Shown here in pieces: positions 1 to 64,000 of a stretch of DNA of 64,000 bases. Each line of letters begins with the position of its first letter. The stretch's first letter is position 1. Location of the stretch: NCBI RefSeq assembly GCF_019050325.1, contig NZ_VOMB01000005.1, positions 62,001-126,000 on the forward strand. Reading direction: 5' to 3'. The notes under the pieces are model-generated. The model made no database searches. It saw only the letters and a program-made list of their open reading frames with translations, and was not told the origin of the DNA. The position numbers were made by a program, and so were the translations under genes. The stretch is from [Mycobacterium] fortunisiensis. GTDB taxonomy: Bacteria; Actinomycetota; Actinomycetes; Mycobacteriales; Mycobacteriaceae.

Positions 1-879
1 CAGTGTGGCCCAGGTGCCGTCGGCGATGATCGCGTCCAGTCCGGAGTTCAGCGCGTCGATCAGCGGCCGATTCTCTTTGGCCACCCCCCAGGCCACGAAA
101 TTGTCCAGGCTGAAGGTGTTTTCGATGATCTGAGCGGGATCGCCGGGCTGCACGCTGCCCGAGGCCTGCTGTGACGGCGCCACCCAGGCGTCGATCTGGC
201 GGGTCTTGAGGCTGGCATAGACGGTGTTGTAGTCGGGGAACTTGACCGGTTGCAGGTGCAGGGTGTCGATGACGTAGGACTCCTGCACGGTGCCCTGCAC
301 CACGCCGATCCGCTGTCCGGCGGCGAGCTGGCCGAATCCGGTGATCGGTGAGCCGGTCGGCACCACGAGCGAGAAGTAGCCGAAGTCGTAGCCGTTGGTG
401 AATCCGACGGTGCGCCGGCGCGCATCGGTCGTGGTGATCGATGACGACGCCACATCGAAACGGCGGGACGCGGTCTGCGCCAACAACCCGGAGAAGTCCG
501 TGCCGACGAAGTTGATCCGCAGCCCGAGTTTGTCGGCGACGGCACGCAGCAGCTCGTTGTCGAACCCGGTGAACTGTCCGGCCGAGTTGATGCAGATGCT
601 CGGCGGCGCATCCGAGAGCGTGCCGACGGTGAGCACACCCGGGGTGCGCAGGCCCAGCCGGTCGGGCCGGATCGAGTCCAGGGGCACCACCGAGGCGGTC
701 GTGTACTTGTCGGCACCGGGCCCGGTGGCCGCGGCGGCCAGGTTGGTGGGCAGCGCGCTGGCGCTGTCCACGCCGGGCGGTGCGCATTGGTCGACGTCGG
801 CGCCGGCCGGCGCCGCCAGCATCAGGCCGACGAGCATCAGAACCGTGGTCAGCAGCGCGGCCGATCGTCTGACGTCCAT
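1..879 (-). CDS. Family 3 extracellular solute-binding protein (partial)
   Basis: An open frame enters from the left edge and starts at ATG 879. At least 293 codons are present and the C-terminus lies outside the window. The N-terminus is a signal peptide (MDVRRS, then a Leu/Met/Val-rich core ending in APAGA). The body reads as a periplasmic amino-acid-type binding protein: LTVGTLSDAPPS near the start of the mature domain, GFDNELLRAVADKLGL, and near the edge DGTWATL, typical of the SBP_bac_3 C-terminal part. Known family role: binding a polar amino acid or similar solute for an ABC importer. The ligand cannot be read. The GntR-type gene lies 45 bp upstream on the same strand and may regulate it. 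Confidence 0.85.
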   Translation of the reverse strand, partial: MDVRRSAALLTTVLMLVGLMLAAPAGADVDQCAPPGVDSASALPTNLAAAATGPGADKYTTASVVPLDSIRPDRLGLRTPGVLTVGTLSDAPPSICINSAGQFTGFDNELLRAVADKLGLRINFVGTDFSGLLAQTASRRFDVASSSITTTDARRRTVGFTNGYDFGYFSLVVPTGSPITGFGQLAAGQRIGVVQGTVQESYVIDTLHLQPVKFPDYNTVYASLKTRQIDAWVAPSQQASGSVQPGDPAQIIENTFSLDNFVAWGVAKENRPLIDALNSGLDAIIADGTWATL

Positions 880-924
880 TTGATGAAACCTAGTGGGCAG
901 GCGTCCGGCGATGAGCGATTCCGC

Positions 925-1590
925 TCACGGGGACCGCAAGTCGCCGAACACCCCGCGCCGGGTGAGCTCACCGATCATGATCTGTGCCATCCGGTCGGCG
1001 CGCTCGGTGCAGGCTTTTCGGGCGCCGTCGGGATCGCGGGCGTGGATCGCGGTGAGTTCGTCCTCGTAGCCGTCCAGGAACTCGGCCTTGGCCTTGGGAT
1101 AGCTCAGCCAGAACTCCGAGGGGGCAAAGCTCTTACCGGCCCGGATGGTGGCGTGCAGGCGCGGCCCGGCGTACTCGTCGTTGATGGCGTCGCGGAACAC
1201 CCAGCAGGCTTCCTGAAAGGTCTTGGTGTCCTTTGCTGTCCGCATCACCCGCAACGTGTCATCCAGATGGGCCAAAATGCGCGGGGTCGGGTTGGTGGCG
1301 CAGCGCGCCGAGGCGATGCCGTTGAGGATGCCGTAGAGCTCGTGATGCTCGGCCACCGTCGCCTCGTCGAACCTGGCCACGAATGCGCCGCGGTGATATC
1401 GGGTCGACAGGATGCCGTCGTGCTCGAGTTGGACCACCGCTTCCTGGATCGGAACGCGGCTGAGGCCGAGGTCGCGAACGATCTCGTTGCGGTCGATGCG
1501 GTCACCGGTTCGCAGCTTGCCCGTCATCACCAGATTGATGATGTGCGTGACAACCTGATCCTTCTCCTTGACCCCGTAATTCTTGGGCAC
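925..1590 (-). CDS. GntR family transcriptional regulator (FadR/FCD type)
   Basis: 221 residues from a GTG start. The N-terminal ~70 residues form a winged helix: [20 protein letters not shown], then [17 protein letters not shown], the usual GntR helix-turn-helix, followed by a wing ending RGAFVARF. The rest is helical and of FCD/FadR length. It includes [17 protein letters not shown] and a C-terminal [11 protein letters not shown] helix. These proteins are dimeric repressors that bind a small organic acid in the C-terminal domain. The effector is unknown. The gene is immediately upstream of the solute-binding protein on the same strand, so control of an uptake system is the simplest inference. 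Confidence 0.85.
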
Positions 1591-1671
1591 CCTGCCGTGT
1601 CTCCCCCTGTGCGTTTGCGTTGCGCAAGTTTCTCACGGCTTCGCCGAGTCGGTGGCGGGAGTCGCCTCAGC

Positions 1672-2478
1672 TCATCCGTCGAACTTTGCATGCCGGCCGT
1701 CGCGCCACCGGCAGAGGGCCTCGGCGGCGGTGAGGTCGTAGTCGGGACCGTTGACGCCGACGGTCAGGATGCTCACCCCCAGATCGGCCAGTGCGTCGGC
1801 TTCGGCGAGCATGGCGTCGAGCCCGCCGGATTCTTGCACCCCCGCCGAGCGCTGCACGGTGTCCGGGTCGCGGCCGGTGGCGGCGCAGTGTTCGGCGAGC
1901 ACGTGTGCTTTGCCCGGGTAGGTGTTGCGGTCGACGAACGCGTGCCAGATGTGGGCGTGTTCGGCCACCAGGCGCAGGGTCTTGCGTTCGCCCTGGCCGC
2001 CGATCAGGATCGGGATCGCCCGGGTGGGCGCCGGGTTGAGCTTGGCCAGCCGCGCCTCGATCCGGGGCAGGGCCTGGGCCAGGTCGTCCAGCCGGCTGCC
2101 CGCGGTGCCGAATTCGTAGCCGTATTCGTCGTAATCCTTTGGTTTCCAGCCACTTCCGATGCCCAGGATGAGCCGGCCGTCGGAGATGTGGTCGACGGTG
2201 CGGGCCATGTCGGCCAGGAGCTCGGGGTTGCGGTAGGAGTTGCAGCTGACCAGGGCGCCGATCTCGATGCGCGAGGTCTGCTCGGCCCAGGCGCCGAGCA
2301 TCGTCCAGCATTCGTAGTGCGCACCGTCGGGATCCCCGTAGAGCGGGAAGAAGTGATCCCAGTTGAAGGCGATGTCGACACCGATGTCCTCGCAGCGCCG
2401 TACCGCGTCACGAATGTGGCTGCACTTCGGGGAGTGCTGCGGCTGGAGTTGGACACCGATGCGAATGGGATGGCTCAC
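1672..2478 (-). CDS. LLM class F420-dependent oxidoreductase
   Basis: 268 residues from GTG 2478. The start was chosen because the TIM-barrel begins directly with HPIRIGVQLQPQ and the upstream frame is low-complexity Arg/Pro antisense sequence. Features of the luciferase-like family: FNWDHFFP near the N-terminus, IEIGALVSCNSYRNP, DHISDGRLILGIGSGW, and IPILIGGQGERKTLRLVAEHAHIWH. In mycobacteria this family mostly uses coenzyme F420, though FMN is possible. The substrate is unknown. The gene starts 14 bp downstream of the alpha/beta hydrolase gene, so the two are probably co-transcribed. Confidence 0.88.
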   Translation of the reverse strand: MSHPIRIGVQLQPQHSPKCSHIRDAVRRCEDIGVDIAFNWDHFFPLYGDPDGAHYECWTMLGAWAEQTSRIEIGALVSCNSYRNPELLADMARTVDHISDGRLILGIGSGWKPKDYDEYGYEFGTAGSRLDDLAQALPRIEARLAKLNPAPTRAIPILIGGQGERKTLRLVAEHAHIWHAFVDRNTYPGKAHVLAEHCAATGRDPDTVQRSAGVQESGGLDAMLAEADALADLGVSILTVGVNGPDYDLTAAEALCRWRDGRHAKFDG

Positions 2479-2492
2479 CCCCTCGAGCCTAC

Positions 2493-3392
2493 TCAGCTCA
2501 GCAGGCCGCGCAGGATCTCCACGAGTTTGGCCGGTTGGTCGCCCTGGACGGAGTGCCCGGAGTCGGCGACGACGTGGGTGCGCTGGAATCCGGGAGCGCT
2601 GCGGGCGAAGGTTTCGGCGTCCTCGTCGTTGACGAAAAACGAGTTGGCGCCCCGGATCAGGGTGGTCGGCATGGTGATCGCCGGGACGTCGTCCCACAGG
2701 CCGTCAAACCCGTCGCCCTTGCGGAACGAGTCGTAACGCCAGGTCCAGGTGCCGTCGTCGAGTTGTTTGGAGTTGTGGAAAACCCCGCGCCGCAGCGACT
2801 TCCGGTCCCGATGCGGCGCGGCGGCGATCGTCACGTCGAGCATGGCCTGAAAGGTGGGGAAGGTGCGGTGTTCGGAAACCAGAGCCACGGTTCCCATTTG
2901 CGCCTTGGTCATCTCGGTGTGCCGTTCCGGGGCCGAGGGAGTGACGTCGACGAGGGCGAGCTCGGGCACCAGTGGCGGTTCGGTGGCTGCGATCCGCAGC
3001 GCGGTCAGCCCGCCCAGCGACATGCCGACGACCAGGCGGGGATTGGGTGCATGTGTCTTCAGCACCGGAATCAGGGTGGCCGCACCGAGTTTCGGGCCGT
3101 AGTCGCCGTCCTCGCGCCAGGCGGAGCGGCCGTGCCCGGGCAGATCGACGGCCAGCGCCGGCTCGCCGAGGCCGAGGATGACGGTGTCCCAGGTGTGGGC
3201 GTTTTGTCCCCCGCCGTGCAGGAACACCACGCGGGGCGCCTCGGTGCCGAACTTCAGGGCACTGATCGGACCGTGCTCGATGCGTTCGACGGGCGGTATC
3301 GCGGTGGCGCCGATCTGTTCGGCGTTCTCGTGCAGGAGCCCGAATTCGTCCAGGCCGGTCAGTGCGTCGTCGGAGATATCGGGAGTGCTCAC
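2493..3392 (-). CDS. Alpha/beta hydrolase
   Basis: 299 residues if the second of two adjacent GTG codons (3392) is used. A longer frame reaches 3449, but it would run through the hairpin at 3414-3476. The oxyanion region is VVFLHGGGQNAHTWD, the nucleophile elbow is VVGMSLGGLTAL (Ser in GMSLGG), and the C-terminal His is in VADSGHSVQGDQP. An acid residue is likely near FVNDEDAETFA. The fold is clear and the substrate is not known. It is the upstream partner of the F420-type oxidoreductase and is separated from ino1 by a long hairpin. Confidence 0.88.
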   Translation of the reverse strand: MSTPDISDDALTGLDEFGLLHENAEQIGATAIPPVERIEHGPISALKFGTEAPRVVFLHGGGQNAHTWDTVILGLGEPALAVDLPGHGRSAWREDGDYGPKLGAATLIPVLKTHAPNPRLVVGMSLGGLTALRIAATEPPLVPELALVDVTPSAPERHTEMTKAQMGTVALVSEHRTFPTFQAMLDVTIAAAPHRDRKSLRRGVFHNSKQLDDGTWTWRYDSFRKGDGFDGLWDDVPAITMPTTLIRGANSFFVNDEDAETFARSAPGFQRTHVVADSGHSVQGDQPAKLVEILRGLLS

Positions 3393-3413
3393 CACGTCGC
3401 CGACCTTACTCAA

Positions 3414-3476
3414 CGCCGAAACGGCATTCCAGCAGGCTTGCTCTCGCAAAAGCTCTGCCGGAATGCCGTTTCGGCG
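3414..3476. repeat. Perfect 17-bp inverted repeat between ino1 and hydrolase
   Basis: Left arm 3414-3430 and right arm 3460-3476 are exact reverse complements (CGCCGAAACGGCATTCC), with a 29-nt loop. It sits just after the ino1 stop and before the hydrolase start, so it could terminate the ino1 transcript. No U-tract follows on either strand. It could equally be a member of a dispersed palindrome family. Confidence 0.8.
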
Positions 3477-3494
3477 GAAAGGGGGGAGCGAAGA

Positions 3495-4586
3495 CTAGCC
3501 TTCGATGAAGCTCTCCAGCTCGACGCGGGCGACATCGTCGGCGATCTGCTTGGGCGGGCTCTTCATCAGGTAGGCCGAGGCTGCCTCGACGGGGCCGCCG
3601 ATGCCGCGGTCCTTGGCGATCTTGGCGGCGCGCACCGCGTCGATGATCACACCGGCGGAGTTCGGCGAATCCCACACCTCGAGCTTGTACTCCAGGTTCA
3701 GCGGCACGTCACCGAAGGCGCGGCCCTCCAGGCGGACGTAGGCCCACTTGCGGTCGTCGAGCCAGGCGACGTGGTCCGACGGGCCGATGTGGACGTTCTT
3801 GTCCTCGACCTTGCCAGCCAGCGAGCCGGTCAGGTTGGAGGTGACGGCCTGGGTCTTGGAGACCTTCTTGGACTCCAGCCGCGAGCGCTCCAGCATGTTC
3901 AGGAAGTCCATGTTGCCGCCGACGTTGAGCTGGTAGGTGCGGTCCAGCGTGACACCGCGGTCCTCGAACAGCTTGGCCATCACGCGGTGGGTGATGGTGG
4001 CACCGACCTGGCTCTTGATGTCGTCGCCGACGATCGGGACACCGGCGTCTTCGAACTTCTTGGCCCACACCGGGTCGGATGCGATGAACACCGGCAGCGC
4101 GTTGACGAAGGCCACACCGGCGTCGATGGCGCACTGGGCGTAGAACTTGTCGGCCTCGTCCGATCCCACCGGCAGGTAGGAGACCAGCACGTCGACCTTG
4201 GCGTCCTTGAGCGCCTGGACGACGTCGACCGGCTCGAAGTCGGAGATCTCGATGGTGTCGGCGTAGTACTTGCCGATGCCGTCCAGGGTCGGGCCGCGCT
4301 GCACGGTGACGTTGGTCGGCGGCACGTCGGCGATCTTGATGGTGTTGTTCTCGGAGGCGAAGATGGCCTCGGACAGGTCGAAGCCGACCTTCTTGGCGTC
4401 CACGTCGAAGGCCGCCACGAACTTCACGTCGCGCACGTGGTACGGGCCGAACTTCACGTGCATCAGGCCCGGCACGGTCGTGTTCTCGTCGGCGTTGCGG
4501 TAGTACTGCACACCCTGTACCAGGGACGATGCGCAGTTACCGACGCCGACGATGGCGACCCGGATTTCTCCTGCGTGCTCAGACAT
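3495..4586 (-). CDS. ino1: Inositol-3-phosphate synthase
   Basis: 363 residues, the short actinobacterial form of myo-inositol-1-phosphate synthase. It converts glucose 6-phosphate to inositol phosphate with bound NAD+, feeding phosphatidylinositol, mycothiol and LAM synthesis. Visible features: Rossmann motif [16 protein letters not shown] at residues 10-25, [26 protein letters not shown] (residues around 190), [23 protein letters not shown], and [20 protein letters not shown]. The start is ATG with AAGGAGAT seven bases upstream. The PadR gene lies upstream on the same strand, the same order as in M. tuberculosis (Rv0046c-Rv0047c). Confidence 0.97.
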
Positions 4587-4646
4587 GGACGATCTCCTTA
4601 CTCGTTCTGTGTGCTCGGCCTGGGGCTTCGGGCATCAAGGCTGTTG

Positions 4647-5192
4647 TCATGTGTTTTCTGGGCGCCCCTGCGCTGTACGTTCAGCCGCGATCAACTCGTT
4701 GAGCCATTTCACTTCTCGTTCGCTGGACTCCAGGCCCAACTGGTGTAGCTGACGGGTGTAGCGGTCGAACGAACTGCTGGCCCGCGCCACGGCTTCACGC
4801 AGACCTTCCCGGCGTTCCTCCACCTGGCGGCGTCGACCCTCCAGGATTCGCATCCTGGCCTCGGCCGGGGTGCGGTTGAAGAAGGCGAGGTGGACTCCGA
4901 ACCCGTCGTCGGAGAAGTTCTGCGGCCCGGTGTCGGCGACCAACTCGCTGAATCGTTGCTTGCCGGCGTCGGTCAGCTGATACACCCGCCGAGCCCGACG
5001 CACCTTGGTGGGCCCCAAGGGTGTGGCGTCCTCGACGATCAGGCCGTCGGCCTGCATGCGACGTAATGCCGGATAGAGCGATCCGTACGAGAAAGCCCGG
5101 AACGCCCCCAACAGACCCGTCAATCGCTTGCGCAGCTCATAGCCGTGCATGGGCGACTCGAGCAAGAGGCCCAGGATGGCGAGTTCCAGCAC
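4647..5192 (-). CDS. PadR family transcriptional regulator
   Basis: 181 residues from the GTG at 5192, which has GGGGG eight bases upstream. A second GTG at 5201 is too close to that ribosome-binding site. The N-terminal winged helix begins LELAILGLLLESPMHGYELRKRL, with the recognition segment YGSLYPALRRMQADGLI and wing RRVYQLTDAGKQRF, all diagnostic of PadR. The C-terminal part is a helical dimerisation domain of the PadR/Vir type (ILEGRRRQVEERREGL). It matches the Rv0047c position upstream of ino1. Autoregulation and control of ino1 are inferences. The effector is unknown. Confidence 0.9.
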   Translation of the reverse strand: MLELAILGLLLESPMHGYELRKRLTGLLGAFRAFSYGSLYPALRRMQADGLIVEDATPLGPTKVRRARRVYQLTDAGKQRFSELVADTGPQNFSDDGFGVHLAFFNRTPAEARMRILEGRRRQVEERREGLREAVARASSSFDRYTRQLHQLGLESSEREVKWLNELIAAERTAQGRPENT

Positions 5193-5405
5193 CGAGATCA
5201 CCCCCTTCGACAGATCAGATGGAATTGATCGCTACGACGGATCAACACCTCGCGAAACTGTATCGCGCCGATATATTGCGTGCCAAGGGGAGATCTTTGA
5301 TGCGCCGCCGGGGATGTGACGAAGGCCTGGTTGATCGGGCAGCGGTGAGCGAGCCGTGGCGCGGTCGCGCCTCGATGCTCAGAGGGCCGACGTACTCTGG
5401 TCAAC
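5193..5405. promoter_or_regulatory. Divergent promoter region between padR and DUF5318/ponA1
   Basis: 213 bp between divergent genes, locally AT-richer than its surroundings. At 5261-5273 there is a short palindrome (TATCG-CGC-CGATA), followed by ATATTGCG. It is a reasonable candidate operator for the PadR protein. Nothing coding was seen here. Confidence 0.4.
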
Positions 5406-5828
5406 GTGCGATTGCAGAGACAGGTGGTGGATTACGCGCTCCGGCGGCGGTCCCTGCTGGCAGAGGTCTATTCGGGGCGCACCGGCGTCTCGGAGGTCTG
5501 TGATGCCAACCCGTACCTGCTGCGCGCGGCAAAATTTCACGGCAAGCAAAGCTCGGTGATGTGTCCGATCTGCCGTAAAGAGCAGCTCACGCTGGTGTCG
5601 TGGGTATTCGGTGACCATCTGGGCCCCGTGTCGGGTTCGGCGCGCACCGCAGAGGAGCTGGTGATGTTGGCAACTCGTTACGACGAGTTCGCGGTTCATG
5701 TGGTGGAGGTGTGCCGCACCTGCAGTTGGAATCATCTGGTCAAGTCATATGTGTTGGGTGCGCCTCGGCCACCGAAGGCACGTGGCACTCGATCGACGCG
5801 CAAGTCGGCGCGTACGGCCAGTGAATAA
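5406..5828 (+). CDS. DUF5318 family protein
   Basis: 140 residues from GTG 5406. A small actinobacterial protein found immediately upstream of ponA1, as Rv0049 is in M. tuberculosis. It starts MRLQRQVVDYALRRR. It contains two Cys pairs, CPICRKEQL and VCRTCSWNHL, that look like a zinc ribbon. A basic tail ends GTRSTRKSARTASE. Its last eight bases overlap the GTG of ponA1, so the two are translationally coupled. Function is unknown. Conservation next to a cell-wall synthase hints at an envelope-related role, which is inference only. Confidence 0.88.
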   Translation: MRLQRQVVDYALRRRSLLAEVYSGRTGVSEVCDANPYLLRAAKFHGKQSSVMCPICRKEQLTLVSWVFGDHLGPVSGSARTAEELVMLATRYDEFAVHVVEVCRTCSWNHLVKSYVLGAPRPPKARGTRSTRKSARTASE

Positions 5829-8361
5829 CGAAGGGCGCCATAGCCGGTCAGCCAACGACATCCGTAATGCGGCTGACCGACTCGGTGCGCGCAACCCACG
5901 CCCCCCGGCCCGGGAGAACCAACCCCCGGCGCGCGAGAACGCGCCCGCTCCCCGGGAGCCAGGCCCCCCCGGCCGGGAGAATCCGCCGTCGGGTCGCCCC
6001 CGCCGCCCGTTGCCGCCCGATGATCGGCTGACGGCGATCCTGCCGCCGGTGCGCGACGGCCGGGCCGCACCGCTGGATGTCGTCAAGGCCGCGATGGACG
6101 GCACGCCGCCGCCGAAGCCGCCGCCACCCGCGCCGCCCGCGCGTCCGCCGGGCGGTGGTGGCCGCGGATCGGGCCCGTCGGGTCCGTCCGGTTCGGGGCC
6201 CGGCGCGTCCCGGCAGTTCCGGGTCAACTGGAAGTTGGTCCGACGCGGGTCGATCGCCGCCGTGGTGGCGATGATCCTGTTGCCGATCGTGACCTTCGGT
6301 ATGGCGTACATGATCGTCGACGTTCCGCAGCCCGGTGACATCCGGACCAATCAGGTGTCGACGATCCTGGCCAGCGACGGCAGTGAGATCGCCCGGATCG
6401 TGCCGCCCGAAGGCAACCGGGTCGACGTCACCATCGATCAGATCCCCGAGCATGTCCGGGACGCGGTGATGGCCGCCGAGGACCGCGATTTCTACTCCAA
6501 TCCCGGCTTCTCGTTCACCGCGTTGCTGCGCGCGATCAAGAACAACCTGTTCGGCGGCGACCTGCAGGGCGGGTCGACCATCACCCAGCAGTACGTGAAG
6601 AACGCGCTCGTCGGTGATGAGCGCTCGGGTCTGGGCGGCTTGATCCGTAAGGCCAAAGAACTGGTCATCTCGACCAAGATGGCCGGCGAATGGTCCAAAG
6701 ACGCTGTGCTGCAGGCCTATCTGAACATGATCTATTTCGGTCGCGGTTCTTACGGCATCGCCGCGGCGGCCAAGGCCTACTTCGACAAGCCGGTCGAGGA
6801 ACTCAACGTGGCCGAGGGCGCGCTGATGGCCGCCCTGATCCAACGGCCGTCGACGCTGGACCCCGCGGTGGATCCCGACGGCGCTGCCGAACGGTGGAAC
6901 TGGGTGCTCGACGGCATGGTCGACATCGGCGCGCTGTCGGCCAAGGACCGGGCCGGGCAGGTGTTTCCGCCTACGGTGCCGCCGGACCAGGCTCGCCAGG
7001 AGAACCAGACCACCGGCCCCAACGGTCTGATCGAGCGGCAGGTCACCAAGGAACTGCTGGACCTGTTCGACATCAGCGAGCAGGCGCTCAACACCGAGGG
7101 CCTGCAGATCACCACCACGATCGACCCGCAGGCTCAGGAAGCCGCCCAGGACGCGGTGTCCAAGTACATGGACGGGCAGAACCCGGACATGCGGACCGCG
7201 GTGGTGTCGGTCGATCCGCGGGACGGCGCGGTCAAGGCGTACTACGGCGGCTCGGATGCCAACGGGTTCGACTTCGCCCAGGCGGGGTTGCCGACCGGCT
7301 CGTCGTTCAAGGTGTTCGCCCTCGTCGCGGCACTGCAACAGGGCATCGGGCTGGGTTATCAGGTGGACAGCGGTCCGGTCACCGTCAACGGCATCAAGAT
7401 CACCAACGTCGAGGGTGAAGGCTGCGGCACCTGCTCGATCGCCGAGGCCCTCAAGCGCTCCCTCAACACCAGCTACTACCGGCTGATGCTCAAGCTTGAG
7501 CACGGGCCCGAAGACGTCGCCAAGGCCGCACACGATGCCGGGGTGGCCAAGAGTTTCCCCGGGGTCGAGCACACTCTGTCCGAGGACGGCCAGGGCGGCC
7601 CCCCGAACAACGGTGTGGTGCTGGGCCAGTACCAGTCCCGGGTGATCGACATGGCCTCGGCGTACGCGACGCTGGCGGCGTCGGGCGTCTACCACAAGCC
7701 GCACTTCGTGCAGAAGGTGGTGAACTCCTCGGGCCAGGTGCTGTTCGACGCGTCGTCGCAGGACAACGGGGAGCAGCGCATCGACAAGGCCGTCGCCGAC
7801 AACGTCACCTCGGCCATGCAGCCGATCGCGGGCTGGTCGAAGGGGCACAACCTGGCCGGCGGGCGTCCGTCGGCGGCCAAGACCGGCACCAACCAACTCG
7901 GCGACACCGGCGACAACCGTGATGCCTGGATGGTCGGATACACGCCCTCGCTTTCGACGGCGGTCTGGGTGGGTACTGCTGATGGTGTGGAACCGTTGAA
8001 GACCCCGTGGGGCGGGCCGGTGTACGGCTCGGGCCTGCCGTCGGACATCTGGAAGGCCACCATGGACGGTGCGCTGAAGGGGTCCGACATCGAGAAGTTC
8101 CCCAAGCCGACGGAGATCGGTGGTTATGCCGGGGTGCCGCAGGCCCCGCCGCCCCCGGCCGCACCGGGGACCCCGGGCGGTCCGCCGATCGCGACGATGC
8201 CGTCGGAAACCGTGATTCAGCCGACGATCGAAGTGGCCCCGGGTATCACGATCCCGATCGGTCCTCCGACGACCGTGCCGATCGGACCGCCGCCGCCGGT
8301 GGCTCCTGAGCCGCCAGGCGTACCGGGCGTTCCTGAGGCGCCGGTGCTGCCGCCTCCGTGA
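5821..8361 (+). CDS. ponA1: Bifunctional penicillin-binding protein (class A PBP)
   Basis: 846 residues from GTG 5821, which overlaps the preceding stop. A cytoplasmic Pro/Arg-rich region covers residues 1-135 and one membrane segment lies around 141-165 (AAVVAMILLPIVTFGMAYMI). The GT51 transglycosylase follows with catalytic Glu in AAEDRDFYSNPG (about 219), GGSTITQQYVKN and YLNMIYFGRGSYGI. The transpeptidase domain has the Ser-x-x-Lys motif in GSSFKVF (about 493), SLNTSYYR (Ser-x-Asn) and AAKTGTNQ (Lys-Thr-Gly, about 686). A Pro-rich tail ends the protein. It polymerises and crosslinks peptidoglycan outside the membrane. In mycobacteria PonA1 acts in polar growth with RipA. It is coupled to the next gene by a GTGA overlap. 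Confidence 0.96.
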   Translation: MNNEGRHSRSANDIRNAADRLGARNPRPPARENQPPARENAPAPREPGPPGRENPPSGRPRRPLPPDDRLTAILPPVRDGRAAPLDVVKAAMDGTPPPKPPPPAPPARPPGGGGRGSGPSGPSGSGPGASRQFRVNWKLVRRGSIAAVVAMILLPIVTFGMAYMIVDVPQPGDIRTNQVSTILASDGSEIARIVPPEGNRVDVTIDQIPEHVRDAVMAAEDRDFYSNPGFSFTALLRAIKNNLFGGDLQGGSTITQQYVKNALVGDERSGLGGLIRKAKELVISTKMAGEWSKDAVLQAYLNMIYFGRGSYGIAAAAKAYFDKPVEELNVAEGALMAALIQRPSTLDPAVDPDGAAERWNWVLDGMVDIGALSAKDRAGQVFPPTVPPDQARQENQTTGPNGLIERQVTKELLDLFDISEQALNTEGLQITTTIDPQAQEAAQDAVSKYMDGQNPDMRTAVVSVDPRDGAVKAYYGGSDANGFDFAQAGLPTGSSFKVFALVAALQQGIGLGYQVDSGPVTVNGIKITNVEGEGCGTCSIAEALKRSLNTSYYRLMLKLEHGPEDVAKAAHDAGVAKSFPGVEHTLSEDGQGGPPNNGVVLGQYQSRVIDMASAYATLAASGVYHKPHFVQKVVNSSGQVLFDASSQDNGEQRIDKAVADNVTSAMQPIAGWSKGHNLAGGRPSAAKTGTNQLGDTGDNRDAWMVGYTPSLSTAVWVGTADGVEPLKTPWGGPVYGSGLPSDIWKATMDGALKGSDIEKFPKPTEIGGYAGVPQAPPPPAAPGTPGGPPIATMPSETVIQPTIEVAPGITIPIGPPTTVPIGPPPPVAPEPPGVPGVPEAPVLPPP

Positions 8362-9971
8362 CGGACCGGATTTCGCCGGCGCCCCTCGTAGAAGATCAGC
8401 GGAGCGCCGACGACCGCGACTTTCCCAGCCGCAACGACCGGCTGGCCCACGCGCTGTCGCAAACCGTCGGCGGGCCGGTCGGGCGGCACGCGTTGATCGG
8501 GCGGACCCGGTTCATGACCCCGCTGCGGGTGATGTTCCTGATCGCCGTGGTGTTCCTGGCGATGGGCTATTCGACGAAGGCCGCCTGTCTGGTGTCCTCG
8601 GGCAGCGGGACGGCCGGTCAGCGGGTGGCCAACTGGGAGAACAACCGGGCCTATTACGAGCTGTGCTATTCCGACACCGTTCCGCTCTACACCGCAGAAC
8701 TGTTGAACCAGGGCAAGTTTCCCTACAAATCCAGCTGGGTCGAGAACGACGCCACCGGCCAGCCGCGCCAGCAGTACGACGGCAGCCCGGCCATCCGCTA
8801 CATGGAGTATCCGGTGCTCACCGGGCTCTACCAGTATGTGTCGATGTCGCTGGCCAAGACCTACACCGCGGTGACCAAACTGGTGTCGGTGCCGGTGGTG
8901 GCCGAGGTGGTGATGTTCTTCAACATCTCGGCATTCGGCTTGGCCCTGGCCTGGTTGGCCACCATCTGGGCTACCTCGCGAATGGCCGGGCGACGGGTGT
9001 GGGACGCCGCGCTGGTAGCCGGCTCACCGATCGTGATCTTCCAGGTGTTCACCAACTTCGACGCGCTGGCCACGGCAGCTGCGGCCGGCGCGATGCTGGC
9101 CTGGGCCCGGCGCAAACCGGTGTGGGCCGGAGCCCTGATCGGCATCGGCGTGGCCGCCAAGCTGTACCCGCTGTTGCTGTTCGTCCCGCTGGTCCTGCTG
9201 GGGTTGCGCACCGGGCGGCTGCGTGAGGTGGGCCAGAGTCTTTTGGCCGCAGTCGTGACCTGGCTGGCGGTGAACCTGCCGATCATGGTGTTGTTCCCGC
9301 GGGGCTGGTCAGAGTTCTTCCGGCTCAACACCCGTCGCGGCGACGACATGGATTCGCTCTATAACGTGGTGAAGTCGTTCACGGACTGGCGGGGTTTCGA
9401 TCCGGATCTGGGGTTCTGGCAACCGCCGACGGTGTTGAACACGGTCACCGCGGTGTTGTTCGTGGCCTGTTGCATCGCGATCGGGTACATCGCGCTGACC
9501 GCGCCGCGGCGGCCGCGGCTGGCGCAATTGGCCTTTCTGGTGGTGGCGGCCTTCCTGCTGACCAACAAGGTGTGGAGCCCGCAGTTCTCGCTGTGGCTGG
9601 TGCCGCTGGCCGTACTGGCGCTGCCGCATCGCCGAATCCTGTTGGCGTGGATGACCATCGATGCTTTGGTGTGGGTGCCCCGCATGCTCTACCTGTACGG
9701 CGAGGCGAACAAGGGCCTGCCCGAGCAGTGGTTCACCACCACCGTGTTGCTGCGCGATATCGCGGTGATCGTGCTGTGCGCCTTGATTATTCGGCAGATC
9801 TACCGACCGGAGCTGGATCTGGTCCGCCACGGCGGGCGCATCGACGATCCCACCGGCGGAGTGTTCGACGGTGCGCCGGACAACCCCCCGCGCTGGTGGC
9901 CGGACTGGTTGCTGCCGTCGGCTGCTCGGGTGCGCGTCGAGCCGGCTGCAGACCGTGCGTTGGTGGGGTGA
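8358..9971 (+). CDS. Polytopic membrane glycosyltransferase, GT87/DUF2029-like
   Basis: 537 residues, starting at a GTG overlapping the ponA1 stop. About 10-12 membrane segments are visible, for example VMFLIAVVFLAMGYS, VVMFFNISAFGLALAWLATIW and LLLFVPLVLLGL. The N-terminal extracytoplasmic loop carries DTVPLYTAELLNQGKFPY and RYMEYPVLTGLYQ. The acidic loop residue after the first membrane helix is typical of GT-C transferases that use polyprenyl-phosphate sugars. It corresponds in position to Rv0051. The sugar and acceptor are unknown. Linkage to ponA1 suggests an envelope polymer. Confidence 0.85.
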   Translation: MTDRISPAPLVEDQRSADDRDFPSRNDRLAHALSQTVGGPVGRHALIGRTRFMTPLRVMFLIAVVFLAMGYSTKAACLVSSGSGTAGQRVANWENNRAYYELCYSDTVPLYTAELLNQGKFPYKSSWVENDATGQPRQQYDGSPAIRYMEYPVLTGLYQYVSMSLAKTYTAVTKLVSVPVVAEVVMFFNISAFGLALAWLATIWATSRMAGRRVWDAALVAGSPIVIFQVFTNFDALATAAAAGAMLAWARRKPVWAGALIGIGVAAKLYPLLLFVPLVLLGLRTGRLREVGQSLLAAVVTWLAVNLPIMVLFPRGWSEFFRLNTRRGDDMDSLYNVVKSFTDWRGFDPDLGFWQPPTVLNTVTAVLFVACCIAIGYIALTAPRRPRLAQLAFLVVAAFLLTNKVWSPQFSLWLVPLAVLALPHRRILLAWMTIDALVWVPRMLYLYGEANKGLPEQWFTTTVLLRDIAVIVLCALIIRQIYRPELDLVRHGGRIDDPTGGVFDGAPDNPPRWWPDWLLPSAARVRVEPAADRALVG

Positions 9972-10007
9972 GTGGCCGGGTTGTGTGGCGCTGGCGCTGG
10001 TGCTTGC

Positions 10008-10059
10008 TTTGTCACGCCAGAGTGGCTCTGGCGGCCGAGTGCCACTCTAGCGTGACAAA
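10008..10059. terminator. Long hairpin between convergent genes
   Basis: Arms of 19 bp at 10008-10026 and 10041-10059 (TTTGTCACGCCAGAGTGGC and GCCACTCTAGCGTGACAAA) pair with a single mismatch around a 14-nt loop. The hairpin lies between the ends of the GT87 gene (plus) and the cyclase gene (minus), a classic site for a bidirectional terminator. The flanking TTT/AAA gives a short U-run on either strand. It may also belong to a family of mobile palindromes. Confidence 0.7.
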
Positions 10060-10099
10060 TCGGCAGGGCGACGGCAGAATTGGCCCGCACCGCCCAGCG

Positions 10100-11419
10100 C
10101 TATCCACCGGTGACGGCGAAGAGTTGCCAGTCGCCGGGCACACCTTTGAGCTGGTGTGTGCCAAAGCCCTCGAACTGAAGCCCGGAGCCGATCACCAAGT
10201 CGCGCAACGTACTTGACACCAGTACCTGGCCGGGTTCGGCCAGTGCACTCACCCGCGCCCCGATGTGGACGCCGATGCCGCCGATGTCGTCACCGCGAAC
10301 TTCGCATTCACCGGTGTGCAGTCCGGCGCGGACTTCGATGCCGAGTGCGCGCAGCGCGTCGCGGATGGCCATCGCGCAGCGGATCGCGCGTTGCGGTCCG
10401 TCGAACATCGCGAGGAAGCCGTCGCCGGCCGTGTTGATCTCGCGGCCGCGAAACCGCGCGAGCTGAGATCGCACGATCGAATCGTGCGCGTCGAGCAGGG
10501 CGTGCCAGTCCCGGTCGCCGATGTCGGCGGCCCGACGCGTCGAGTCGACGATGTCGGTGAACAGCACGGTGGCCAGCACCCGGTCGTCGGCCACTTCGGC
10601 CTGGTGGCCAGTGAGGAATTGGTACACCTCTTCGAACGCAGGCCGCCACGGTTCGACGAAGTGGTACATGTTGCGGCCCGGTAGCTCAACGTATTTCGCG
10701 TTGGGGATGTTGTCCGCGATGTGGATTCCCATCGACCGGGTGACGTAGGGATCGTCGGTGTGTTGGACGATGAGGGTGGGAACCCGCACGCTCGGCAACA
10801 GGTCCGCGACGTTGAGTTCGGCAACGAACGGCAGCGTCGACTGAAGTGTGCCCGGGGCGGCGGCCAGCCGTTCCAGGCGCGCCCACGATGCCCGGACGTC
10901 TTCGTTCCACGGCATGTCCGGGTTGATCGCATGCTGGAATTGGCCTGTCCCCCACAGGGATACCAGCGCACCGAGGGCTTCTTCCGAGGACAGGCCGTCG
11001 GTGCCCTTGGCCCCTCGATCGGCGTACACCTCCAGCCCGATCAGCGCCGTGGTACGCGAGGGGTGGGTCGCGGCGAACATCACCGCGGTGGCGAACGCCC
11101 CGTCGAGCGCCAAGATCACCGCTTCGCGGCTGTCGAGCTCGTCGAGAACCGCGGTGATGCTGTCGGTCCACTGCTCCAATGTCGGCAGCGCGCCCGGACC
11201 CACTGGATCGGAGGCGCCGGTGCCGGGTTGGTCGAGAAAGATGAGCCGGCCGAGGGACGTCATCGCCTCGATCCAGCCCTGCAGCGACGGCAGCTCGGGA
11301 AGCACCTCACAACAGGTGAACCAATTGGGGACGAACACGATGTCCCGATCGCCTGCGTCGGACGCACGGTAGGCGACGTGTAACTCGCCGTTGCGCGCAT
11401 AGCGCGTCTCGGAGAACAC
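10100..11419 (-). CDS. Alpha/beta hydrolase-class III adenylate cyclase fusion
   Basis: 439 residues from GTG 11419. Residues 1-265 form an alpha/beta hydrolase fold: HVAYRASDAGDRDIVFVPNW, FLDQPGTGASD and ALDGAFATAVMFAA, where the usual nucleophile Ser position is Asp, so the domain may be non-catalytic. Residues 275-439 are a cyclase homology domain: VLATVLFTDIVDSTRRAADIGD (first metal-binding Asp in FTDIVDST), NTAGDGFLAMFDGP (second), GLHTGECEVRGDDIGGIGVHIGARV and HQLKGVPGDWQLFAV. Mycobacteria have several such fusions. The hydrolase part is presumed to sense a ligand and the cyclase part to make cAMP. Confidence 0.9.
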   Translation of the reverse strand: MFSETRYARNGELHVAYRASDAGDRDIVFVPNWFTCCEVLPELPSLQGWIEAMTSLGRLIFLDQPGTGASDPVGPGALPTLEQWTDSITAVLDELDSREAVILALDGAFATAVMFAATHPSRTTALIGLEVYADRGAKGTDGLSSEEALGALVSLWGTGQFQHAINPDMPWNEDVRASWARLERLAAAPGTLQSTLPFVAELNVADLLPSVRVPTLIVQHTDDPYVTRSMGIHIADNIPNAKYVELPGRNMYHFVEPWRPAFEEVYQFLTGHQAEVADDRVLATVLFTDIVDSTRRAADIGDRDWHALLDAHDSIVRSQLARFRGREINTAGDGFLAMFDGPQRAIRCAMAIRDALRALGIEVRAGLHTGECEVRGDDIGGIGVHIGARVSALAEPGQVLVSSTLRDLVIGSGLQFEGFGTHQLKGVPGDWQLFAVTGG

Positions 11420-11469
11420 GGAGGCAGTCTATGACCGCCATCGAGCGTAATTGTGCAGTTCAGGGCACT

Positions 11470-12165
11470 TCAGTAGCCCGGATACGGCGGATAGTGCTGG
11501 GGCACAGCCGCATCTGGCCTCGCGTCGAGCCAGGCCGTCGTCGAGGGCAGCAAGGCCAGCACGAGCGTCGCGATGGGAAAGATGAGTCCCAAGAACGTGA
11601 AGAAGCCGCCACCCAAACCGACGTGGCTGGTCGACATGGCCGCGGCTGCGCCGAGGCTGAGCAAGCTGCTCAGGATGGCCAGCGCGCAGGCGCTGACCAC
11701 GAGCCAGCGGCCGAGCATCTTTCGTTGGAACAGCATCACCGCACCGGTGGCGATCATCAGGCCGAAGACGAAGTTGAACAGGATCCCGACGATCAGCAGT
11801 GCGTATACGCCGCCGGACAGATCGGCCTCGGTGCTGCCCACGGCCAGGCCGATGGCCCCGAGCACGCCGCCGACCAAGCCTGCCACCCCGCCAAGGGCGG
11901 CGAGTACGGCGGCGGTGATTGCGGTGCCACCACTGGGTTCACCGGTCGGCATCAGGTAGGGCTGCGGCGGGTAGCCGCCTGATGGGGGATACCCCGGAAA
12001 GCCTTGTTGCCCGAAGCCCTGTTGTGGAAAGCCCTCTTGCGGATGGCCGGGTGGAGGGTAGCCGGGCTGCTGCGGGTAGGGAGGCTGCTGTTGGTAGCCG
12101 GGCTGTTGCGGTTGACCGGGTTGCCCAGGGAACCCCTGGCCGTAGGGCCCGTTCGGATAGTTCAC
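11470..12165 (-). CDS. Pro/Gly/Gln-rich N-terminus, four-helix membrane protein
   Basis: 231 residues from GTG 12165 with GAGGGGGAT upstream. Residues 1-75 are a low-complexity Pro-Gly-Gln-Tyr repeat ([20 protein letters not shown] units), probably cytoplasmic. Four hydrophobic segments follow: [72 protein letters not shown] and [21 protein letters not shown] short Pro-rich tail ends the protein. Such proteins are common and functionally unassigned in mycobacteria. It is divergent from rpsF across 157 bp that must hold both promoters. Confidence 0.82.
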
Positions 12166-12322
12166 ACATCCCCCTCGACTCCAGAACCAAGGAGCTCACC
12201 CTATACCGATTTCGCAGATCAGGGCGGTTTCGGGTAGCCTGGGCCGGTTGCCGACGCAGGCGACCCTCCTGCCACGGAATCCGCCGTGGCCGCACACGAC
12301 CAGAGGAGGTGATGAGGTTCTA

Positions 12323-12613
12323 ATGCGTCCATACGAAATCATGGTCATTCTCGACCCCACACTTGACGAGCGCACCGTAGCTCCGTCGTTGGAGACGTTC
12401 CTGAACGTCGTCCGCAAGGATGGCGGTTCTGTCGACAAGGTCGACATCTGGGGCCGCCGCCGGCTGGCCTACGAGATCGCCAAGCACGCCGAGGGCATCT
12501 ACGCCGTCGTCGATGTCAAGGCGGAACCGGCCACCGTGTCCGAGCTCGACCGTCAGCTCAACCTGAACGAGTCGGTGCTGCGGACCAAGGTGATGCGGAC
12601 CGACAAGCACTAA
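12323..12613 (+). CDS. rpsF: 30S ribosomal protein bS6
   Basis: 96 residues from ATG 12323, preceded by AGGAGGTGATGAGG. It starts [19 protein letters not shown] and contains [22 protein letters not shown] sequence (here [19 protein letters not shown]), the diagnostic bS6 core. The protein ends [11 protein letters not shown]. bS6 binds 16S rRNA with bS18 in the platform of the small subunit. It is first in the conserved rpsF-ssb-rpsR-rplI operon. Confidence 0.97.
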
Positions 12614-12682
12614 AGGCCGTCAGTCGTCGGCGCGGCTACGTAGGCTTCGCGCAAACGGACATGCCTATCCCAGGAGGATCTC

Positions 12683-13186
12683 GTGGCTGGTGACACCACC
12701 ATCACAGTTGTCGGAAACCTGACCGCCGACCCGGAGTTGCGTTTCACTCCGTCCGGCGCGGCTGTCGCCAACTTCACTGTTGCGTCGACACCGCGGATGT
12801 TCGACCGCCAGAGCGGCGAATGGAAGGACGGGGAAGCGCTGTTCCTGCGGTGCAACATCTGGCGTGAGGCCGCCGAGAACGTGGCCGAGAGCCTGGTTCG
12901 AGGTTCGCGGGTGATCGTCACCGGCCGGCTCAAGCAGCGCTCCTTCGAAACCCGCGAGGGCGAGAAGCGCACTGTGGTCGAGGTCGAGGTCGACGAGATC
13001 GGTCCGTCACTGCGCTACGCCACGGCCAAGGTCAACAAGGCCAGCCGTAGCGGCGGCAGTAGTGGTGGCGGCTTCGGTGGTGGGGGCGGCGGAGGTTCGC
13101 GCCCGGCCGAGCCCAAGGACGATCCGTGGGGCAGTGCACCGGCGTCGGGTTCCTTCAGCGGGGCCGACGAAGAGCCGCCGTTCTGA
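12683..13186 (+). CDS. ssb: Single-stranded DNA-binding protein
   Basis: 167 residues from GTG 12683 with AGGAGG upstream. The OB-fold covers residues 1-115: [58 protein letters not shown] and [18 protein letters not shown] Gly/Ser-rich linker follows, then the acidic tip DEEPPF that recruits replication and repair proteins. It coats single-stranded DNA at forks and repair sites. Operon position and length match mycobacterial SSB. Confidence 0.97.
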
Positions 13187-13222
13187 TCAACAACGAAAAT
13201 TTTTGCAAGGAAGAGATAACCA

Positions 13223-13483
13223 ATGGCCAAGTCCACAAAGCGACGGCCGGCACCGGAAAAGCCGGTCAAGACTCGTAAGTGCGTGTTCTGCTCCAAGAAG
13301 GGTAAGGGGCAGGTCATCGACTACAAGGACACTGCGCTGCTGCGCACCTACATCAGCGAGCGCGGCAAGATCCGTGCCCGTCGGGTGACCGGCAACTGCG
13401 TCCAGCACCAGCGCGATGTCGCCATCGCCGTGAAGAACGCCCGCGAGGTAGCTCTGCTGCCCTTCGGCTCGTCGACGCGGTAG
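13223..13483 (+). CDS. rpsR: 30S ribosomal protein bS18
   Basis: 86 residues, ATG with AAGGAAGAG upstream. Conserved motifs: [58 protein letters not shown]. The Cys pair CxxC near the N-terminus and a third Cys in GNC suggest the zinc-binding (C+) form. Mycobacteria often carry a zinc-independent paralog elsewhere, controlled by Zur; none is in this window. The protein pairs with bS6 in the small subunit. Confidence 0.97.
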
Positions 13484-13494
13484 GGGAGACCATC

Positions 13495-13950
13495 ATGAAG
13501 CTGATTCTCACCGCTGAGGTGGAGCACCTGGGTGTCGCCGGCGACGTCGTCGAGGTCAAGGACGGCTACGGCCGTAACTACCTGCTGCCCCGCGGGCTGG
13601 CCATCGTGGCCTCCCGCGGTGCCGAGCGCCAGGCCGACGAGATCCGCCGGGCCCGCGAGGCCAAGACGATCCGCGGCGTGGAGCACGCCAACGAGCTCAA
13701 GACCGCGCTCGAGGGTCTGGGCGAGGTGTCGCTGCCGGTGCATGCCGCCGCTGACACCGGCAAGCTGTTCGGTTCGGTGACTGCAGCCGACGTCGTGTCC
13801 GTGATCAAGAAGGCCGGTGGCCCGAACTTGGACAAGCGCACCGTGCAGCTGCCCAAGGCGCACATCAAGTCCGTCGGCACGCATCCGGTCACTGTGAAGC
13901 TGCACACCGGGGTGGAAGCCAAGGTGTCGCTCAACGTCGTCGCGGAATAG
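13495..13950 (+). CDS. rplI: 50S ribosomal protein bL9
   Basis: 151 residues, ATG with GGGGAG upstream. The N-terminal domain has [36 protein letters not shown], split across the family signature [12 protein letters not shown] long connecting helix ([20 protein letters not shown]) follows, then a C-terminal rRNA-binding domain with [13 protein letters not shown]. The gene is last in the rpsF operon. The final codons and stop are part of a degenerate tandem repeat that continues downstream. Confidence 0.97.
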
Positions 13951-14000
13951 CACCGTCGCGGAATAGCGCTCTGGCGGAATAAGCCCGTCACGGAGTATTC
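13939..14000 (+). repeat. Degenerate 16-bp tandem repeat at the rplI 3' end
   Basis: The last codons of rplI plus its stop (GTCGCGGAATAGC at 13939-13951) recur exactly at 13955-13967. Weaker copies follow at 13972-13984 (TGGCGGAATAAGC) and about 13987-14000 (GTCACGGAGTATTC). The spacing is about 16 bp. It looks like a small tandem duplication of the gene end that has since diverged. Confidence 0.65.
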
Positions 14001-14031
14001 CCGTAGCGGACTGACTCCGCCGGCAGTCAAT

Positions 14032-14069
14032 CGCCCGGGTGGGGACCTGCAGAGGTCTCCACCCGGGCG
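14032..14069 (+). terminator. Strong hairpin after the rpsF-rplI operon
   Basis: Left arm 14032-14048 (CGCCCGGGTGGGGACCT) pairs with right arm 14053-14069 with one mismatch around a 4-nt loop, followed by TTGCTGTAT. It lies about 80 bp after the rplI stop and is the likely operon terminator. Confidence 0.85.
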
Positions 14070-14440
14070 TTGCTGTATCTCTGGCGAACAGGTTGCGCGA
14101 AACTCTGGACAGCGAAGCTAACCGGGTGTTTACCGAGTTGGTCCCTGCGCGCAACACAACACGCCCGGGACGGCAACCCGGCACGACACGCCGAACAACT
14201 TCCCATGCACAATTACTCACCGCCCATGTGACACCCTGACCTGGGAAAACAACAGATCGCCAGGGATTGATCCCCAGGTTCTCCCCAGGGGGTCAACACT
14301 GTGACCGACACCTATCCCCATGCCATCCACAGGTTGATCAACAGGGGTGGTTTCGGGCGGCGCCAGCAACGTCTACCGTGATGCGTCGCAGTGCCGTCAG
14401 AAGATTTGTCGGCAGCCTGTTCTACAGTTGCAGTACCTAT

Positions 14441-14456
14441 TCGAATACACGTTCGA
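14441..14456 (+). promoter_or_regulatory. LexA-like SOS box upstream of dnaB
   Basis: TCGAATACACGTTCGA matches the mycobacterial LexA box TCGAAC-N4-GTTCGA at 11 of 12 defined positions. It lies 39 bp before the dnaB GTG start. If bound, dnaB would be DNA-damage regulated through LexA. Confidence 0.6.
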
Positions 14457-14495
14457 GCCTGTCGTGGGGCGGTCTCGGAAGGGGGTGGGGAGTCC

Positions 14496-15881
14496 GTGGC
14501 GGTGGTGGACGACCTGGGGCATCCGGATGCCGAGATGGATGGCCCTCCGCCTGGAGAGGATTTCGGTAGGCAGCCGCCGCAGGACATGGCGGCCGAGCAA
14601 GCTGTGCTGGGCGGCATGCTGCTGAGCAAGGACGCGATCGCCGACGTGCTGGAGCGGCTGCGTCCCGGCGACTTCTACCGCCCGGCCCACCAGAACGTCT
14701 ACGACGCGATCCTCGACCTCTACGGCCGCGGCGAACCGGCCGACGCCGTCACCGTGGCCGCCGAGCTCGACCGCCGCGGGCTGCTGCGTCGTATCGGCGG
14801 CGCGCCGTATCTCCACACGTTGATCTCCACCGTGCCGACGGCGGCCAACGCCGGTTTCTACGCCGCCATCGTGGCCGACAAGGCACTGCTGCGCCGGCTC
14901 GTGGAGGCGGGCACCCGAGTGGTCCAGTACGGCTACGCCGGGGCCGACGGTGCCGACGTCACCGATGTGGTGGACCGGGCGCAGGCCGAGATCTACGACG
15001 TCACCGAGCGCCGCGCCTCGGAGGACTTCGTCCCGCTCGAAGACCTGCTGCAGCCCACGATGGACGAGATCGACGCGATCGCGTCGCAGGGCGGCATCTC
15101 ACGCGGTGTGCCCACCGGGTTCACCGAGCTCGACGAGATCACCAACGGCCTGCACGCCGGGCAGATGATCATCATCGCGGCGCGGCCTGGTGTCGGCAAA
15201 AGCACACTGGGACTTGACTTTATGCGGTCCTGCTCCATCAAGCACCGGATGGCCAGCGTCATCTTCTCGCTGGAAATGAGCAAATCCGAGATCGTCATGC
15301 GGTTGCTCTCGGCCGAGGCGAAAATCAAACTGGGAGACATGCGTTCGGGTCGCATGAGCGATGACGACTGGACCAAGCTGGCGCGGCGGATGAGCGAGAT
15401 CAGCGAGGCGCCGCTCTACATCGACGACTCACCGAACCTGACCATGATGGAGATCCGGGCCAAGGGACGTCGGCTCGCCCAAAAAGCGGATTTGAAGCTC
15501 GTGGTCGTCGATTACATGCAGCTGATGAGTTCGGGCAAGAAATATGAATCACGGCAGCAAGAAGTTTCGGATTTTTCGCGTAGCCTCAAATTGATGGCAA
15601 AAGAATTAAATGTTCCAGTAGTTGCAATTAGTCAACTTAACCGTGGGCCGGAGCAACGGACCGATAAGCGTCCGCAGGTCTCTGACCTGCGTGAGTCGGG
15701 CTCGCTCGAGCAGGATGCGGATATGGTGATGCTATTACACCGCCCCGACGCAATTGATCGTGAAGACCCACGTGGTGGTGAAGCGGACATTATTCTCGGT
15801 AAACACCGAAATGGCCCGACAGCGAATATCACGGTGGCGCACCAATTGCATTTCTCGCGATTTACCAATATGGCGCGATAG
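14496..15881 (+). CDS. dnaB: Replicative DNA helicase DnaB (intein-free)
   Basis: 461 residues from GTG 14496. This start leaves a usual mycobacterial N-terminus ending PPQDMAAEQAVLGGMLLS. The N-terminal domain is followed by a RecA-type helicase: Walker A ARPGVGKSTLGLDF (about 228-241), FSLEMSKSEIVMRLL, Walker B LKLVVVDYMQLM (about 335), AISQLNRGPEQR and LRESGSLEQDADMVMLLHRP, ending LHFSRF. It unwinds DNA ahead of the fork as a hexamer. Many mycobacterial DnaB proteins carry inteins at the P-loop or the later H4 motif; here both sites are uninterrupted. From about 15480 codon use changes sharply (AAA, TTA, GAA, ATT); the lines 15541-15660 count only 51 G+C of 120 bases, in a gene otherwise GC-rich. 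Confidence 0.96.
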   Translation: MAVVDDLGHPDAEMDGPPPGEDFGRQPPQDMAAEQAVLGGMLLSKDAIADVLERLRPGDFYRPAHQNVYDAILDLYGRGEPADAVTVAAELDRRGLLRRIGGAPYLHTLISTVPTAANAGFYAAIVADKALLRRLVEAGTRVVQYGYAGADGADVTDVVDRAQAEIYDVTERRASEDFVPLEDLLQPTMDEIDAIASQGGISRGVPTGFTELDEITNGLHAGQMIIIAARPGVGKSTLGLDFMRSCSIKHRMASVIFSLEMSKSEIVMRLLSAEAKIKLGDMRSGRMSDDDWTKLARRMSEISEAPLYIDDSPNLTMMEIRAKGRRLAQKADLKLVVVDYMQLMSSGKKYESRQQEVSDFSRSLKLMAKELNVPVVAISQLNRGPEQRTDKRPQVSDLRESGSLEQDADMVMLLHRPDAIDREDPRGGEADIILGKHRNGPTANITVAHQLHFSRFTNMAR

Positions 15882-15965
15882 AACGACGACCCCGATACGC
15901 ACTTACTGGAAGTTGTAACTGCAAATAGAAGCAATGGGCGTGCGTCCGCTCTCCCCAGTCTTCTC

Positions 15966-16053
15966 GTGGTAGCAGTAGGCATCCTAAGCCGTTTAGCCGC
16001 AGGCAATTTCGACGATCGGAGGTGTCAGTCCTCAGCAGTATCGTCGGGCCATG
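15966..16053 (+). pseudogene. Decayed AraC-family HTH C-terminus
   Basis: Reading across three frames gives VVAVG, then PKPFSRRQFRRSEV, then GVSPQQYRRAM. Together they follow the AraC/XylS second-helix consensus (A-x-x-VG-F-x-DP-x-x-FSR-x-FRR-x-x-GVSP-x-x-YRR). The pieces are offset by frameshifts, so no protein can be made from it. The last piece runs in frame into the start of the intein-like gene. It appears to be the remnant of a regulator whose upstream part is absent. Confidence 0.45.
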
Positions 16054-17415
16054 ACAGCAACCGAAGATGTAGGCGGCTTTCTCTCGGCCGCTGAAGTCAG
16101 TGACGCACTGGCCAAACCTCCTGGTGTGACAGACTCAACGCAGCTGCGTGTTCTGCGTGCCGACAACGGTTTTGACACCCCGCTTGCTCGTCTGGCATCT
16201 CACTCAGGCAGGCCCGTGCTGCTGTGGTCGGTAGATTCCCACCTGCGTCTCACACAACGACCGTTGACGATTCAGATCTCTGTAGGCGAGCGGGACGTGT
16301 ACTCCCTGAGGCTTGCTTCCGGGCGGTGTCTGGAATTGGCGTCGAACCACAGCGTGCGCAAACTGGAGGGCTGGACGTCTGTTCCCGAGTTGGACGTCGG
16401 CAGTCGAGTCGCTGTAGTACGCCGGGTAGATGAGCCAGTGCAGACCGACCGCATGCACAACCAAGAGTTGATCATGCTGGCGCACATGATCGGTGACGGA
16501 TCCTGCGTCCGGCGCCAACCGGTCCGCTACGCCTCGATTGACGAGGCAAATCTTGACGCTGTGACCACCGCGGCTTTGCACTTCGGGGTTACCGCGATCC
16601 GTGACGAGTATGCCGCAGCGCGTGTGACGACGCTGCGCCTCCCCGCGCCGTACCGTCTGACGCATGGCAAACGCAACCCTATCGCCGAATGGCTGGACGG
16701 CCTAGGCCTGTTTGGCTTGCGGAGCTATGAGAAGTTCGTTCCAGCAAAGGTTTTCGCGGCCCCTAACGACCAGGTGGCGCTATTCCTGCGCCATCTGTGG
16801 GCGACCGATGGATCTGTCCGATGGGATGCGAAGACAGCGCAGGGCAGGGTCTACTACGCGTCGACGAGCCGACGGTTGATCGACGACGTGATGCAACTTC
16901 TTCTGCGAATGGGCGTACAGGGCAGAATCACTGAGACCCAGAAAGCGAGCTACCGCGCTTGCTGGCATCTCACCATCGACCGCGGCGAGAACCAATTGGC
17001 GTTCCTCACGGATGTCGGCGTGCATGGTGAGCGCGGAATCAAGGCCCAGGAGGTTGTTGCGCGTCTTGCTGGACGCGATCGCCGTCCGGGCACTGACACG
17101 ATTCCTATTCAGATCTGGGAGCATGTCAAAGCGTTGATGGTCGAGCGCAACTGGTCTGCGATGGATTTTGCCCTCGCGACCAACACCAGGTTCGACGGTC
17201 CGCTGATGTGGACGCACGCGCCAGGTCGCGCACGGATGCAACGCATTGCCAACGTTTTCGGCGATCCACTGTTGCACGACCTCGCCACCAACGACATTGT
17301 CTGGGACAAGGTGGTCAGTCTCGAACACGTGGGTTACCAGGAACGCGTCGATTTCGGTCGCGGGGTCGCCGGCCCATTAGTCGTTGGCGGTTTACTGGTC
17401 GAGCCACAGAGCTAG
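16051..17415 (+). CDS. Stand-alone intein-like LAGLIDADG homing endonuclease
   Basis: 454 residues. The sequence reads along its whole length like an actinobacterial DnaB intein without exteins. The Hint N-part is LRVLRADNGFD, PVLLWSVDSHLRLTQRP, VYSLRLASGRCLELASNHSV and GWTSVPELDVGSRVAV. The endonuclease core has two LAGLIDADG helices, MLAHMIGDGSCV (about 142-153) and FLRHLWATDGSVRW (about 245-258), each keeping its acidic residue. The C-part is DIVWDKVVSLEHVGYQERVDF, then GPLVVGGLLVEPQS. The splicing residues are gone: no Cys or Ser before the first strand, and the terminal His-Asn plus nucleophile is replaced by EPQ. It may still cut DNA but should not splice. No good ribosome-binding site precedes ATG 16051. 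Confidence 0.85.
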   Translation: MTATEDVGGFLSAAEVSDALAKPPGVTDSTQLRVLRADNGFDTPLARLASHSGRPVLLWSVDSHLRLTQRPLTIQISVGERDVYSLRLASGRCLELASNHSVRKLEGWTSVPELDVGSRVAVVRRVDEPVQTDRMHNQELIMLAHMIGDGSCVRRQPVRYASIDEANLDAVTTAALHFGVTAIRDEYAAARVTTLRLPAPYRLTHGKRNPIAEWLDGLGLFGLRSYEKFVPAKVFAAPNDQVALFLRHLWATDGSVRWDAKTAQGRVYYASTSRRLIDDVMQLLLRMGVQGRITETQKASYRACWHLTIDRGENQLAFLTDVGVHGERGIKAQEVVARLAGRDRRPGTDTIPIQIWEHVKALMVERNWSAMDFALATNTRFDGPLMWTHAPGRARMQRIANVFGDPLLHDLATNDIVWDKVVSLEHVGYQERVDFGRGVAGPLVVGGLLVEPQS

Positions 17416-17694
17416 CGGCCACTCAGCCTAGGTAAATGTGATGCCTGACCGGGGTGCCGAAGCATTGTTTCGCCCGCCGCCGAGCACCTCTGCGGTAGCT
17501 CACCAGCTCCACTTCTCGAGATTCGCGACGTGATCGGGTGTTATCGGCGAGATCAGCAGCAAAAATCCTCGCTCGCTTTTCTTCCCACGCCGCCGCCAGC
17601 AACTGCAGGATCTCAACCCGGCTCTGGCGACACGGATCAGTTGTCGGGGGCCGGGGGCATGCTTGGTCGCAACCACAGCAGAAAGGTGCGGCTG

Positions 17695-18159
17695 ATGTGC
17701 TGGCAGTGCGAGAACCCAAATGCCCCCATCGAGGATTATCTGGATGAACTGAGGGGCATGATCGAGGACCACGGCTGGGCGGTGCAGTTCGTCGAAAGCG
17801 AGAACCGCCCGTTCGCATACACGGTCGGATTACATGACCGCGGCCTCCCGGAACTGTTGATCACCGGCTTGCCGCCTGACGTCTCCACCCGTGTGTTGAA
17901 TTCCCTCGCGCACATGATCGTCGACGACGGCATAGTCCTGGGGCCGGCCATGCACATCGATTACCAAGACCGGTTCCTCATCGAGGTTGTCGAGGTCGAG
18001 AATCCCGACGTGCATCTGAAGTTCGCGATCGGGCTTTTCGGCCCTCAGGTTCGGGCCCTCCAACTGGTGTGGGCCGACGACCGTGGCCGCTGGCCTTGGG
18101 ATTTCGACTGGGATAATGGTCGCCGTTGGCAAGCGGTGCTGGGCATCCGATCTACATGA
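17695..18159 (+). CDS. DUF4262 domain protein
   Basis: 154 residues from ATG 17695. A longer frame begins at 17530, but its extra 55 residues are low-complexity. The protein starts CWQCENPNAPIEDYLDELRG and shows the DUF4262 signature FAYTVGLHDRGLPELLITGLP, then VLNSLAHMIVD and LQLVWADDRGRWPWDFDWD. Function of the family is unknown. It is about 280 bp downstream of the intein-like gene and in the same orientation. Confidence 0.82.
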   Translation: MCWQCENPNAPIEDYLDELRGMIEDHGWAVQFVESENRPFAYTVGLHDRGLPELLITGLPPDVSTRVLNSLAHMIVDDGIVLGPAMHIDYQDRFLIEVVEVENPDVHLKFAIGLFGPQVRALQLVWADDRGRWPWDFDWDNGRRWQAVLGIRST

Positions 18160-18276
18160 ATGGATTGTAGGGCTTGATCTTTGATCGACGCGCCGAAGGT
18201 ATGACACAAAAAATCGGGTCGATACGGACAGAGCTCAACGGTGAGCTTCGGGTAGATCTCGATAGGGTGAGATCTC

Positions 18277-18747
18277 ATGTCTCAGCGCCATGAAGCCGCC
18301 GCTCCGTCCAACCCAGTCCCGACAACGGCCGCCTTGATCGGTGCGTGGCGGACCGAGGGCGAGGTCTTCGGCGAGGATGGTCGAAGCGTGGCGGCCACGG
18401 TGGTCGGAAGCGACGTATACGAGGAGCTCGGGCCGACTGTCGTGCACCACGTCGATGTGGAGATCGGCGGCGAACGCACACGTGCTCTGGAGATCTTCGA
18501 GCCCTACGACGCCGAGCTCGGCGGCTTTCCGACGAGATCCTATGACGACCGCGGTGGCGTCGAGACCTCGACTGCTGTCGTGCAGGACGGCTTGTGGACC
18601 TTCCACGCCGGCCCCGCCAGCGCGACGCTCGAGGTGGCTGAAGACGGTCGATCGATGCATGCGCGCTGGGAGGTGACCGACGCAGAGGGCCGCCGGCGGA
18701 CCTGGATGGAATTGCGGTTCACCCGCCAGCAGGTAACGGACGTTTAG
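18277..18747 (+). CDS. Conserved hypothetical protein, lipocalin-like
   Basis: 156 residues from ATG 18277, preceded by GATAGGGTGAGATCTC. The sequence is a series of short beta-strand-like segments: LIGAWRTEGEVF, YEELGPTVVHHVDVEIGG, LEIFEPYDAELGGFPTRSYDDRGG, LWTFHAGPASATLEVAEDGRSM and WMELRFTRQQ. This pattern resembles small beta-barrel proteins of the DUF1579/lipocalin-like kind. No catalytic motif was recognised. It ends four bases inside the end of the opposite-strand truncated gene. Confidence 0.7.
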   Translation: MSQRHEAAAPSNPVPTTAALIGAWRTEGEVFGEDGRSVAATVVGSDVYEELGPTVVHHVDVEIGGERTRALEIFEPYDAELGGFPTRSYDDRGGVETSTAVVQDGLWTFHAGPASATLEVAEDGRSMHARWEVTDAEGRRRTWMELRFTRQQVTDV

Positions 18748-19145
18748 GCGCTTGATCGTCCGCTCGCGGATCGACTGCCAGGTCGGCGGCGCCGGCGGGC
18801 ATGGTCAGCGCTCGGGATGCCACCCGCGGCGAGGTTCGGCCCGGTGAACTGCTGACCGGACAACCCGGCCTCGACAGTGGGGTTCACCCGATCCGATTCG
18901 GCCAGCAGCCCCTCGGCCGAATCCTGTTGTCGTTCAGTGAGGTGTCGAGCTGTCCACTTTTCGCCGCCCACGCCGTCGAGGCGGCCGGACGCTGCATCGG
19001 CCGCTCCACCGACCAGGTGCGCCAGCAGATCGTGCACGGTCCATCCGGGTGTCGCTGGGACCGGTGTCGTCAGCTGAGATTCGCCAAGACCGGCCGCGAC
19101 GGCGACGATGAGCAAGCGCGCGCCCCGATATGACTTGTCAAGCAT
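18744..19145 (-). pseudogene. Truncated maleylpyruvate isomerase/DinB-like protein
   Basis: A 133-codon frame from ATG 19145. The first ~107 residues follow the mycothiol-dependent maleylpyruvate isomerase family N-terminus: TTPVPATPGWTVHDLLAHLVGG, then ERQQDSAEGLLAESD and LSGQQFTGPNLAAGG. At that point the family normally continues with a His-containing helix (HEHDLRGAL-like) and another 100 residues. Here it turns into a short Arg-rich tail and stops. It overlaps the FAD monooxygenase stop by eight bases. A 3' deletion or frameshift is likely. Confidence 0.6.
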
Positions 19146-20523
19146 GGGTTTTCGTCCTCAAGCGCAATCTGGGAGTTGGCGGCGGCACAGCGTTGCGGAG
19201 ATGATGCCCGGCTACCCTCGCGAGCAGGCGGGGCTCGAGGAGCCGTTGCGGCGGGTCGACCATGTTGACGATCCGGACCAGGCGTTCGGTGACAACGATG
19301 TCGTCGGCGGCCTCGAGAATCTTGCGGCGGCCCCACTGGAAGGCTCGGCGGCGGGCCCTGGCCTTCGCACTTCGGTCGGATGCGTATCCGGGCGGCAGGT
19401 TGGTAGCCCACACCGGCGCGACCAGATGCGCCAGTGATCGGTAAAATCGTTGTGAGTCAACACTTCCCTGACCGCGGAGATATGTGCGGAGCACCTGGAC
19501 ATGCCGCGCAGCCATGGTGATCCCCTGACCGTGGATGGGATCCAGGCAGCACAGCGCGTCGCCGATGACGAGCAGGCCGTCGGGGTGGCGGGTGCAGCGG
19601 TCATAGCGATGCCACATGCCGCCGGGGTAGTGGTAGACCGCGACATCTGACATTGCCGTGGCCCGGCGAAGTATCGGATGGATGTGCGCTGGCACGAATT
19701 TCTCGGCCAGGGTGAGCATGTCGGCCAACGTGGTAGGTGGCGTCGGGTGTTGGTCTGCGTGCGCAGCGATGGTCAACGTCCAGATTCCATGTTCGCCGGC
19801 GGCCAGCCCACCGCGGCCGGCGCCGCCGCGCGGAATGACCAGAATCAGGCGTTCGGCGAACTCGTCGTGATCGGGGATGGCGATCTGTTGGCTGTAGTAC
19901 ACGCCGCGTACGGTGAATGACTGCTGCGGTGGCTGCTCATAGCCGAGTTGTCGCAGGAGCAATGGGGTGCGCGTGGCCCGTCCGGTGGCATCGATCACCA
20001 GGTCGGCTTCAAGCGTGTGCACCGCGGCGGTCCGCCGGTCGGTGATGGTGACACCGGTAATGCGATCCGGTTGGCCGGCGACCAGTTCGCCCACGTCGTG
20101 ACCGTCTTTGATGGTGACGTTGGGCAGGGCGGTGACCCTGCGGCGCAGTGCACATTCCAGTAGCGGTCGGGTTCCCAGGTAGGTGGCGAGCGCGGCTGGG
20201 TCTGCTACCGGGTCGGTGCGGTTGAAGGTGTACGGGCCGGTTTGGATGTGCATCCGCGCACCGATGCGGGCGTCGTCGAGGACGAGGCCCCCGGCGGTGA
20301 TCACATCGTCGATGAGGCCAGGTGCCAGATCCTCGATGATCTGCCAGCCGCGCGAGAGCAGGTTGTGCAGGTGAGGCCCCTGCGGTACGCCGCGGCGCTG
20401 GGATGGGCTGTCGCACAGTCGGTCTCGTTCAACAATCGTGACGTCGTGGCCGGCATCGGCGAGCGCGGTTGCCGCCAACAATCCGGCAATGCCTGCGCCG
20501 AGGACTACAGAGTGGTCAGTCAT
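19138..20523 (-). CDS. FAD-dependent monooxygenase
   Basis: 461 residues from ATG 20523, with GGAGG ten bases upstream. A GTG nine bases earlier is too close to that site. The dinucleotide fold is SVVLGAGIAGLLAATALADAG near the N-terminus, then VIVERD-like TIVERDRLCD. The second FAD motif is DLVIDATGR. The GD motif is GLLVIGDALCCLDPIHGQGI at about 310. The overall plan resembles PHBH-type or geranylgeranyl-reductase-like flavoproteins acting on hydrophobic substrates. Substrate is unknown. It is divergent from the SDR gene and may share a promoter region with it. Confidence 0.85.
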   Translation of the reverse strand: MTDHSVVLGAGIAGLLAATALADAGHDVTIVERDRLCDSPSQRRGVPQGPHLHNLLSRGWQIIEDLAPGLIDDVITAGGLVLDDARIGARMHIQTGPYTFNRTDPVADPAALATYLGTRPLLECALRRRVTALPNVTIKDGHDVGELVAGQPDRITGVTITDRRTAAVHTLEADLVIDATGRATRTPLLLRQLGYEQPPQQSFTVRGVYYSQQIAIPDHDEFAERLILVIPRGGAGRGGLAAGEHGIWTLTIAAHADQHPTPPTTLADMLTLAEKFVPAHIHPILRRATAMSDVAVYHYPGGMWHRYDRCTRHPDGLLVIGDALCCLDPIHGQGITMAARHVQVLRTYLRGQGSVDSQRFYRSLAHLVAPVWATNLPPGYASDRSAKARARRRAFQWGRRKILEAADDIVVTERLVRIVNMVDPPQRLLEPRLLARVAGHHLRNAVPPPTPRLRLRTKTHA

Positions 20524-20642
20524 GTCGTGCACGCCTCCCCTGCGTGTCGAACTGAGTGATGACGCCGACGCTTACATGAAATTAAGAAAAATAAGGATAA
20601 AGTAAGATAACTCTAAGGCTGAGCCCGTTGAAAGGGGGACTG
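20524..20642. promoter_or_regulatory. AT-rich divergent promoter region
   Basis: 119 bp between the FAD monooxygenase and the SDR genes. Positions 20572-20615 are strikingly AT-rich for this genome and include near-repeats of TAAGGATAA and TAAGATAA. The region should hold both promoters and could bind a nucleoid protein such as Lsr2, which is inference. Confidence 0.5.
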
Positions 20643-21455
20643 GTGAACGGACCAGATATCGGAGGGGACGTGGCCGATGGGGCGGCCGCCAGCGGAGTGG
20701 CCGGTCAGGTGGTGCTGGTTACCGGCGCCTCTCGCGGAATCGGTGCCGAGGTGGCACGGATACTCGGTTCGTCCGGCTGCCACGTATTGGTCAATTACCG
20801 TGAGAAAGCTGCGCGGGCGAACAACGTGGTTAAGGAGATTCGCGCTGCTGGGGGACGAGCATCGTCTGCGGCCGCCAACATCTGCGACGAAGCAGCAGTC
20901 GAGGTGCTGCTGGCTGATGTCAGTGAGCGGTTCGGCAGACTCGATGTGTTGGTACTCAACGCTTCTGGAGGCCTGGAGCGCGGAGCAGATTCCGGTTACG
21001 CGATGCGCCTCAACCGGGATGCCCAACTGCGTCTGGCCACGCTGGCCCGCCCGCTCATGCCGCCGGGGTCCCGAATTGTGTTTGTCACCAGTCATCAAGC
21101 GCACTTTTACCCGGCCAGACAGGTGCCCGAGGCGTACGGACCCATTGCGGAAAGTAAACGTGCCGGCGAAGACGCGCTGCTCGCCTCGAGATCTGCGCTG
21201 GCTGCTCGCGGAATCACCCTCAGGGTCGTATCTGGCGACATGATCGACGGGACCATCATTGTCCGCCTGCTGCAACGGCGCGACCCGGCCGCCGTAGCGG
21301 CTCGCCGCAGCCGGGCGGCACTGCCGACGGTTGAGGAATTCGCCACTGCAGTCGCCCGAGCGGCATTGGATCCCGATCACCCCGACACCACGTACGTCGG
21401 CGGCGCGGATTATCTGGTCTCGGACGCAACCCGCAGGCTCGGGAATCCGAACTGA
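20643..21455 (+). CDS. Short-chain dehydrogenase/reductase
   Basis: 270 residues from GTG 20643, chosen because AAAGGGGGA lies four bases upstream. An in-frame TTG at 20628 is less likely. The Rossmann motif is VVLVTGASRGIGAEVARILG, with NYREKA at the cofactor-specificity strand (NADPH favoured by the basic residues). Then LDVLVLNASGG, and the active-site region YGPIAESKRAGEDALL, where the Tyr-to-Lys spacing is longer than the usual YxxxK. Substrate is unknown. The unusual spacing may place it in a divergent SDR group. Confidence 0.85.
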   Translation: MNGPDIGGDVADGAAASGVAGQVVLVTGASRGIGAEVARILGSSGCHVLVNYREKAARANNVVKEIRAAGGRASSAAANICDEAAVEVLLADVSERFGRLDVLVLNASGGLERGADSGYAMRLNRDAQLRLATLARPLMPPGSRIVFVTSHQAHFYPARQVPEAYGPIAESKRAGEDALLASRSALAARGITLRVVSGDMIDGTIIVRLLQRRDPAAVAARRSRAALPTVEEFATAVARAALDPDHPDTTYVGGADYLVSDATRRLGNPN

Positions 21456-21480
21456 GCGTCGACCCGCGGCGAAGCAGCCC

Positions 21481-21621
21481 TCAGAAGAGGATCAGGCCCA
21501 GCACCAACAACACCAGCACGATCACGGCGAGAACCAACGCGACGGCTGCCGCCCGGTTGTTCTTCGCCCAGATCCGCGCCGACGGCACGGTCAGGTAGAT
21601 ATGCGGTTCCGCGCTGACCAT
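21481..21621 (-). CDS. Small single-pass membrane protein (46 aa)
   Basis: 46 residues from ATG 21621, with AGGAGGG five bases upstream, which strongly supports translation. The sequence is MVSAEPHIYLTVPSARIWAK, a short polar N-terminus, then one hydrophobic helix rich in Val, Leu and Ala ending at the stop (LGLILF). It is convergent with the SDR gene and downstream of the acyl-CoA ligase. A function cannot be assigned. Confidence 0.7.
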   Translation of the reverse strand: MVSAEPHIYLTVPSARIWAKNNRAAAVALVLAVIVLVLLVLGLILF

Positions 21622-21665
21622 CAACCCTCCTGATATTGCGTTTGCCCTGGATGGCAATCGTATGC

Positions 21666-21688
21666 GGATATGGTCAGCGACCATATCC
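21666..21688. promoter_or_regulatory. Perfect 10-bp inverted repeat, candidate operator
   Basis: GGATATGGTC-AGC-GACCATATCC is a perfect palindrome with a 3-nt centre, 44 bp upstream of the small membrane protein and just after the acyl-CoA ligase stop. Short AT-containing palindromes of this form are typical TetR/GntR-type operators. A weak terminator is the alternative. Confidence 0.5.
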
Positions 21689-21709
21689 TGGGGCCGTTGC
21701 GCGGGGCGC

Positions 21710-23782
21710 TCAGCTGGGCCCGGCCGCCAGATCGTCATCGAGCAGGCTGCGTTTGATGATCTTTCCCGTGGTGGTGCGCGGCAGCCTGTCGACGAAGGTA
21801 ACGTCGCGGGGAATCGAGAAGCGGCTCAGCCGGTTTCGGATGTAGTTCTTGATCATCTCTTCGTCCAGCGAGGCACCTTCGGCGCGGACCACGAACGCGG
21901 CGAGGCGTTGTCCGAATACCGGATCGGGAACGCCGATCACCGCCACGTCGGACACCTGCGGCAAGAGTGCCAGGGCTTCCTCGACGGGGCGTGGAAACAC
22001 GTTCTCACCGCCGGAGATGATCATTTCGTCGTCGCGCCCGGCGACGAACAGCCGCCCACCGGCGTCGAGGTATCCCACGTCACCGGTGTCCATCAGCTGG
22101 TCCTTGATGGCAGGTGACGCAGCGTTGGTGTAACCGTCGAACAACATGTCGTTGCCGACGAAAATCCGCCCCACCCCACCGATGGGCAGGGGATCGCCCG
22201 CGTGATCGAGTATCGCCACCCGGGTACCCAGCGGTGGCCGGCCGGCCGTTGTCGGGGCCGCGCGCAGGTCCGTCGGGTCGGCGACGGTCGCCCACGACAC
22301 CTCGGTGGAGCCGTAGAAGTTGTACAGCACGTCGCCGAAGGTGTCCATGAACTTGATGACGGCGGCGCCGGGGATCGGTGACCCACTGCTGGCGACCACC
22401 CGCAGCGAGGAGGTGTCGTATCGGTTGATCACCGCGGCGGGTAGCTCAAGGATCCGCTGTAACATCACCGGAACGGCGACCAAGACGGAACATCGATGCT
22501 GTGCAATGGTTTTCAGACACTCCTCGGCGTCGAACCGTTCCATCAGCACCACGGTTGCGCGCAGCGGAGCGCTCACCTGAAGGGCGGCCAGGCCCCACGC
22601 GTGAAACAGTGGCGCGGGGATCAGCATCACCTCGTCGCGACGCAGGGGCATCCGCGACAACATGGCGGCGATGGTGCCGAAGCCGGTCGGTGTGGGCCGC
22701 CGTGCCCCTTTCGGTGTGCCGGTGGTCCCGGAGGTGAGCACCACCAGTCGGCCCGGTCGTTTGGGAGGTGTGAGTGGACCGCTGTCGATACCTGATGAGA
22801 TCAGGTCCTCGATCGAGCGCCGTTGCGGCACAGTGGCTGTGGGACGCGTCGAGATGCGCGGTATCTGGGCGGGAAGATAGCGCACCTGGGGTTCGAACTC
22901 GTCGTCGACGAACAGGGCGTCGACACCGTGTTGCTTGATGATCTGTTCGATCGGGTGGGCGGCCAAGCCGGTGTTGAGCAGCACCAGGTCGGCGCCGAGC
23001 TTGCTGACGGCCACCATGCACTCCACCATCGCCGAATGATTGCGCGCGAGGATCGCGAACTTGCTGTCCGCGGTGAAGCCGACGGTGGCCAGGCCGGAGG
23101 CGATGTGCGTGGTGCGTTCGGCGACGTCGGCGTAGGTGGACTGACCGTGGCTGTCGATCAGCGCGATGTTGCGGGGTGACCGGGCGGCCGCGGCGGTGAG
23201 GCCGCCGGCGAGGGTGAATCCCCACTTGGCCAGGGAATTGAGCTGACGCAGGCCGCGATCCGGTCGGGATGCCCGCACCACACCGCTGACCACCATGGTC
23301 TTGAGGATGCTGAGTTGCAGGGAACGCATGTCGCCCTTGTTGACCAGGACTGACGTTTGCTTGCCGGCCAGATACTCGGCAATGCGCTGCAGGCCGTCTC
23401 GGATCCAGTTCTCGACGGCACTGTCATCGGTTTTCGCCAGGTCAGGGTGGAGCAACCCGACCGAGAAGGTCGTCACCGCGATCCGGGTGTCGTCCGCTGT
23501 GGGGCTCAGCCGGATTGACACACAGCAGTCGGGCACCTGGACGGACTGCAGCAGCATTTCCCTCCCCGCGCGGCGAACCGTCAGGTGCATCTCCTGCACG
23601 ACAACGGCGCCACGGGGGGTGATGAAACGAACCTGATACTGCTGGGTTTGGCCAGAGGTCAGCTCACACGAACCAAGCCCGCGGAAGAAGCGGGGGTACC
23701 GGTCGGGTGACTGCAGGACGTTCCAGATATCCGGACATGAGTGATTCAGCACCACGGCGAAATCGATCACGTCGCGCACCAC
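21710..23782 (-). CDS. SRPBCC/START-like domain fused to acyl-CoA (AMP) ligase
   Basis: 690 residues. Residues 1-150 read as an SRPBCC/START-type lipid-binding domain (VIDFAVVLNHSCPDIWNVLQ, YQVRFITPRGAVVVQEMHL). From about 190 to the end it is an ANL adenylating enzyme: [68 protein letters not shown] and PRTTTGKIIKRSLL with the catalytic Lys. It should activate a fatty or other acid as acyl-AMP and then acyl-CoA. It follows mmpL4b by 94 bp in the same direction, so it may supply or remodel the acyl chain of the exported lipid, which is inference. Confidence 0.87.
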   Translation of the reverse strand: MVRDVIDFAVVLNHSCPDIWNVLQSPDRYPRFFRGLGSCELTSGQTQQYQVRFITPRGAVVVQEMHLTVRRAGREMLLQSVQVPDCCVSIRLSPTADDTRIAVTTFSVGLLHPDLAKTDDSAVENWIRDGLQRIAEYLAGKQTSVLVNKGDMRSLQLSILKTMVVSGVVRASRPDRGLRQLNSLAKWGFTLAGGLTAAAARSPRNIALIDSHGQSTYADVAERTTHIASGLATVGFTADSKFAILARNHSAMVECMVAVSKLGADLVLLNTGLAAHPIEQIIKQHGVDALFVDDEFEPQVRYLPAQIPRISTRPTATVPQRRSIEDLISSGIDSGPLTPPKRPGRLVVLTSGTTGTPKGARRPTPTGFGTIAAMLSRMPLRRDEVMLIPAPLFHAWGLAALQVSAPLRATVVLMERFDAEECLKTIAQHRCSVLVAVPVMLQRILELPAAVINRYDTSSLRVVASSGSPIPGAAVIKFMDTFGDVLYNFYGSTEVSWATVADPTDLRAAPTTAGRPPLGTRVAILDHAGDPLPIGGVGRIFVGNDMLFDGYTNAASPAIKDQLMDTGDVGYLDAGGRLFVAGRDDEMIISGGENVFPRPVEEALALLPQVSDVAVIGVPDPVFGQRLAAFVVRAEGASLDEEMIKNYIRNRLSRFSIPRDVTFVDRLPRTTTGKIIKRSLLDDDLAAGPS

Positions 23783-23821
23783 GATGGTCCTGTCGGGTCG
23801 ACTCTGGAGTTAACTGAGTGA

Positions 23822-23834
23822 CCACATTGTGGTT
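23822..23834. promoter_or_regulatory. Small palindrome upstream of the ligase
   Basis: ACCACA-T-TGTGGT, a perfect 6-bp inverted repeat, lies in the 94-bp gap between mmpL4b and the SRPBCC-ligase gene. It could be an operator for the ligase. It is short enough to occur by chance. Confidence 0.3.
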
Positions 23835-23876
23835 GATCTGCGTTCGATACGGAGCAGTTCGGGGTGATCGCCCGGA

Positions 23877-26810
23877 TCAGACCAGTGACTTCGGTCCTTT
23901 GGCCGGGACCGGGGCCTGGCGCTCGTCCTCCCGGAGGAACAGTTCGCGCACCAGCGACCGTGGCCCGGTATCGCGGAGCATTCGGCTGGCCGGCCGCGGC
24001 CGGACTGCCTTAGGCCACCAGAACCACCGTCCGAGCAGTGCGGCGATGGACGGCAGCAGGAATGACCGCACCACCAGGGTGTCGAACAGCAGACCGATAC
24101 CGATGGTGGTGCCGACCTGACCGATGATGCGCAGATCGCTGAAGACCATGGAGGCCATGGTCAGGGCGAACACCAGGCCGGCGTTGGTCACCACCTTGCC
24201 GGTGCCGGCCATGGCGCGGATGATGCCGGTGTTGATGCCGGCGGCGATCTCTTCTTTCATCCGGGACACGAGCAGCAGGTTGTAATCCGAACCCACTGCC
24301 AGCAGCACGATCACGGACATCGGCAGCACCATCCAGTGCAGTTTGATGCCCAGGATGTATTGCCAGATCAGCACGGACAGCCCGAACGACGAGCCCAGCG
24401 AGAGCACCACGGTGCCCACGATGACCAGCGTGGCCACCATGCTTCGGGTGATGAGGAGCATGATCAAGAAGATCAGGCACAGCGCGCCGACCGCCGCGAT
24501 GAGCAGATCGTATTTGGATCCGTCCCGGAAGTCCTTGAAAGTCGATGCGGTACCGGCGATTTCGATCTTCGCGCTGACCAGGGGCGTGGTTTTGAGCGCC
24601 TCTTCGGCCGCCGTCTTGATCGCAGAAACCCGGGCGATGCCTTCAGGGGTGGCTGGGTCGGTCTTGTGGGAGATGACGAGCCGGGCCGATTTCCCGTCGG
24701 GGGACAGGTAGAAGCTCATCGCGCGCTGGAAGTCGGGATTTTCGAAAACCTCGGGCGGCAGATAGAAGGTGTCGTCGTTGTGCGCGGCATCGAAGGCCCG
24801 GCCCATGGCGGCGGCGCTCGTCTGCGAATCGTCGATGACGCTGAAGCTTCCCGACATGGTGCTGTGCATCGTCAGGAGCATGCCCCGCATGGTCTCCATG
24901 CTGGCGATCAGCGGCGGCATCTTGTCGAGCAGCTGGGGCAGCAGAGTGTCCATCTGTTCGGCGATTTTCACGAGGTCGTCCATTTGACCGGTGAGGATGT
25001 CGATACCGTCGAGAGCTTCGAAGATGCTCTTGAGTGCGGAGCACAGCGGGATGTTGTCGCAGTGCTTGTCCCAGTAGAAGTAGTTGCGGATCGGCCGGAA
25101 GAAATCGTCGAAGTCCGCGACGTTGTCCCGCAGCCCCTTCATCATCACAACCATCTCTTTGGTCACGCCGATGGTCTGGTGGGTGATGTCGGTCATCTGT
25201 TGCTGAAGCCCGTACATGTGCTTGGTCAGCTCGATCTGCTGGCCCAGCAGGTCGGCGATCTTGAGCATGTCGTCGACCCGGCGCCGCATCGACTGCATCG
25301 ACTGCTCCTGACCGGCGTTCTGCATGCTGATCAAAAACGGGATCGAGGTGTGCTCGATGGGTTGGCCTTCGGGCCGCGTAATGCCCTGTACCCGGGAGAT
25401 TCCCGGAACCTTGAAGACTGCCTTGGCCAGCTTGTGCAGGACGAGGAAGTCCGCCGGATTGCGCAGGTCGTGGTCGGCTTCGATCATCAGGATCTCGGGC
25501 ATCATCCGCGCTTGGGAGAAATGACGATCGGCGGCCGCGTAACCCTGGTCGGCCGGAATGCCTTTGGGTACGTACTGACGGTCGTTGTAGCTGGTTTGGT
25601 ACATCGGCAGGGCGAGCAGTCCGACGAAGGACACTGCCAACGTCGCTGCCAGGATGGGCCCGGGCCAGCGGACGATCGCGGTGCCGATTCGACGCCACCG
25701 ACCGAACGTGAGTTCTCGCCGTGGGTCGTAGAGCCCGAAACCACCGCCGAGGGACAGAATCGCCGGACCCAGGGTCAGCGCGATCGTCAGTGACACGAGC
25801 ATGCCCACCGCGCAGGGCACACCGATGGTCTGGAAGATGGGCATCCGGGTGAAGCTCAGGCACAGCATGGCGCTGGCGATTGTCAAACCCGAGCCCAGGA
25901 CGACGGGAGCGACACTACGGAACGTGGTGTAGTAGGCCGCTTCCCGGTCGACGCCGGCCTGCCGGGCTTCCTGGTATCGACCGAAAAAGAAGATGCCGTA
26001 ATCGGTTCCGGCCGCCATCGCCAGGGCCACCAGCATGTTGATGGCAAATGTCGAGAGCACGACGACACCGGTGTCGCCGAGGTAGGCGACGATGCCGCGG
26101 GCGGCGAACACCTCGATGCCGACCGCGATCAACAACGACACCACGGTCAGCAGCGAGCGGTAGACCAGCAGCAGGACCGCGAAGATGATCCCGGCCCCGA
26201 TGAAGGTCATCTTCAGGATGGATCGGTCTCCGGAGTGCTGCATGTCGGCGGCCAGCGCGGCCGGTCCGGTGACGTAGGCCTTGATGCCGGGCGGTGGCGG
26301 CGTGCGGTCGACGATGTCGCGTACCGCGGCCACGGAGTTCTGGCTCAGCGTGGTGCCCTGGTCCCCGGCCAAGTTCAGCTGTGCGTAAACGGCTTTGCCG
26401 TCAGCGCTCTGTGCACCCGACGCGGTGAGCCGATCTCCCCACAGGTCCTGGACGTGTTCGACGTGCTCGGTGTCGCTCTTCAGCGCACCCACCAGTTTCT
26501 CGTAGTACTCGTGGGCGTCGGTGTCGAGCGGTTGTTCGCCCTCCAGGATGATCATGGCGAAACTGTCGGAGCTGGAGTCCTTGAAGTTCTCGCCCATGTG
26601 CGTCATGGCCTGGACAGCGGGCGCGTCTTTCGGGCTCATCGGCACGGAGTGCTCGCGGCCCACCTGTTCCAGTGACGGCACGGCGAACGTCACCAGCAGG
26701 GTCAGCGCCGTCCACATCAGGATGATGAGCGGTGACAGCTTGCGAATGACCCGTGCCGGCAAGGGGTGTCGATCGGCTGGGGGCTCCGTGCCGAGTTGAT
26801 GGGCGGCCAT
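23877..26810 (-). CDS. mmpL4b: MmpL4b-type RND lipid transporter
   Basis: 977 residues. ATG 26810 follows directly on the stop of mmpL4a. The protein has the MmpL plan: one N-terminal membrane helix ([20 protein letters not shown]), a large periplasmic loop, five helices including [18 protein letters not shown], a second large coiled-coil-rich periplasmic domain (about 420-720), then helices with [17 protein letters not shown]. The Asp-Tyr pairs in GTDYG and GSDYN are the proton-relay residues of the family. In GPL loci two MmpL4 proteins with MmpS4 export glycopeptidolipid to the outer membrane. Assignment of a versus b is by position. Confidence 0.92.
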
Positions 26811-29690
26811 CTACTGCTGCTGATTCAGGAGCAGGGCCCGCACCAGCGGTCGTGGCCCGGTGGACCGGAGCATCGAACTGGCGGGGCGGGGGCGCACCTT
26901 CTGCGGCCACCAGAACCAGCGTCCCAACAGGGCGGCGATGGACGGGGTCATGAAAGCGCGCACGATCAAGGTGTCGAACAGCAGCCCGATCCCGATGGTG
27001 GTGCCCACCTGACCGATGCTGAGCAGGTCGCTGACGACCATGGAGCCCATGGTGAATGCGAACACCAGGCCGGCCGTTGTCACGACCTTGCCGGTCCCGC
27101 CCATCGCGCGGATGATCCCGGTGTTGATGCCGGCGGCCAGTTCTTCTTTCATCCGGGCGACCAGCAGCAGGTTGTAGTCCGACCCCACCGCCAACAGGAT
27201 GATCACCGACATCAGTAGCACCGACCAGTGCACTTGGATGCCCAGCAGGTATTCCCAGACCAGGACGGACAGGCCGAAAGATGCTCCGAGTGAGAGCAAT
27301 ACGGTGCCGACGATGACGACCGCGGCCACCAGGCTTCGGGTCATGATCAGCATGATGCTGAAGATCAGGCAGAGTGCGGCGACCACGGCGATCATCAGGT
27401 CGAATCGTGAGCCGACGACGATGTCCTTCGTCGAGGCCGCGGTGCCGGTGAGGTAGATCTTCGAGTCCTCCAGCGGAGTCCCCTTCAGACCCTCCACGGC
27501 CGCGGTGGTGATGGCATCGACGCGTGCGAGCCCCTCGGGTGAGGACGGATCACCCTTCTGGGACACCAGCATCCGGACGGCTTTTCCGTCGGGCGAGACG
27601 AATATCTCCAGGATCCGCTGGAAGTCCTTGTTCTCGAAGACCTCCGGCGGGATGTAGAAGGAGTCGTCGTTCTTGGCGGCGTCGAATGCCTTGCCCATCA
27701 CCGTGGAATTGCCGTTCCCGTCGGTCATCTGGCCGAACACGCCGGACATGGTGCTGTGCATCGTCAGCATCATCGACCGCATGCTCTCCATGATCGAGAT
27801 CATTGCCGGGAACTGGCTGATGATCTGCGGCAGGATCACGTTGAGCTGGTCGAGGTTGTCGACCAGTTCGTCCAGTTTGTCGCTGACCTCGTCAACACCG
27901 TCGATGGTGTCGAAAACGCTTCTGATCGACTGGCAGACGGGGATGTCGAAGCAGTGGGGCTCCCAGTAGAGGTAGTTGCGGATCGGTCGGAAAAAATCTT
28001 CGAAGTCCGCGATGTGGTCGCGCAGATCCTTGGTGATCGTCTGCATTTCTTTTGTGTTTTCGACCATGTCGCTGGTGGTGGCCGCCATCTGCTTCATCAG
28101 GTCGTACATCTGCCGCATGATCGTGATGGTTTCGGCCAACATGTCGGCCTGTTTGAGCATGTCGTCCATGCGCAGATCCTGGAAGTGCATGAACTGCTGC
28201 TGGCCCGCCTGTTGCATGCTGAGCAGGTAGGGGATCGACGTGTGCGCGATGGGGGTGCCCTCGGGCCGTGTGGCGGACTGCACCTTTGATACGCCCGGAA
28301 CCGCGAGGATGGCTTTGGCCAGCTGCTCCAGCACGAGGAAATCTGCCGGATTGCGTAGGTCGTGATCGGATTCCATCAGCAGGATCTCGGGCATCTTCAT
28401 CGCGGATTCGGGGAAATGCCGGGCCGCGGCCGCCAATCCTTCGCTGGCCGGGATGTCCTTGGGAATGAACTGCTGGTCGTTGTAGCTCGGCGTGTACCCC
28501 GGCAGGGTCACCAGGCCGATGAACGAAATCGCCAATGTGGTCACGAGAATGGGGCCCGGCCACCGCACGATCGCGGTGCCGACCCGGCGCCAGCCGCGCA
28601 CCTGGAATCTGCGTTTGAGCTCGAACATGCCGAAACGGCTGCCGAGTGCGATGGTCGCCGGCATCAGCGTCACGGCGACCGCAACCACCACCACAACGCC
28701 GACCGCGCACGGGGCGCCCAGGGTGCTGAAGATGGCCAGCCGGGTGAAGCTCAGGCAGTAGATGGCGCCGGCAATCGTCAAGCCGGAGGCCACCACCACC
28801 TTGGTGACCCCGCGGTAGGCGGTGTAGTAAGCCGTCTCCTTGTCTTCGCCGGCCTGGCGCGCTTCCTGATAGCGGCCGAGGAAAAATATGCCGTAGTCCG
28901 TTCCAGCTGCAATGGCCAGGGAGACAAGGAGATTGACCGCGAAGGTGGTGAGGCCGAGAAACTCGTAGTGGCCCAGGAGCGCGACGACGCCGCGGGCGAG
29001 CTGCAACCCGACCCCGACCGTCAGCAACAGGACGATGACGGTGACGATCGAGCGGTACACCAGCAGCAGCGTGATGAAGATGACCCCGACGCTGACCAAT
29101 GTCGTGACGATGACGGTCCGGTCGCCACTGTTGCCCATGTCGGTGGCCACCGCCGCCGGCCCGGTGACATACGCCTGCACCCCGTCCGGCGCCGGCGTCG
29201 ACCCGACAATGTGTTGTACGGCCTCGACTGATTCGTTGCCCAAGGTCTGGCCCGGGCTGCCGGCAAGGTCCAGCTGGACGTAAGCGGCTTTGCCGTCGGC
29301 GCTCTGCGCGGCGCCCGCCGTCATCGGGTCACCCCAGAAATCCTGGATGTGCGCCACGTGCGTCGAATCGGCTTTGAACTGGCTGATCAGGTTGTCGTAG
29401 TACCGGTGGGCCTCATCGGCGAGTTTGTCCTGGCCTTCCAAGACCACCATCACGATGCTGCCGGCGTCGGATTGGTCGAAGGCTTCGTTGATCCGCACCC
29501 CGGCCTGGTAGGACGGGGCGTCGGTCGGGTTCAGCGAAACCGCGTGCTCTTTTCCGACCTGCTCGAGCGGGGGGATGAAGGCGCCCAGCGCGAACATGAT
29601 GCCGAGCCAGGCCAGGATGACCAGCGGCGAGAACCGGCGGATGATCCGGGCGGCGAGTGGCTGCGTGGGGGGCAGCTGGTGGGTGCTCAT
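26811..29690 (-). CDS. mmpL4a: MmpL4a-type RND lipid transporter
   Basis: 959 residues from ATG 29690, which overlaps the mmpS4 stop as ATGA. The plan is the same as in the neighbouring Mmp[20 protein letters not shown] as first helix, [18 protein letters not shown] and [17 protein letters not shown] with the paired Asp-Tyr relay, and a periplasmic domain with long helices ([19 protein letters not shown]). The two MmpL proteins share extended identical stretches, so they derive from a tandem duplication. Coupling to mmpS4 and to mmpL4b shows one export unit. Confidence 0.92.
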
Positions 29691-30304
29691 GCGGCCTTCA
29701 ACATGCAGGAGGCAAAGGCGCTGACTTGGTGGGTCACGATCTTCTCGGACTTGACCTCGTTGTCGACGAGGATGCGGCAGCCGATGGTGTCGCTGTCGCC
29801 TTGTGCGGCAATGCTTCCGATGCCCGCTGCGGCGCTGATCGGGAATTCCAGCGTCCACGGCAGGCTGACGTCATCGGCGTTGACGGGGTCGCCGTTGGCG
29901 TCGAAGTAGCTGAGATGGGCGAGGGTGCCCGGCGGCCCGAAGACTTCGTACCGTAGGTGTTTGGGGTCGAACGGGACGGTCTCTTCCTGTGACGAGTCGG
30001 CGTAGGAGACGGTCTTGTGGGAGCCGAACATGCCGTGCAAGCGCCAGACGGTAAAACCTCCGGCCGTCATGACAGCCGCGATCACCAGGGGGATCCAGAG
30101 CTTCTTCAGGAACCTGAGGGCGGGCGGTGTCGAGTTTCGACGGCGCTTGCGGGGGCGGCTGTTCTCCCGGGGTGCAACTGAGGGGCGGTGAGCCCGACGC
30201 CGCAGGACGAGTCGGCGGCGAGCGCTTTGGCCAGCGTCGCGGCTGCCCGCGGTGGCGATGTCGAACCTAGCTGGCTCGACATCGGGCAAACGGACTTCGC
30301 TCAC
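29687..30304 (-). CDS. mmpS4: MmpS4-type transport accessory protein
   Basis: 205 residues from GTG 30304. An Arg-rich cytoplasmic N-terminus of about 65 residues ([24 protein letters not shown]) is longer than in most MmpS proteins, so an internal start is possible. One membrane helix follows ([19 protein letters not shown]), then the MmpS beta-sandwich: [63 protein letters not shown], ending [11 protein letters not shown]. MmpS4 is needed for assembly of the GPL export machinery at the pole. It is the first gene of the operon, with a long promoter region upstream. Confidence 0.92.
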
Positions 30305-30790
30305 TACTACCTAACCTTCCCGTCACCCGACGCGTTTCCGCGCCCGGCTCCACCGCCGGGGCGGTGCCTGCAACGACCTGTTTCGCCGCGAAGCGTCACG
30401 TTACGAACAACGTGGTTGCTGTCACGGCAGCGAACTGTGCGTAGAGCTAACCACGCTGGTGGTCCAATATTGACGCGTGCGTGACATAACAGGGGATGGT
30501 AATGCAGGGCGGGACGGGGCGGGGTGGAAATTCTGCCGATGTAGGCCGGACCCGGGTGGCATCGGCGTGCGCCGCGGCCGCGGTCCGGTGGCCGCGCCAA
30601 CTCGGAAGGTTCATTGCTGACGGTTTGCTGAATGTGGCCACCTGCGCATACCTGGCGATGGGTAGCGGAATTCTGGCGAAGGCGCCCCGCGGTGTACCCG
30701 CCCGACTGCTAGGGTCCTCTGTTACGGAGACGTCAATTGATGTCGAACCGGCCACCCACCGGATGACCCAACGCGCGGAATGAGCGATCC
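30305..30790. other. 486-bp divergent interval between mmpS4 and MFS pump
   Basis: This must hold the mmpS4 promoter and the pump promoter. At 30729-30744 lies GACGTCAATTGATGTC, a near-perfect palindrome carrying the CGTCAATT motif seen elsewhere in the cluster, 46 bp before the pump start. An open frame at 30496-30783 on the plus strand (95 codons, starting MVMQGGTGRGGNS) lacks a clear domain and a good ribosome-binding site. It is not called as a gene. Confidence 0.6.
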
Positions 30791-32308
30791 ATGCCGGCCG
30801 AATCGACCACGCTGTCTCGTAGCGGGACAGACGTTCGGTCCTGGCTGCGGTCGCGCGAGTTCCTCGGCCCGGTCTGCGCGATCGGCGGTGTCCAGCTGAT
30901 CGCCTCGATGGACGGCCCCGTCGTGGTGTTCGCGCTGACCAAGATCCAAGCCGAACTCGGCCTGTCCGATGCCGGACGCAACTGGGTGATCACCGCGTAC
31001 ATCCTGGCCTTCGGCGGGTTGATCCTGTTGGGCGGCCGACTCGGGGACACCATCGGCCGCAAGCGAATCTTCATCTTCGGGGTCGCGCTGTTCACCTTTG
31101 CCTCGGTGCTGTGCGCGAGTGCCTGGGACGGCGGCGTGCTGGTATTCGCCCGGCTGTTGCAGGGTGCCGCCGGCGCGATCGTCGCACCGACATGTGTGTC
31201 GTTGACGGCCGCGGCGTTCCCCAAAGGCCCGGCCCGCAATGCGGCGGCCGGCGTGTTGGGCGCCACGGCGGTGATCGGCGCGGTGACAGGTCTGGTGGTC
31301 GGCGGGGTGCTGACCGGGGTGTCCTGGCGGCTGGCGTTCGTGGTGAATGTGCCGATCGGGCTGTTGGTGATCTGGCTGGCCGCCACCATGCTGCAGGAGA
31401 CCCAGAAGGAGCGGATGCGGCTGGATGTCGCGGGTGCGGTGCTGGCGACATTGCTCTGTACCGCAGCGGTTTTCGGGTTGTCGATGGCGCCGGAGAGGGG
31501 GTGGTTGTCGGCCACGACGATCATCGCCGGTCTGGTCACAGCGGTGGCTTTCGTGGCGCTGGTCGCGGTGGAGACCGCGGCCGTCAACCCCATCGTGCCG
31601 CTCAACCTGTTCGGCGATCGCAACCGGTTGGCCACGTTCGCGGCCATGTTCCTGGTCCGCGGGGTGGCTTTCGCGTTGACGGTGGTGATCGCGGTGTATG
31701 TGCAGACCGTCATGGGCTACAGCCCGCTGCGCGCCGGTATCAGCTTCATCCCGTTTGCCATCGCGATGGCGGTGGGCGCGGTGGTGTCCTCGCGCCTGGT
31801 GGTGGTGTTCTCACCCCGGGTGGTGGTGATCGGGGCCAGCACCCTGGTACTGGGCGCGGTCACCTACGGTGGCTTGGCGTTTCACCATGGCATCCCGTAC
31901 TTCCCGAATCTGGTGGTGCCGATGGTCGTGGGCGCCATCGGCATCGGCATCATCAACGTCCCTCTCGGCCTGTCCCTGATCGCCAGCGTCGACCTGGACC
32001 GCATCGGTCCGGCCTCGGCGATCGCGGTGATGTTGCAGAGCCTCGGCGGACCCGTGGTGTTGACCGTCGCCCAGATCGTCATCACGTCGACCACACTGCA
32101 TTTGGGCGGCGCCGACGGACCGGTGGGGGCCATGACCGCCGCTCAGCTCTACGCGCTGGACCACGGCTACGCCTATGGCCTGCTGGCACTGGCCGGGCTG
32201 ATCGTCGTGCTGGGCGCCGTGGCGCTGCTCATCCGCTACAGCGCGCAGGAGGTGGCGCATGCCCAGAAAGTGAAGAACGAGGCCGAGTCGGCTGCCCCCG
32301 GACCGTAG
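30791..32308 (+). CDS. DHA2-type (14-helix) MFS transporter
   Basis: 505 residues from ATG 30791. Fourteen hydrophobic segments are visible. Family motifs: LGGRLGDTIGRKRIFIFG (motif A, between helices 2 and 3), RLLQGAAGAIVAPTCVSLTA (motif B region) and GAVTGLVVGGVLTGVSWRLAFVVNVP (motif C, antiporter signature). These pumps export drugs or lipids with proton exchange. It sits divergent to mmpS4 and ends directly at the stop of the acyltransferase gene. Export of a cluster product or intermediate is possible but not shown. Confidence 0.88.
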   Translation: MPAESTTLSRSGTDVRSWLRSREFLGPVCAIGGVQLIASMDGPVVVFALTKIQAELGLSDAGRNWVITAYILAFGGLILLGGRLGDTIGRKRIFIFGVALFTFASVLCASAWDGGVLVFARLLQGAAGAIVAPTCVSLTAAAFPKGPARNAAAGVLGATAVIGAVTGLVVGGVLTGVSWRLAFVVNVPIGLLVIWLAATMLQETQKERMRLDVAGAVLATLLCTAAVFGLSMAPERGWLSATTIIAGLVTAVAFVALVAVETAAVNPIVPLNLFGDRNRLATFAAMFLVRGVAFALTVVIAVYVQTVMGYSPLRAGISFIPFAIAMAVGAVVSSRLVVVFSPRVVVIGASTLVLGAVTYGGLAFHHGIPYFPNLVVPMVVGAIGIGIINVPLGLSLIASVDLDRIGPASAIAVMLQSLGGPVVLTVAQIVITSTTLHLGGADGPVGAMTAAQLYALDHGYAYGLLALAGLIVVLGAVALLIRYSAQEVAHAQKVKNEAESAAPGP

Positions 32309-33718
32309 TTACTCGACGTCGCCGGTCAGCTCGAACTCCGCCAGTGTCCGTGCCACCAACTCCCGCAACGCTTCCCGGGTGGTCACACCGCCCGGTTGGT
32401 AGGCCAGCACGTGGATGCAGACCTTGTCGAGTGCTGGTGCGGTGAGAAACTGCACTTGCAGCTGACCACCGATCCGCTCCAGCCACTGCCGGGTTGCGTG
32501 TTGCCGGGTACCCCGTGCGTATCCGTATGAGCATTGGGTGCCGTCGGGCCGGGTGATGTCGGAGCCGACGTCGCCGAAGTTGGAGCACACGACCGGGTGA
32601 TCGGGGTCGTCGAGGGCCCAGTTGACCATCTGCTGCCACGCCTTCTTCGGCGTGAAGGGCGTCAGCGGTGCCAACGCCGCTGCCTCATCGGGTGCTTCCT
32701 TGACCGCGGTCAATGCCTGCTTGATGTCGGCGCGGACGCCGCGCAGATCTGTGGTCACCACCGCGGGATCGACCCGGATTCGGGCGAATGACACTGCGAT
32801 GGCGCGGGTATCACCGAACGTCCGGTCGTTCACGATGGTCTGCACGCAGACCGTGCCGTCACTGTCGTGCCGAAATCCCGTGCCGTCACCGAGTTTTGCA
32901 GTGAACGCGGCGGTCAGCACATTGGTGGTGCCGCCCAGGGCTTTCGCGCGGGCGTCCCAATCTGAGATCTTGACCCAGGCCGTGACGCCGGGCAAAACGA
33001 CGTGTTCGTCTCCGGCCGCCTCGATGACGGCGGCGGGACGCGTAGTTGCCGAGCGGGAATCCTCGCGCCGGCGGCGCCGGGCTTCCTTTGCTGCGGCGAC
33101 AATCGCGCGGGCCACGTCGGGAATGTCCCGGGCCGTCTGGCCGGCATCCTCGACCAGCGCCCCCAGCCGTGAACGGGAGCGCGGCGCCGGGTAGTCGGGA
33201 CGGGTCCCGACGCCGAGAATCGCCTCGACCACCGCGACGGCCGCCCCGATGCCGTCCATCACATAGTGCGACATCACCAGGGTGACCGCCGTCGAGCCGT
33301 CCGAGAGCGGAAGGACGCCCATGTGCCAGCCCGGCCCGGCTTCCGGGTCGACGGGAAGCTGTGAGCGTTCGTCCAGCCAATCGTTGAGTTCGCTTCGGGG
33401 TCGGGGGGATTCGGCAATGTCGATGTCGGCCGACCACTGTGCGGCCACCCACCGGTACGGGCCGAACGGTAACGGTGAACGTTCGATGAGCCGGCCCAAG
33501 ATGCCGCGATTGAGGTTCTGGTGCAGCTGCGCGAGGCCGTCGAAGTTGACCGGGTGCTCGTACACCCAGGCCACCTGCATGACCTCCTTCTGGCCGGCGG
33601 CGCGGTGCCCGGCGTAGAAGCCCTGGTCGAGCAATGCCATCCGGTTGTCCACCGCTGCCGAACCGTTGGACGCATGATTGGCAGACGCTGCCTCAGCGAG
33701 ACGTACCCGAGTTGCCAT
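32309..33718 (-). CDS. HxxxDG acyltransferase (condensation/WS-DGAT-like fold)
   Basis: 469 residues from ATG 33718, which has GGAGG seven bases upstream. A start at 33760 is less likely. The catalytic motif is VMSHYVMDGIGAAVA (HxxxDG) at about 150. Downstream segments FTAKLGDGTG, IVNDRTFGDTRAIAVSFARIRVD and VVCSNFGDVGSDI match the second half of the condensation/wax-ester-synthase fold. Mycobacterial members (Pap, Tgs families) transfer acyl groups to sugars or alcohols; GPL loci carry such an acyltransferase (pap3). It is convergent with the pump and divergent from the first Gtf. Which substrate it acylates is unknown. Confidence 0.8.
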   Translation of the reverse strand: MATRVRLAEAASANHASNGSAAVDNRMALLDQGFYAGHRAAGQKEVMQVAWVYEHPVNFDGLAQLHQNLNRGILGRLIERSPLPFGPYRWVAAQWSADIDIAESPRPRSELNDWLDERSQLPVDPEAGPGWHMGVLPLSDGSTAVTLVMSHYVMDGIGAAVAVVEAILGVGTRPDYPAPRSRSRLGALVEDAGQTARDIPDVARAIVAAAKEARRRRREDSRSATTRPAAVIEAAGDEHVVLPGVTAWVKISDWDARAKALGGTTNVLTAAFTAKLGDGTGFRHDSDGTVCVQTIVNDRTFGDTRAIAVSFARIRVDPAVVTTDLRGVRADIKQALTAVKEAPDEAAALAPLTPFTPKKAWQQMVNWALDDPDHPVVCSNFGDVGSDITRPDGTQCSYGYARGTRQHATRQWLERIGGQLQVQFLTAPALDKVCIHVLAYQPGGVTTREALRELVARTLAEFELTGDVE

Positions 33719-33965
33719 TGACCGGCCTCCGATGACACTAGATTTGCTCGTGACGTTCAATGGGCGAGATCCGCCCGGTCACGGAGCGACAGCGTAGCGG
33801 ATCTGCCACCGTTGCTCGCCGGTTTCGGGCGCAGGCGAAAACTTCGGGATTCCGGGCTGCGTGCGCGCGCATCGGGTTACGCTCCCAAGCGGCTGCGCCG
33901 GGCGGTTGAGGCTCTCCCACTTTCATCCCGCAGAACGCGCACGGGACTGAAAGGCTCGGATTCCC

Positions 33966-35264
33966 ATGAAGTTTGTACTCGCCTTCTATGGAACTCGCGG
34001 TGATGTGGAGCCCGGCATCGCGCTGGGTTGCGAGCTGGCCCGCCGGGGCCACGACGTTCGGATGGCAGTCCCGCCGGACCTGATCGGTTTCGCCGAGTCG
34101 GTCGGACTCAACGCCACCGCCTATGGGCCGGACAACCAGGCCTGGCTGGAGTCGACGCGCAACTTCTGGGGCCGGGTGTTCCGCAACTTCTGGCGGATCA
34201 ACGAAGTGAAACGGTTGTTGCGCGAGTCGCGCGAGCCCGGCATCCGGGCCTGGGCGGAGATGACCGCGACGCTGACGTCGCTGGTGGACGGGGCCGATGC
34301 GTTGGTGACCGGCATGAGCTATCAAGAGCTTGCCGCCACCGTCGCGGAGTACCGCGACGTTCGGTTGGCCACCCTGTTGTGGTTTCCGATCCGGGTGAAC
34401 GGCCAGTTGGTGCCGAACCTGCCGGCGCCGGCGGTCCGTGCGGCGATGAAGGTCTACGACCGGTTGGTGTGGCGCGGGGTGCGCAAGGCCGATACCGCGC
34501 AGCGCCGTGAGCTGGGCCTCCCGAGGGCGACGGGCCCTGCGCCGCAACGGATCGCAGACCGCGGCGCGCTGGAGATCCAGGGCTACGACGAGGTGTGCTT
34601 TCCCGGGCTGGCGGCCGAGTGGGCGCAATGGGCGCAGCAGCGCCCGTTTGTCGGGACCCTGACCCTGGAGCTGGCGACCGGCGCCGACGAGGACGTCGCA
34701 TCGTGGATCGACTCGGGAACCCCGCCGATCTTCTTCGGGTTCGGCAGCATTCCGGTCGAGTCGCCGGCCGACACCATCGCGATGATCGCGGGCGCGTGTG
34801 CACAGTTGGGTGAGCGGGCCCTGGTCGGCGCCGGCTGGAGTGACTTCGCCGATGTGCCCCAGTTCGAACACGTCAAAGTGGTGGGCGCGGTCAACTACGC
34901 CACGATCTTTCCGGCTTGCCGCGCGGTGGTGCACCACGGCGGCGCTGGTACCACCGCTGCGGGCCTGCGTGCCGGGGTCCCCACCCTGGTCCTGTGGATG
35001 GCCGATGTCCAGTTGATCTGGGGCGCCGCGGTCAAGCGACTGAGGGTGGGCACCGCTCGGCGCTTCTCCTCCGCAAACGAAAAATCACTGGTGGCAGACC
35101 TGCGAACCATCCTCGCGCCGGATTACCGCACCCGGGCCCGTGACGTGGCCGCCCGGATGACCAAACCAGCCGAAAGCGCGGCTGCGGCCGCTGATCGGCT
35201 GGAGCGATTCGCGGCCGGTGCACGGGTTGTCGACGCAGCTCAGGCTGATATCGGCGACGACTGA
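33966..35264 (+). CDS. GT1-family glycosyltransferase (GPL Gtf type)
   Basis: 432 residues. The start is MKFVLAFYGTRGDVEPGIALG, the characteristic N-terminus of the GPL/rhamnosyl Gtf group and related GT1 enzymes. The donor-binding domain shows [17 protein letters not shown] (about 255) and VVHHGGAGTTAAGLRAGVP (about 320, HHGGAGT nucleotide-sugar site). It is one of three closely related Gtfs in this window. In characterised GPL loci these transfer 6-deoxytalose to allo-threonine, rhamnose to alaninol, and an additional rhamnose. Which role this copy has cannot be read. It begins a plus-strand unit with the TylF methyltransferase. Confidence 0.93.
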   Translation: MKFVLAFYGTRGDVEPGIALGCELARRGHDVRMAVPPDLIGFAESVGLNATAYGPDNQAWLESTRNFWGRVFRNFWRINEVKRLLRESREPGIRAWAEMTATLTSLVDGADALVTGMSYQELAATVAEYRDVRLATLLWFPIRVNGQLVPNLPAPAVRAAMKVYDRLVWRGVRKADTAQRRELGLPRATGPAPQRIADRGALEIQGYDEVCFPGLAAEWAQWAQQRPFVGTLTLELATGADEDVASWIDSGTPPIFFGFGSIPVESPADTIAMIAGACAQLGERALVGAGWSDFADVPQFEHVKVVGAVNYATIFPACRAVVHHGGAGTTAAGLRAGVPTLVLWMADVQLIWGAAVKRLRVGTARRFSSANEKSLVADLRTILAPDYRTRARDVAARMTKPAESAAAAADRLERFAAGARVVDAAQADIGDD

Positions 35265-35365
35265 GCGGAAAATCTTGGCGGCGATTCAGGAAACTACTGA
35301 CGCCATCGTCAATAGCGGTTTAGAGTCAGCGCTGCTACTGCCACCATGCGAGATAGAGGCACATC

Positions 35366-36181
35366 TTGACCATCACCGACTACGACGTCCGCTCGCTGTA
35401 TCTCGACCTGCTCCGTCGCAACCTGACTCGGTACGGGATGCATGAGCGGGTGCCTTCAGACTGGCCGCTGCGGCGACGCATTCTTCTCAAGACGGTGAAC
35501 CGGATGAGCCCGCGGCTGCGGGGCACGAGTGTGCGCGATCAACGGGAGCAGCGTGCGCTCGGTCTGGACTGGCCGGCCGAGGCCGAGACGATGATCGGCA
35601 TGAAGCGGCTGACCAGTCTGCAGGAGTGCGTGGAAACCGTGGTGGCCGACGACATCCCCGGTGACCTGATCGAGTGCGGAGTCTGGCGTGGTGGGGCCTG
35701 CATCCTGATGCGCGCGGTCCTCGCCGCCTACGGGGATCACACCAGAAACGTCTGGCTGGCCGACTCATTCCAGGGTGTGCCACGCTCGGATCCGGAAAAT
35801 TACAAGGCGGACAAGGGGATCCGGGCCGAACTGGCCGCCGGCATCCTCGGCGTCTCGGAAGCCGACGTCCGGGCGAACTTCGAGCGGTACGGGCTACTGG
35901 ACGACCGGGTGCGGTTCCTGCCCGGCTGGTTCAAGGACACCCTGCAGGACGCCCCGATCGAGCAGCTGTCGGTGTTGCGGCTGGACGGCGACCTCTACGA
36001 GTCCACGATCCAGGCGCTCGACGCCCTGTACCCCCGGTTGTCGCCGGGCGGATTCTGCATCGTCGACGACTATCTGGCGGTCAAGGCGTGTGAGCAGGCA
36101 GTCACCGATTACCGGGCCAAGCACGGGATCACCGCCGAGATCGTCAACATCGACGGGACAGGAGTGTTGTGGCGCAAGTGA
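35366..36181 (+). CDS. TylF/MycF-type sugar O-methyltransferase
   Basis: 271 residues from TTG 35366. The SAM-binding region is DLIECGVWRGGACILMRAVL, then VWLADSFQGVP with the metal/substrate residues. LRLDGDLYESTIQALDALYP and GGFCIVDDYLAV follow and are typical of TylF-family sugar methyltransferases that use Mg2+. In GPL biosynthesis such enzymes methylate rhamnose or 6-deoxytalose hydroxyls (Rmt proteins). A CGTCAAT copy lies 52 bp upstream. Its stop is directly in frame with the following oxidoreductase, with no intervening canonical start. Confidence 0.9.
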   Translation: MTITDYDVRSLYLDLLRRNLTRYGMHERVPSDWPLRRRILLKTVNRMSPRLRGTSVRDQREQRALGLDWPAEAETMIGMKRLTSLQECVETVVADDIPGDLIECGVWRGGACILMRAVLAAYGDHTRNVWLADSFQGVPRSDPENYKADKGIRAELAAGILGVSEADVRANFERYGLLDDRVRFLPGWFKDTLQDAPIEQLSVLRLDGDLYESTIQALDALYPRLSPGGFCIVDDYLAVKACEQAVTDYRAKHGITAEIVNIDGTGVLWRK

Positions 36182-36199
36182 TCCGGATCGGGCGCTAGC

Positions 36200-37201
36200 A
36201 TCACTGCCCCACCTCACGCGCCCCTGCGGATCGGCATCCTGGGGGCAGCCCAGATCGCCCCGTTGGCTCTGATCGAACCAGCACGGGAGAACGCCGATGT
36301 CTCGGTGGCGGCGGTGGCCGCACGTGACGTGTCGCGGGCCCAAGGGTTCGCCGCGAAACACGGCATCGCCAAGGTGCACCAGAGTTACCAGGAGCTGCTT
36401 GCCGATCCGGAGCTCGATGCGGTCTACAACCCACTGCCAAATAGCTTGCACGGTAGGTGGACTCGTGCCGCGATTGCGGCCGGCAAGCATGTGCTGTGTG
36501 AAAAGCCGTTCACCGCCAACGCCGACGAGGCCCGCGAGATCGCCGAACTCGCCGCCAGTTCCGGTCGGGTGGTGATGGAGGCGTTCCATTACCGCTACCA
36601 CCCGCTGACGATGCGGGTGGAGGAGATCATCGCCTCCGGCGAGCTCGGTACCTTGCAGCGGGTGGACGTCGCGTTCTGCTTCCCGTTGCCGAAGTTCGCC
36701 GACATCCGCTACAACTACACGCTGGCCGGCGGCGCGACCATGGACGCTGGCTGCTATGCCATCCATATGGCACGCCTGTTCGGTGGTTCCACACCGGAAG
36801 TCGTTTCGGCACAAGCGAAACTGCGTGACCGCCAGATCGACCGGGCGATGACGGCCGAGTTGCGTTTCGCCGCTGGGCACACGGGACGGATCCGCTGCTC
36901 CATGTGGTCGTCGGACGTGCTGCGGGTGTCCGCACGGGTGACCGGCGATCGAGGTGAGATACGGGTGCTCAACCCGGTGCTGCCGCACGTGGTCCATCGC
37001 CTCTCGGTTCGATCCGCGGGCCGCAAGCGCGTGGAGCGCTTCTCACGCCGCACGTCTTACGCGTACCAGCTCGATGCCTTCGCGGCCGCGGTGCTACGTG
37101 GCGAACCGGTGCGCACGACACCGCAGGACGCGTTCGAGACCATGACCGTAATCGACGGGGTCTATCGCGCCGCGGGTCTGCCGGTCCGGATGCCTAGCTG
37201 A
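36200..37201 (+). CDS. Gfo/Idh/MocA family oxidoreductase, copy 1
   Basis: About 333 residues. The Rossmann motif LRIGILGAAQIAP begins at about 36224, but no ATG, GTG or TTG lies between the in-frame stop at 36181 and that motif. The first canonical start (TTG 36263) would remove the motif. An ATC at 36200 would give a natural N-terminus (TAPPHAPLRIGILG), matching the paralog, and is used here. Other motifs: HVLCEKPFTANADEA (catalytic Lys in EKP), RYHPLTMRVEEII and GGATMDAGCYAIHMA (catalytic DxxxxH region). The family oxidises or reduces sugar hydroxyls with NAD(P). A sugar role in the cluster is likely. Confidence 0.8.
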   Translation: MTAPPHAPLRIGILGAAQIAPLALIEPARENADVSVAAVAARDVSRAQGFAAKHGIAKVHQSYQELLADPELDAVYNPLPNSLHGRWTRAAIAAGKHVLCEKPFTANADEAREIAELAASSGRVVMEAFHYRYHPLTMRVEEIIASGELGTLQRVDVAFCFPLPKFADIRYNYTLAGGATMDAGCYAIHMARLFGGSTPEVVSAQAKLRDRQIDRAMTAELRFAAGHTGRIRCSMWSSDVLRVSARVTGDRGEIRVLNPVLPHVVHRLSVRSAGRKRVERFSRRTSYAYQLDAFAAAVLRGEPVRTTPQDAFETMTVIDGVYRAAGLPVRMPS

Positions 37202-38015
37202 ACAGCTGGATCTCAGGAGGAAGAGTGGTGTTGGAGAGCCAGCCAGAGGCGGTGCGGGAGAACAGATCCGGACAGCGCAAAGGCCAGTCGTGGTGCATCC
37301 CGGCCGCGGCCCCGTCGACACCGTTGGGCATGCGGTGGGCCAGGGTCGCCGCCCAGCGGCGGACGAACGGCCTCTCGTTGGCCCCGGACAAGAACAGGGT
37401 TGGCGTATCCGACTCGTCGAGTCGCTCGGGGATGGTGAAACCCGCGGATGCGACGACGACATGGGCGAGTTGTGGTCCTGAGCTGAGGCGGACGTCCTCG
37501 TGGTAGTCGTCGAGGTTCGCTGCGGGCACACCCACCTCGCGTGCGTTCCAGCGCCGGTTGACCATCTGCTGGAACCACGGCACCCGGGCCATCGTCCCCA
37601 AAAGCCGCTGCGCCAACCGGACCCCGGGCAGGGTGTTGACCAGGGTTCCGCACAGCACCGCTCGATCCACCAGCTTCGGCTCGGTGGCAAGCAGTTGCAG
37701 CCCGACCTGGGCGCCCAGCGAGTAGCCCACCACGTGGGCGTGGCCGGTGCCCACATGGAAGCGGATGAGTTCTGCTACGGCATCAGCGGCTCGACTCATG
37801 TCGAACGGACCCAGCTCAAAGCTCTTGCCGTACTGGGGCAGATCGGGCACCAGACAACGGTATTGCGGCATGCGATCGACCACCGGCTGCCAGGACCAGC
37901 CGCTCAGGTGCCCGCCGTGCAGGAAGATGACGGCCGGCGCCACGGCCGGACCGTATTCACGCACGAACAGAGCCACGGCGGCAATGCTACTTGGTTGTTC
38001 CGCAGTGTGATTCAT
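37194..38015 (-). CDS. Alpha/beta hydrolase
   Basis: 273 residues from ATG 38015. Features: AVIFLHGGHLSGWSWQPVVD (oxyanion), HVVGYSLGAQVGLQLL (nucleophile Ser in GYSLGA), TPTLFLSGANERPF (acid region) and AAGMHHDWPLRCPDL (catalytic His). The gene is on the opposite strand between the two Gfo/Idh copies and overlaps copy 1 by eight bases. Substrate is unknown. An ester-cleaving role on an acylated sugar or lipid is only a guess. Confidence 0.85.
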   Translation of the reverse strand: MNHTAEQPSSIAAVALFVREYGPAVAPAVIFLHGGHLSGWSWQPVVDRMPQYRCLVPDLPQYGKSFELGPFDMSRAADAVAELIRFHVGTGHAHVVGYSLGAQVGLQLLATEPKLVDRAVLCGTLVNTLPGVRLAQRLLGTMARVPWFQQMVNRRWNAREVGVPAANLDDYHEDVRLSSGPQLAHVVVASAGFTIPERLDESDTPTLFLSGANERPFVRRWAATLAHRMPNGVDGAAAGMHHDWPLRCPDLFSRTASGWLSNTTLPPEIQLFS

Positions 38016-38149
38016 GAGACGAGCACGACACGAGAACCGATCGGACTACGGTCGAACGCCGAGGCTCACCACATTTCTGCCACACCGACAGTGCTGGCAT
38101 GTCAGGATCATTCGTCCACAGAAGGGATTGCCGAGCCGTGGAGAAAGTA

Positions 38150-39163
38150 ATGAAGGCCGGATCACTGCCGGAAACGCAAGCTCCGGTGCGGATCGGCATC
38201 CTGGGGGCCTCGAGCTATGCACCCACCACACTTCTCAACCCCGCCAAGGAAAATGACGAGGTGGTGATCTCAGCGGTGGGATCACGTGAGCTGCCCGGTG
38301 CTCAGGCGTTCGCCGACAAACACGGCATCCCACGGGCGCACGGCAGCCTTCAGGCACTGGTCGAGGATCCGAACCTCGACGCGGTGTACGTCCTCCTGCC
38401 CACCAGCTTGCACGGTAGATGGACCCGGGCAGCACTCGAGGCGGGCAAGCATGTGCTGTGCGAAAAGCCCTTCGTCGCCAACGCCGACGAGGCCCGGGAG
38501 GTCGCCGAGCAGGCGGCGAAGTCGGATCGAGTGGTGATGGAGGCCATCCAATTTCGCCATCATCCGCTGACCTTGCGGGTCGAAGAGATCATCGCCTCGG
38601 GTGAGATCGGCAGGCTACAGCGGGTGGACATCGACTTGTGCGTGCTGCTGCCGACGTTCAAGGGCAACTGCTACAACTACGACTTCGCCGGCGGCGCCAT
38701 GATGGATGCCGGAAGCTATGTGGCCAACATGGCCCGTACATTCGGTGGCTCCACCCCGGAGGTCGTTTCGGCGCAGGCGAAGCTGCGCAGCCCGCAAGTT
38801 GATCGGGCCATGACTGCCGAGTTGCGTTACGCCGGCGGTCATACCGGCCGGATACGGTGCGCGCTGTGGTCATCGAACTTGTTCCGGGCTCGGGCCAAGG
38901 TGGTCGGGGACCGCGGTGAGTTGCGGTGGTTGAGCCCGGCGGCACCGAATCTTTTTCCGCGGCTGTCGATCAGGTCAGACGGCCGCAAGCGGGTGGAGAG
39001 TTTTCCGCGGCGCGCGTGTTACGACTACCAGCTCGATGCGTTCGTGGCGTCGGTGCTTCGTGGGGTGCCGGTGCGGACGACACCGGACGACGCGGTCGAA
39101 AACCTGTCGGTCATCGACGCGGTCTATCGTGCGGCGGGCCTGCCCATCCGGATGCCGAGCTGA
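38150..39163 (+). CDS. Gfo/Idh/MocA family oxidoreductase, copy 2
   Basis: 337 residues from ATG 38150 with GGAG six bases upstream. GTG 38138 is a possible alternative. VRIGILGASSYAPTTLLNPA is the Rossmann motif, HVLCEKPFVANADEA holds the catalytic Lys, and GGAMMDAGSYVANMA the catalytic region, where the His of copy 1 (YAIHMA) is Asn (YVANMA). It is clearly paralogous with copy 1 along its whole length, ending PIRMPS versus PVRMPS. The loss of His suggests a different activity or an inactive partner. The pair is likely to act on nucleotide sugars. Confidence 0.9.
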   Translation: MKAGSLPETQAPVRIGILGASSYAPTTLLNPAKENDEVVISAVGSRELPGAQAFADKHGIPRAHGSLQALVEDPNLDAVYVLLPTSLHGRWTRAALEAGKHVLCEKPFVANADEAREVAEQAAKSDRVVMEAIQFRHHPLTLRVEEIIASGEIGRLQRVDIDLCVLLPTFKGNCYNYDFAGGAMMDAGSYVANMARTFGGSTPEVVSAQAKLRSPQVDRAMTAELRYAGGHTGRIRCALWSSNLFRARAKVVGDRGELRWLSPAAPNLFPRLSIRSDGRKRVESFPRRACYDYQLDAFVASVLRGVPVRTTPDDAVENLSVIDAVYRAAGLPIRMPS

Positions 39164-39190
39164 GACCCATGTCCGTGTGACGCACATCGA

Positions 39191-40831
39191 TCAGGCGGGG
39201 AAATCTGCCTGATCGATGTGCGCCGCCACCCGTAACGCGTTGGCCGCCACGGTCAGGCTCGGGTTCAGCCCGGCGCTGGACGGGAAGAACGAGGTATCCA
39301 CCACGTAGAGGTTGTCCACTTCGTGGGACCGGTTCTGGGGGTTCAACACGCTGGTCTTGGGATCGGTACCGAATCGGCAGGTGCCGCAGACGTGGCCGAG
39401 GTTCGCGTTGTCCTTGCCGCTGCCCAGGGTGATCTTGCGGAACGGGGCGAGCAGCTCCTTGAATCGGCGCATGAATGCCGCGTGCCGTTCGATCTCGTTG
39501 GGGTGCAACCGATACTGCAGACGCATCCGCTGTCGGCCGTCAGAACTGGGTTGCGCCGACGGCAGGATGCGGTTGTCCAGATAGGGCAGGTCTTCCATCA
39601 TCGCCGCCAGCACCAGTCCGCCGGTGAAGAAGCGCTCGTAGACCCGGCGCACCGCCGGCCGCATGGCGCGCAGCGCCTTGCCCCGCGCGCCCGGCCGGTT
39701 GGTGAGCATCTCCATCGGTGGTAGAGCCCCGAAGGATTGCACGGTGCCGTACTTCTGCCCGCCGTAGAAATAGAAGTCGTTGAGGCCGATCTCTTTGTTG
39801 GCGGCGGTGATCCGGCTGTCGGGCTCGGGCCAGATCTCGACCGGATCCAGGAGATGGCGCATCAGGTTGCGTCCCACCCAGTCCGAGCCGTTCGCCAATC
39901 CGCCCGGCCAGTCGCCCGACCGTGAGTTGAGCAGCAGTACCGGGGTGGCCAGCGCGCCGGCGGCCAGGACCACCACCTTGCCCCGCAGCATCAGGGTGCC
40001 TTGGGGATGTTCGCAGATCACGCTGCGCACGCTGGTGCGGTCGGCGTCGAGGCGAACGACGCGGCATTGCGTCAGGAGTTGGGCGCCGTGTTCGGTGACG
40101 GCGGGCAGCACGCCGTTGCGGCCGGCCTCGTTCTTGCACGATCGTGGACACAGGTAGGTCTGACAGGTGGTGCAATCCTCGGTGTAGTCGCACGCCATCG
40201 GCAGGTGGTAAGGATGCAGGCCACGGCCCGTCAGGTAGTCGACCAGAGGCTGGTTGTCGGACGAAAAAGGCGGTGCGGCAGGCAGACCCACGTCGAGCGC
40301 CTCCGGACGCAGCGGGTCGGCCTGACCACGGACGCCCAGCAGCTTCTCGGCCTCGGTGTACCAGGGGAGCATCTCGTCATAGCTCACCGGCCAGGCCTCG
40401 GGCACGGTGGAATCGCCGGGGTCGCGAAAGTTCTGTCGGGGCGTGAAATCGTCGGCGAAGAAACGCTCGCACACCATGCCGTAGAGGGCCGAGGATCCGC
40501 CGGTGCCGCTCCCGATGAACGGCACGAATCGCTTGGGGAAGCGCCTGCTGATGTCCTCGACCTCGTCGGTCGTGCGACCGCCGCGGGCCAGCGCGTCGTA
40601 GTACGCCGCTGGGGAACGCGCCGAGTTGGGCTCGGCCAGTTCCGGCATGGCCGCGCGAATGGTGCCCGGCGCTCCGGGCAGTGTCGAGCGTCCCTTCTCG
40701 ACGAAAAGCACCCGACGGCCCGAACGGGCCAGCCGGTGGCCCAGGGTGCCGCCACCCATGCCGGTGCCCACGACGATGACATCCCAGACGATGCGCTCGG
40801 CTGCGCGCGCGTCTACTCCGCCGTCGGCCAA
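39191..40831 (-). CDS. GMC-family oxidoreductase
   Basis: 546 residues from TTG 40831, with GAGGAG seven bases upstream. The FAD motif is WDVIVVGTGMGGGTLGHRLA, then GSGTGGSSALYGM. A Cys-rich insert, CDYTEDCTTCQTYLCPRSCK, is found in cholesterol-oxidase-like GMC members. VVVLAAGALATPVLLLNS follows. The C-terminal active-site region is HVCGTCRFGTDPKTSVLN, VVDTSFFPSSAGLNPSLTVAANALR (GMC oxidation motif). It oxidises an alcohol with FAD. Substrate is unknown; sterol, sugar and lipid alcohols are all possible. It is divergent from the second Gtf. Confidence 0.88.
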   Translation of the reverse strand: MADGGVDARAAERIVWDVIVVGTGMGGGTLGHRLARSGRRVLFVEKGRSTLPGAPGTIRAAMPELAEPNSARSPAAYYDALARGGRTTDEVEDISRRFPKRFVPFIGSGTGGSSALYGMVCERFFADDFTPRQNFRDPGDSTVPEAWPVSYDEMLPWYTEAEKLLGVRGQADPLRPEALDVGLPAAPPFSSDNQPLVDYLTGRGLHPYHLPMACDYTEDCTTCQTYLCPRSCKNEAGRNGVLPAVTEHGAQLLTQCRVVRLDADRTSVRSVICEHPQGTLMLRGKVVVLAAGALATPVLLLNSRSGDWPGGLANGSDWVGRNLMRHLLDPVEIWPEPDSRITAANKEIGLNDFYFYGGQKYGTVQSFGALPPMEMLTNRPGARGKALRAMRPAVRRVYERFFTGGLVLAAMMEDLPYLDNRILPSAQPSSDGRQRMRLQYRLHPNEIERHAAFMRRFKELLAPFRKITLGSGKDNANLGHVCGTCRFGTDPKTSVLNPQNRSHEVDNLYVVDTSFFPSSAGLNPSLTVAANALRVAAHIDQADFPA

Positions 40832-41017
40832 AGTCGAGCTCCTCTGCGTGATGGCCCAAAGATCGGCCAGGGACCGACGCTGCGAAGTTACCTGCTCAGC
40901 CGGTCGGGCATACCCCGTTTTGCGGCGATAACTTACGATATCGTCAAAATCTGTCCGAGCCGAACCCGCCGTCGGCGAACATGGACGATCCCAGGGACGG
41001 AAAGGCCAGGGCCCGCT

Positions 41018-42283
41018 ATGAAATTGGTGCTGGCGAGCTATGGCGGCCGCGGCGACGTCGAGCCCGCGGTCGTGGTGGGGCGCGAATTGCAGCGTCGAGG
41101 GCATGAGGTTTCCATGGCCGTGCCGCCGAACCTGGTGGGTTTTGTCGAGTCGGCCGGGCTGACGGGGGACGCCTACGGGCTGGACTCGAATCCGATTCTG
41201 GACCTGCAGCGCGAGTACTTCACCTGCTACTCCCGGACCCCGTGGAAGGTCAAGGAACTCAGACGGATGTCGCGCGAGACCGAGCGGTTCGCGGCCGAAT
41301 GCTGGGCGCAGATGACCAAGACGCTGACCTCCGTGGCCGACGGTGCCGACCTGCTGCTCACCGGCCTGATCTTCGAGCAGCCCGCGGCCAACGTCGCCGA
41401 GTACTTCGACCTCCCACTGGTCACGCTGCATTACTTCCCGGTCCGGGCGCACGGCCAGTTGCTGCCGTTCGTGCCGGCGCCGTTGGGCCGCAAGGCCATG
41501 GCGGTGAACGACTGGTTGGCGTGGCGCGGCACGAAGAAGGACGAAGACGCGCAGCGTCGTGAGCTGGGCCTGCCGGCGGCGACGCGTCCCGCACCGCAGC
41601 GGATCGCCGACCGCGGCTCGCTGGAAATCCAGGCCTACGACCAGGTGTGCTTCCCGGGGCTGGCGGTCGAATGGGCGCGCTGGGCCGACCAGCGGCCCTT
41701 TGTCGGTGGATTGGCGATGGCCTCGCCGACGGATGCCGACGACGATGCGGCTTCGTGGGTGCGGCAGGGAACGCCGCCGATCTTCTTCGGGTTCGGCAGC
41801 GTGCCGATCGGATCCCCGGCCGAGACGATCGCCATGATCAGTGCGGCCTGCGCGCAGTTGGGGGAGCGCGCGCTGATCGGGGCCGGGGGCACCGACCTGA
41901 GCGGGGCGCCACAGTCCGAGCACGTCAAGGTGGTTGGCCAGGTGAATTACGCGACGCTGTTCCCGCTCTGTCGTGCGGTGGTACACCACGGCGGCGCCGG
42001 CACCTTGGCCGCATGCCTGCGGGCCGGGGTGCCGCAGTTGGTGCTGTGGACGCTGCCTGATCAGCCGTTCTTCGCGGCTCAGCTCAAGCGGATGAAAGTC
42101 GGTGCCGGAAGGCGTTTTTCGGCGACCACCGCCAAGACGCTGGTGGCCGACCTGCGCCGGATCCTTGCCCCGGAATACCTGACCCGGGCCCGAGAACTCG
42201 CACCGCAGATCACCATGCCCGCGCACAGTGCGGTGGCGGCCGCGGATCTGGTCGAAGACTTCGCCCGCCGCCGGCGGGGCTGA
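41018..42283 (+). CDS. GT1-family glycosyltransferase (GPL Gtf type)
   Basis: 421 residues from ATG 41018. N-terminus MKLVLASYGGRGDVEPAVVVG, then [20 protein letters not shown] and AVVHHGGAGTLAACLRAGVP as donor-site motifs. It is collinear with the Gtf at 33966, including the shared AYDQVCFPGLAVEWA segment. One of the three sugar transfers of GPL assembly is the expected role, but not which. The upstream 190 bp, shared with the GMC gene, contains an AT-rich stretch (GATAACTTACGATATCGTCA). Confidence 0.93.
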   Translation: MKLVLASYGGRGDVEPAVVVGRELQRRGHEVSMAVPPNLVGFVESAGLTGDAYGLDSNPILDLQREYFTCYSRTPWKVKELRRMSRETERFAAECWAQMTKTLTSVADGADLLLTGLIFEQPAANVAEYFDLPLVTLHYFPVRAHGQLLPFVPAPLGRKAMAVNDWLAWRGTKKDEDAQRRELGLPAATRPAPQRIADRGSLEIQAYDQVCFPGLAVEWARWADQRPFVGGLAMASPTDADDDAASWVRQGTPPIFFGFGSVPIGSPAETIAMISAACAQLGERALIGAGGTDLSGAPQSEHVKVVGQVNYATLFPLCRAVVHHGGAGTLAACLRAGVPQLVLWTLPDQPFFAAQLKRMKVGAGRRFSATTAKTLVADLRRILAPEYLTRARELAPQITMPAHSAVAAADLVEDFARRRRG

Positions 42284-42299
42284 TCGCCGGCGGTCGCCC

Positions 42300-43055
42300 T
42301 CAGTTGCGGATCAGAAAACCGTACGGAGCGAAGGTGAAGCCGAACTTGTTCTCGCGCTCCACGTCGTGGGTGTAGTCATCGGGGAATTGCTGCTCGTAGG
42401 CTTCGACGGCCTCGTACGGGCCGGGCCCCCACCCGGGGAGCACGGGGTGGCCGTTGACGGTGGAATCCTCGACCAACAGATAGTCGCCGGACGACAGCAG
42501 CGGCCGCAGGAGCTTCATCTCGGCCAGCACGTGATCCATCGAGTGGTCGCTGTCGAGGATGGCGAAGATCTTGCCGGGGTACTCGCTCTTGAGCCGCTGG
42601 ATCTGCTCAGCAATCTCGGGACGAGTGGAGGACGACTCGATGAACTCGATGTCGGGATCGCGGCGCGCGGCCGGGTCGAGGTGTTTGTGACTGATGTCCA
42701 CCGACAGCACTTTGAATGGCTGGCCGAGCCGCTTCATGATCGTGGCGAAGAATAGCGCCGAGCCACCCTGATTCGTGCCGAATTCGATTATCAGGGACGG
42801 CTTCAGGTCGGCGATTATTTCCTGATAGTTCCACATGTCGCTGACGGACTTCCATGTGGTTACCCCTAGCCAGCTGGTCTTTTGCCAGACAAAGGTGTTG
42901 TAATACCACTTGTGGTATTCCTCGGCCTCTGAGCCGGTCGGTTGGTAGAAAGCCACCGCAGCGACCGAATTCACGAGTCTCCGCAGGGACACCAGGGTGG
43001 CCATTGCAATTCCCGAAAAGGTGGTCTTCTCGACAGATTCGCGTCTCAGTACCAT
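42300..43055 (-). CDS. CmcI-family methyltransferase, copy 1
   Basis: 251 residues from ATG 43055, with GGGGAG upstream. The SAM-binding region is SLIIEFGTNQGGSALFFATI, then VLSVDISHKHL, FAILDSDHSMDHVLAEM (metal ligands) and YLLVEDSTVNG. The C-terminus is YTHDVERENKFGFTFAPYGF. The family is annotated cephalosporin hydroxylase/CmcI but includes rhamnosyl O-methyltransferases of mycobacterial phenolic glycolipid and GPL. A rhamnose O-methyltransferase role fits. It is a paralog of the gene at 47014. Confidence 0.9.
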   Translation of the reverse strand: MVLRRESVEKTTFSGIAMATLVSLRRLVNSVAAVAFYQPTGSEAEEYHKWYYNTFVWQKTSWLGVTTWKSVSDMWNYQEIIADLKPSLIIEFGTNQGGSALFFATIMKRLGQPFKVLSVDISHKHLDPAARRDPDIEFIESSSTRPEIAEQIQRLKSEYPGKIFAILDSDHSMDHVLAEMKLLRPLLSSGDYLLVEDSTVNGHPVLPGWGPGPYEAVEAYEQQFPDDYTHDVERENKFGFTFAPYGFLIRN

Positions 43056-43289
43056 GGAAACTCCCCGTCTGGATTTCGTGACTTCGGCGATGCTCCGCCG
43101 GATGCTAGCAGCGGCTGATGCCCAGCTGGACGCGATCTCAGGAAAAATTTCCGCTAGCGTCAGTTTCGCCCCGAATCTCGAGTCGCTGACGCTCGCGTGA
43201 ATTAAGCTGCCGAGCGATCGGCGTCGGAGGTGCGGCCTTCGCTGTCATCGTCGGACGGCGCGCGCAGCACCGGGAAGGCTGGGTATCGC

Positions 43290-44672
43290 ATGGCTAGAGG
43301 AGCGTTCGGAAGCAGCGACGCCGAAATCGATCTGCTGGTTCGCGGCAAGCGGTGCGGGATCGCCGTGGTCGGATTCGGCTACATCGGCACCGTGATCGGT
43401 GCCGTGCTGGCCGATCGCGGATGGCCGGTGACCGGTATCGACGTGCGGCAAAGCGTGGTTGACGAGCTCAACCTCGGCAAGACCTCGGTGGCCGAGCCGG
43501 GGCTGAGCGAACTGGTGGCCAACAGTGTGCGGACCGGTCGGCTGCGCGCCACGACCGATTTCGGTGTGATCGCCGAAAACGACTTCGTCATCGTCAATGT
43601 CGGGACGCCCTTGGGACCGGACTACGAGCCGATCGTCGACGACATCAAAGCCGCCGCGGCCGCGGTGGGTGAGCACCTGCAGGCCGGCCATGTGGTGATC
43701 CTCAAGAGCACGGTGCCGCCCGACACCACCGAGACACTCGTCCGGCCCATCCTCGAAGCCGCCTCGGGTTTGCGTGCGGGCGTGGACTTCGGGCTCGCGT
43801 TCTGCCCCGAACGCCTGGCCGAAGGACAGGCCATTCACGAGTTGACCTCGATCCCGGTCGTGGTCGGCGCGGTCGACGAGCGCAGCGCACGGGCGTGCGC
43901 CACGTTGTGGCGCCATGCCCTGGGGGTGGACTCCGTGGTGGTCGACGATCCGCGAACCGCCGAGATGGTCAAGCTCGCCGACAACCTCTGGGTCGATCTC
44001 AACGTCGCGATGGCGAACGAGCTCGCCAAGCTGTGCGATCAGCTCGACATGGATGCCCTCCAGGTCATCGACGCGGCCAACACCATGCCGAAAGGCACCC
44101 ACAACGTCAACATCCTGCGGCCGAGCATGGGCGTCGGCGGGTACTGCCTGACGAAGGATCCGTGGTTCGTCAACCACCTGGGCGAGTCCGTCGGGCTGGA
44201 GCTGTCGATCCCGCGCACATCGCGGACCGTCAACGACACGATGCCCACGTATACCTACGGTCTGCTCACCCAGTTGCTCGCCGATCAGGGAAAGGCGATC
44301 CAGGACAGCAAGATTGCGGTGTTGGGTATCGCGTTCAAGAACAACACCGGTGACTGCCGTCTGACGCCGACCAAGTACGTCTGCGCGCTGCTCGAAGAGT
44401 CGGGCTGTCAGCTCTCGGTCCACGATCCGTGGGTGCCGGACGACGAAGCCGTCACGGTGACGAGCGTCCCGCTGAGCCCGGACATCGAATCCGCGGTCAA
44501 GGATGCCGATGCGTTGGTGGTGTTGGCCGGGCACCGTGAGTTCCATCAGACGCCGCTCACCCGGCTGGCGGACCTGACGGCAGCCGGGTGTGTATTCCTC
44601 GACGGCCGTAACAGTTTCGACCCTGCGGCGGTACGAGCCGCCGGCTTCGTCTACAAGGGGATCGGCCGCTGA
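43290..44672 (+). CDS. UDP-glucose/GDP-mannose dehydrogenase family protein
   Basis: 460 residues from ATG 43290. NAD motif CGIAVVGFGYIGTVIGAVLA, then FVIVNVGTPLG, ILKSTVPPDTTETL, FCPERLAEGQAIHEL, and the catalytic Cys in GVGGYCLTKDPWF. C-terminal domain: KIAVLGIAFKNNTGDCRLTP. This is the WecC-like subgroup, oxidising the C6 alcohol of a nucleotide sugar to a uronate. Paired with the epimerase directly downstream, it could supply a uronic acid or, after decarboxylation, a pentose. M. avium GPL serovar loci are known to carry a similar dehydrogenase. Confidence 0.93.
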   Translation: MARGAFGSSDAEIDLLVRGKRCGIAVVGFGYIGTVIGAVLADRGWPVTGIDVRQSVVDELNLGKTSVAEPGLSELVANSVRTGRLRATTDFGVIAENDFVIVNVGTPLGPDYEPIVDDIKAAAAAVGEHLQAGHVVILKSTVPPDTTETLVRPILEAASGLRAGVDFGLAFCPERLAEGQAIHELTSIPVVVGAVDERSARACATLWRHALGVDSVVVDDPRTAEMVKLADNLWVDLNVAMANELAKLCDQLDMDALQVIDAANTMPKGTHNVNILRPSMGVGGYCLTKDPWFVNHLGESVGLELSIPRTSRTVNDTMPTYTYGLLTQLLADQGKAIQDSKIAVLGIAFKNNTGDCRLTPTKYVCALLEESGCQLSVHDPWVPDDEAVTVTSVPLSPDIESAVKDADALVVLAGHREFHQTPLTRLADLTAAGCVFLDGRNSFDPAAVRAAGFVYKGIGR

Positions 44673-44720
44673 GCGGCCGACGTGTGAACCCGGACCGCTA
44701 CCCGAGATGAAAGAGTGACG

Positions 44721-45719
44721 ATGGCTAACGTTGTGGTGACCGGCGGCTACGGTTTCATCGGATCGCATCTGGTGTCGGCGTTGCTGGCCCGCGGTGACTC
44801 GGTCACCATCTTCGACTTTGCGAAGAACACCCGTGACACCAGCATCGACTTTGACCGTCATCCGAACTTCCGGTTCGTGCAGGGCGACGTCACCGACATC
44901 TCCGCCCTGGAGGGGGCCCTGACTGCCGACGTGGACACGGTCTTCCACTTGGCGGCGGTGGTCGGTGTCGGCAACTACATGAGCGACCCGTTGCGGGTCC
45001 TCGACGTCAACGTGATCGGCACCCGCAATGTCCTGGAACTGAGCCACCGCAACGGGATCCGTGTGCTGTTCGCCAGCACGTCGGAGGTGTTCGGCAAGAA
45101 TCCCAAACCGCCGTGGGCCGAGGACGACGACCGCGTGCTCGGCTCGACCAAAACCGCGCGCTGGAGTTACAGCACCAGCAAGGGCATGGCTGAGCACTTG
45201 GTGTTCGCGATGCACTCGGCACACGGTCTGCCGGTGACGGTGGTGCGTTACTTCAACGTGTACGGCCCGCGGCAGAATCCGATCTTCGTGATCTCACAGT
45301 CGATTCACCGGATCCTCAACGGGCGTGAGCCGTTGCTGTACGACTCGGGTGAGCAGACCCGGTGCTTCACCTACGTCGACGACGCCGTGGCCGGCACCCT
45401 GCTCGCCGCCGACAGCGACGACGCGATCGGCGAGGCCTTCAACGTCGGCAGCATGACCGAGACCACCATGCGGGATGCGATCGAGCTGGCGATCAAGATC
45501 GCGAGTGTGGACTCGGTGTCGGGTACTGAATCCGTGGACACCGCAGCGCGTTACGGCGTCCGCTACGAGGACATTCCGCGACGTATCCCGGATTCGACCA
45601 AGGCGCAGCGGGAGCTGGGCTGGCGGCTGAACGTCGACGTGGAAGAAGGTATCCGCCGCACGATCGAGTGGGCGCGGGACAACCCGTGGTACCTGGAAGA
45701 GCTCCCCGAGAAGGTGTGA
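44721..45719 (+). CDS. NAD-dependent epimerase/dehydratase (SDR)
   Basis: 332 residues from ATG 44721 with GAAAGAG five bases upstream; GTG 44715 is an alternative. VVVTGGYGFIGSHLVSALLARG is the NAD motif. The catalytic region is FASTSEVFGKNPKP, then RWSYSTSKGMAEHLVFA (YxxxK). VVRYFNVYGPRQNPIFVISQ and RCFTYVDDAVAGTLL resemble UDP-glucuronate decarboxylase and epimerase members. It follows the dehydrogenase by 48 bp and precedes the acyltransferase by 13 bp, so the three form an operon. Product sugar is not determinable from sequence alone. Confidence 0.9.
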   Translation: MANVVVTGGYGFIGSHLVSALLARGDSVTIFDFAKNTRDTSIDFDRHPNFRFVQGDVTDISALEGALTADVDTVFHLAAVVGVGNYMSDPLRVLDVNVIGTRNVLELSHRNGIRVLFASTSEVFGKNPKPPWAEDDDRVLGSTKTARWSYSTSKGMAEHLVFAMHSAHGLPVTVVRYFNVYGPRQNPIFVISQSIHRILNGREPLLYDSGEQTRCFTYVDDAVAGTLLAADSDDAIGEAFNVGSMTETTMRDAIELAIKIASVDSVSGTESVDTAARYGVRYEDIPRRIPDSTKAQRELGWRLNVDVEEGIRRTIEWARDNPWYLEELPEKV

Positions 45720-45732
45720 AGGATCGACGAAG

Positions 45733-46920
45733 TTGAGCAGGCTCCCCGACGTCGCAGAGATACAAAAAGCCACACCGAATAGTCTGCGGGAACAGCCGCG
45801 AATAGGTGCGAAGCTCGGGAAGGTTTTCGATCCACGCAACAACGCACTGAACGCCTGGCGCTTGGTGCTCTTGACTGGCGTCATCCTGGCGCACTCGTGG
45901 CCGCTGACCGGGCGCCGGATCGAATTCGAGCCGGCACACCAGCTTCTCGCCAACGTCTGGCTCGATGGATTCTTCGCCATCTCGGGGTTCCTCGTCACCC
46001 GGGCATGGTTCCGAAACCCGCGGCTCGGGGAATTTCTCCTGTCCCGCGCGCTGCGGCTGTTGCCCGGGTTCTGGGTCTGCCTGATCGTCACGGCGTTCGT
46101 GATCGCACCGATTTCTCTTGCCGTCCAGGGTGACTCGCCTGTAAAGCTGCTGTTTTCTCGCGAGCCATTTCTGTACGTGCTGCAGAACAGCGCGATGCTG
46201 ATCGTCAAGTTCGACGTCGCTGGAACACCATTGGACATCCCGTGGCCGGGGCAGTGGGACGGCTCGCTCTGGACATTGACATTCGTGGTGATGTGCTACA
46301 TCGGTACCGCCGTGCTCGGGGCCACCGGCCTGCTCTCGCGCCGTTGGCTCATCCCCACCTTGTTCGTTCTGACGCTGTGGTGGGCGGCGAGTTTGCCGCC
46401 GCTGAACGATGTGGTGGAGCAGCCACCCGGCGCGCAACCGGTCGATACCGCCACCGCCATGCTCGTGGTGCAGCAAGTTAGCGCCCGTCTCTACCTGATG
46501 TATCTCACTGGCGCATTGCTCTACCAACTCCGCAGCCGGATTCCAGCCCGCTGGTCGCTCGTCGCGTTGAGCGTTGTGGTGGTTCTGGCCTCGAGCCTGC
46601 TGCCCAACTACCACATCGTCGGCGCCATCCCGCTTGCCTACGCCGTCATCGTCTCCGGTGCCTTGGCCCGTCAGGGATGGCTGACGCTGCGGACAGATCT
46701 GTCCTACGGCGTCTACGTCTACGCCTGGCCGATGCAGCAACTGCTGATCGTGTGTGGTCTGGGCGTTCTGAATCCGGTGGTGTTCTCGGCGGTTGCGGTG
46801 ACCGTCACGCTGCCGTTGGCGGCCCTGAGCTGGTTTGCGGTCGAGAAGCGGGCCCTTCGACTGAAATCTCGGTTCCCGCGCCGGCGCCTACCTGGCGAAG
46901 CGCAAGCGTCGGCCTACTAG
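45733..46920 (+). CDS. atf1: Acyltransferase 3 family O-acetyltransferase
   Basis: 395 residues from TTG 45733. The family plan is about ten membrane helices: WRLVLLTGVILAHSWPLTG with the conserved His in HSW, NVWLDGFFAISGFLVTRAWF with the G/SGF motif, then SRALRLLPGFWVCLIVTAFV. WPGQWDGSLWTLTFVVMCYI includes the LWTL segment, and SYGVYVYAWPMQQLL is typical near the C-terminus. In GPL loci Atf1 adds O-acetyl groups to 6-deoxytalose. Symbol by family and locus context; it could instead be Atf2-like. Confidence 0.82.
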   Translation: MSRLPDVAEIQKATPNSLREQPRIGAKLGKVFDPRNNALNAWRLVLLTGVILAHSWPLTGRRIEFEPAHQLLANVWLDGFFAISGFLVTRAWFRNPRLGEFLLSRALRLLPGFWVCLIVTAFVIAPISLAVQGDSPVKLLFSREPFLYVLQNSAMLIVKFDVAGTPLDIPWPGQWDGSLWTLTFVVMCYIGTAVLGATGLLSRRWLIPTLFVLTLWWAASLPPLNDVVEQPPGAQPVDTATAMLVVQQVSARLYLMYLTGALLYQLRSRIPARWSLVALSVVVVLASSLLPNYHIVGAIPLAYAVIVSGALARQGWLTLRTDLSYGVYVYAWPMQQLLIVCGLGVLNPVVFSAVAVTVTLPLAALSWFAVEKRALRLKSRFPRRRLPGEAQASAY

Positions 46921-46950
46921 TCGGTTACGCGTGGCCGGCCAAGGCCGCCG

Positions 46951-46999
46951 GTCGCACCCCCGGGGCATGCAGTTCAGAAGCTGTCCCGGAGGGCGCGAC
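46951..46999. terminator. Hairpin between convergent genes
   Basis: GTCGCACCCCCGGGG (46951-46965) pairs with CCCGGAGGGCGCGAC (46985-46999) at 13 of 15 positions, between the ends of atf1 and the CmcI-type gene. Likely a bidirectional terminator. Confidence 0.6.
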
Positions 47000-47013
47000 G
47001 CGGGGCGCCGGAC

Positions 47014-47829
47014 CTAGTTGCGGATCAGGAATCCGTTGGGTGCGTAGGTGAATCCGAATTTGTTCTCACGGTCTACGTCGTGGGTGTAGTCGTTCGGGAA
47101 TTCCTGCTCGTACGCCTCGATGGCCTCGTACGGGCCTGGCCCCCACCCGGGGAGGTTGGGATGACCGTTGAGCATGGAATCTTCCACGAGGAGGTAGTCG
47201 CCTCGGGTGAGCAAGGGCCGCAACAGTTTCATCTCCGACAGCACGTGCTTCATGGAGTGGTCGCTGTCCAGGATGGTGAAAACCTTGCCGGGGTAATCCT
47301 TCCGGAGATCCCGAATCTGGTCGGCGATCGCCGGCACGTTGGACCGTGATTCGACGAACAGCACATCGGGATCGCGTTGTGCGATCGGATTGAGACGCTC
47401 GTGGGTGACGTCGACGGAAAGCACCTTGAACGGTTGGCCGATCTGCCTCATGACGTTGGCGAAGTACATCGCCGAGCCACCCTGGTTGGTGCCGAACTCG
47501 ACCACGAGCGAGGGCTTCAGGTCGACGAGGATTTCCTGGTAGTTCCACATGTCGCTGACCGATTTCCAGGTCTCGACGCCCATCCAGGTGGTCCGCTTCC
47601 ACACCATGGTGTTGAAGTACCACTTGTGGTATTCGTCGGCCTCCGAGCCGGTCGACTTGTACAGGAACGGGGCCATCAGCCCCGATGCGATTCGCCGTCC
47701 GAGGCCGGCCGGTGTGGGCCGCTGTTCGATCACGGCGGCGGCCATTCTCAGAACGCTGTTCCGGTCCACATAGCTGGCGCCGGGCGCTACCTTCTCGCTG
47801 CTAGATGTTGGCACTACGCGCTCTCCCAT
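47014..47829 (-). CDS. CmcI-family methyltransferase, copy 2
   Basis: 271 residues from ATG 47829. It is collinear with the copy at 42300: SLVVEFGTNQGGSAMYFANV, FTILDSDHSMKHVLSEM, YLLVEDSMLNG, YTHDVDRENKFGFTYAPNGF. The N-terminus is longer by about 20 residues. Likely a second rhamnosyl (or 6-deoxytalosyl) O-methyltransferase acting at another hydroxyl. It lies alone on the minus strand between atf1 and the ABC exporter, with its own upstream 146 bp containing an AT-rich segment. Confidence 0.9.
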   Translation of the reverse strand: MGERVVPTSSSEKVAPGASYVDRNSVLRMAAAVIEQRPTPAGLGRRIASGLMAPFLYKSTGSEADEYHKWYFNTMVWKRTTWMGVETWKSVSDMWNYQEILVDLKPSLVVEFGTNQGGSAMYFANVMRQIGQPFKVLSVDVTHERLNPIAQRDPDVLFVESRSNVPAIADQIRDLRKDYPGKVFTILDSDHSMKHVLSEMKLLRPLLTRGDYLLVEDSMLNGHPNLPGWGPGPYEAIEAYEQEFPNDYTHDVDRENKFGFTYAPNGFLIRN

Positions 47830-47975
47830 TGTTGGACCGGCAGTGTTGGCGCTGCGGTCTGTCCTCGCGGTTGTCCGCTTACGGGGGAATAATATCGAGC
47901 AAGATTTACGTGTACGTCAGTTTTTCGCAAACTGCGTCGCCTCCCGAAAGGTTGGCAAGGACGCAAAGTTCGGTC

Positions 47976-48767
47976 TCAGCGCCCGGACTCTGCCGCGGCT
48001 CGATAGCCGCTGATGGCCAGTGGGGCGACCACGGCCACCAGGCCGACAGCCCAGAGGGTGCCCACCAGCACCGCCTCCAGAACGGGGCCGCCCTCGGCGA
48101 GGGCGCGCATGGCCGAAATGGTTGCCGACATCGGCTGAAGCCGGACCAGCGGCTGCATCCACGTCGGCAACATCTCGATGGGCGGCGCCCCGGAGCTGGC
48201 GAACACCAAACTGATGGCCGGCACCACGAACCAGACGAGCACGGTGCCGCGCTTGGAGCGGGTAGCAATCGCGACGATCGCCATCGAAAAGATGACCACG
48301 ACCACCGACGGCACCAACAGAAATGCGATGAGCGCCAGCAGATTACCTTCGAAGCGAAGGCCCATCCCGATACCCACCGCGGTGATCAAGGCAGTGGCCA
48401 CCACGGTGCGTACCGCTTCGGCGAGGAGCCGCCCGGTCAGTGCGCTGCCGCGCCGCACCGGCAGCAGCCACATCTGGCTGAGCAACCCGCTGTCGCGTTC
48501 CACGGGAATGGTCATGCCGGCAGCAAGTGCCCCGAACATCGCACCGGCCACCGCGCAGGTAGGGACCAGGCCATAGATGCTGTCCGCACCGGTGATGCGC
48601 AGGATCGACTCGCCGACCAGCAGTTGGTACATGATCAACAGGAAGGTCGGCAGGAACACCGCTTGAATCGTGACCGCCGGCCCTCGCCGCCAATGTGTCA
48701 GCAGCTGGTTGCAGAACAGCAGACTCTCGGCGACATAGGAGCTGCGCAGCTCGGCATGCGACGTCAC
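47976..48767 (-). CDS. ABC-2 type exporter permease (DrrC-like)
   Basis: 263 residues. Six membrane helices in the ABC-2 pattern: PAVTIQAVFLPTFLLIMYQLLVG, YGLVPTCAVAGAMFGALAAGM, VVATALITAVGIGMGL, LIALIAFLLVPSVVVVIFSMAIVA-like stretches, SLVFASSGAPP and LVGTLWAVGLVAVVAPLAISGY. The loop RDSGLLSQMWLLPVRRGSALTGRLLAEAVR is the conserved cytoplasmic EAA-like region. The start overlaps the preceding permease by four bases. Partner of the ATPase at 49551, as in the DrrABC exporters that move phthiocerol lipids in M. tuberculosis. Confidence 0.88.
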   Translation of the reverse strand: MTSHAELRSSYVAESLLFCNQLLTHWRRGPAVTIQAVFLPTFLLIMYQLLVGESILRITGADSIYGLVPTCAVAGAMFGALAAGMTIPVERDSGLLSQMWLLPVRRGSALTGRLLAEAVRTVVATALITAVGIGMGLRFEGNLLALIAFLLVPSVVVVIFSMAIVAIATRSKRGTVLVWFVVPAISLVFASSGAPPIEMLPTWMQPLVRLQPMSATISAMRALAEGGPVLEAVLVGTLWAVGLVAVVAPLAISGYRAAAESGR

Positions 48768-49519
48768 GGCTCACGCCTCTGCATCCGCACCGCCAGCACA
48801 CCGAACACCACCAGCATTGCGCCGCACCACGCCAGGCTGATCGCCAGATTGTCGACCATCACGTGACCGGTGGAGAAGCCACGCATGGTTTCGGTGAGCT
48901 GCGAGACCGGTTGGTAGTGCACGAACGGGCGCAGCCAGTCTGGAAAAGCATCGAGCGGCGCCATCCCGGTGGACAGCATGATCAGCGTCAGCTGCGGAAC
49001 CAACAGCATCTGGCTGGCCGTACCGCTCTTTCCGACCGCGCTCCCGGAGAGCGCGGCACCGAGGGCATCGGCCCCGAGTGACAGCGCGAGCGTCAAGACC
49101 AGGACAAGCACCACGAATGCCGCTGCGTAGCCCACCCCGCCGGTCATCCGGAATCCGAAGGCATAGCCGACGGCGACGGCGGCGAGCAGGGCGAGGCCAC
49201 CGCGGAAGATGCAATACAGCATCCGTGCCACCAACGGAACCAAAGCGGAGATCGGCAGAGTGCGGAGCCGAATGCCGAAGTCGGACTGCTGTTCTCGCGC
49301 GGCATGGTCCACGGTGGCCAGTACTCCGAGCGACATCACCTGGATGATGATCACCGGCAGCACGTACTGCGGATAGCTCATCGAACCGGTATCGAACACA
49401 TTGCGCAGGGCGAAATTGAAGACCATGAAATTGCCCGCGGCCGCGAGAATCGCGAACGGCAAGTCCTCGCTCAGCTGACCGAGCACCATGCGCTCGGTGA
49501 GAGCGGCCACGGCTGTCAT
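48764..49519 (-). CDS. ABC-2 type exporter permease (DrrB-like)
   Basis: 251 residues from ATG 49519; upstream frame is antisense-like. Six membrane helices are visible: LPFAILAAAGNFMVFNFALRN, YVLPVIIIQVMSLGVLATV, LALLAAVAVGYAFGFRM, YAAAFVVLVLVLTLALSLGA, SQMLLVPQLTLIMLSTGM and LAISLAWCGAMLVVFGVLAVRM. REQQSDFGIRLRTLPISALVPLVARMLY is the conserved loop between helices 2 and 3. It sits 31 bp after the ATPase stop and overlaps the next permease. Together with it, it forms the membrane pore of the exporter. Confidence 0.87.
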   Translation of the reverse strand: MTAVAALTERMVLGQLSEDLPFAILAAAGNFMVFNFALRNVFDTGSMSYPQYVLPVIIIQVMSLGVLATVDHAAREQQSDFGIRLRTLPISALVPLVARMLYCIFRGGLALLAAVAVGYAFGFRMTGGVGYAAAFVVLVLVLTLALSLGADALGAALSGSAVGKSGTASQMLLVPQLTLIMLSTGMAPLDAFPDWLRPFVHYQPVSQLTETMRGFSTGHVMVDNLAISLAWCGAMLVVFGVLAVRMQRREP

Positions 49520-49550
49520 GCGCGATCCGCTTGCGCTACTCGCTGAACCG

Positions 49551-50480
49551 TCATGCGGTGACGTTCTCCGTGAGATGCAGGAACGCCTCGTCGAGCGACG
49601 GCTTGCGCAGCGAGATGTCGGCCAGCTCGACCCCGAGCTGATCGACGCGGCGGAACACCTCGCTGAGCGTCGCGACACCGTCGGGGGCCAGCACCGAAAC
49701 CGTGTTTGCCTCCTGGTCGGCTTGGGCGTCCTCCAGGTCGGCGAGCACGGCGAAGATCTTGGCGAGGTGGCCCGGATCGACCGGACTGACTGTGCAGTAA
49801 CCGAATCCGGCCAAATGTTTGAGGTCGTCGGCGGTGCCGGTGGCGATGACGCGCCCGCCGTTGATGAGCACGACCGAATCGCTGAGCAGGTCGGCCTCTT
49901 CGAGATACTGCGTGGTGAGCAGGACGGTGACGCCCTGGGCCGACATCGTCGACACCAGGTTCCAGACCTCCCGACGGCTGCGCGGGTCCAATCCGGTGGT
50001 CGGCTCGTCGAGGAAGAGCACTTTCGGTGGAACCACAAGTGCCGCAGCGATATCGATGCGGCGGCGCATGCCGACCGAATAGGTATCGACGCGCCGGTCG
50101 GCGGCATGGGCCATGTCGAACTGCGCGATCAGCGCCTCAGCCTGCACTTGCGCGCGCTTGCGTCGCATGCCCCGCAGCCGGCCGAACAGTACGAGGTTCT
50201 CCCGCCCGGTGAGTTGCCCGTCGAGTGCGGCGAGCTGTCCGATGGTGGAGATGCTTGCCCGCACCTTGTCGGGCTGCTCGACGACGTCGTAGCCGGCGAC
50301 CACCGCGCGGCCGGAGGTGGGCTTGAGCAACGTGGACAGGATCTTGACCGTCGTCGTCTTGCCGGCGCCGTTGTGACCGAGCAGAGCGCAGACCGACCCG
50401 GTGGGGACGGCAAAACTCACCTCCTGAAGTGCGTGTATGGACCCGTCATAGGTCTTGGCCACACCGTCTAGCTCGATCAC
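49551..50480 (-). CDS. ABC exporter ATP-binding protein (DrrA-like)
   Basis: 309 residues from ATG 50480. Walker A is LGHNGAGKTTTVKIL, the signature is YSVGMRRRIDIAAALVV (with the R in place of the usual G-Q, as in DrrA proteins), Walker B is VLFLDEPTTGLDPRSR, and the H-loop is VLLTTQYLEEADLL. The C-terminal ~80 residues resemble the DrrA regulatory extension. It powers the two ABC-2 permeases downstream. Whether the complex exports the GPL product or another lipid is unknown. Upstream on the minus strand lies a GCGTCAATT copy. Confidence 0.93.
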   Translation of the reverse strand: MIELDGVAKTYDGSIHALQEVSFAVPTGSVCALLGHNGAGKTTTVKILSTLLKPTSGRAVVAGYDVVEQPDKVRASISTIGQLAALDGQLTGRENLVLFGRLRGMRRKRAQVQAEALIAQFDMAHAADRRVDTYSVGMRRRIDIAAALVVPPKVLFLDEPTTGLDPRSRREVWNLVSTMSAQGVTVLLTTQYLEEADLLSDSVVLINGGRVIATGTADDLKHLAGFGYCTVSPVDPGHLAKIFAVLADLEDAQADQEANTVSVLAPDGVATLSEVFRRVDQLGVELADISLRKPSLDEAFLHLTENVTA

Positions 50481-50649
50481 GGGTAGAAGATACCGCGGGC
50501 ATGGGCGGCTGCGGGCGGAGTCGGCTAACGAAATTGACGCGACCGAAAGAATGTTCTAACTCCATGGCCGCCCAGGTTATTGGGCTCGTCTGGACGAAGT
50601 TCGAGATTTTGTCTACATCGTCAATTGTTGGCGGGTACGGTGCCCGACC
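50481..50649. promoter_or_regulatory. Divergent promoter region, drrA-like and fmt, with two CGTCAATT motifs
   Basis: 169 bp. AATTGACGC at 50532-50540 is GCGTCAATT facing the minus-strand ATPase gene (about 52 bp before its start). CGTCAATT at 50619-50626 faces the plus-strand methyltransferase (23 bp before its start). So each divergent gene has one copy in sense orientation. No -10/-35 pair was identified with certainty. Confidence 0.5.
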
Positions 50650-51447
50650 ATGACCATCACAGACCGTATGGGCCGGGCTCTGGTGTGGAAACTGAACGCA
50701 CGGCTGCACAATCGGATGTACCGCTACATTTCCGGTCACGCCTCTGACGATGTGCTCTTCATGAACTGGGCCTATGAAGAAGACCCGGCCATGGCGATTC
50801 CGTTGGACCCGACTGACGAGCCCCATCGCTATCCCATCCAGCTGTACCACTCTGTGGCAGCCCAGAACGGCGGACTCGCCGGAATGCGGGTGCTGGAGGT
50901 GGGCTGCGGACATGGTGGCGGTGCCTCGTACATCATGCGCACTTTCGGGGCGGAATCGTATGTGGGGCTTGACCTGAACGCCGTCGGCATCACTTTCTGC
51001 CGGCGCCGACATCACGTTCCCGGGTTGGAGTTCATCGAGGGTGACGCCGAACAGCTGCCATTCCGGGCCGAGTCATTCGATGCCGTGATCAATGTGGAAT
51101 CGTCGCATTTCTATCCTCACTTCACCCAGTTCCTGAGCGAGGTGACACGAGTGCTCCGCCCCGGCGGAGAGTTCCTGTACACCGACATTCGACAGTGGTA
51201 CCAGTGCGACCAGTGGGAGGCCGACCTCGAGGCCACCGGGATGCGGATGGTGGCCGGGCGGGACATCAACAAGCAGGTGCTGCGCGGCATGGAGCTGAAC
51301 AAGCCGCAGTGGGATGCGGTGTGGGACCGCATTGCGCCGGGGTTCCTCCGCTCGATCGGCAGCGCACCGACGACGGGTACACCGCTGTCACGGGACCTCG
51401 AGAACGGCAAGCAGTTCTACCGGATGTATTGCCTCACCAAGGGATAA
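50650..51447 (+). CDS. fmt: GPL fatty-acyl O-methyltransferase (Fmt-like)
   Basis: 265 residues from ATG 50650. SAM motif I is MRVLEVGCGHGGGASYIMRTFG, then YVGLDLNAVGITFCRRRH, FIEGDAEQLPFRAESFDAVINVESSHFYPHF split around motif II, and VLRPGGEFLYTDIRQW. It closely resembles the phthiotriol methyltransferase group (Rv2952) and GPL Fmt, which methylates the 3-hydroxyl of the fatty acyl chain. It stands alone on the plus strand and is convergent with the epimerase at 51466. Confidence 0.88.
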   Translation: MTITDRMGRALVWKLNARLHNRMYRYISGHASDDVLFMNWAYEEDPAMAIPLDPTDEPHRYPIQLYHSVAAQNGGLAGMRVLEVGCGHGGGASYIMRTFGAESYVGLDLNAVGITFCRRRHHVPGLEFIEGDAEQLPFRAESFDAVINVESSHFYPHFTQFLSEVTRVLRPGGEFLYTDIRQWYQCDQWEADLEATGMRMVAGRDINKQVLRGMELNKPQWDAVWDRIAPGFLRSIGSAPTTGTPLSRDLENGKQFYRMYCLTKG

Positions 51448-51465
51448 CCCGCACGGAGCCGATGA

Positions 51466-52536
51466 TCAACCAGTCGCGCCCTGCCCGCCGATCCAGTCGA
51501 GCAGGGCGCGCAGGCCATCCTCGAGCCCCCACTTGGGGCGCCATCCGAGCTCCTTGATCGTCGGTTCGACATCGCACCTCGCGGCGCGGACGTCACCGTC
51601 GCGGAACTTCCCCACGACGACCGGCTCGGGGGCATCGCAGAGGATGGCCATCTTCTGCGCCAACTCGTGGATGGTGGTCGGGACTCCCGACCCGATGTCG
51701 AGGCAGCGCAGTGTCGCGGCGGGCTCGTAGATCGCCGAGTACAGTGCCTCGACGACGTCGTCGATGTAGACGAAGTCGCGCAGGATCCGGCCGTCCTCGT
51801 AGACCTCCAGCGCCTGCTTGGCCAGTGCCAGTCGGCCGAACAGCGCGACGATCCCGGTGTACGAATTCGTCAGCGACTGGCCCGGGCCGTAGACGTTCTG
51901 CAGCCGCAGCACGCTGAGGTTGGTGTCGTGCGCGGCGGTCCAGGCGGCCAGCAGATGCTCTTGCGCGAGCTTGGTTGCGGCATAGATGTTGGTGGGGCGC
52001 GGCTGTGTTTCGGCTGTCGAGCTCGGCAGCGGTACCGCAGGGGCGCAATCGGCTCCCGTCGGATCCCAGCTGCCGGCCGCCAGTTGAGCGTGACTACGCG
52101 GCCTCGGATAAAAGATCTCAGTGCCGGCTTGCCACGCGCCCTCGCCGTATACCGCCCGCGATGAGGCCAGCACGAGTTGATCGGGCACGTGGCCCGCACG
52201 ACTCAATGCATCGAGTAGCTGAGTCGTTCCGACGACGTTCACCGAACCGTGCCGCGTCGCCTCCGACAGCGATTGCGCCGTACCGGTCTCGGCCGCCAAA
52301 TGGACGATCTGGTCGGGACGGAACAACCGCAGTACAGCGTCCAGGTCGGGGGCGTGGGTGACGTCGCCGGTGAAAAATCGTACGGCGGAGGGGAGTTCGA
52401 GGGTGGCGTGGTCGCCGTGTACCTGCGGGTGCAGGACGTCGACCACCGCCACCTCGTAGCCGGCTTCGACGAGACGGTGAGCCAGCGCGGACCCGATGAA
52501 TCCCGCCCCGCCCGTGATGAGCACTGATGTCGACAC
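51466..52536 (-). CDS. NAD-dependent epimerase/dehydratase
   Basis: 356 residues from GTG 52536; the longer upstream frame is Arg-rich antisense sequence. SVLITGGAGFIGSALAHRLVEAG is the NAD motif, then IVHLAAETGTAQSL, VLASSRAVYGEGAW, PTNIYAATKLAQEHLL (YxxxK), RLQNVYGPGQSL and ILRDFVYIDDVVEALY. It is a short-chain nucleotide-sugar epimerase or dehydratase of the RmlB/GalE group, plausibly making dTDP-6-deoxytalose or rhamnose precursors for the Gtfs. Minus-strand group with DUF2505 and the PF10118 protein. Confidence 0.88.
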   Translation of the reverse strand: MSTSVLITGGAGFIGSALAHRLVEAGYEVAVVDVLHPQVHGDHATLELPSAVRFFTGDVTHAPDLDAVLRLFRPDQIVHLAAETGTAQSLSEATRHGSVNVVGTTQLLDALSRAGHVPDQLVLASSRAVYGEGAWQAGTEIFYPRPRSHAQLAAGSWDPTGADCAPAVPLPSSTAETQPRPTNIYAATKLAQEHLLAAWTAAHDTNLSVLRLQNVYGPGQSLTNSYTGIVALFGRLALAKQALEVYEDGRILRDFVYIDDVVEALYSAIYEPAATLRCLDIGSGVPTTIHELAQKMAILCDAPEPVVVGKFRDGDVRAARCDVEPTIKELGWRPKWGLEDGLRALLDWIGGQGATG

Positions 52537-52564
52537 TGTTCGATGCCTCCGGTTCCTACAGCGC

Positions 52565-53071
52565 TCAGGCGTTCTCGGTGACCCACGTGGTGGTGAAGCG
52601 CACCACCTCGGGGATGTTCTCGGACAAGCTGGCCCCGATGGTCTTTTCGAGATTGCCGCCCACCAACGGGATCTTGACGTCAACCCGTCCGGTGAACCGC
52701 AGTCGTGAGCCGGTATCCGCCGGCGCCAGCCAGGTTTTCGCCCGGCACGACCCCAGCCCGCCCGGCACCGACACCTGGATCTGCCCGTGCACCTGCCCGT
52801 CATTGTCGGGCGTCCATGTTTCCTGATGTACCAGGTTCAGCTCTCCTGGAACGAGATTGGCGACCACTTTGGGCAGCAGCTGACGGCCCAGGTGCTGGGT
52901 CAGGCGCACGGTCACTGTGCCGTCGGCATCGACGGTCAGCGAATCCAGTGTGGTCGTTGCGGCATCACTGCCCGCCAGCCGGGCCAGCCAGTAATCCTCG
53001 CGGCCGAACGCTGCGTGAATCTGCTCAACGCTTGCCGGCGACTCGGTGGAGCCGTCGAATGAACGTGCCAT
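52565..53071 (-). CDS. DUF2505 domain protein
   Basis: 168 residues from ATG 53071, with AGGA upstream. ARSFDGSTESPASVEQIHAAF near the N-terminus, YWLARLAGSDAATTTLDSL, LPKVVANLVPGELNLVHQETW and LRFTGRVDVKIPLVGGNLEKT follow the DUF2505 (SRPBCC-like, lipid-binding helix-grip) pattern. Function is unknown. It lies 13 bp after the PF10118 gene and 28 bp before the epimerase, so it is probably in that operon. Confidence 0.85.
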   Translation of the reverse strand: MARSFDGSTESPASVEQIHAAFGREDYWLARLAGSDAATTTLDSLTVDADGTVTVRLTQHLGRQLLPKVVANLVPGELNLVHQETWTPDNDGQVHGQIQVSVPGGLGSCRAKTWLAPADTGSRLRFTGRVDVKIPLVGGNLEKTIGASLSENIPEVVRFTTTWVTENA

Positions 53072-53083
53072 GGCCAACCATTC

Positions 53084-54013
53084 CTAAGCTCGCTGGCTAC
53101 GGGCCCCGGTGTACCACCGGGTGACGTCGTAGCCGGCGTCGTAACGGGCGAGCCATTCGGCGGCCAAGGCCGGCAGCTTCGCATTGCGGGGATTGTGGCC
53201 GGGAATCTGGCTGCGGACGCAACCTGAGGCGGCGGCCAGCTTCTCACGTAGTGGGATGTGGCCGTAGGCGTTGTCGCACGGTCCGTAATCCGGAAAGTCG
53301 AAGAACGAAAACTTCTGCGCCAGAGCACGTTTCCATCGGCGGGTGCTGTCCGCCCACTGTGCGTCGACCTTACGGTCCGCAATCGGGACGAGCCGGTTGA
53401 AGCTCTCGGAGATGGCGTTCATCACGGCGCCGACGTGGGTGAAGATCGACGGGGCCATGCGGGCGCGGTACCAGGGGTCGTCGATGACGGCGTCGTAGAT
53501 GAGCAGTGCCGAACTGCGGTGCTCGACTTCTTCGACGGTGTGCCACAAGAACAGCGATGCCACTCGGTCGTCGCCGGGCGCGAACAGGGTGTCGGCGTTG
53601 TCGAGCATCAGCTTGAACGACGGCGTGAACGTCGCTTCCACGTCGGCGGTGTAGGCCAGCCGGTACTTGACCGGCTTGGTGGCGGTCAGGTCGTCGAACA
53701 TGGCGATCGCCGTGTCGAGGGTCTCCTGCAGTGCGGGGTGGCTCTTGATCAGGGCCTTGGCATGCTGCCGGTGGGCCATGCTGTGCTGGCCCTCCTGTCG
53801 CATGAATGCCGCGGCCTCCTCGGCCACCTGCGGGTCGTTGATCAGGGGCAGCGCTTCGGTGACCGCCGCGCAGATCATCTTTTCGAAGGCGATCGCGAAG
53901 AACGAGAGCGAATTTGTGGCACACGAGAACGCCGGGTTGGACGCGTTCCACGCGAACGGCACGTCGTGGTCGGCGAACCCGAAGCGCAGCTTGCGCACTT
54001 GCAGATCAGTCAC
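53084..54013 (-). CDS. Metal-dependent hydrolase, PF10118 family
   Basis: 309 residues from GTG 54013; the upstream frame has no domain. The family core includes AFEKMICAAVTEAL, FMRQEGQHSMAHRQHAK (first His/Glu cluster), YTADVEATFTP and FLWHTVEEVEHRSSALLIYD (second metal cluster HxxxEExxH). These patterns indicate a di-metal helical bundle. The family is annotated metal-dependent hydrolase, but substrates are not established. First gene of the minus-strand group with DUF2505 and the epimerase. Confidence 0.85.
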   Translation of the reverse strand: MTDLQVRKLRFGFADHDVPFAWNASNPAFSCATNSLSFFAIAFEKMICAAVTEALPLINDPQVAEEAAAFMRQEGQHSMAHRQHAKALIKSHPALQETLDTAIAMFDDLTATKPVKYRLAYTADVEATFTPSFKLMLDNADTLFAPGDDRVASLFLWHTVEEVEHRSSALLIYDAVIDDPWYRARMAPSIFTHVGAVMNAISESFNRLVPIADRKVDAQWADSTRRWKRALAQKFSFFDFPDYGPCDNAYGHIPLREKLAAASGCVRSQIPGHNPRNAKLPALAAEWLARYDAGYDVTRWYTGARSQRA

Positions 54014-54266
54014 CTGATTGCACCTCGATCTTTTGGGACCGATCTTGTTGGACCCAGCTCTGGACCGATCTCTCGGGCCAGGTCCACTGCGGGACATCAC
54101 GCACGATGACATCAATTTACGGATACGTCAACGACATCGTCCATAAACCCTCCTGACGTCCGAGCAGCCGGTACCGTGCGCGTCAAACAACGATCGCGTT
54201 GCGGACTGCGGGGCCACACCTGAACTGGTCAGGCCCGGTCAGCCGAGAAAAACATGGGGTGAACCG
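54014..54266. promoter_or_regulatory. Divergent promoter region with CGTCAA-type motifs
   Basis: 253 bp between the PF10118 gene and the TylF-type gene. It contains GACATCAATT (54108-54117) and ACGTCAA (54125-54131) eight bases apart, similar to the motif upstream of mmpS4 and mbtH. No gene was seen. Confidence 0.45.
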
Positions 54267-55391
54267 TTGGTTGTGATCGACAGTCGGCCGGTGGACAGGA
54301 CGAACCTGCACCGGCTCTGGCGGGCGATGCTCATCGGCATCGCGATCGCCGCGGCCGTGGCGTGCTACTTCGTGCCGGTCCTGCTGATCGGGTTGGGCGT
54401 GCTGGCGGTGCTGTTGGCCGGTGCGCGCCTGCTCTGTGCAGGGCGCGACCGCTTCATCCCGAACCTCTACGCGCGTGACATCGCGGTCTATGACGACGAC
54501 TACCAGGCGTTCATCCGCAGCAGCCTTGCCGAGCTGCGCCGGTGCAAGATCCCGGGCCATCCGCTGCTGGCCGAGGCAAGCCAATTGGCGTCAGGGCCGG
54601 CCGGGGATTCCGAGGGTCTGCTGCTGGACCTGGGGGTGTGGATCGGTTGGTCGACTCGGCTCACGTCCGACGCGAGCCACCGCACGGTCCACGGCTTCGA
54701 CACCTTTTCCGGTCTGGTCGAAGACTGGCAGGTCGACGACCAGATGGTCATCAAGAGCGGAACCTTCTCCCTGACCGAACCGCTGGCCCAACGCCTCATG
54801 CCGGACACCGGGGTCACCCTCGACGAGGACGGGATACCCGCCGCGCTGGGCCGCAAGGTGCAGTTCGTCAAGGGCATGACCTACGACACCCTGGATCCGT
54901 TCCTGGCCGCGCACCCGGGTGCCCCGATCAGCTTGTTCCACATGGATCTGGACACCTACGAGAGTTGCCTGCACGCCCTGGAGGCCTGCAAGGACCGCTT
55001 CGTCGAGGGGTCCATCCTGGTGTTCGACGAATACCTGGTCACCAACGCCGAGATGCAGGCGTTCTACGAGTTCCAGCGCAAGTACGGCCTGGAATGGCGT
55101 TACCGCACTTGGGGTCTGGAAATTTGGGAGATGAACGTCGAGATGGTCACCTCGCGCGTGAAGCGCGTGGCGTACTACTTCCTCGCGATCGCCGTGTACT
55201 GGCTGGTGGGCAACGGGAACTACGCGTGGGCGTTCTTCACCAAACGGTTCTGGCGGTTCTGGCTGGGCGCCCCGGTGGGCGACATCCTGTTCATGCTCGG
55301 TGCGGCCGGACAACGCAAATCGGTGAGTCTGGAGATCACCGGCCTGGGCCGGCTCGATCGCACCCGGCAACCCGACGGTGCCAACCGATGA
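54267..55391 (+). CDS. Membrane-anchored TylF-type O-methyltransferase
   Basis: 374 residues from TTG 54267 (GTG 54273 possible). Two membrane segments start the protein (MLIGIAIAAAVACYFVPVLL, then IGLGVLAVLLAGARLLC). The TylF domain follows: SEGLLLDLGVWIGWSTRLTS, VHGFDTFSGLVEDW, LFHMDLDTYESCLHALEA and SILVFDEYLVTN. After it comes a further hydrophobic stretch (VAYYFLAIAVYWLVG, then FWLGAPVGDILFMLG). The other TylF enzyme here is soluble. A sugar O-methyltransferase working at the membrane, close to export, is inferred. Confidence 0.87.
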   Translation: MVVIDSRPVDRTNLHRLWRAMLIGIAIAAAVACYFVPVLLIGLGVLAVLLAGARLLCAGRDRFIPNLYARDIAVYDDDYQAFIRSSLAELRRCKIPGHPLLAEASQLASGPAGDSEGLLLDLGVWIGWSTRLTSDASHRTVHGFDTFSGLVEDWQVDDQMVIKSGTFSLTEPLAQRLMPDTGVTLDEDGIPAALGRKVQFVKGMTYDTLDPFLAAHPGAPISLFHMDLDTYESCLHALEACKDRFVEGSILVFDEYLVTNAEMQAFYEFQRKYGLEWRYRTWGLEIWEMNVEMVTSRVKRVAYYFLAIAVYWLVGNGNYAWAFFTKRFWRFWLGAPVGDILFMLGAAGQRKSVSLEITGLGRLDRTRQPDGANR

Positions 55392-55443
55392 CAACGAAAA
55401 GTCTGTTCTCCCAAGGGGATCGTCTGATGAAGGGGATGGCTGC

Positions 55444-56205
55444 GTGAGCATCAACGACAAGCTGGTGATGTTGGCGGACGCGCTGCCCGGCGTGAACCGG
55501 ATCCGGGCCGTGCAGCAGGCGCTCGCGATGCGTCGCGACCCGGTGTACCTGGAGATCGGGGTCTCGAAGGGGCAGGCGTTCCAGCGGATCAGCGCCGACA
55601 TCAAGCTCGCGGTGGACCCGGCGTTCCGGATTCCGCCGCGATCCCGCGAACTCGCCGCTGCCAAAGGCCGCGTGACGAGGTACTTCGAGACCACCAGTGA
55701 CGCGTTCTTCGAGAACGAGACCGCCCTGCTCGAGCAGCACCGGATCGACGTCGCCCTGATCGACGGCCTGCACACCTACGAACAGGTGGTGCGCGATGTC
55801 GAGAACACGGTCCGTTATCTCAAGGACGACGGCGTGATCTTCCTGCACGATTGCAACCCCCCGTTCGAGCTGGCCGGCCGGCGCGCGGACTCGTGGGAGG
55901 AATTCATGGCGCAACAGTCAGGGCCGTTGAAGATCGGCATCTGGAACGGCGACGTGTGGAAAGCCATTGTGCAGCTCCGCAGTACCCGCCCGGACCTGCT
56001 CGTCGGCGTCCTCAAATGCGACCAGGGCGTCGGATTCGTCCGCAAGGGCACCCCGGAATCCACCCTGCCGTACACGCCGAGGCAGATCGAAGCCCTCACC
56101 TACGCCGACCTCAAAGCCGACCGCAAGCGGCTGCTCAACCTGAAGTCGCCCCGCTATCTCGGCGAATTCCTCAGGGAGAGTGTGGGATCGTCGCGCAACA
56201 CCTAG
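55444..56205 (+). CDS. Class I SAM-dependent methyltransferase
   Basis: 253 residues from GTG 55444, with AAGGGGA upstream. PVYLEIGVSKGQAFQRISA is the SAM motif I, then LAVDPAFRIPP, VALIDGLHTYEQVVRDVENTV with the conserved DGLHTYE, and FLHDCNPPFELA. This pattern is the Methyltransf_24 group, often sugar or lipid methyltransferases. It lies between the membrane-anchored TylF enzyme (52 bp upstream) and the third Gtf (23 bp downstream), so an operon is likely. Which GPL hydroxyl it would methylate is not known. Confidence 0.87.
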   Translation: MSINDKLVMLADALPGVNRIRAVQQALAMRRDPVYLEIGVSKGQAFQRISADIKLAVDPAFRIPPRSRELAAAKGRVTRYFETTSDAFFENETALLEQHRIDVALIDGLHTYEQVVRDVENTVRYLKDDGVIFLHDCNPPFELAGRRADSWEEFMAQQSGPLKIGIWNGDVWKAIVQLRSTRPDLLVGVLKCDQGVGFVRKGTPESTLPYTPRQIEALTYADLKADRKRLLNLKSPRYLGEFLRESVGSSRNT

Positions 56206-56228
56206 GACGCGAAAGGTCGACATCCGCG

Positions 56229-57509
56229 ATGAAGTTTGTGCTGGCAACCTGGGGGAGCCGCGGCGACATCGAGCCCAACCTCGCCGTGGGCCGCGAGCTG
56301 GTGGACCGCGGGCACGAGGTGTGGATGGCGGTGCCGCCCGACCTGCTCGGCTTCGTCGAGGCGGCGGGGCCCAAAGCGGTGGCGTTCGGCCCGAATTCGC
56401 GGTCGATTCTCGACGCGCACCGCGACTTCTGGACGTGCTTCTTCCGTCACCCCTGGAAGGTGCGGGAGCTGGTCAGGTCGCGGGTCGAGATCGCCGGGCC
56501 GCTGCTGCAGGGGTGGCAGGACATGAGCTCGACGCTGATGTCGCTCGCCGACGGGGCCGACCTGATTTTCACCGGCATCAACTTCGAGGACGCCGCCGCC
56601 AACGTCGCCGAGCACTACGACATTCCGTTGGCCACCCTGCACTATTTCCCGTTGCGGCCCAACGCCGTCGTGCTGCCGTTCCTGCCGGCGTGGCTGGGCC
56701 GCGCGGTGGTGAAGGCGTTCTGGTGGGTGTCGTGGCGCGGGACGAAGAAGGTCGAGGACCAGCAACGGCGCGAATTGGGGCTGGGGAAGTCCAGCGGTTC
56801 TGCGCCCCGGCGGATCACCGAGCGAGGCTCGCTGGAAATGCAGGCGTACGACGAGGCGTGCTTTCCGGGGCTGGCCGACGAGTGGGCCGGTGACGCGGGG
56901 AAGCGCCCGCTCAACCGTCCGTTCGTCGGCACGTTGACGCTGGAATTGCCGACGGAATCCGACGAGGAGGTCGCGCGGTGGATCGCGGCGGGCACGCCGC
57001 CGATCTTCTTCGGCTTCGGCAGCATTCCGGTCGAGTCTCCGGCCGACACCATCGCCATGATCGCGACGGCCTGCTCGCGGTTGGGGGAGCGGGCCCTGAT
57101 CGGCGCCGCCGGCACCGACTTCGGCAACGGTCCGCAGTTCGAGCACGTCAAAGTGGTGGGCACGGTGAACTACGCGACGACCTTCCCGGCCTGCCGCGCC
57201 GTGGTGCATCACGGTGGTTCGAGCACCACGCCCATCGTGATGCGGGCCGGGGTTCCGCAGCTGATCCTGTACTGGGACCTGGTGCACGCGATCTACGGGG
57301 CCGCGGTCAAACGGCTGAAGGTGGGCACCGCCCGACGGTTCTCGACCGCGACCGAGGACTCGCTGGTGGCTGACCTGCGCACCATCTTGGCTCCCGACCA
57401 TGTGGCCCGGGCCGGTGAGCTCGCGACCCGCATTACCGAGCCGGCCAAGAGCGCCGCGGCCGCGGCCGACTGTTTGGAGAGTTTCGCTCGCCGGCACCGT
57501 ATGCCCTGA
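56229..57509 (+). CDS. GT1-family glycosyltransferase (GPL Gtf type)
   Basis: 426 residues from ATG 56229. N-terminus [21 protein letters not shown]; donor motifs [17 protein letters not shown] and [20 protein letters not shown], where the usual HHGGAGT is HHGGSST. That change, and an insertion (KRPLNR) before the donor domain, set it apart from the two other Gtf copies and may reflect different sugar or acceptor use. It is directly before mbtH-mps1, a position also held by a Gtf in known GPL loci. Confidence 0.93.
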
Positions 57510-57513
57510 TCGA

Positions 57514-57539
57514 CGCCGTCGCGGGCCTTTGCGACGGCG
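57514..57539 (+). terminator. Hairpin after the third Gtf gene
   Basis: CGCCGTCGC and GCGACGGCG (9-bp perfect arms, 8-nt loop) directly follow the stop codon. Likely a terminator separating the methyltransferase-Gtf unit from mbtH-mps1. No U-tract follows. Confidence 0.65.
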
Positions 57540-57613
57540 GGTTCAGCTACCGGGCCCTGAGGTCGGTGATCTCAGTCACAGCCGGGAAGTGCGGTTTTGC
57601 AACTTGTTGCGTC

Positions 57614-57648
57614 AGCGTCAATTACATTCTTTGCATAAGCGTCAATTA
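57614..57648 (+). repeat. Direct repeat AGCGTCAATTA upstream of mbtH
   Basis: Exact 11-bp copies at 57614-57624 and 57638-57648, spaced 24 bp start to start, in an AT-rich stretch that ends 18 bp before the mbtH GTG. They probably bind a regulator or mark promoter elements of the NRPS operon. Confidence 0.55.
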
Positions 57649-57666
57649 AAGTGGCTGGGAGAACCG

Positions 57667-57897
57667 GTGAGCATCAACCCCTTTGACGACGACAACGGCA
57701 GCTTCTTTGTGCTGGTCAACGACGAGGAACAACACAGTCTGTGGCCGGCCTTCGTCGACGTCCCGCCCGGTTGGCAGGTCGTTCACGGCGCGGCGGACCG
57801 GGCCGGATGCCTCGAGTACATCGAGCAGAACTGGTCCGACATCCGCCCGAGGAGCCTGCGCGAACGTCTGGCAGTTAGCCGGACGTCGAACCACTAG
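57667..57897 (+). CDS. mbtH: MbtH-like NRPS accessory protein
   Basis: 76 residues from GTG 57667, with GGGAG upstream. [38 protein letters not shown] and [16 protein letters not shown] carry the conserved Trp residues and the NPFDD and SLWP motifs of MbtH proteins. These bind A domains and activate or stabilise them. It is 21 bp before the NRPS gene, as in known GPL operons. Confidence 0.95.
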
Positions 57898-57918
57898 AAC
57901 ACCGGGTCAGGGAGTCCA

Positions 57919-60900
57919 ATGGAACTCAAGGACGGCGCGCTCCCGCTGACGCGCGCGCAGCTGGACATTTGGCTTGCGCAGGAGACCGGTCACTCCGACA
58001 CGGACTGGCAGATCGGCCTCCTGATCAAAATCGACGGCGAGTTGGACCGCGACGTCCTGCAGTGGGCGATCGAGCGAGCGATGCGGGAAGCCGAACCGGT
58101 CCGGGTGTCCTTCTTCGAAGCCGACGGCCACGTCTTCCAGAAGGCGATCGACCACCCCGACATCCCGCTGGATTTCTACGACCTGACCGATTCCGACGAT
58201 CCGACGCAGGCCGCGCAGCAGATGGCGCTGTCGATCCAGCGCACCCCCATGTCCTTCACCGGTCCGTTGTTCAAGTACGCGCTCTTCCAGACCGGAGCGG
58301 AGGAGTTCTACGCGTTCGGGTGCTACCACCACATCGTCATCGACGCCGCAGGCATCGGGCTGCTGGGCAACCGGATCGCTTCGGTGTACACCGCGGTGGT
58401 ATCGGGCGAACCCATCCCGCCGGCCTTCTTCAGCACCCTGCAGGAACTGGTCGACGCCGAATCGGAATACGAAGCGTCAGCGGACTATTCGTCCGACGAG
58501 AGTTACTGGACACAGAACCTGCCGTCGGAGGACCGAACGAACCACCAGGTGTCCGCGGCCACCGGCGAGCGTGACCCGAACTGGCGCTCGGAGCCGGTGC
58601 AACTGGACCCCGTGGTGCTCCGCCGCGTCGACGAGCTGGCCCACGCCTGGAACATGCCACGCCCGTCGGTCATCACCGCGGCCTGTGCGCTGTTGGTGCG
58701 GGGCCGCTGCGCCGAGGGCTCCGAAGTGGTGCTCGATTTCCCGGTCAGCCGACGGGTGAGCCCCGAGTCGAAGACGTCGCCGGGCATGGCCGCCGGCGTC
58801 GTACCACTGGTGCTCGACGTCGGGGCGGGCGCCACCGTCGGCGACTTCTGCCGCCATGTCGACACCCGGATCCAGGAAGCGTTGCAGCATCAGCGATTCC
58901 CGGTGCACGCCCTCGAGCGCAAGATCCACCACCGCGGTGCCGCGCAGACCGCCGACCGGGTGGTGATCGACTTCTTCCCGCTGGCGTTCACGCTGGACTT
59001 CGGCGGCATCCCGGCCTCGGCGTCGATGAGCAACTCGGGTTTCGTCGGCGGATTCGGTTTCATCTTCTCGGGGCTCGGCGACAAGCTTTTCATCAGCACG
59101 CTGGGCGCCGGGCACGTGTTCTCCGACATGGATGTCGCCGACCTGGCGGGGCGGCTGCAGCAGGTGTTGGTGGCGATGACGGCCGACCCCGGCCGGCGGC
59201 TGTCCTCGATCGGCGTGCTCGACCCCGGTGAGCGCGACCGCCTCGACGAGTGGGGCCACCGGGCCCAACTGGCCGGCGTGGTCAGCGCCGCGACGTCGAT
59301 CCCGGAGGTGTTCGCCGATCAGGCAGCCCGGGTTCCCGACGCGGTGGCGCTGCGCTGCGGCGAGCGTTCCTGGACATATCGGGAACTCGACGACACCGCC
59401 AACCGGATGGCGCAGCAGTTGGCCGCGCACGGCGCCGGCCCCGGACAGCGGGTGGCGTTGCTGCTGCCGCGCACCGGTGATGCGATCGTGGCGATCCTGG
59501 CGGTGCTGAAGACCGGGGCAGCCTATGTCGCAATCGATCCGGCGGTGCCGGCCGCGCGGATGGAGTTCGTGCTCGGCGACGCCGCGCCGATCGCCGCGAT
59601 CACCACCACGGAACTGGTCGAGCGGCTCGCCGGGCAAGACCTGCTGGTGCTCGACGTCGACCATCTCGTAAATGGCTCTACGGCACCAGAAGTAGCCGGA
59701 TCCGTGGCCGGTCCGGGTGCCGACGATGTTGCCTACATCATCTACACGTCGGGAACCACCGGTACCCCCAAGGGGGTCGCCGTCCCGCACCGCAACGTGA
59801 TCCGACTGCTGCAGACGCTGGATGCCGACATGGAATTGGCCGGGCAGGTGTGGTCGCAGTGCCATTCGCTGGCGTTCGACTTCTCGGTGTGGGAGATCTG
59901 GGGTGCCCTGCTGTACGGCGGCCGGGTGGTGGTGGTGCCCGACGCCGTGGTGCGTTCACCGGAAGACCTGCATGCGCTGCTGGTGTCGGAACAGGTGACC
60001 TCGCTGAGCCAGACACCGTCGGCGTTCTACGCGCTGCAGGCCGCCGACACCGCGCAACCTGAACACGGCGCGCGGCTGGCGCTTGAGGCCGTGGTGTTCG
60101 GCGGGGAAGCCCTGGAGCCACATCGGTTGCGGCCGTGGCAGGAACGGCATCCGGACTCGCCACGGTTGATCAACATGTACGGCATCACCGAGACCACGGT
60201 GCACGCGTCGTTCCGGGAACTGGCCGCCGCCGACATCGTCGGCGACACCACCGTCAGCCCCATCGGGGTACCGCTGGCGCACCTGGGCTTCTTCGTCCTC
60301 GACGGGTGGTTGCAGCCGGTCCCGGCCGGGGTGGTCGGCGAGCTGTATGTGGCCGGCGCCGGACTGTCGTACGGCTACATCGGCCGGGCGGGGTTGTCCG
60401 CCACCCGGTTTGTGGCCTGCCCGTTCGGCGGTGCGGGCGAACGCATGTACCGGACCGGCGACCTGGTCCGGTGGAACGCCGACGGTGAACTCGAGTACCT
60501 GGGCAGGGCCGACGAACAGGTCAAGATCCGCGGCTACCGGATCGAGCTCGGCGAAATCCAGGCCGCCCTGGGCGGACTGGACGGTGTCGAGCAGGCGGTG
60601 GTGATCGCCCGGGAGGACCGCCCCGGCGACAAGCGCCTCACCGGATACATCACGGGCACAGCAGATCCCGCCGCATTGCGCGCCGCACTGGCCGAGCGGC
60701 TGCCCGCTTACATGGTGCCCACCGTGGTGATGGTGATCGAAACGCTGCCGTTGACGGTCAACGGCAAGCTCGACGTCCGGGCCCTGCCCGCGCCCGAATA
60801 CCAGGGCACCGATGCCTACCGTGCACCCGTCGATGCGGTCGAGGAGATCCTGGCCGACATCTACGCCCAGGTGCTGGGCTTGGACCGGGTCGGGGTGGAC

Positions 60901-62508
60901 GAGTCGTTCTTCGAGTTGGGCGGCGACAGCATTCTGTCGATGCAGGTGGTGGCCCGGGCCCGGGCGGCCGGGGTGGTGTGCCGGCCTCGCGACGTGTTCG
61001 TCGAGCAGACCGTGGCCCGGCTGGCCCGGGTGGCAGTCGTCGCCGACGATGCCACGGCAATCGACGACGGCGTCGGGCCGGTGCCGGCCACCCCGATCGT
61101 GCGATGGCTCCAGGGCCTGGAAGCCGCCGGCAGCCCGGTGGACCAGTTCAGCCAGACCGTGGTGGTGCAGGCCCCGGCCGGGACCACCGAGGCAGACGTC
61201 CTCGTGATGTTGCAGGCGCTGTTGGATCACCACGCCATGCTGCGGCTGCAGGTGCAAGCCGACGGTGCGGGGCAGTGGTCGCTGAGCGTGCCGGAGGCCG
61301 GCGCGGTGGACGCCCGCGCCTGCCTGCAGTCCGTCGACGTGATGACCGACGAGGCGGTGGTGGAAACCCTGTTGCGGTTGAACCCGGCCGCCGGGGTGAT
61401 GCTGAGCGCACTGTGGGTCGAGTCCACCGGCCGCTTGCTGGCCATCGTGCACCACCTCGCCGTCGACGGGGTGTCCTGGCGAATCCTGTTGGAAGATCTC
61501 AATATTGCCTGGGCACAGCATCAGGCCGGCCATTGCCCGGCACTGCCGGATTCGGGGACGTCGTTCGCCCGGTGGGGGGCACTGCTGACCCAGTACGCCC
61601 ACCACCCCGACGTCGTGCAGCAGGAGCAGGTGTGGCGTCAACTCGGGTCGACCCCGGCCGCGTTGCCGGCGGTGCGCCCCGAGGAGGACACGCTGGCCAC
61701 CGGCGGGAACCTGTCGGTGGACCTCGACATCGAGACCACCCGGATGCTGCTCGGCGAGGTGCCGGCCGCATTCCATGCCGGTGTGCACGACATCCTGCTC
61801 ATCGCATTCGGTTTGGCGCTCGCGGAATTCCTCGGGACCGGCGGCGCACCGATCGGCGTCGACGTGGAGGGCCACGGTCGTGACGAGGAGCTCACGGCCC
61901 TGGGCGAGCGTGTCGACTTGTCGCGCACCGTCGGCTGGTTCACCGCCAAATACCCAGTGGCACTTGTCGTCGGCGGTCTGGACTGGGGTCGGGTGGTGGC
62001 CGGGGACGCGGAACTGGGTGCCGTCATCAAAGCCGCCAAGGAACAGCTGCGGACCGTGCCGGACGGATTGTCCTACGGCGCACTGCGATACCTGAACAGC
62101 AACGTCGATCTGGACGGCGCCGACCCGGCGATCGGGTTCAACTATCTGGGCCGGCAAGGTGCGACGTCGGCCGAGACGTCCGGACAGCTGTGGCAGATCG
62201 CCTGGGACGGTTTGGCCGACGTCAGCCCGACGGTACGGCTGCCGATGCCGCTGGTACACACCCTGGAACTCAACGCAGGCACGGTGGACACCGACGCCGG
62301 CCCGTTCCTGCGCGCCGGCTGGACGTGGGCGCCGTCGGCGCTGAAGCAGGCACAGGTCAGCCGGCTGAGCACATTGTGGTTCGAGGCACTGGCCGGTATG
62401 TGCGCACATGTGAGAGGTGGTGGGGGCGGGTTGACGCCTTCGGACATTGCTGTCGGCCTGAGCCAGCAGCAGATCGACGAGCTCCAGCGCCAATATGCAG
62501 ATAGCTGA
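57919..62508 (+). CDS. mps1: NRPS, first module (C-A-T-E) of the GPL peptide synthetase
   Basis: 1529 residues from ATG 57919. Domains: condensation (1-430; [13 protein letters not shown] at about 135, likely accepting the fatty acyl starter), adenylation (about 460-960; [20 protein letters not shown] at about 607, [33 protein letters not shown]), carrier protein ([14 protein letters not shown], about 997, Ser 4'-phosphopantetheine site), epimerisation (about 1050-1480; [26 protein letters not shown]). It ends in a linker at [15 protein letters not shown]. In GPL the first residue is D-Phe, so an E domain fits, but the binding-pocket residues look threonine-like. A single-module first protein is unusual, because other loci fuse modules. 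Confidence 0.9.
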
Positions 62509-64000
62509 CGTCCTTCCGCTGACCCCGCTGCAGCAGGGGCTGCTGTTCCATGCCAGCACCGGGAACAGCGGCGACGACGTGTATGCGGTGCAGCTGTACA
62601 TCACGCTGGCCGGTGAACTCGACCGGGACCGGCTGCACGGGGCCGCACAGGCGGTGGTGGAGCGCCATCCCCATCTGGCGGCCCGCTTCTCGCAGAAGTT
62701 CGCCGAACCGGTGCAGATCATCCCGGCCGACCCGGTGCTGCCATGGCAGTACGTCGACCTCGGTGGCACCGTGGACCGGGACGCCGCGGCTGAGCAGATC
62801 GCCCGGATCGCCGCGGACGAACGCGCCGCCGTCTGTGATCTGGCCGATGAGTTGGCATTTCGGGCGGCGTTGATCCGCACCGCGCCGGATCGGCACCAAT
62901 TGGTGCTGACCAATCACCACATCGTCCTGGACGGCTGGTCGCTGCCGATCCTGCTGGGCGAGATCTTCGCCGGCTACTACGGCCAACGCTTGGCGCCGGC
63001 CCCGCCGTACCGCCGGTTCGTCAGCTGGCTGGCCGGCCGTGACCTCGACGCGGCCCGCGCGGCCTGGGGTGAGGTGCTGTCCGGCTTCGACACCCCGACC
63101 CTCGTCGGGGCGTCGGGCCAGGCCGCGCCCGGCCGGCGAGATGTCGCCTCGTTCACGATGTCCGAGGACACCACGCGGGCTGTCGGTGAACTGGCGCGCT
63201 CGCGGCACACCACCGTCAGCACCGTGCTGCAAGGCGCCTACGCACGGGTGCTGATGTCGATGACCGGCAGCCAGGACGTGGCGTTCGGCACCACGGTGTC
63301 GGGGCGGCCCGACGAGGTGTTCGGTGCGGATTCGATGGTGGGCCTGTTGATCAACACCGTCCCGGTGCGGGCGAGCATCACCTCGGCCACCGCCACCGCC
63401 ACCGCCGAACTGCTGGAGCAGTTGCAGCACGCGCACGGCCGGACGCTGGACCACCAGCACCTGGCGCTCAGCGAGATTCACCGCGTTGCCGGGCAGGACC
63501 ACCTTTTCGACACCTTCTTCGTGTACGAGAACTATCCGCTGGACGCGGCCCGGCTGTCGGGCCACGACGGTCTGGCCGTCACCAGCTTCGAGCACCGCGA
63601 ATACAACCACTACCCGATCGCGATCCAGGCGTTGCCCGGTGACGAACTGACGCTGCGCATCGAATACGACACCGAGATCTTCGGCGCGGCCGACATCGAA
63701 GCGTTGGTCGAGCGATTCACGCGGGTGCTGGTGGCGATGACCACCGATCCGGCGCGGCCGCTGTCCACCCTCGACCTGCTCGACGACGGTGAGCTGGCCC
63801 GGCTGGAGCGGTGGAGCAACCGGGCGGTGCTGAACCGCGCGGCGTCCACCCCGGTGTCCATTCCGGCCCGGTTCGCCGCCCAGGTGGCGCGGGTTCCGCA
63901 GGCTCCGGCACTCACCTGGGGCGCGCGGACGTGGACCTACTGTGAACTCGATCAGGCCACCAACCGGTTTGCACATCTGCTGGCCGACAAAGGGATTGGC
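62495..64000 (+). CDS. NRPS, next module (C then A; partial at window end)
   Basis: Starts at ATG 62495, 14 bp inside the end of the previous gene in another frame, and stays open for 502 codons to the window edge. The condensation domain follows at once: [20 protein letters not shown], then [19 protein letters not shown] (HHxxxDGW), a D-C-L type acting after an epimerised residue. [29 protein letters not shown] is split across the usual C-domain motif. The A domain begins at [16 protein letters not shown]. It supplies the next residue of the peptide. Without the linker on the first protein the two must dock in trans. Confidence 0.88.

Follow-up and report, generated by a model that had tools for sequence, protein, structure and literature searches.

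Results

The endonuclease gene and its surroundings

The window, by which we mean the whole 64,000-nucleotide stretch of DNA that was analysed, contains an uninterrupted dnaB gene and, 169 nt behind its stop codon, a separate open reading frame that begins with ATG and ends with TAG (Table 1). We identify this reading frame as the intein part of an intein-bearing dnaB, since NCBIfam model PRK07773 (intein-bearing mycobacterial dnaB) matches residues 31-434 of its product at model positions 402-808 (E 2e-128), whereas the best stretch of the same model in the adjoining DnaB covers positions 2-399. Pfam recognises LAGLIDADG_3 (PF14528, E 1.5e-24) and, under the cut-off, Intein_splicing, and finds no other domains. 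The two catalytic acids lie in the motifs HMIGDGS (Asp149) and WATDGSV (Asp253). An AlphaFold model built from a 39-row alignment (pLDDT 86.3, pTM 0.86) matches PDB structures of inteins with endonucleases over residues 30-452, and in this model the protein is predicted to have two helices, each ending in a catalytic acid, within the fold of the LAGLIDADG homing endonuclease family. What would make it an intein is lacking in the window: Cys1 is absent, and no host protein surrounds the endonuclease frame in phase. The H4 junction in dnaB, which is insertion site a of PMC6195587, was placed with the help of intein-bearing relatives between residues 401 and 402, counted from residue 37 of the dnaB reading frame.

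Table 1. Features of the dnaB locus in the window
Feature	Positions	Strand	Basis and remarks
dnaB, intact, intein-free at both known sites; predicted host and target gene	14391..15881	+	ORF, profiles, relatives
Synonymously divergent 3′ part of dnaB, spanning the intein site and the sequence behind it	15551..15881	+	Third-position identity
H4 intein insertion junction, between DLRESG and SLEQD; predicted cut region, empty in the window	15701..15702	+	Intein-bearing relatives
Variable stretch holding the element	15885..19040		Absent in L101 and L108 between dnaB and the next shared sequence
Predicted PafBC/DNA-damage promoter, GTGTCAGTC-N8-TATCGT, two mismatches	16022..16044	+	Motif match; −10 ends 6 nt before the ATG, leaderless
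Intein-derived LAGLIDADG endonuclease gene, free-standing, 454 aa	16051..17415	+	ORF, profiles, tree, fold
Hint N-terminal half, degenerate (residues 31-127)	16141..16431	+	Cys1 missing; block B has Ala97 in place of Thr and retains His100 in the window copy
Asp149, first LAGLIDADG catalytic acid, preceded by helix 137-148	16495..16497	+	Alignment, structure model
Asp253, second LAGLIDADG catalytic acid, helix 239-253	16807..16809	+	Alignment, structure model
Hint C-terminal half, degenerate (residues 406-452), terminal His-Asn lost	17266..17406	+	Pfam, alignment, model
Fossil of dnaB 3′ end, PSTSAVAHQLHFSRFA versus dnaB TANITVAHQLHFSRFT, directly behind the endonuclease gene	17480..17527	+	tblastn E 0.002; profile E 0.009

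Several other assignments were considered and rejected. A split or trans-splicing intein was rejected because the free gene has neither end nucleophile. Carriage by a phage was dismissed, the best identity being 27.1% among 10 of 11 matched phage records, as was carriage by a plasmid: a 2.66-Mb Nocardia farcinica record reached 57% with no annotated feature beneath the match, and the remaining four plasmid records stayed at or below 26.4%. Elsewhere in the window's genome, two weak intein-like matches occur in long open reading frames (G000:C1:20255-21070, L002, and G000:C21:387058-387477, L003).

Distribution and repeated origin of free genes

A protein search that scored 7997 candidates gave 1190 matches. 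Among the best 120 of these, a DnaB domain is absent from rows 1-35 (62-75% identity, not counting the protein of the window itself), the first DnaB-bearing protein stands in row 36 (61%), later rows are mixed, and those named for an organism are mostly mycobacteria. Within the genus, 117 of 396 genomes matched and were classed by open-frame length and fetched context. Intact free genes of the group to which the window copy belongs (clade 1) occur in 8 genomes (G000, G312, G549, G582, G405, G725, G285, G177) and degraded ones in 4 (G453, G719, G548, G638); free genes of other groups were found in nine, eight of them intact and one (G362, locus L042) with an internal stop; and the embedded intein was assigned to 98, by open frame or context rather than one-by-one inspection, with G719 and G548 counted in two classes. 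In six of the eight intact clade-1 loci the gene lies directly behind dnaB, on the same strand except in L033 (G312), where its opposite orientation counts against the explanation that we favour; in L034 and L035 it lies 4-5 kb from dnaB, which likewise speaks against that explanation.

A quick maximum-likelihood tree built from 127 rows nests clade 1 (37 rows, SH-aLRT 100) within the embedded H4-site inteins and places the other free groups, two mycobacterial (SH-aLRT 100 and 99) and one of Nocardia type (91, drawn open), elsewhere. A single grouping of all 52 free rows was rejected (p-AU 0.0002), so escape from the host protein happened more than once, and the best tree would imply four escapes. 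A hint of how escape may proceed comes from five loci (L039, L043, L085, L086, L087) in which the dnaB stop is followed by two codons and then by an ATG or GTG one codon before the former Cys1 position, now Ser, Ala or Pro, as if the C-extein had been copied into the junction of N-extein and intein. In L036 the free frame still reads through the end of the N-extein (DLRKSG-Cys) and ends near VHNP. In the five loci, the free gene begins 6 nt after the stop codon of dnaB and shares its frame; the promoter motif was looked for there and not found, and translation probably occurs by re-initiation after dnaB.

Some loci hold both an intein and free-gene material. G719 (L092, L093) has an H4 intein in dnaB together with broken remains of a free gene, once immediately after dnaB, where a dnaB 3′ fragment accompanies them, and a second time some 15 kb beyond; G548 (L094, L095) likewise has an H4 intein in dnaB, with broken remains roughly 28 kb off on that contig. 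Once an intein occupies the H4 site, the free gene may decay. In L041 (G284, an assembly with 7% contamination) a free gene on the opposite strand accompanies an intein-bearing dnaB, so that both are present. L044 (G194) has an intact intein-less dnaB end at 338-514 and, 7.4 kb on, at 7920-8864, a second full C-extein joined to an intein C-half, and L034 carries, at 6992-7188 behind its intact free gene, remains of a second endonuclease C-end in the manner of a tandem cluster.

Constraint on the freed protein

Conservation was compared over 38 rows first labelled clade 1, one of which (P0100) joins the Nocardia group in the tree, 14 other free rows, one of which (L042) is broken, and 75 embedded rows. 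Both LAGLIDADG aspartates are kept throughout (38/38, 14/14 and 75/75). The block B His survives in 7/38 and 1/14 of the free rows (8/52 in total), whereas His and Thr of this block are invariant in the 75 embedded inteins, and of 37 clade-1 rows not one has a His-Asn-nucleophile near the C-terminal end. Divergence of the Hint N-half, taken relative to that of the endonuclease, averages 2.55 in these 37 rows and 1.76 in the other free rows, as against 0.67 in embedded ones. As read from these alignments, constraint is reversed after escape, with the residues for cutting kept and those for splicing lost. Pairwise dN/dS among the eight intact clade-1 genes, given as medians over the 14-20 of 28 pairs with unsaturated synonymous sites, was 0.07 for the endonuclease, 0.04 for the core and 0.10 for residues 346-420, compared with 0.25 for Hint N and 0.42 for the C-end. 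These codon comparisons show purifying selection on the endonuclease half.

The lost splicing residues, and the relatives that are visibly broken (L042, L057, L090-L094), are what would be expected of an inert intein remnant in slow decay, but the low dN/dS of the endonuclease part, the catalytic acids in 52/52 free rows and a conserved promoter spacing (see below) speak against such decay. Independently sequenced species have the same arrangement, which excludes a frameshift or assembly artefact. We therefore consider a remnant or an artefact to be very improbable.

The preliminary description had read the gene as an intein turned free homing endonuclease: aligned with DnaB inteins from Hint N to Hint C, keeping both acidic residues, deprived of its terminal nucleophiles and encoded separately behind an intein-less dnaB. 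Each of these points has held up. The alignment is confirmed by PRK07773, the tree and the fold match, and the acids are the catalytic ones, invariant in free and embedded rows alike; the profile search and the survey of relatives that it proposed gave the results described above, and the artefact that it had considered can be set aside. That the window gene is a DnaB H4-site intein become a free endonuclease is supported by profiles, tree, fold and reversed constraint.

A predicted DNA-damage promoter in clade 1

Mycobacterial DNA-damage promoters are described by the motif tTGTCRgtg-8nt-TAnnnT (PMC5656591). A match lies upstream of the gene in all 12 clade-1 loci that keep the start (the eight intact ones and the broken L090, L091, L057 and L092), a count from which the fragments L093 and L094, whose start is missing, are left out. 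In all 12, 6 nt separate the end of the −10 element from an ATG or GTG codon; 11 loci have this codon in frame with the gene, and only L092, which is broken, has it out of frame. Mismatches number one in eight loci, two in three (the window, L082 and L092) and three in L091; by chance, two or fewer are reached in 2.25% of 330-nt random sequences from these loci, and within 400 nt behind dnaB the motif occurs in one of 18 loci without the gene. At the same threshold, none of the 14 fetched loci of the other free groups has it, and in five of these the gene instead begins 6 nt after the stop of dnaB. We predict from the motif that PafBC drives the clade-1 free gene.

The 3′ end of dnaB in the window

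Judged by dnaB and its neighbours, the window genome stands near M. senegalense, which has an intein embedded at the H4 site (L055/L113). Compared with nine near relatives without the gene, the window's dnaB has a third-position identity of 0.75-0.76 upstream, which drops to 0.44 just before the H4 site and 0.48 behind it; the nine relatives among themselves show 0.77-0.78 upstream and then 0.66 and 0.70. Across this tract the DnaB protein is 98-100% identical to that of near relatives. By this measure the 3′ end of the window's dnaB is synonymously foreign. One relative without the gene, L098, has 0.90 identity to part of the tract (15579-15638), which counts against the explanation that we favour, and no strict homing donor of the 3′ end was found among the fetched loci. 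Behind dnaB, a 3.1-kb stretch is missing in relatives L101 and L108, and other relatives have different DNA there; in all, 18 near-relative loci are without the free gene. The variable stretch also holds, 3′ of the element, a DUF4262 gene (window 17530-18159); genes like it are found close to the element in L081 and L085.

A shared tract and the predicted target site

Signs of possible movement also come from two other carrier species, M. sp. IS-1590 (L080) and M. novocastrense (L081). Their dnaB genes differ by 6.6% before the H4 site and by 1.1% behind it (2/177), the 133-nt spacer by 4.5% (6/133), and the free genes by 1.1% over the first two thirds, 7.7% beyond and 24% at the end. Counted at third positions, dnaB has 28/210 and 39/168 mismatches ahead of the site and 2/60 beyond it, and the free gene has 3/307 and then 37/140. 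Within dnaB, residue 395 marks the change point (permutation p 0.01), whose range of 7544-7676 includes the site at 7628; when the full stretch is considered, the left edge fits best at 8080, inside the gene, and its range (7610-8115) barely reaches the site. The recently shared tract appears, from these comparisons, to begin near the old intein site. Two loci without the gene, L178 and L179, have the dnaB 3′ end of L080 too, and in G312 (L033) this end is not clearly foreign; both observations count against movement of the kind that we propose, as do the edge at 8080 and the difference in the spacer.

The shared tract also bears on whether the protein has been domesticated as an immobile, host-useful factor, such as a DNA-damage-induced nuclease or a WhiA-like DNA-binding regulator. 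Recent sharing between species, the patchy occurrence of clade 1 (8 intact and 4 degraded among 396 genomes of the genus), its absence from the 18 near-relative loci and the invariance of both catalytic acids argue against domestication, which we think unlikely.

Counts that ignore kinship differ between carriers of the free gene and other genomes. The count of exclusivity between carriers and embedded inteins (98/389) gave P 0.006. Among genomes whose site fits the searched pattern, the rare-codon form TTA-GCT occurs in 7/10 with a free gene, 0/31 with an intein and 16/75 with neither, the last figure speaking against the explanation that we favour. AGY serine codons make up 14/33 at the site in one set of 11 carrier loci and 17/37 in another of 15, broken copies counted in both, as against 32/220 in 73 loci without the gene (77 less the four that yielded no site) and, for 29 loci with an intein, 12/83. 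In the window itself no recoding of the site is apparent (GC3 of the site 0.79, AGY serine absent; the GC3 of the flank is low, 0.41). This counts against the explanation that we favour, since recoding would not account for how the carrier escapes its own enzyme. From the tract edge near the site, the intein-free site of carriers and the greater frequency of recoded sites among them, we infer that the free enzyme would cut intein-less dnaB. The preliminary description had allowed for cleavage of intein-bearing alleles as well; this part is unsupported, as an intein at the H4 site would interrupt the target.

Traces of dnaB behind the gene

Traces of a dnaB 3′ end were detected in 7 of 28 carrier loci, each time directly behind the gene, and in 0 of 18 loci without it; five have E<0.01 and two are weak (E 0.14 and 0.42). 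In L091 and L092 they consist of 48 C-extein codons abutting the free gene, and shorter ones occur in the window, where the trace is weak (profile E 0.009), and in L033, L042, L081 and L088. Four clade-1 fossils have a non-dnaB extension in common, which suggests that they were passed on along with the element rather than displaced anew at every homing event. The window fossil has an identity of 0.56 to its own dnaB end and a mean of 0.62 to those of 15 relatives, and the L091 fossil 0.896 to its own dnaB and 0.931 to L092, values that are only suggestive. As a general rule, that fossils are nearer to relatives than to their own dnaB end fails for L092, whose own end is best, and for L042.

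These traces could be mere scars of escape if the gene spreads by simple inteinless homing in the manner of SegF of phage T4, in which the neighbouring dnaB of other strains would be cut and the gene carried along by co-conversion of the flank. Such homing would fit a gene that adjoins its target, the shared tract, the 21 of 28 carrier loci in which no dnaB 3′ trace was detected, and the apparent age of fossils with a common extension. It accounts poorly for a window dnaB whose 3′ end is replaced or recoded around the site, and for the 48-codon fragments of L091 and L092, which abut the gene as an arrangement like that of the yeast WHO elements (discussed below) predicts. We give homing of the SegF kind a minor but real share of the probability.

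Discussion

We propose, as the probable explanation of this locus, that a former H4-site DnaB intein was freed behind an intact dnaB and homes by cutting intein-less dnaB, repair of which would copy in a replacement 3′ end and the gene together. The analysis shows descent from an intein, loss of the splicing residues, the retained catalytic acids and (in a model) fold, purifying selection on the endonuclease half and the place behind dnaB, and also the fossils in part of the carriers, the foreign dnaB 3′ end of the window and the recently shared tract in two other species. In the proposed cycle, DNA damage would switch the endonuclease gene on, and the enzyme would cut the intein-less dnaB of other strains near the old H4 site. 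Repair of the cut gene would then introduce the replacement 3′ end along with the element, and the copied-in end may protect the carrier; the fossil may serve, or have served, as the right-hand homology arm. More generally, we see an even chance that these are bacterial elements of the WHO type that evolved several times, in which a C-extein copy pasted before a DnaB intein would restore dnaB and free the endonuclease, which in the mycobacterial clade would be triggered by DNA damage and would spread through cutting of dnaB at the old site and exchange of its 3′ end.

If this is true, a separate bacterial case would show how an intein becomes a free homing gene, in a form open to direct testing and with the stages side by side: the embedded intein, the freed gene that starts at the old junction, the constrained free gene and the decayed copy. 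In mycobacteria, the gene for the replicative helicase would then have its 3′ end rewritten again and again by a selfish gene, one whose expression would be linked to DNA damage and so to times of active recombination. The clean switch of constraint from the splicing to the cutting half is in effect a natural experiment on intein function. New relative to the preliminary description are the family of free genes, the clade-1 promoter motif, the dnaB 3′ traces behind the gene, the foreign 3′ end of the window's dnaB and the L080/L081 tract near the site. Among the open-access papers listed, some of them judged by title and abstract, we found no report of free-standing DnaB-intein endonucleases.

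The nearest relatives among described systems are the DnaB H4-site (site a) inteins, such as M. smegmatis DnaBi2 and M. tuberculosis DnaBi (PMC6195587), which agree with the present protein in full-length sequence, fold, catalytic acids and host gene. In contrast to them, it is encoded by a separate gene, lacks Cys1 and the terminal His-Asn, belongs to a family with a degenerate block B, and cannot be spliced out of anything. The Arthrobacter FB24 intein Arth_1007 (PMC3196547) is likewise DnaB-like, located outside dnaB and devoid of the block B His, but it belongs to class 3 and is described as an inactive pseudogene still set between short exteins, and the abstract mentions no free, constrained family. 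The free-standing homing genes of phage T4, which practise intronless homing (PMC2988022), also lie beside the genes they target; they are of the GIY-YIG or HNH type and not intein-derived, whereas the present gene encodes a LAGLIDADG protein, and seven are described as promoter-less, with no host-gene 3′ fragment mentioned in the portions of that account considered.

The closest parallel in organisation is provided by the WHO elements of Torulaspora and Lachancea, together with HO (Coughlan et al. 2020, PMC7282813). There, the WHO gene is flanked on one side by a chimeric FBA1 that resists cutting and on the other by the displaced 3′ fragment, cutting is allele-specific, and two FBA1 alleles are 99% identical before the cut and 85% behind it. 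Both systems have an intein-derived LAGLIDADG gene without exteins, transcribed on its own (here by prediction) and placed behind an intact host gene, with host-gene 3′ fragments behind it (here in part of the carriers) and broken copies; a chimeric host gene with a foreign 3′ end, as in WHO, is suggested here for the window and for L080/L081 but not clearly for L033. The extension common to four clade-1 fossils, the many carriers with no fossil detected and the unrecoded site of the window speak against a complete correspondence. They differ in that WHO resides in yeast with FBA1 as host, derives from the VMA intein and has a zinc finger, while the present element is bacterial, has dnaB as host, derives from an H4-site DnaB intein and has no zinc finger by Pfam; a DNA-damage promoter is predicted here, and cleavage, demonstrated for WHO, is likewise a prediction. 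We do not file the gene as a WHO by descent, since it has no zinc finger and tree and profiles place it among the DnaB inteins. By analogy, the dnaB element would work like WHO but arose separately, from a different intein and beside a different gene.
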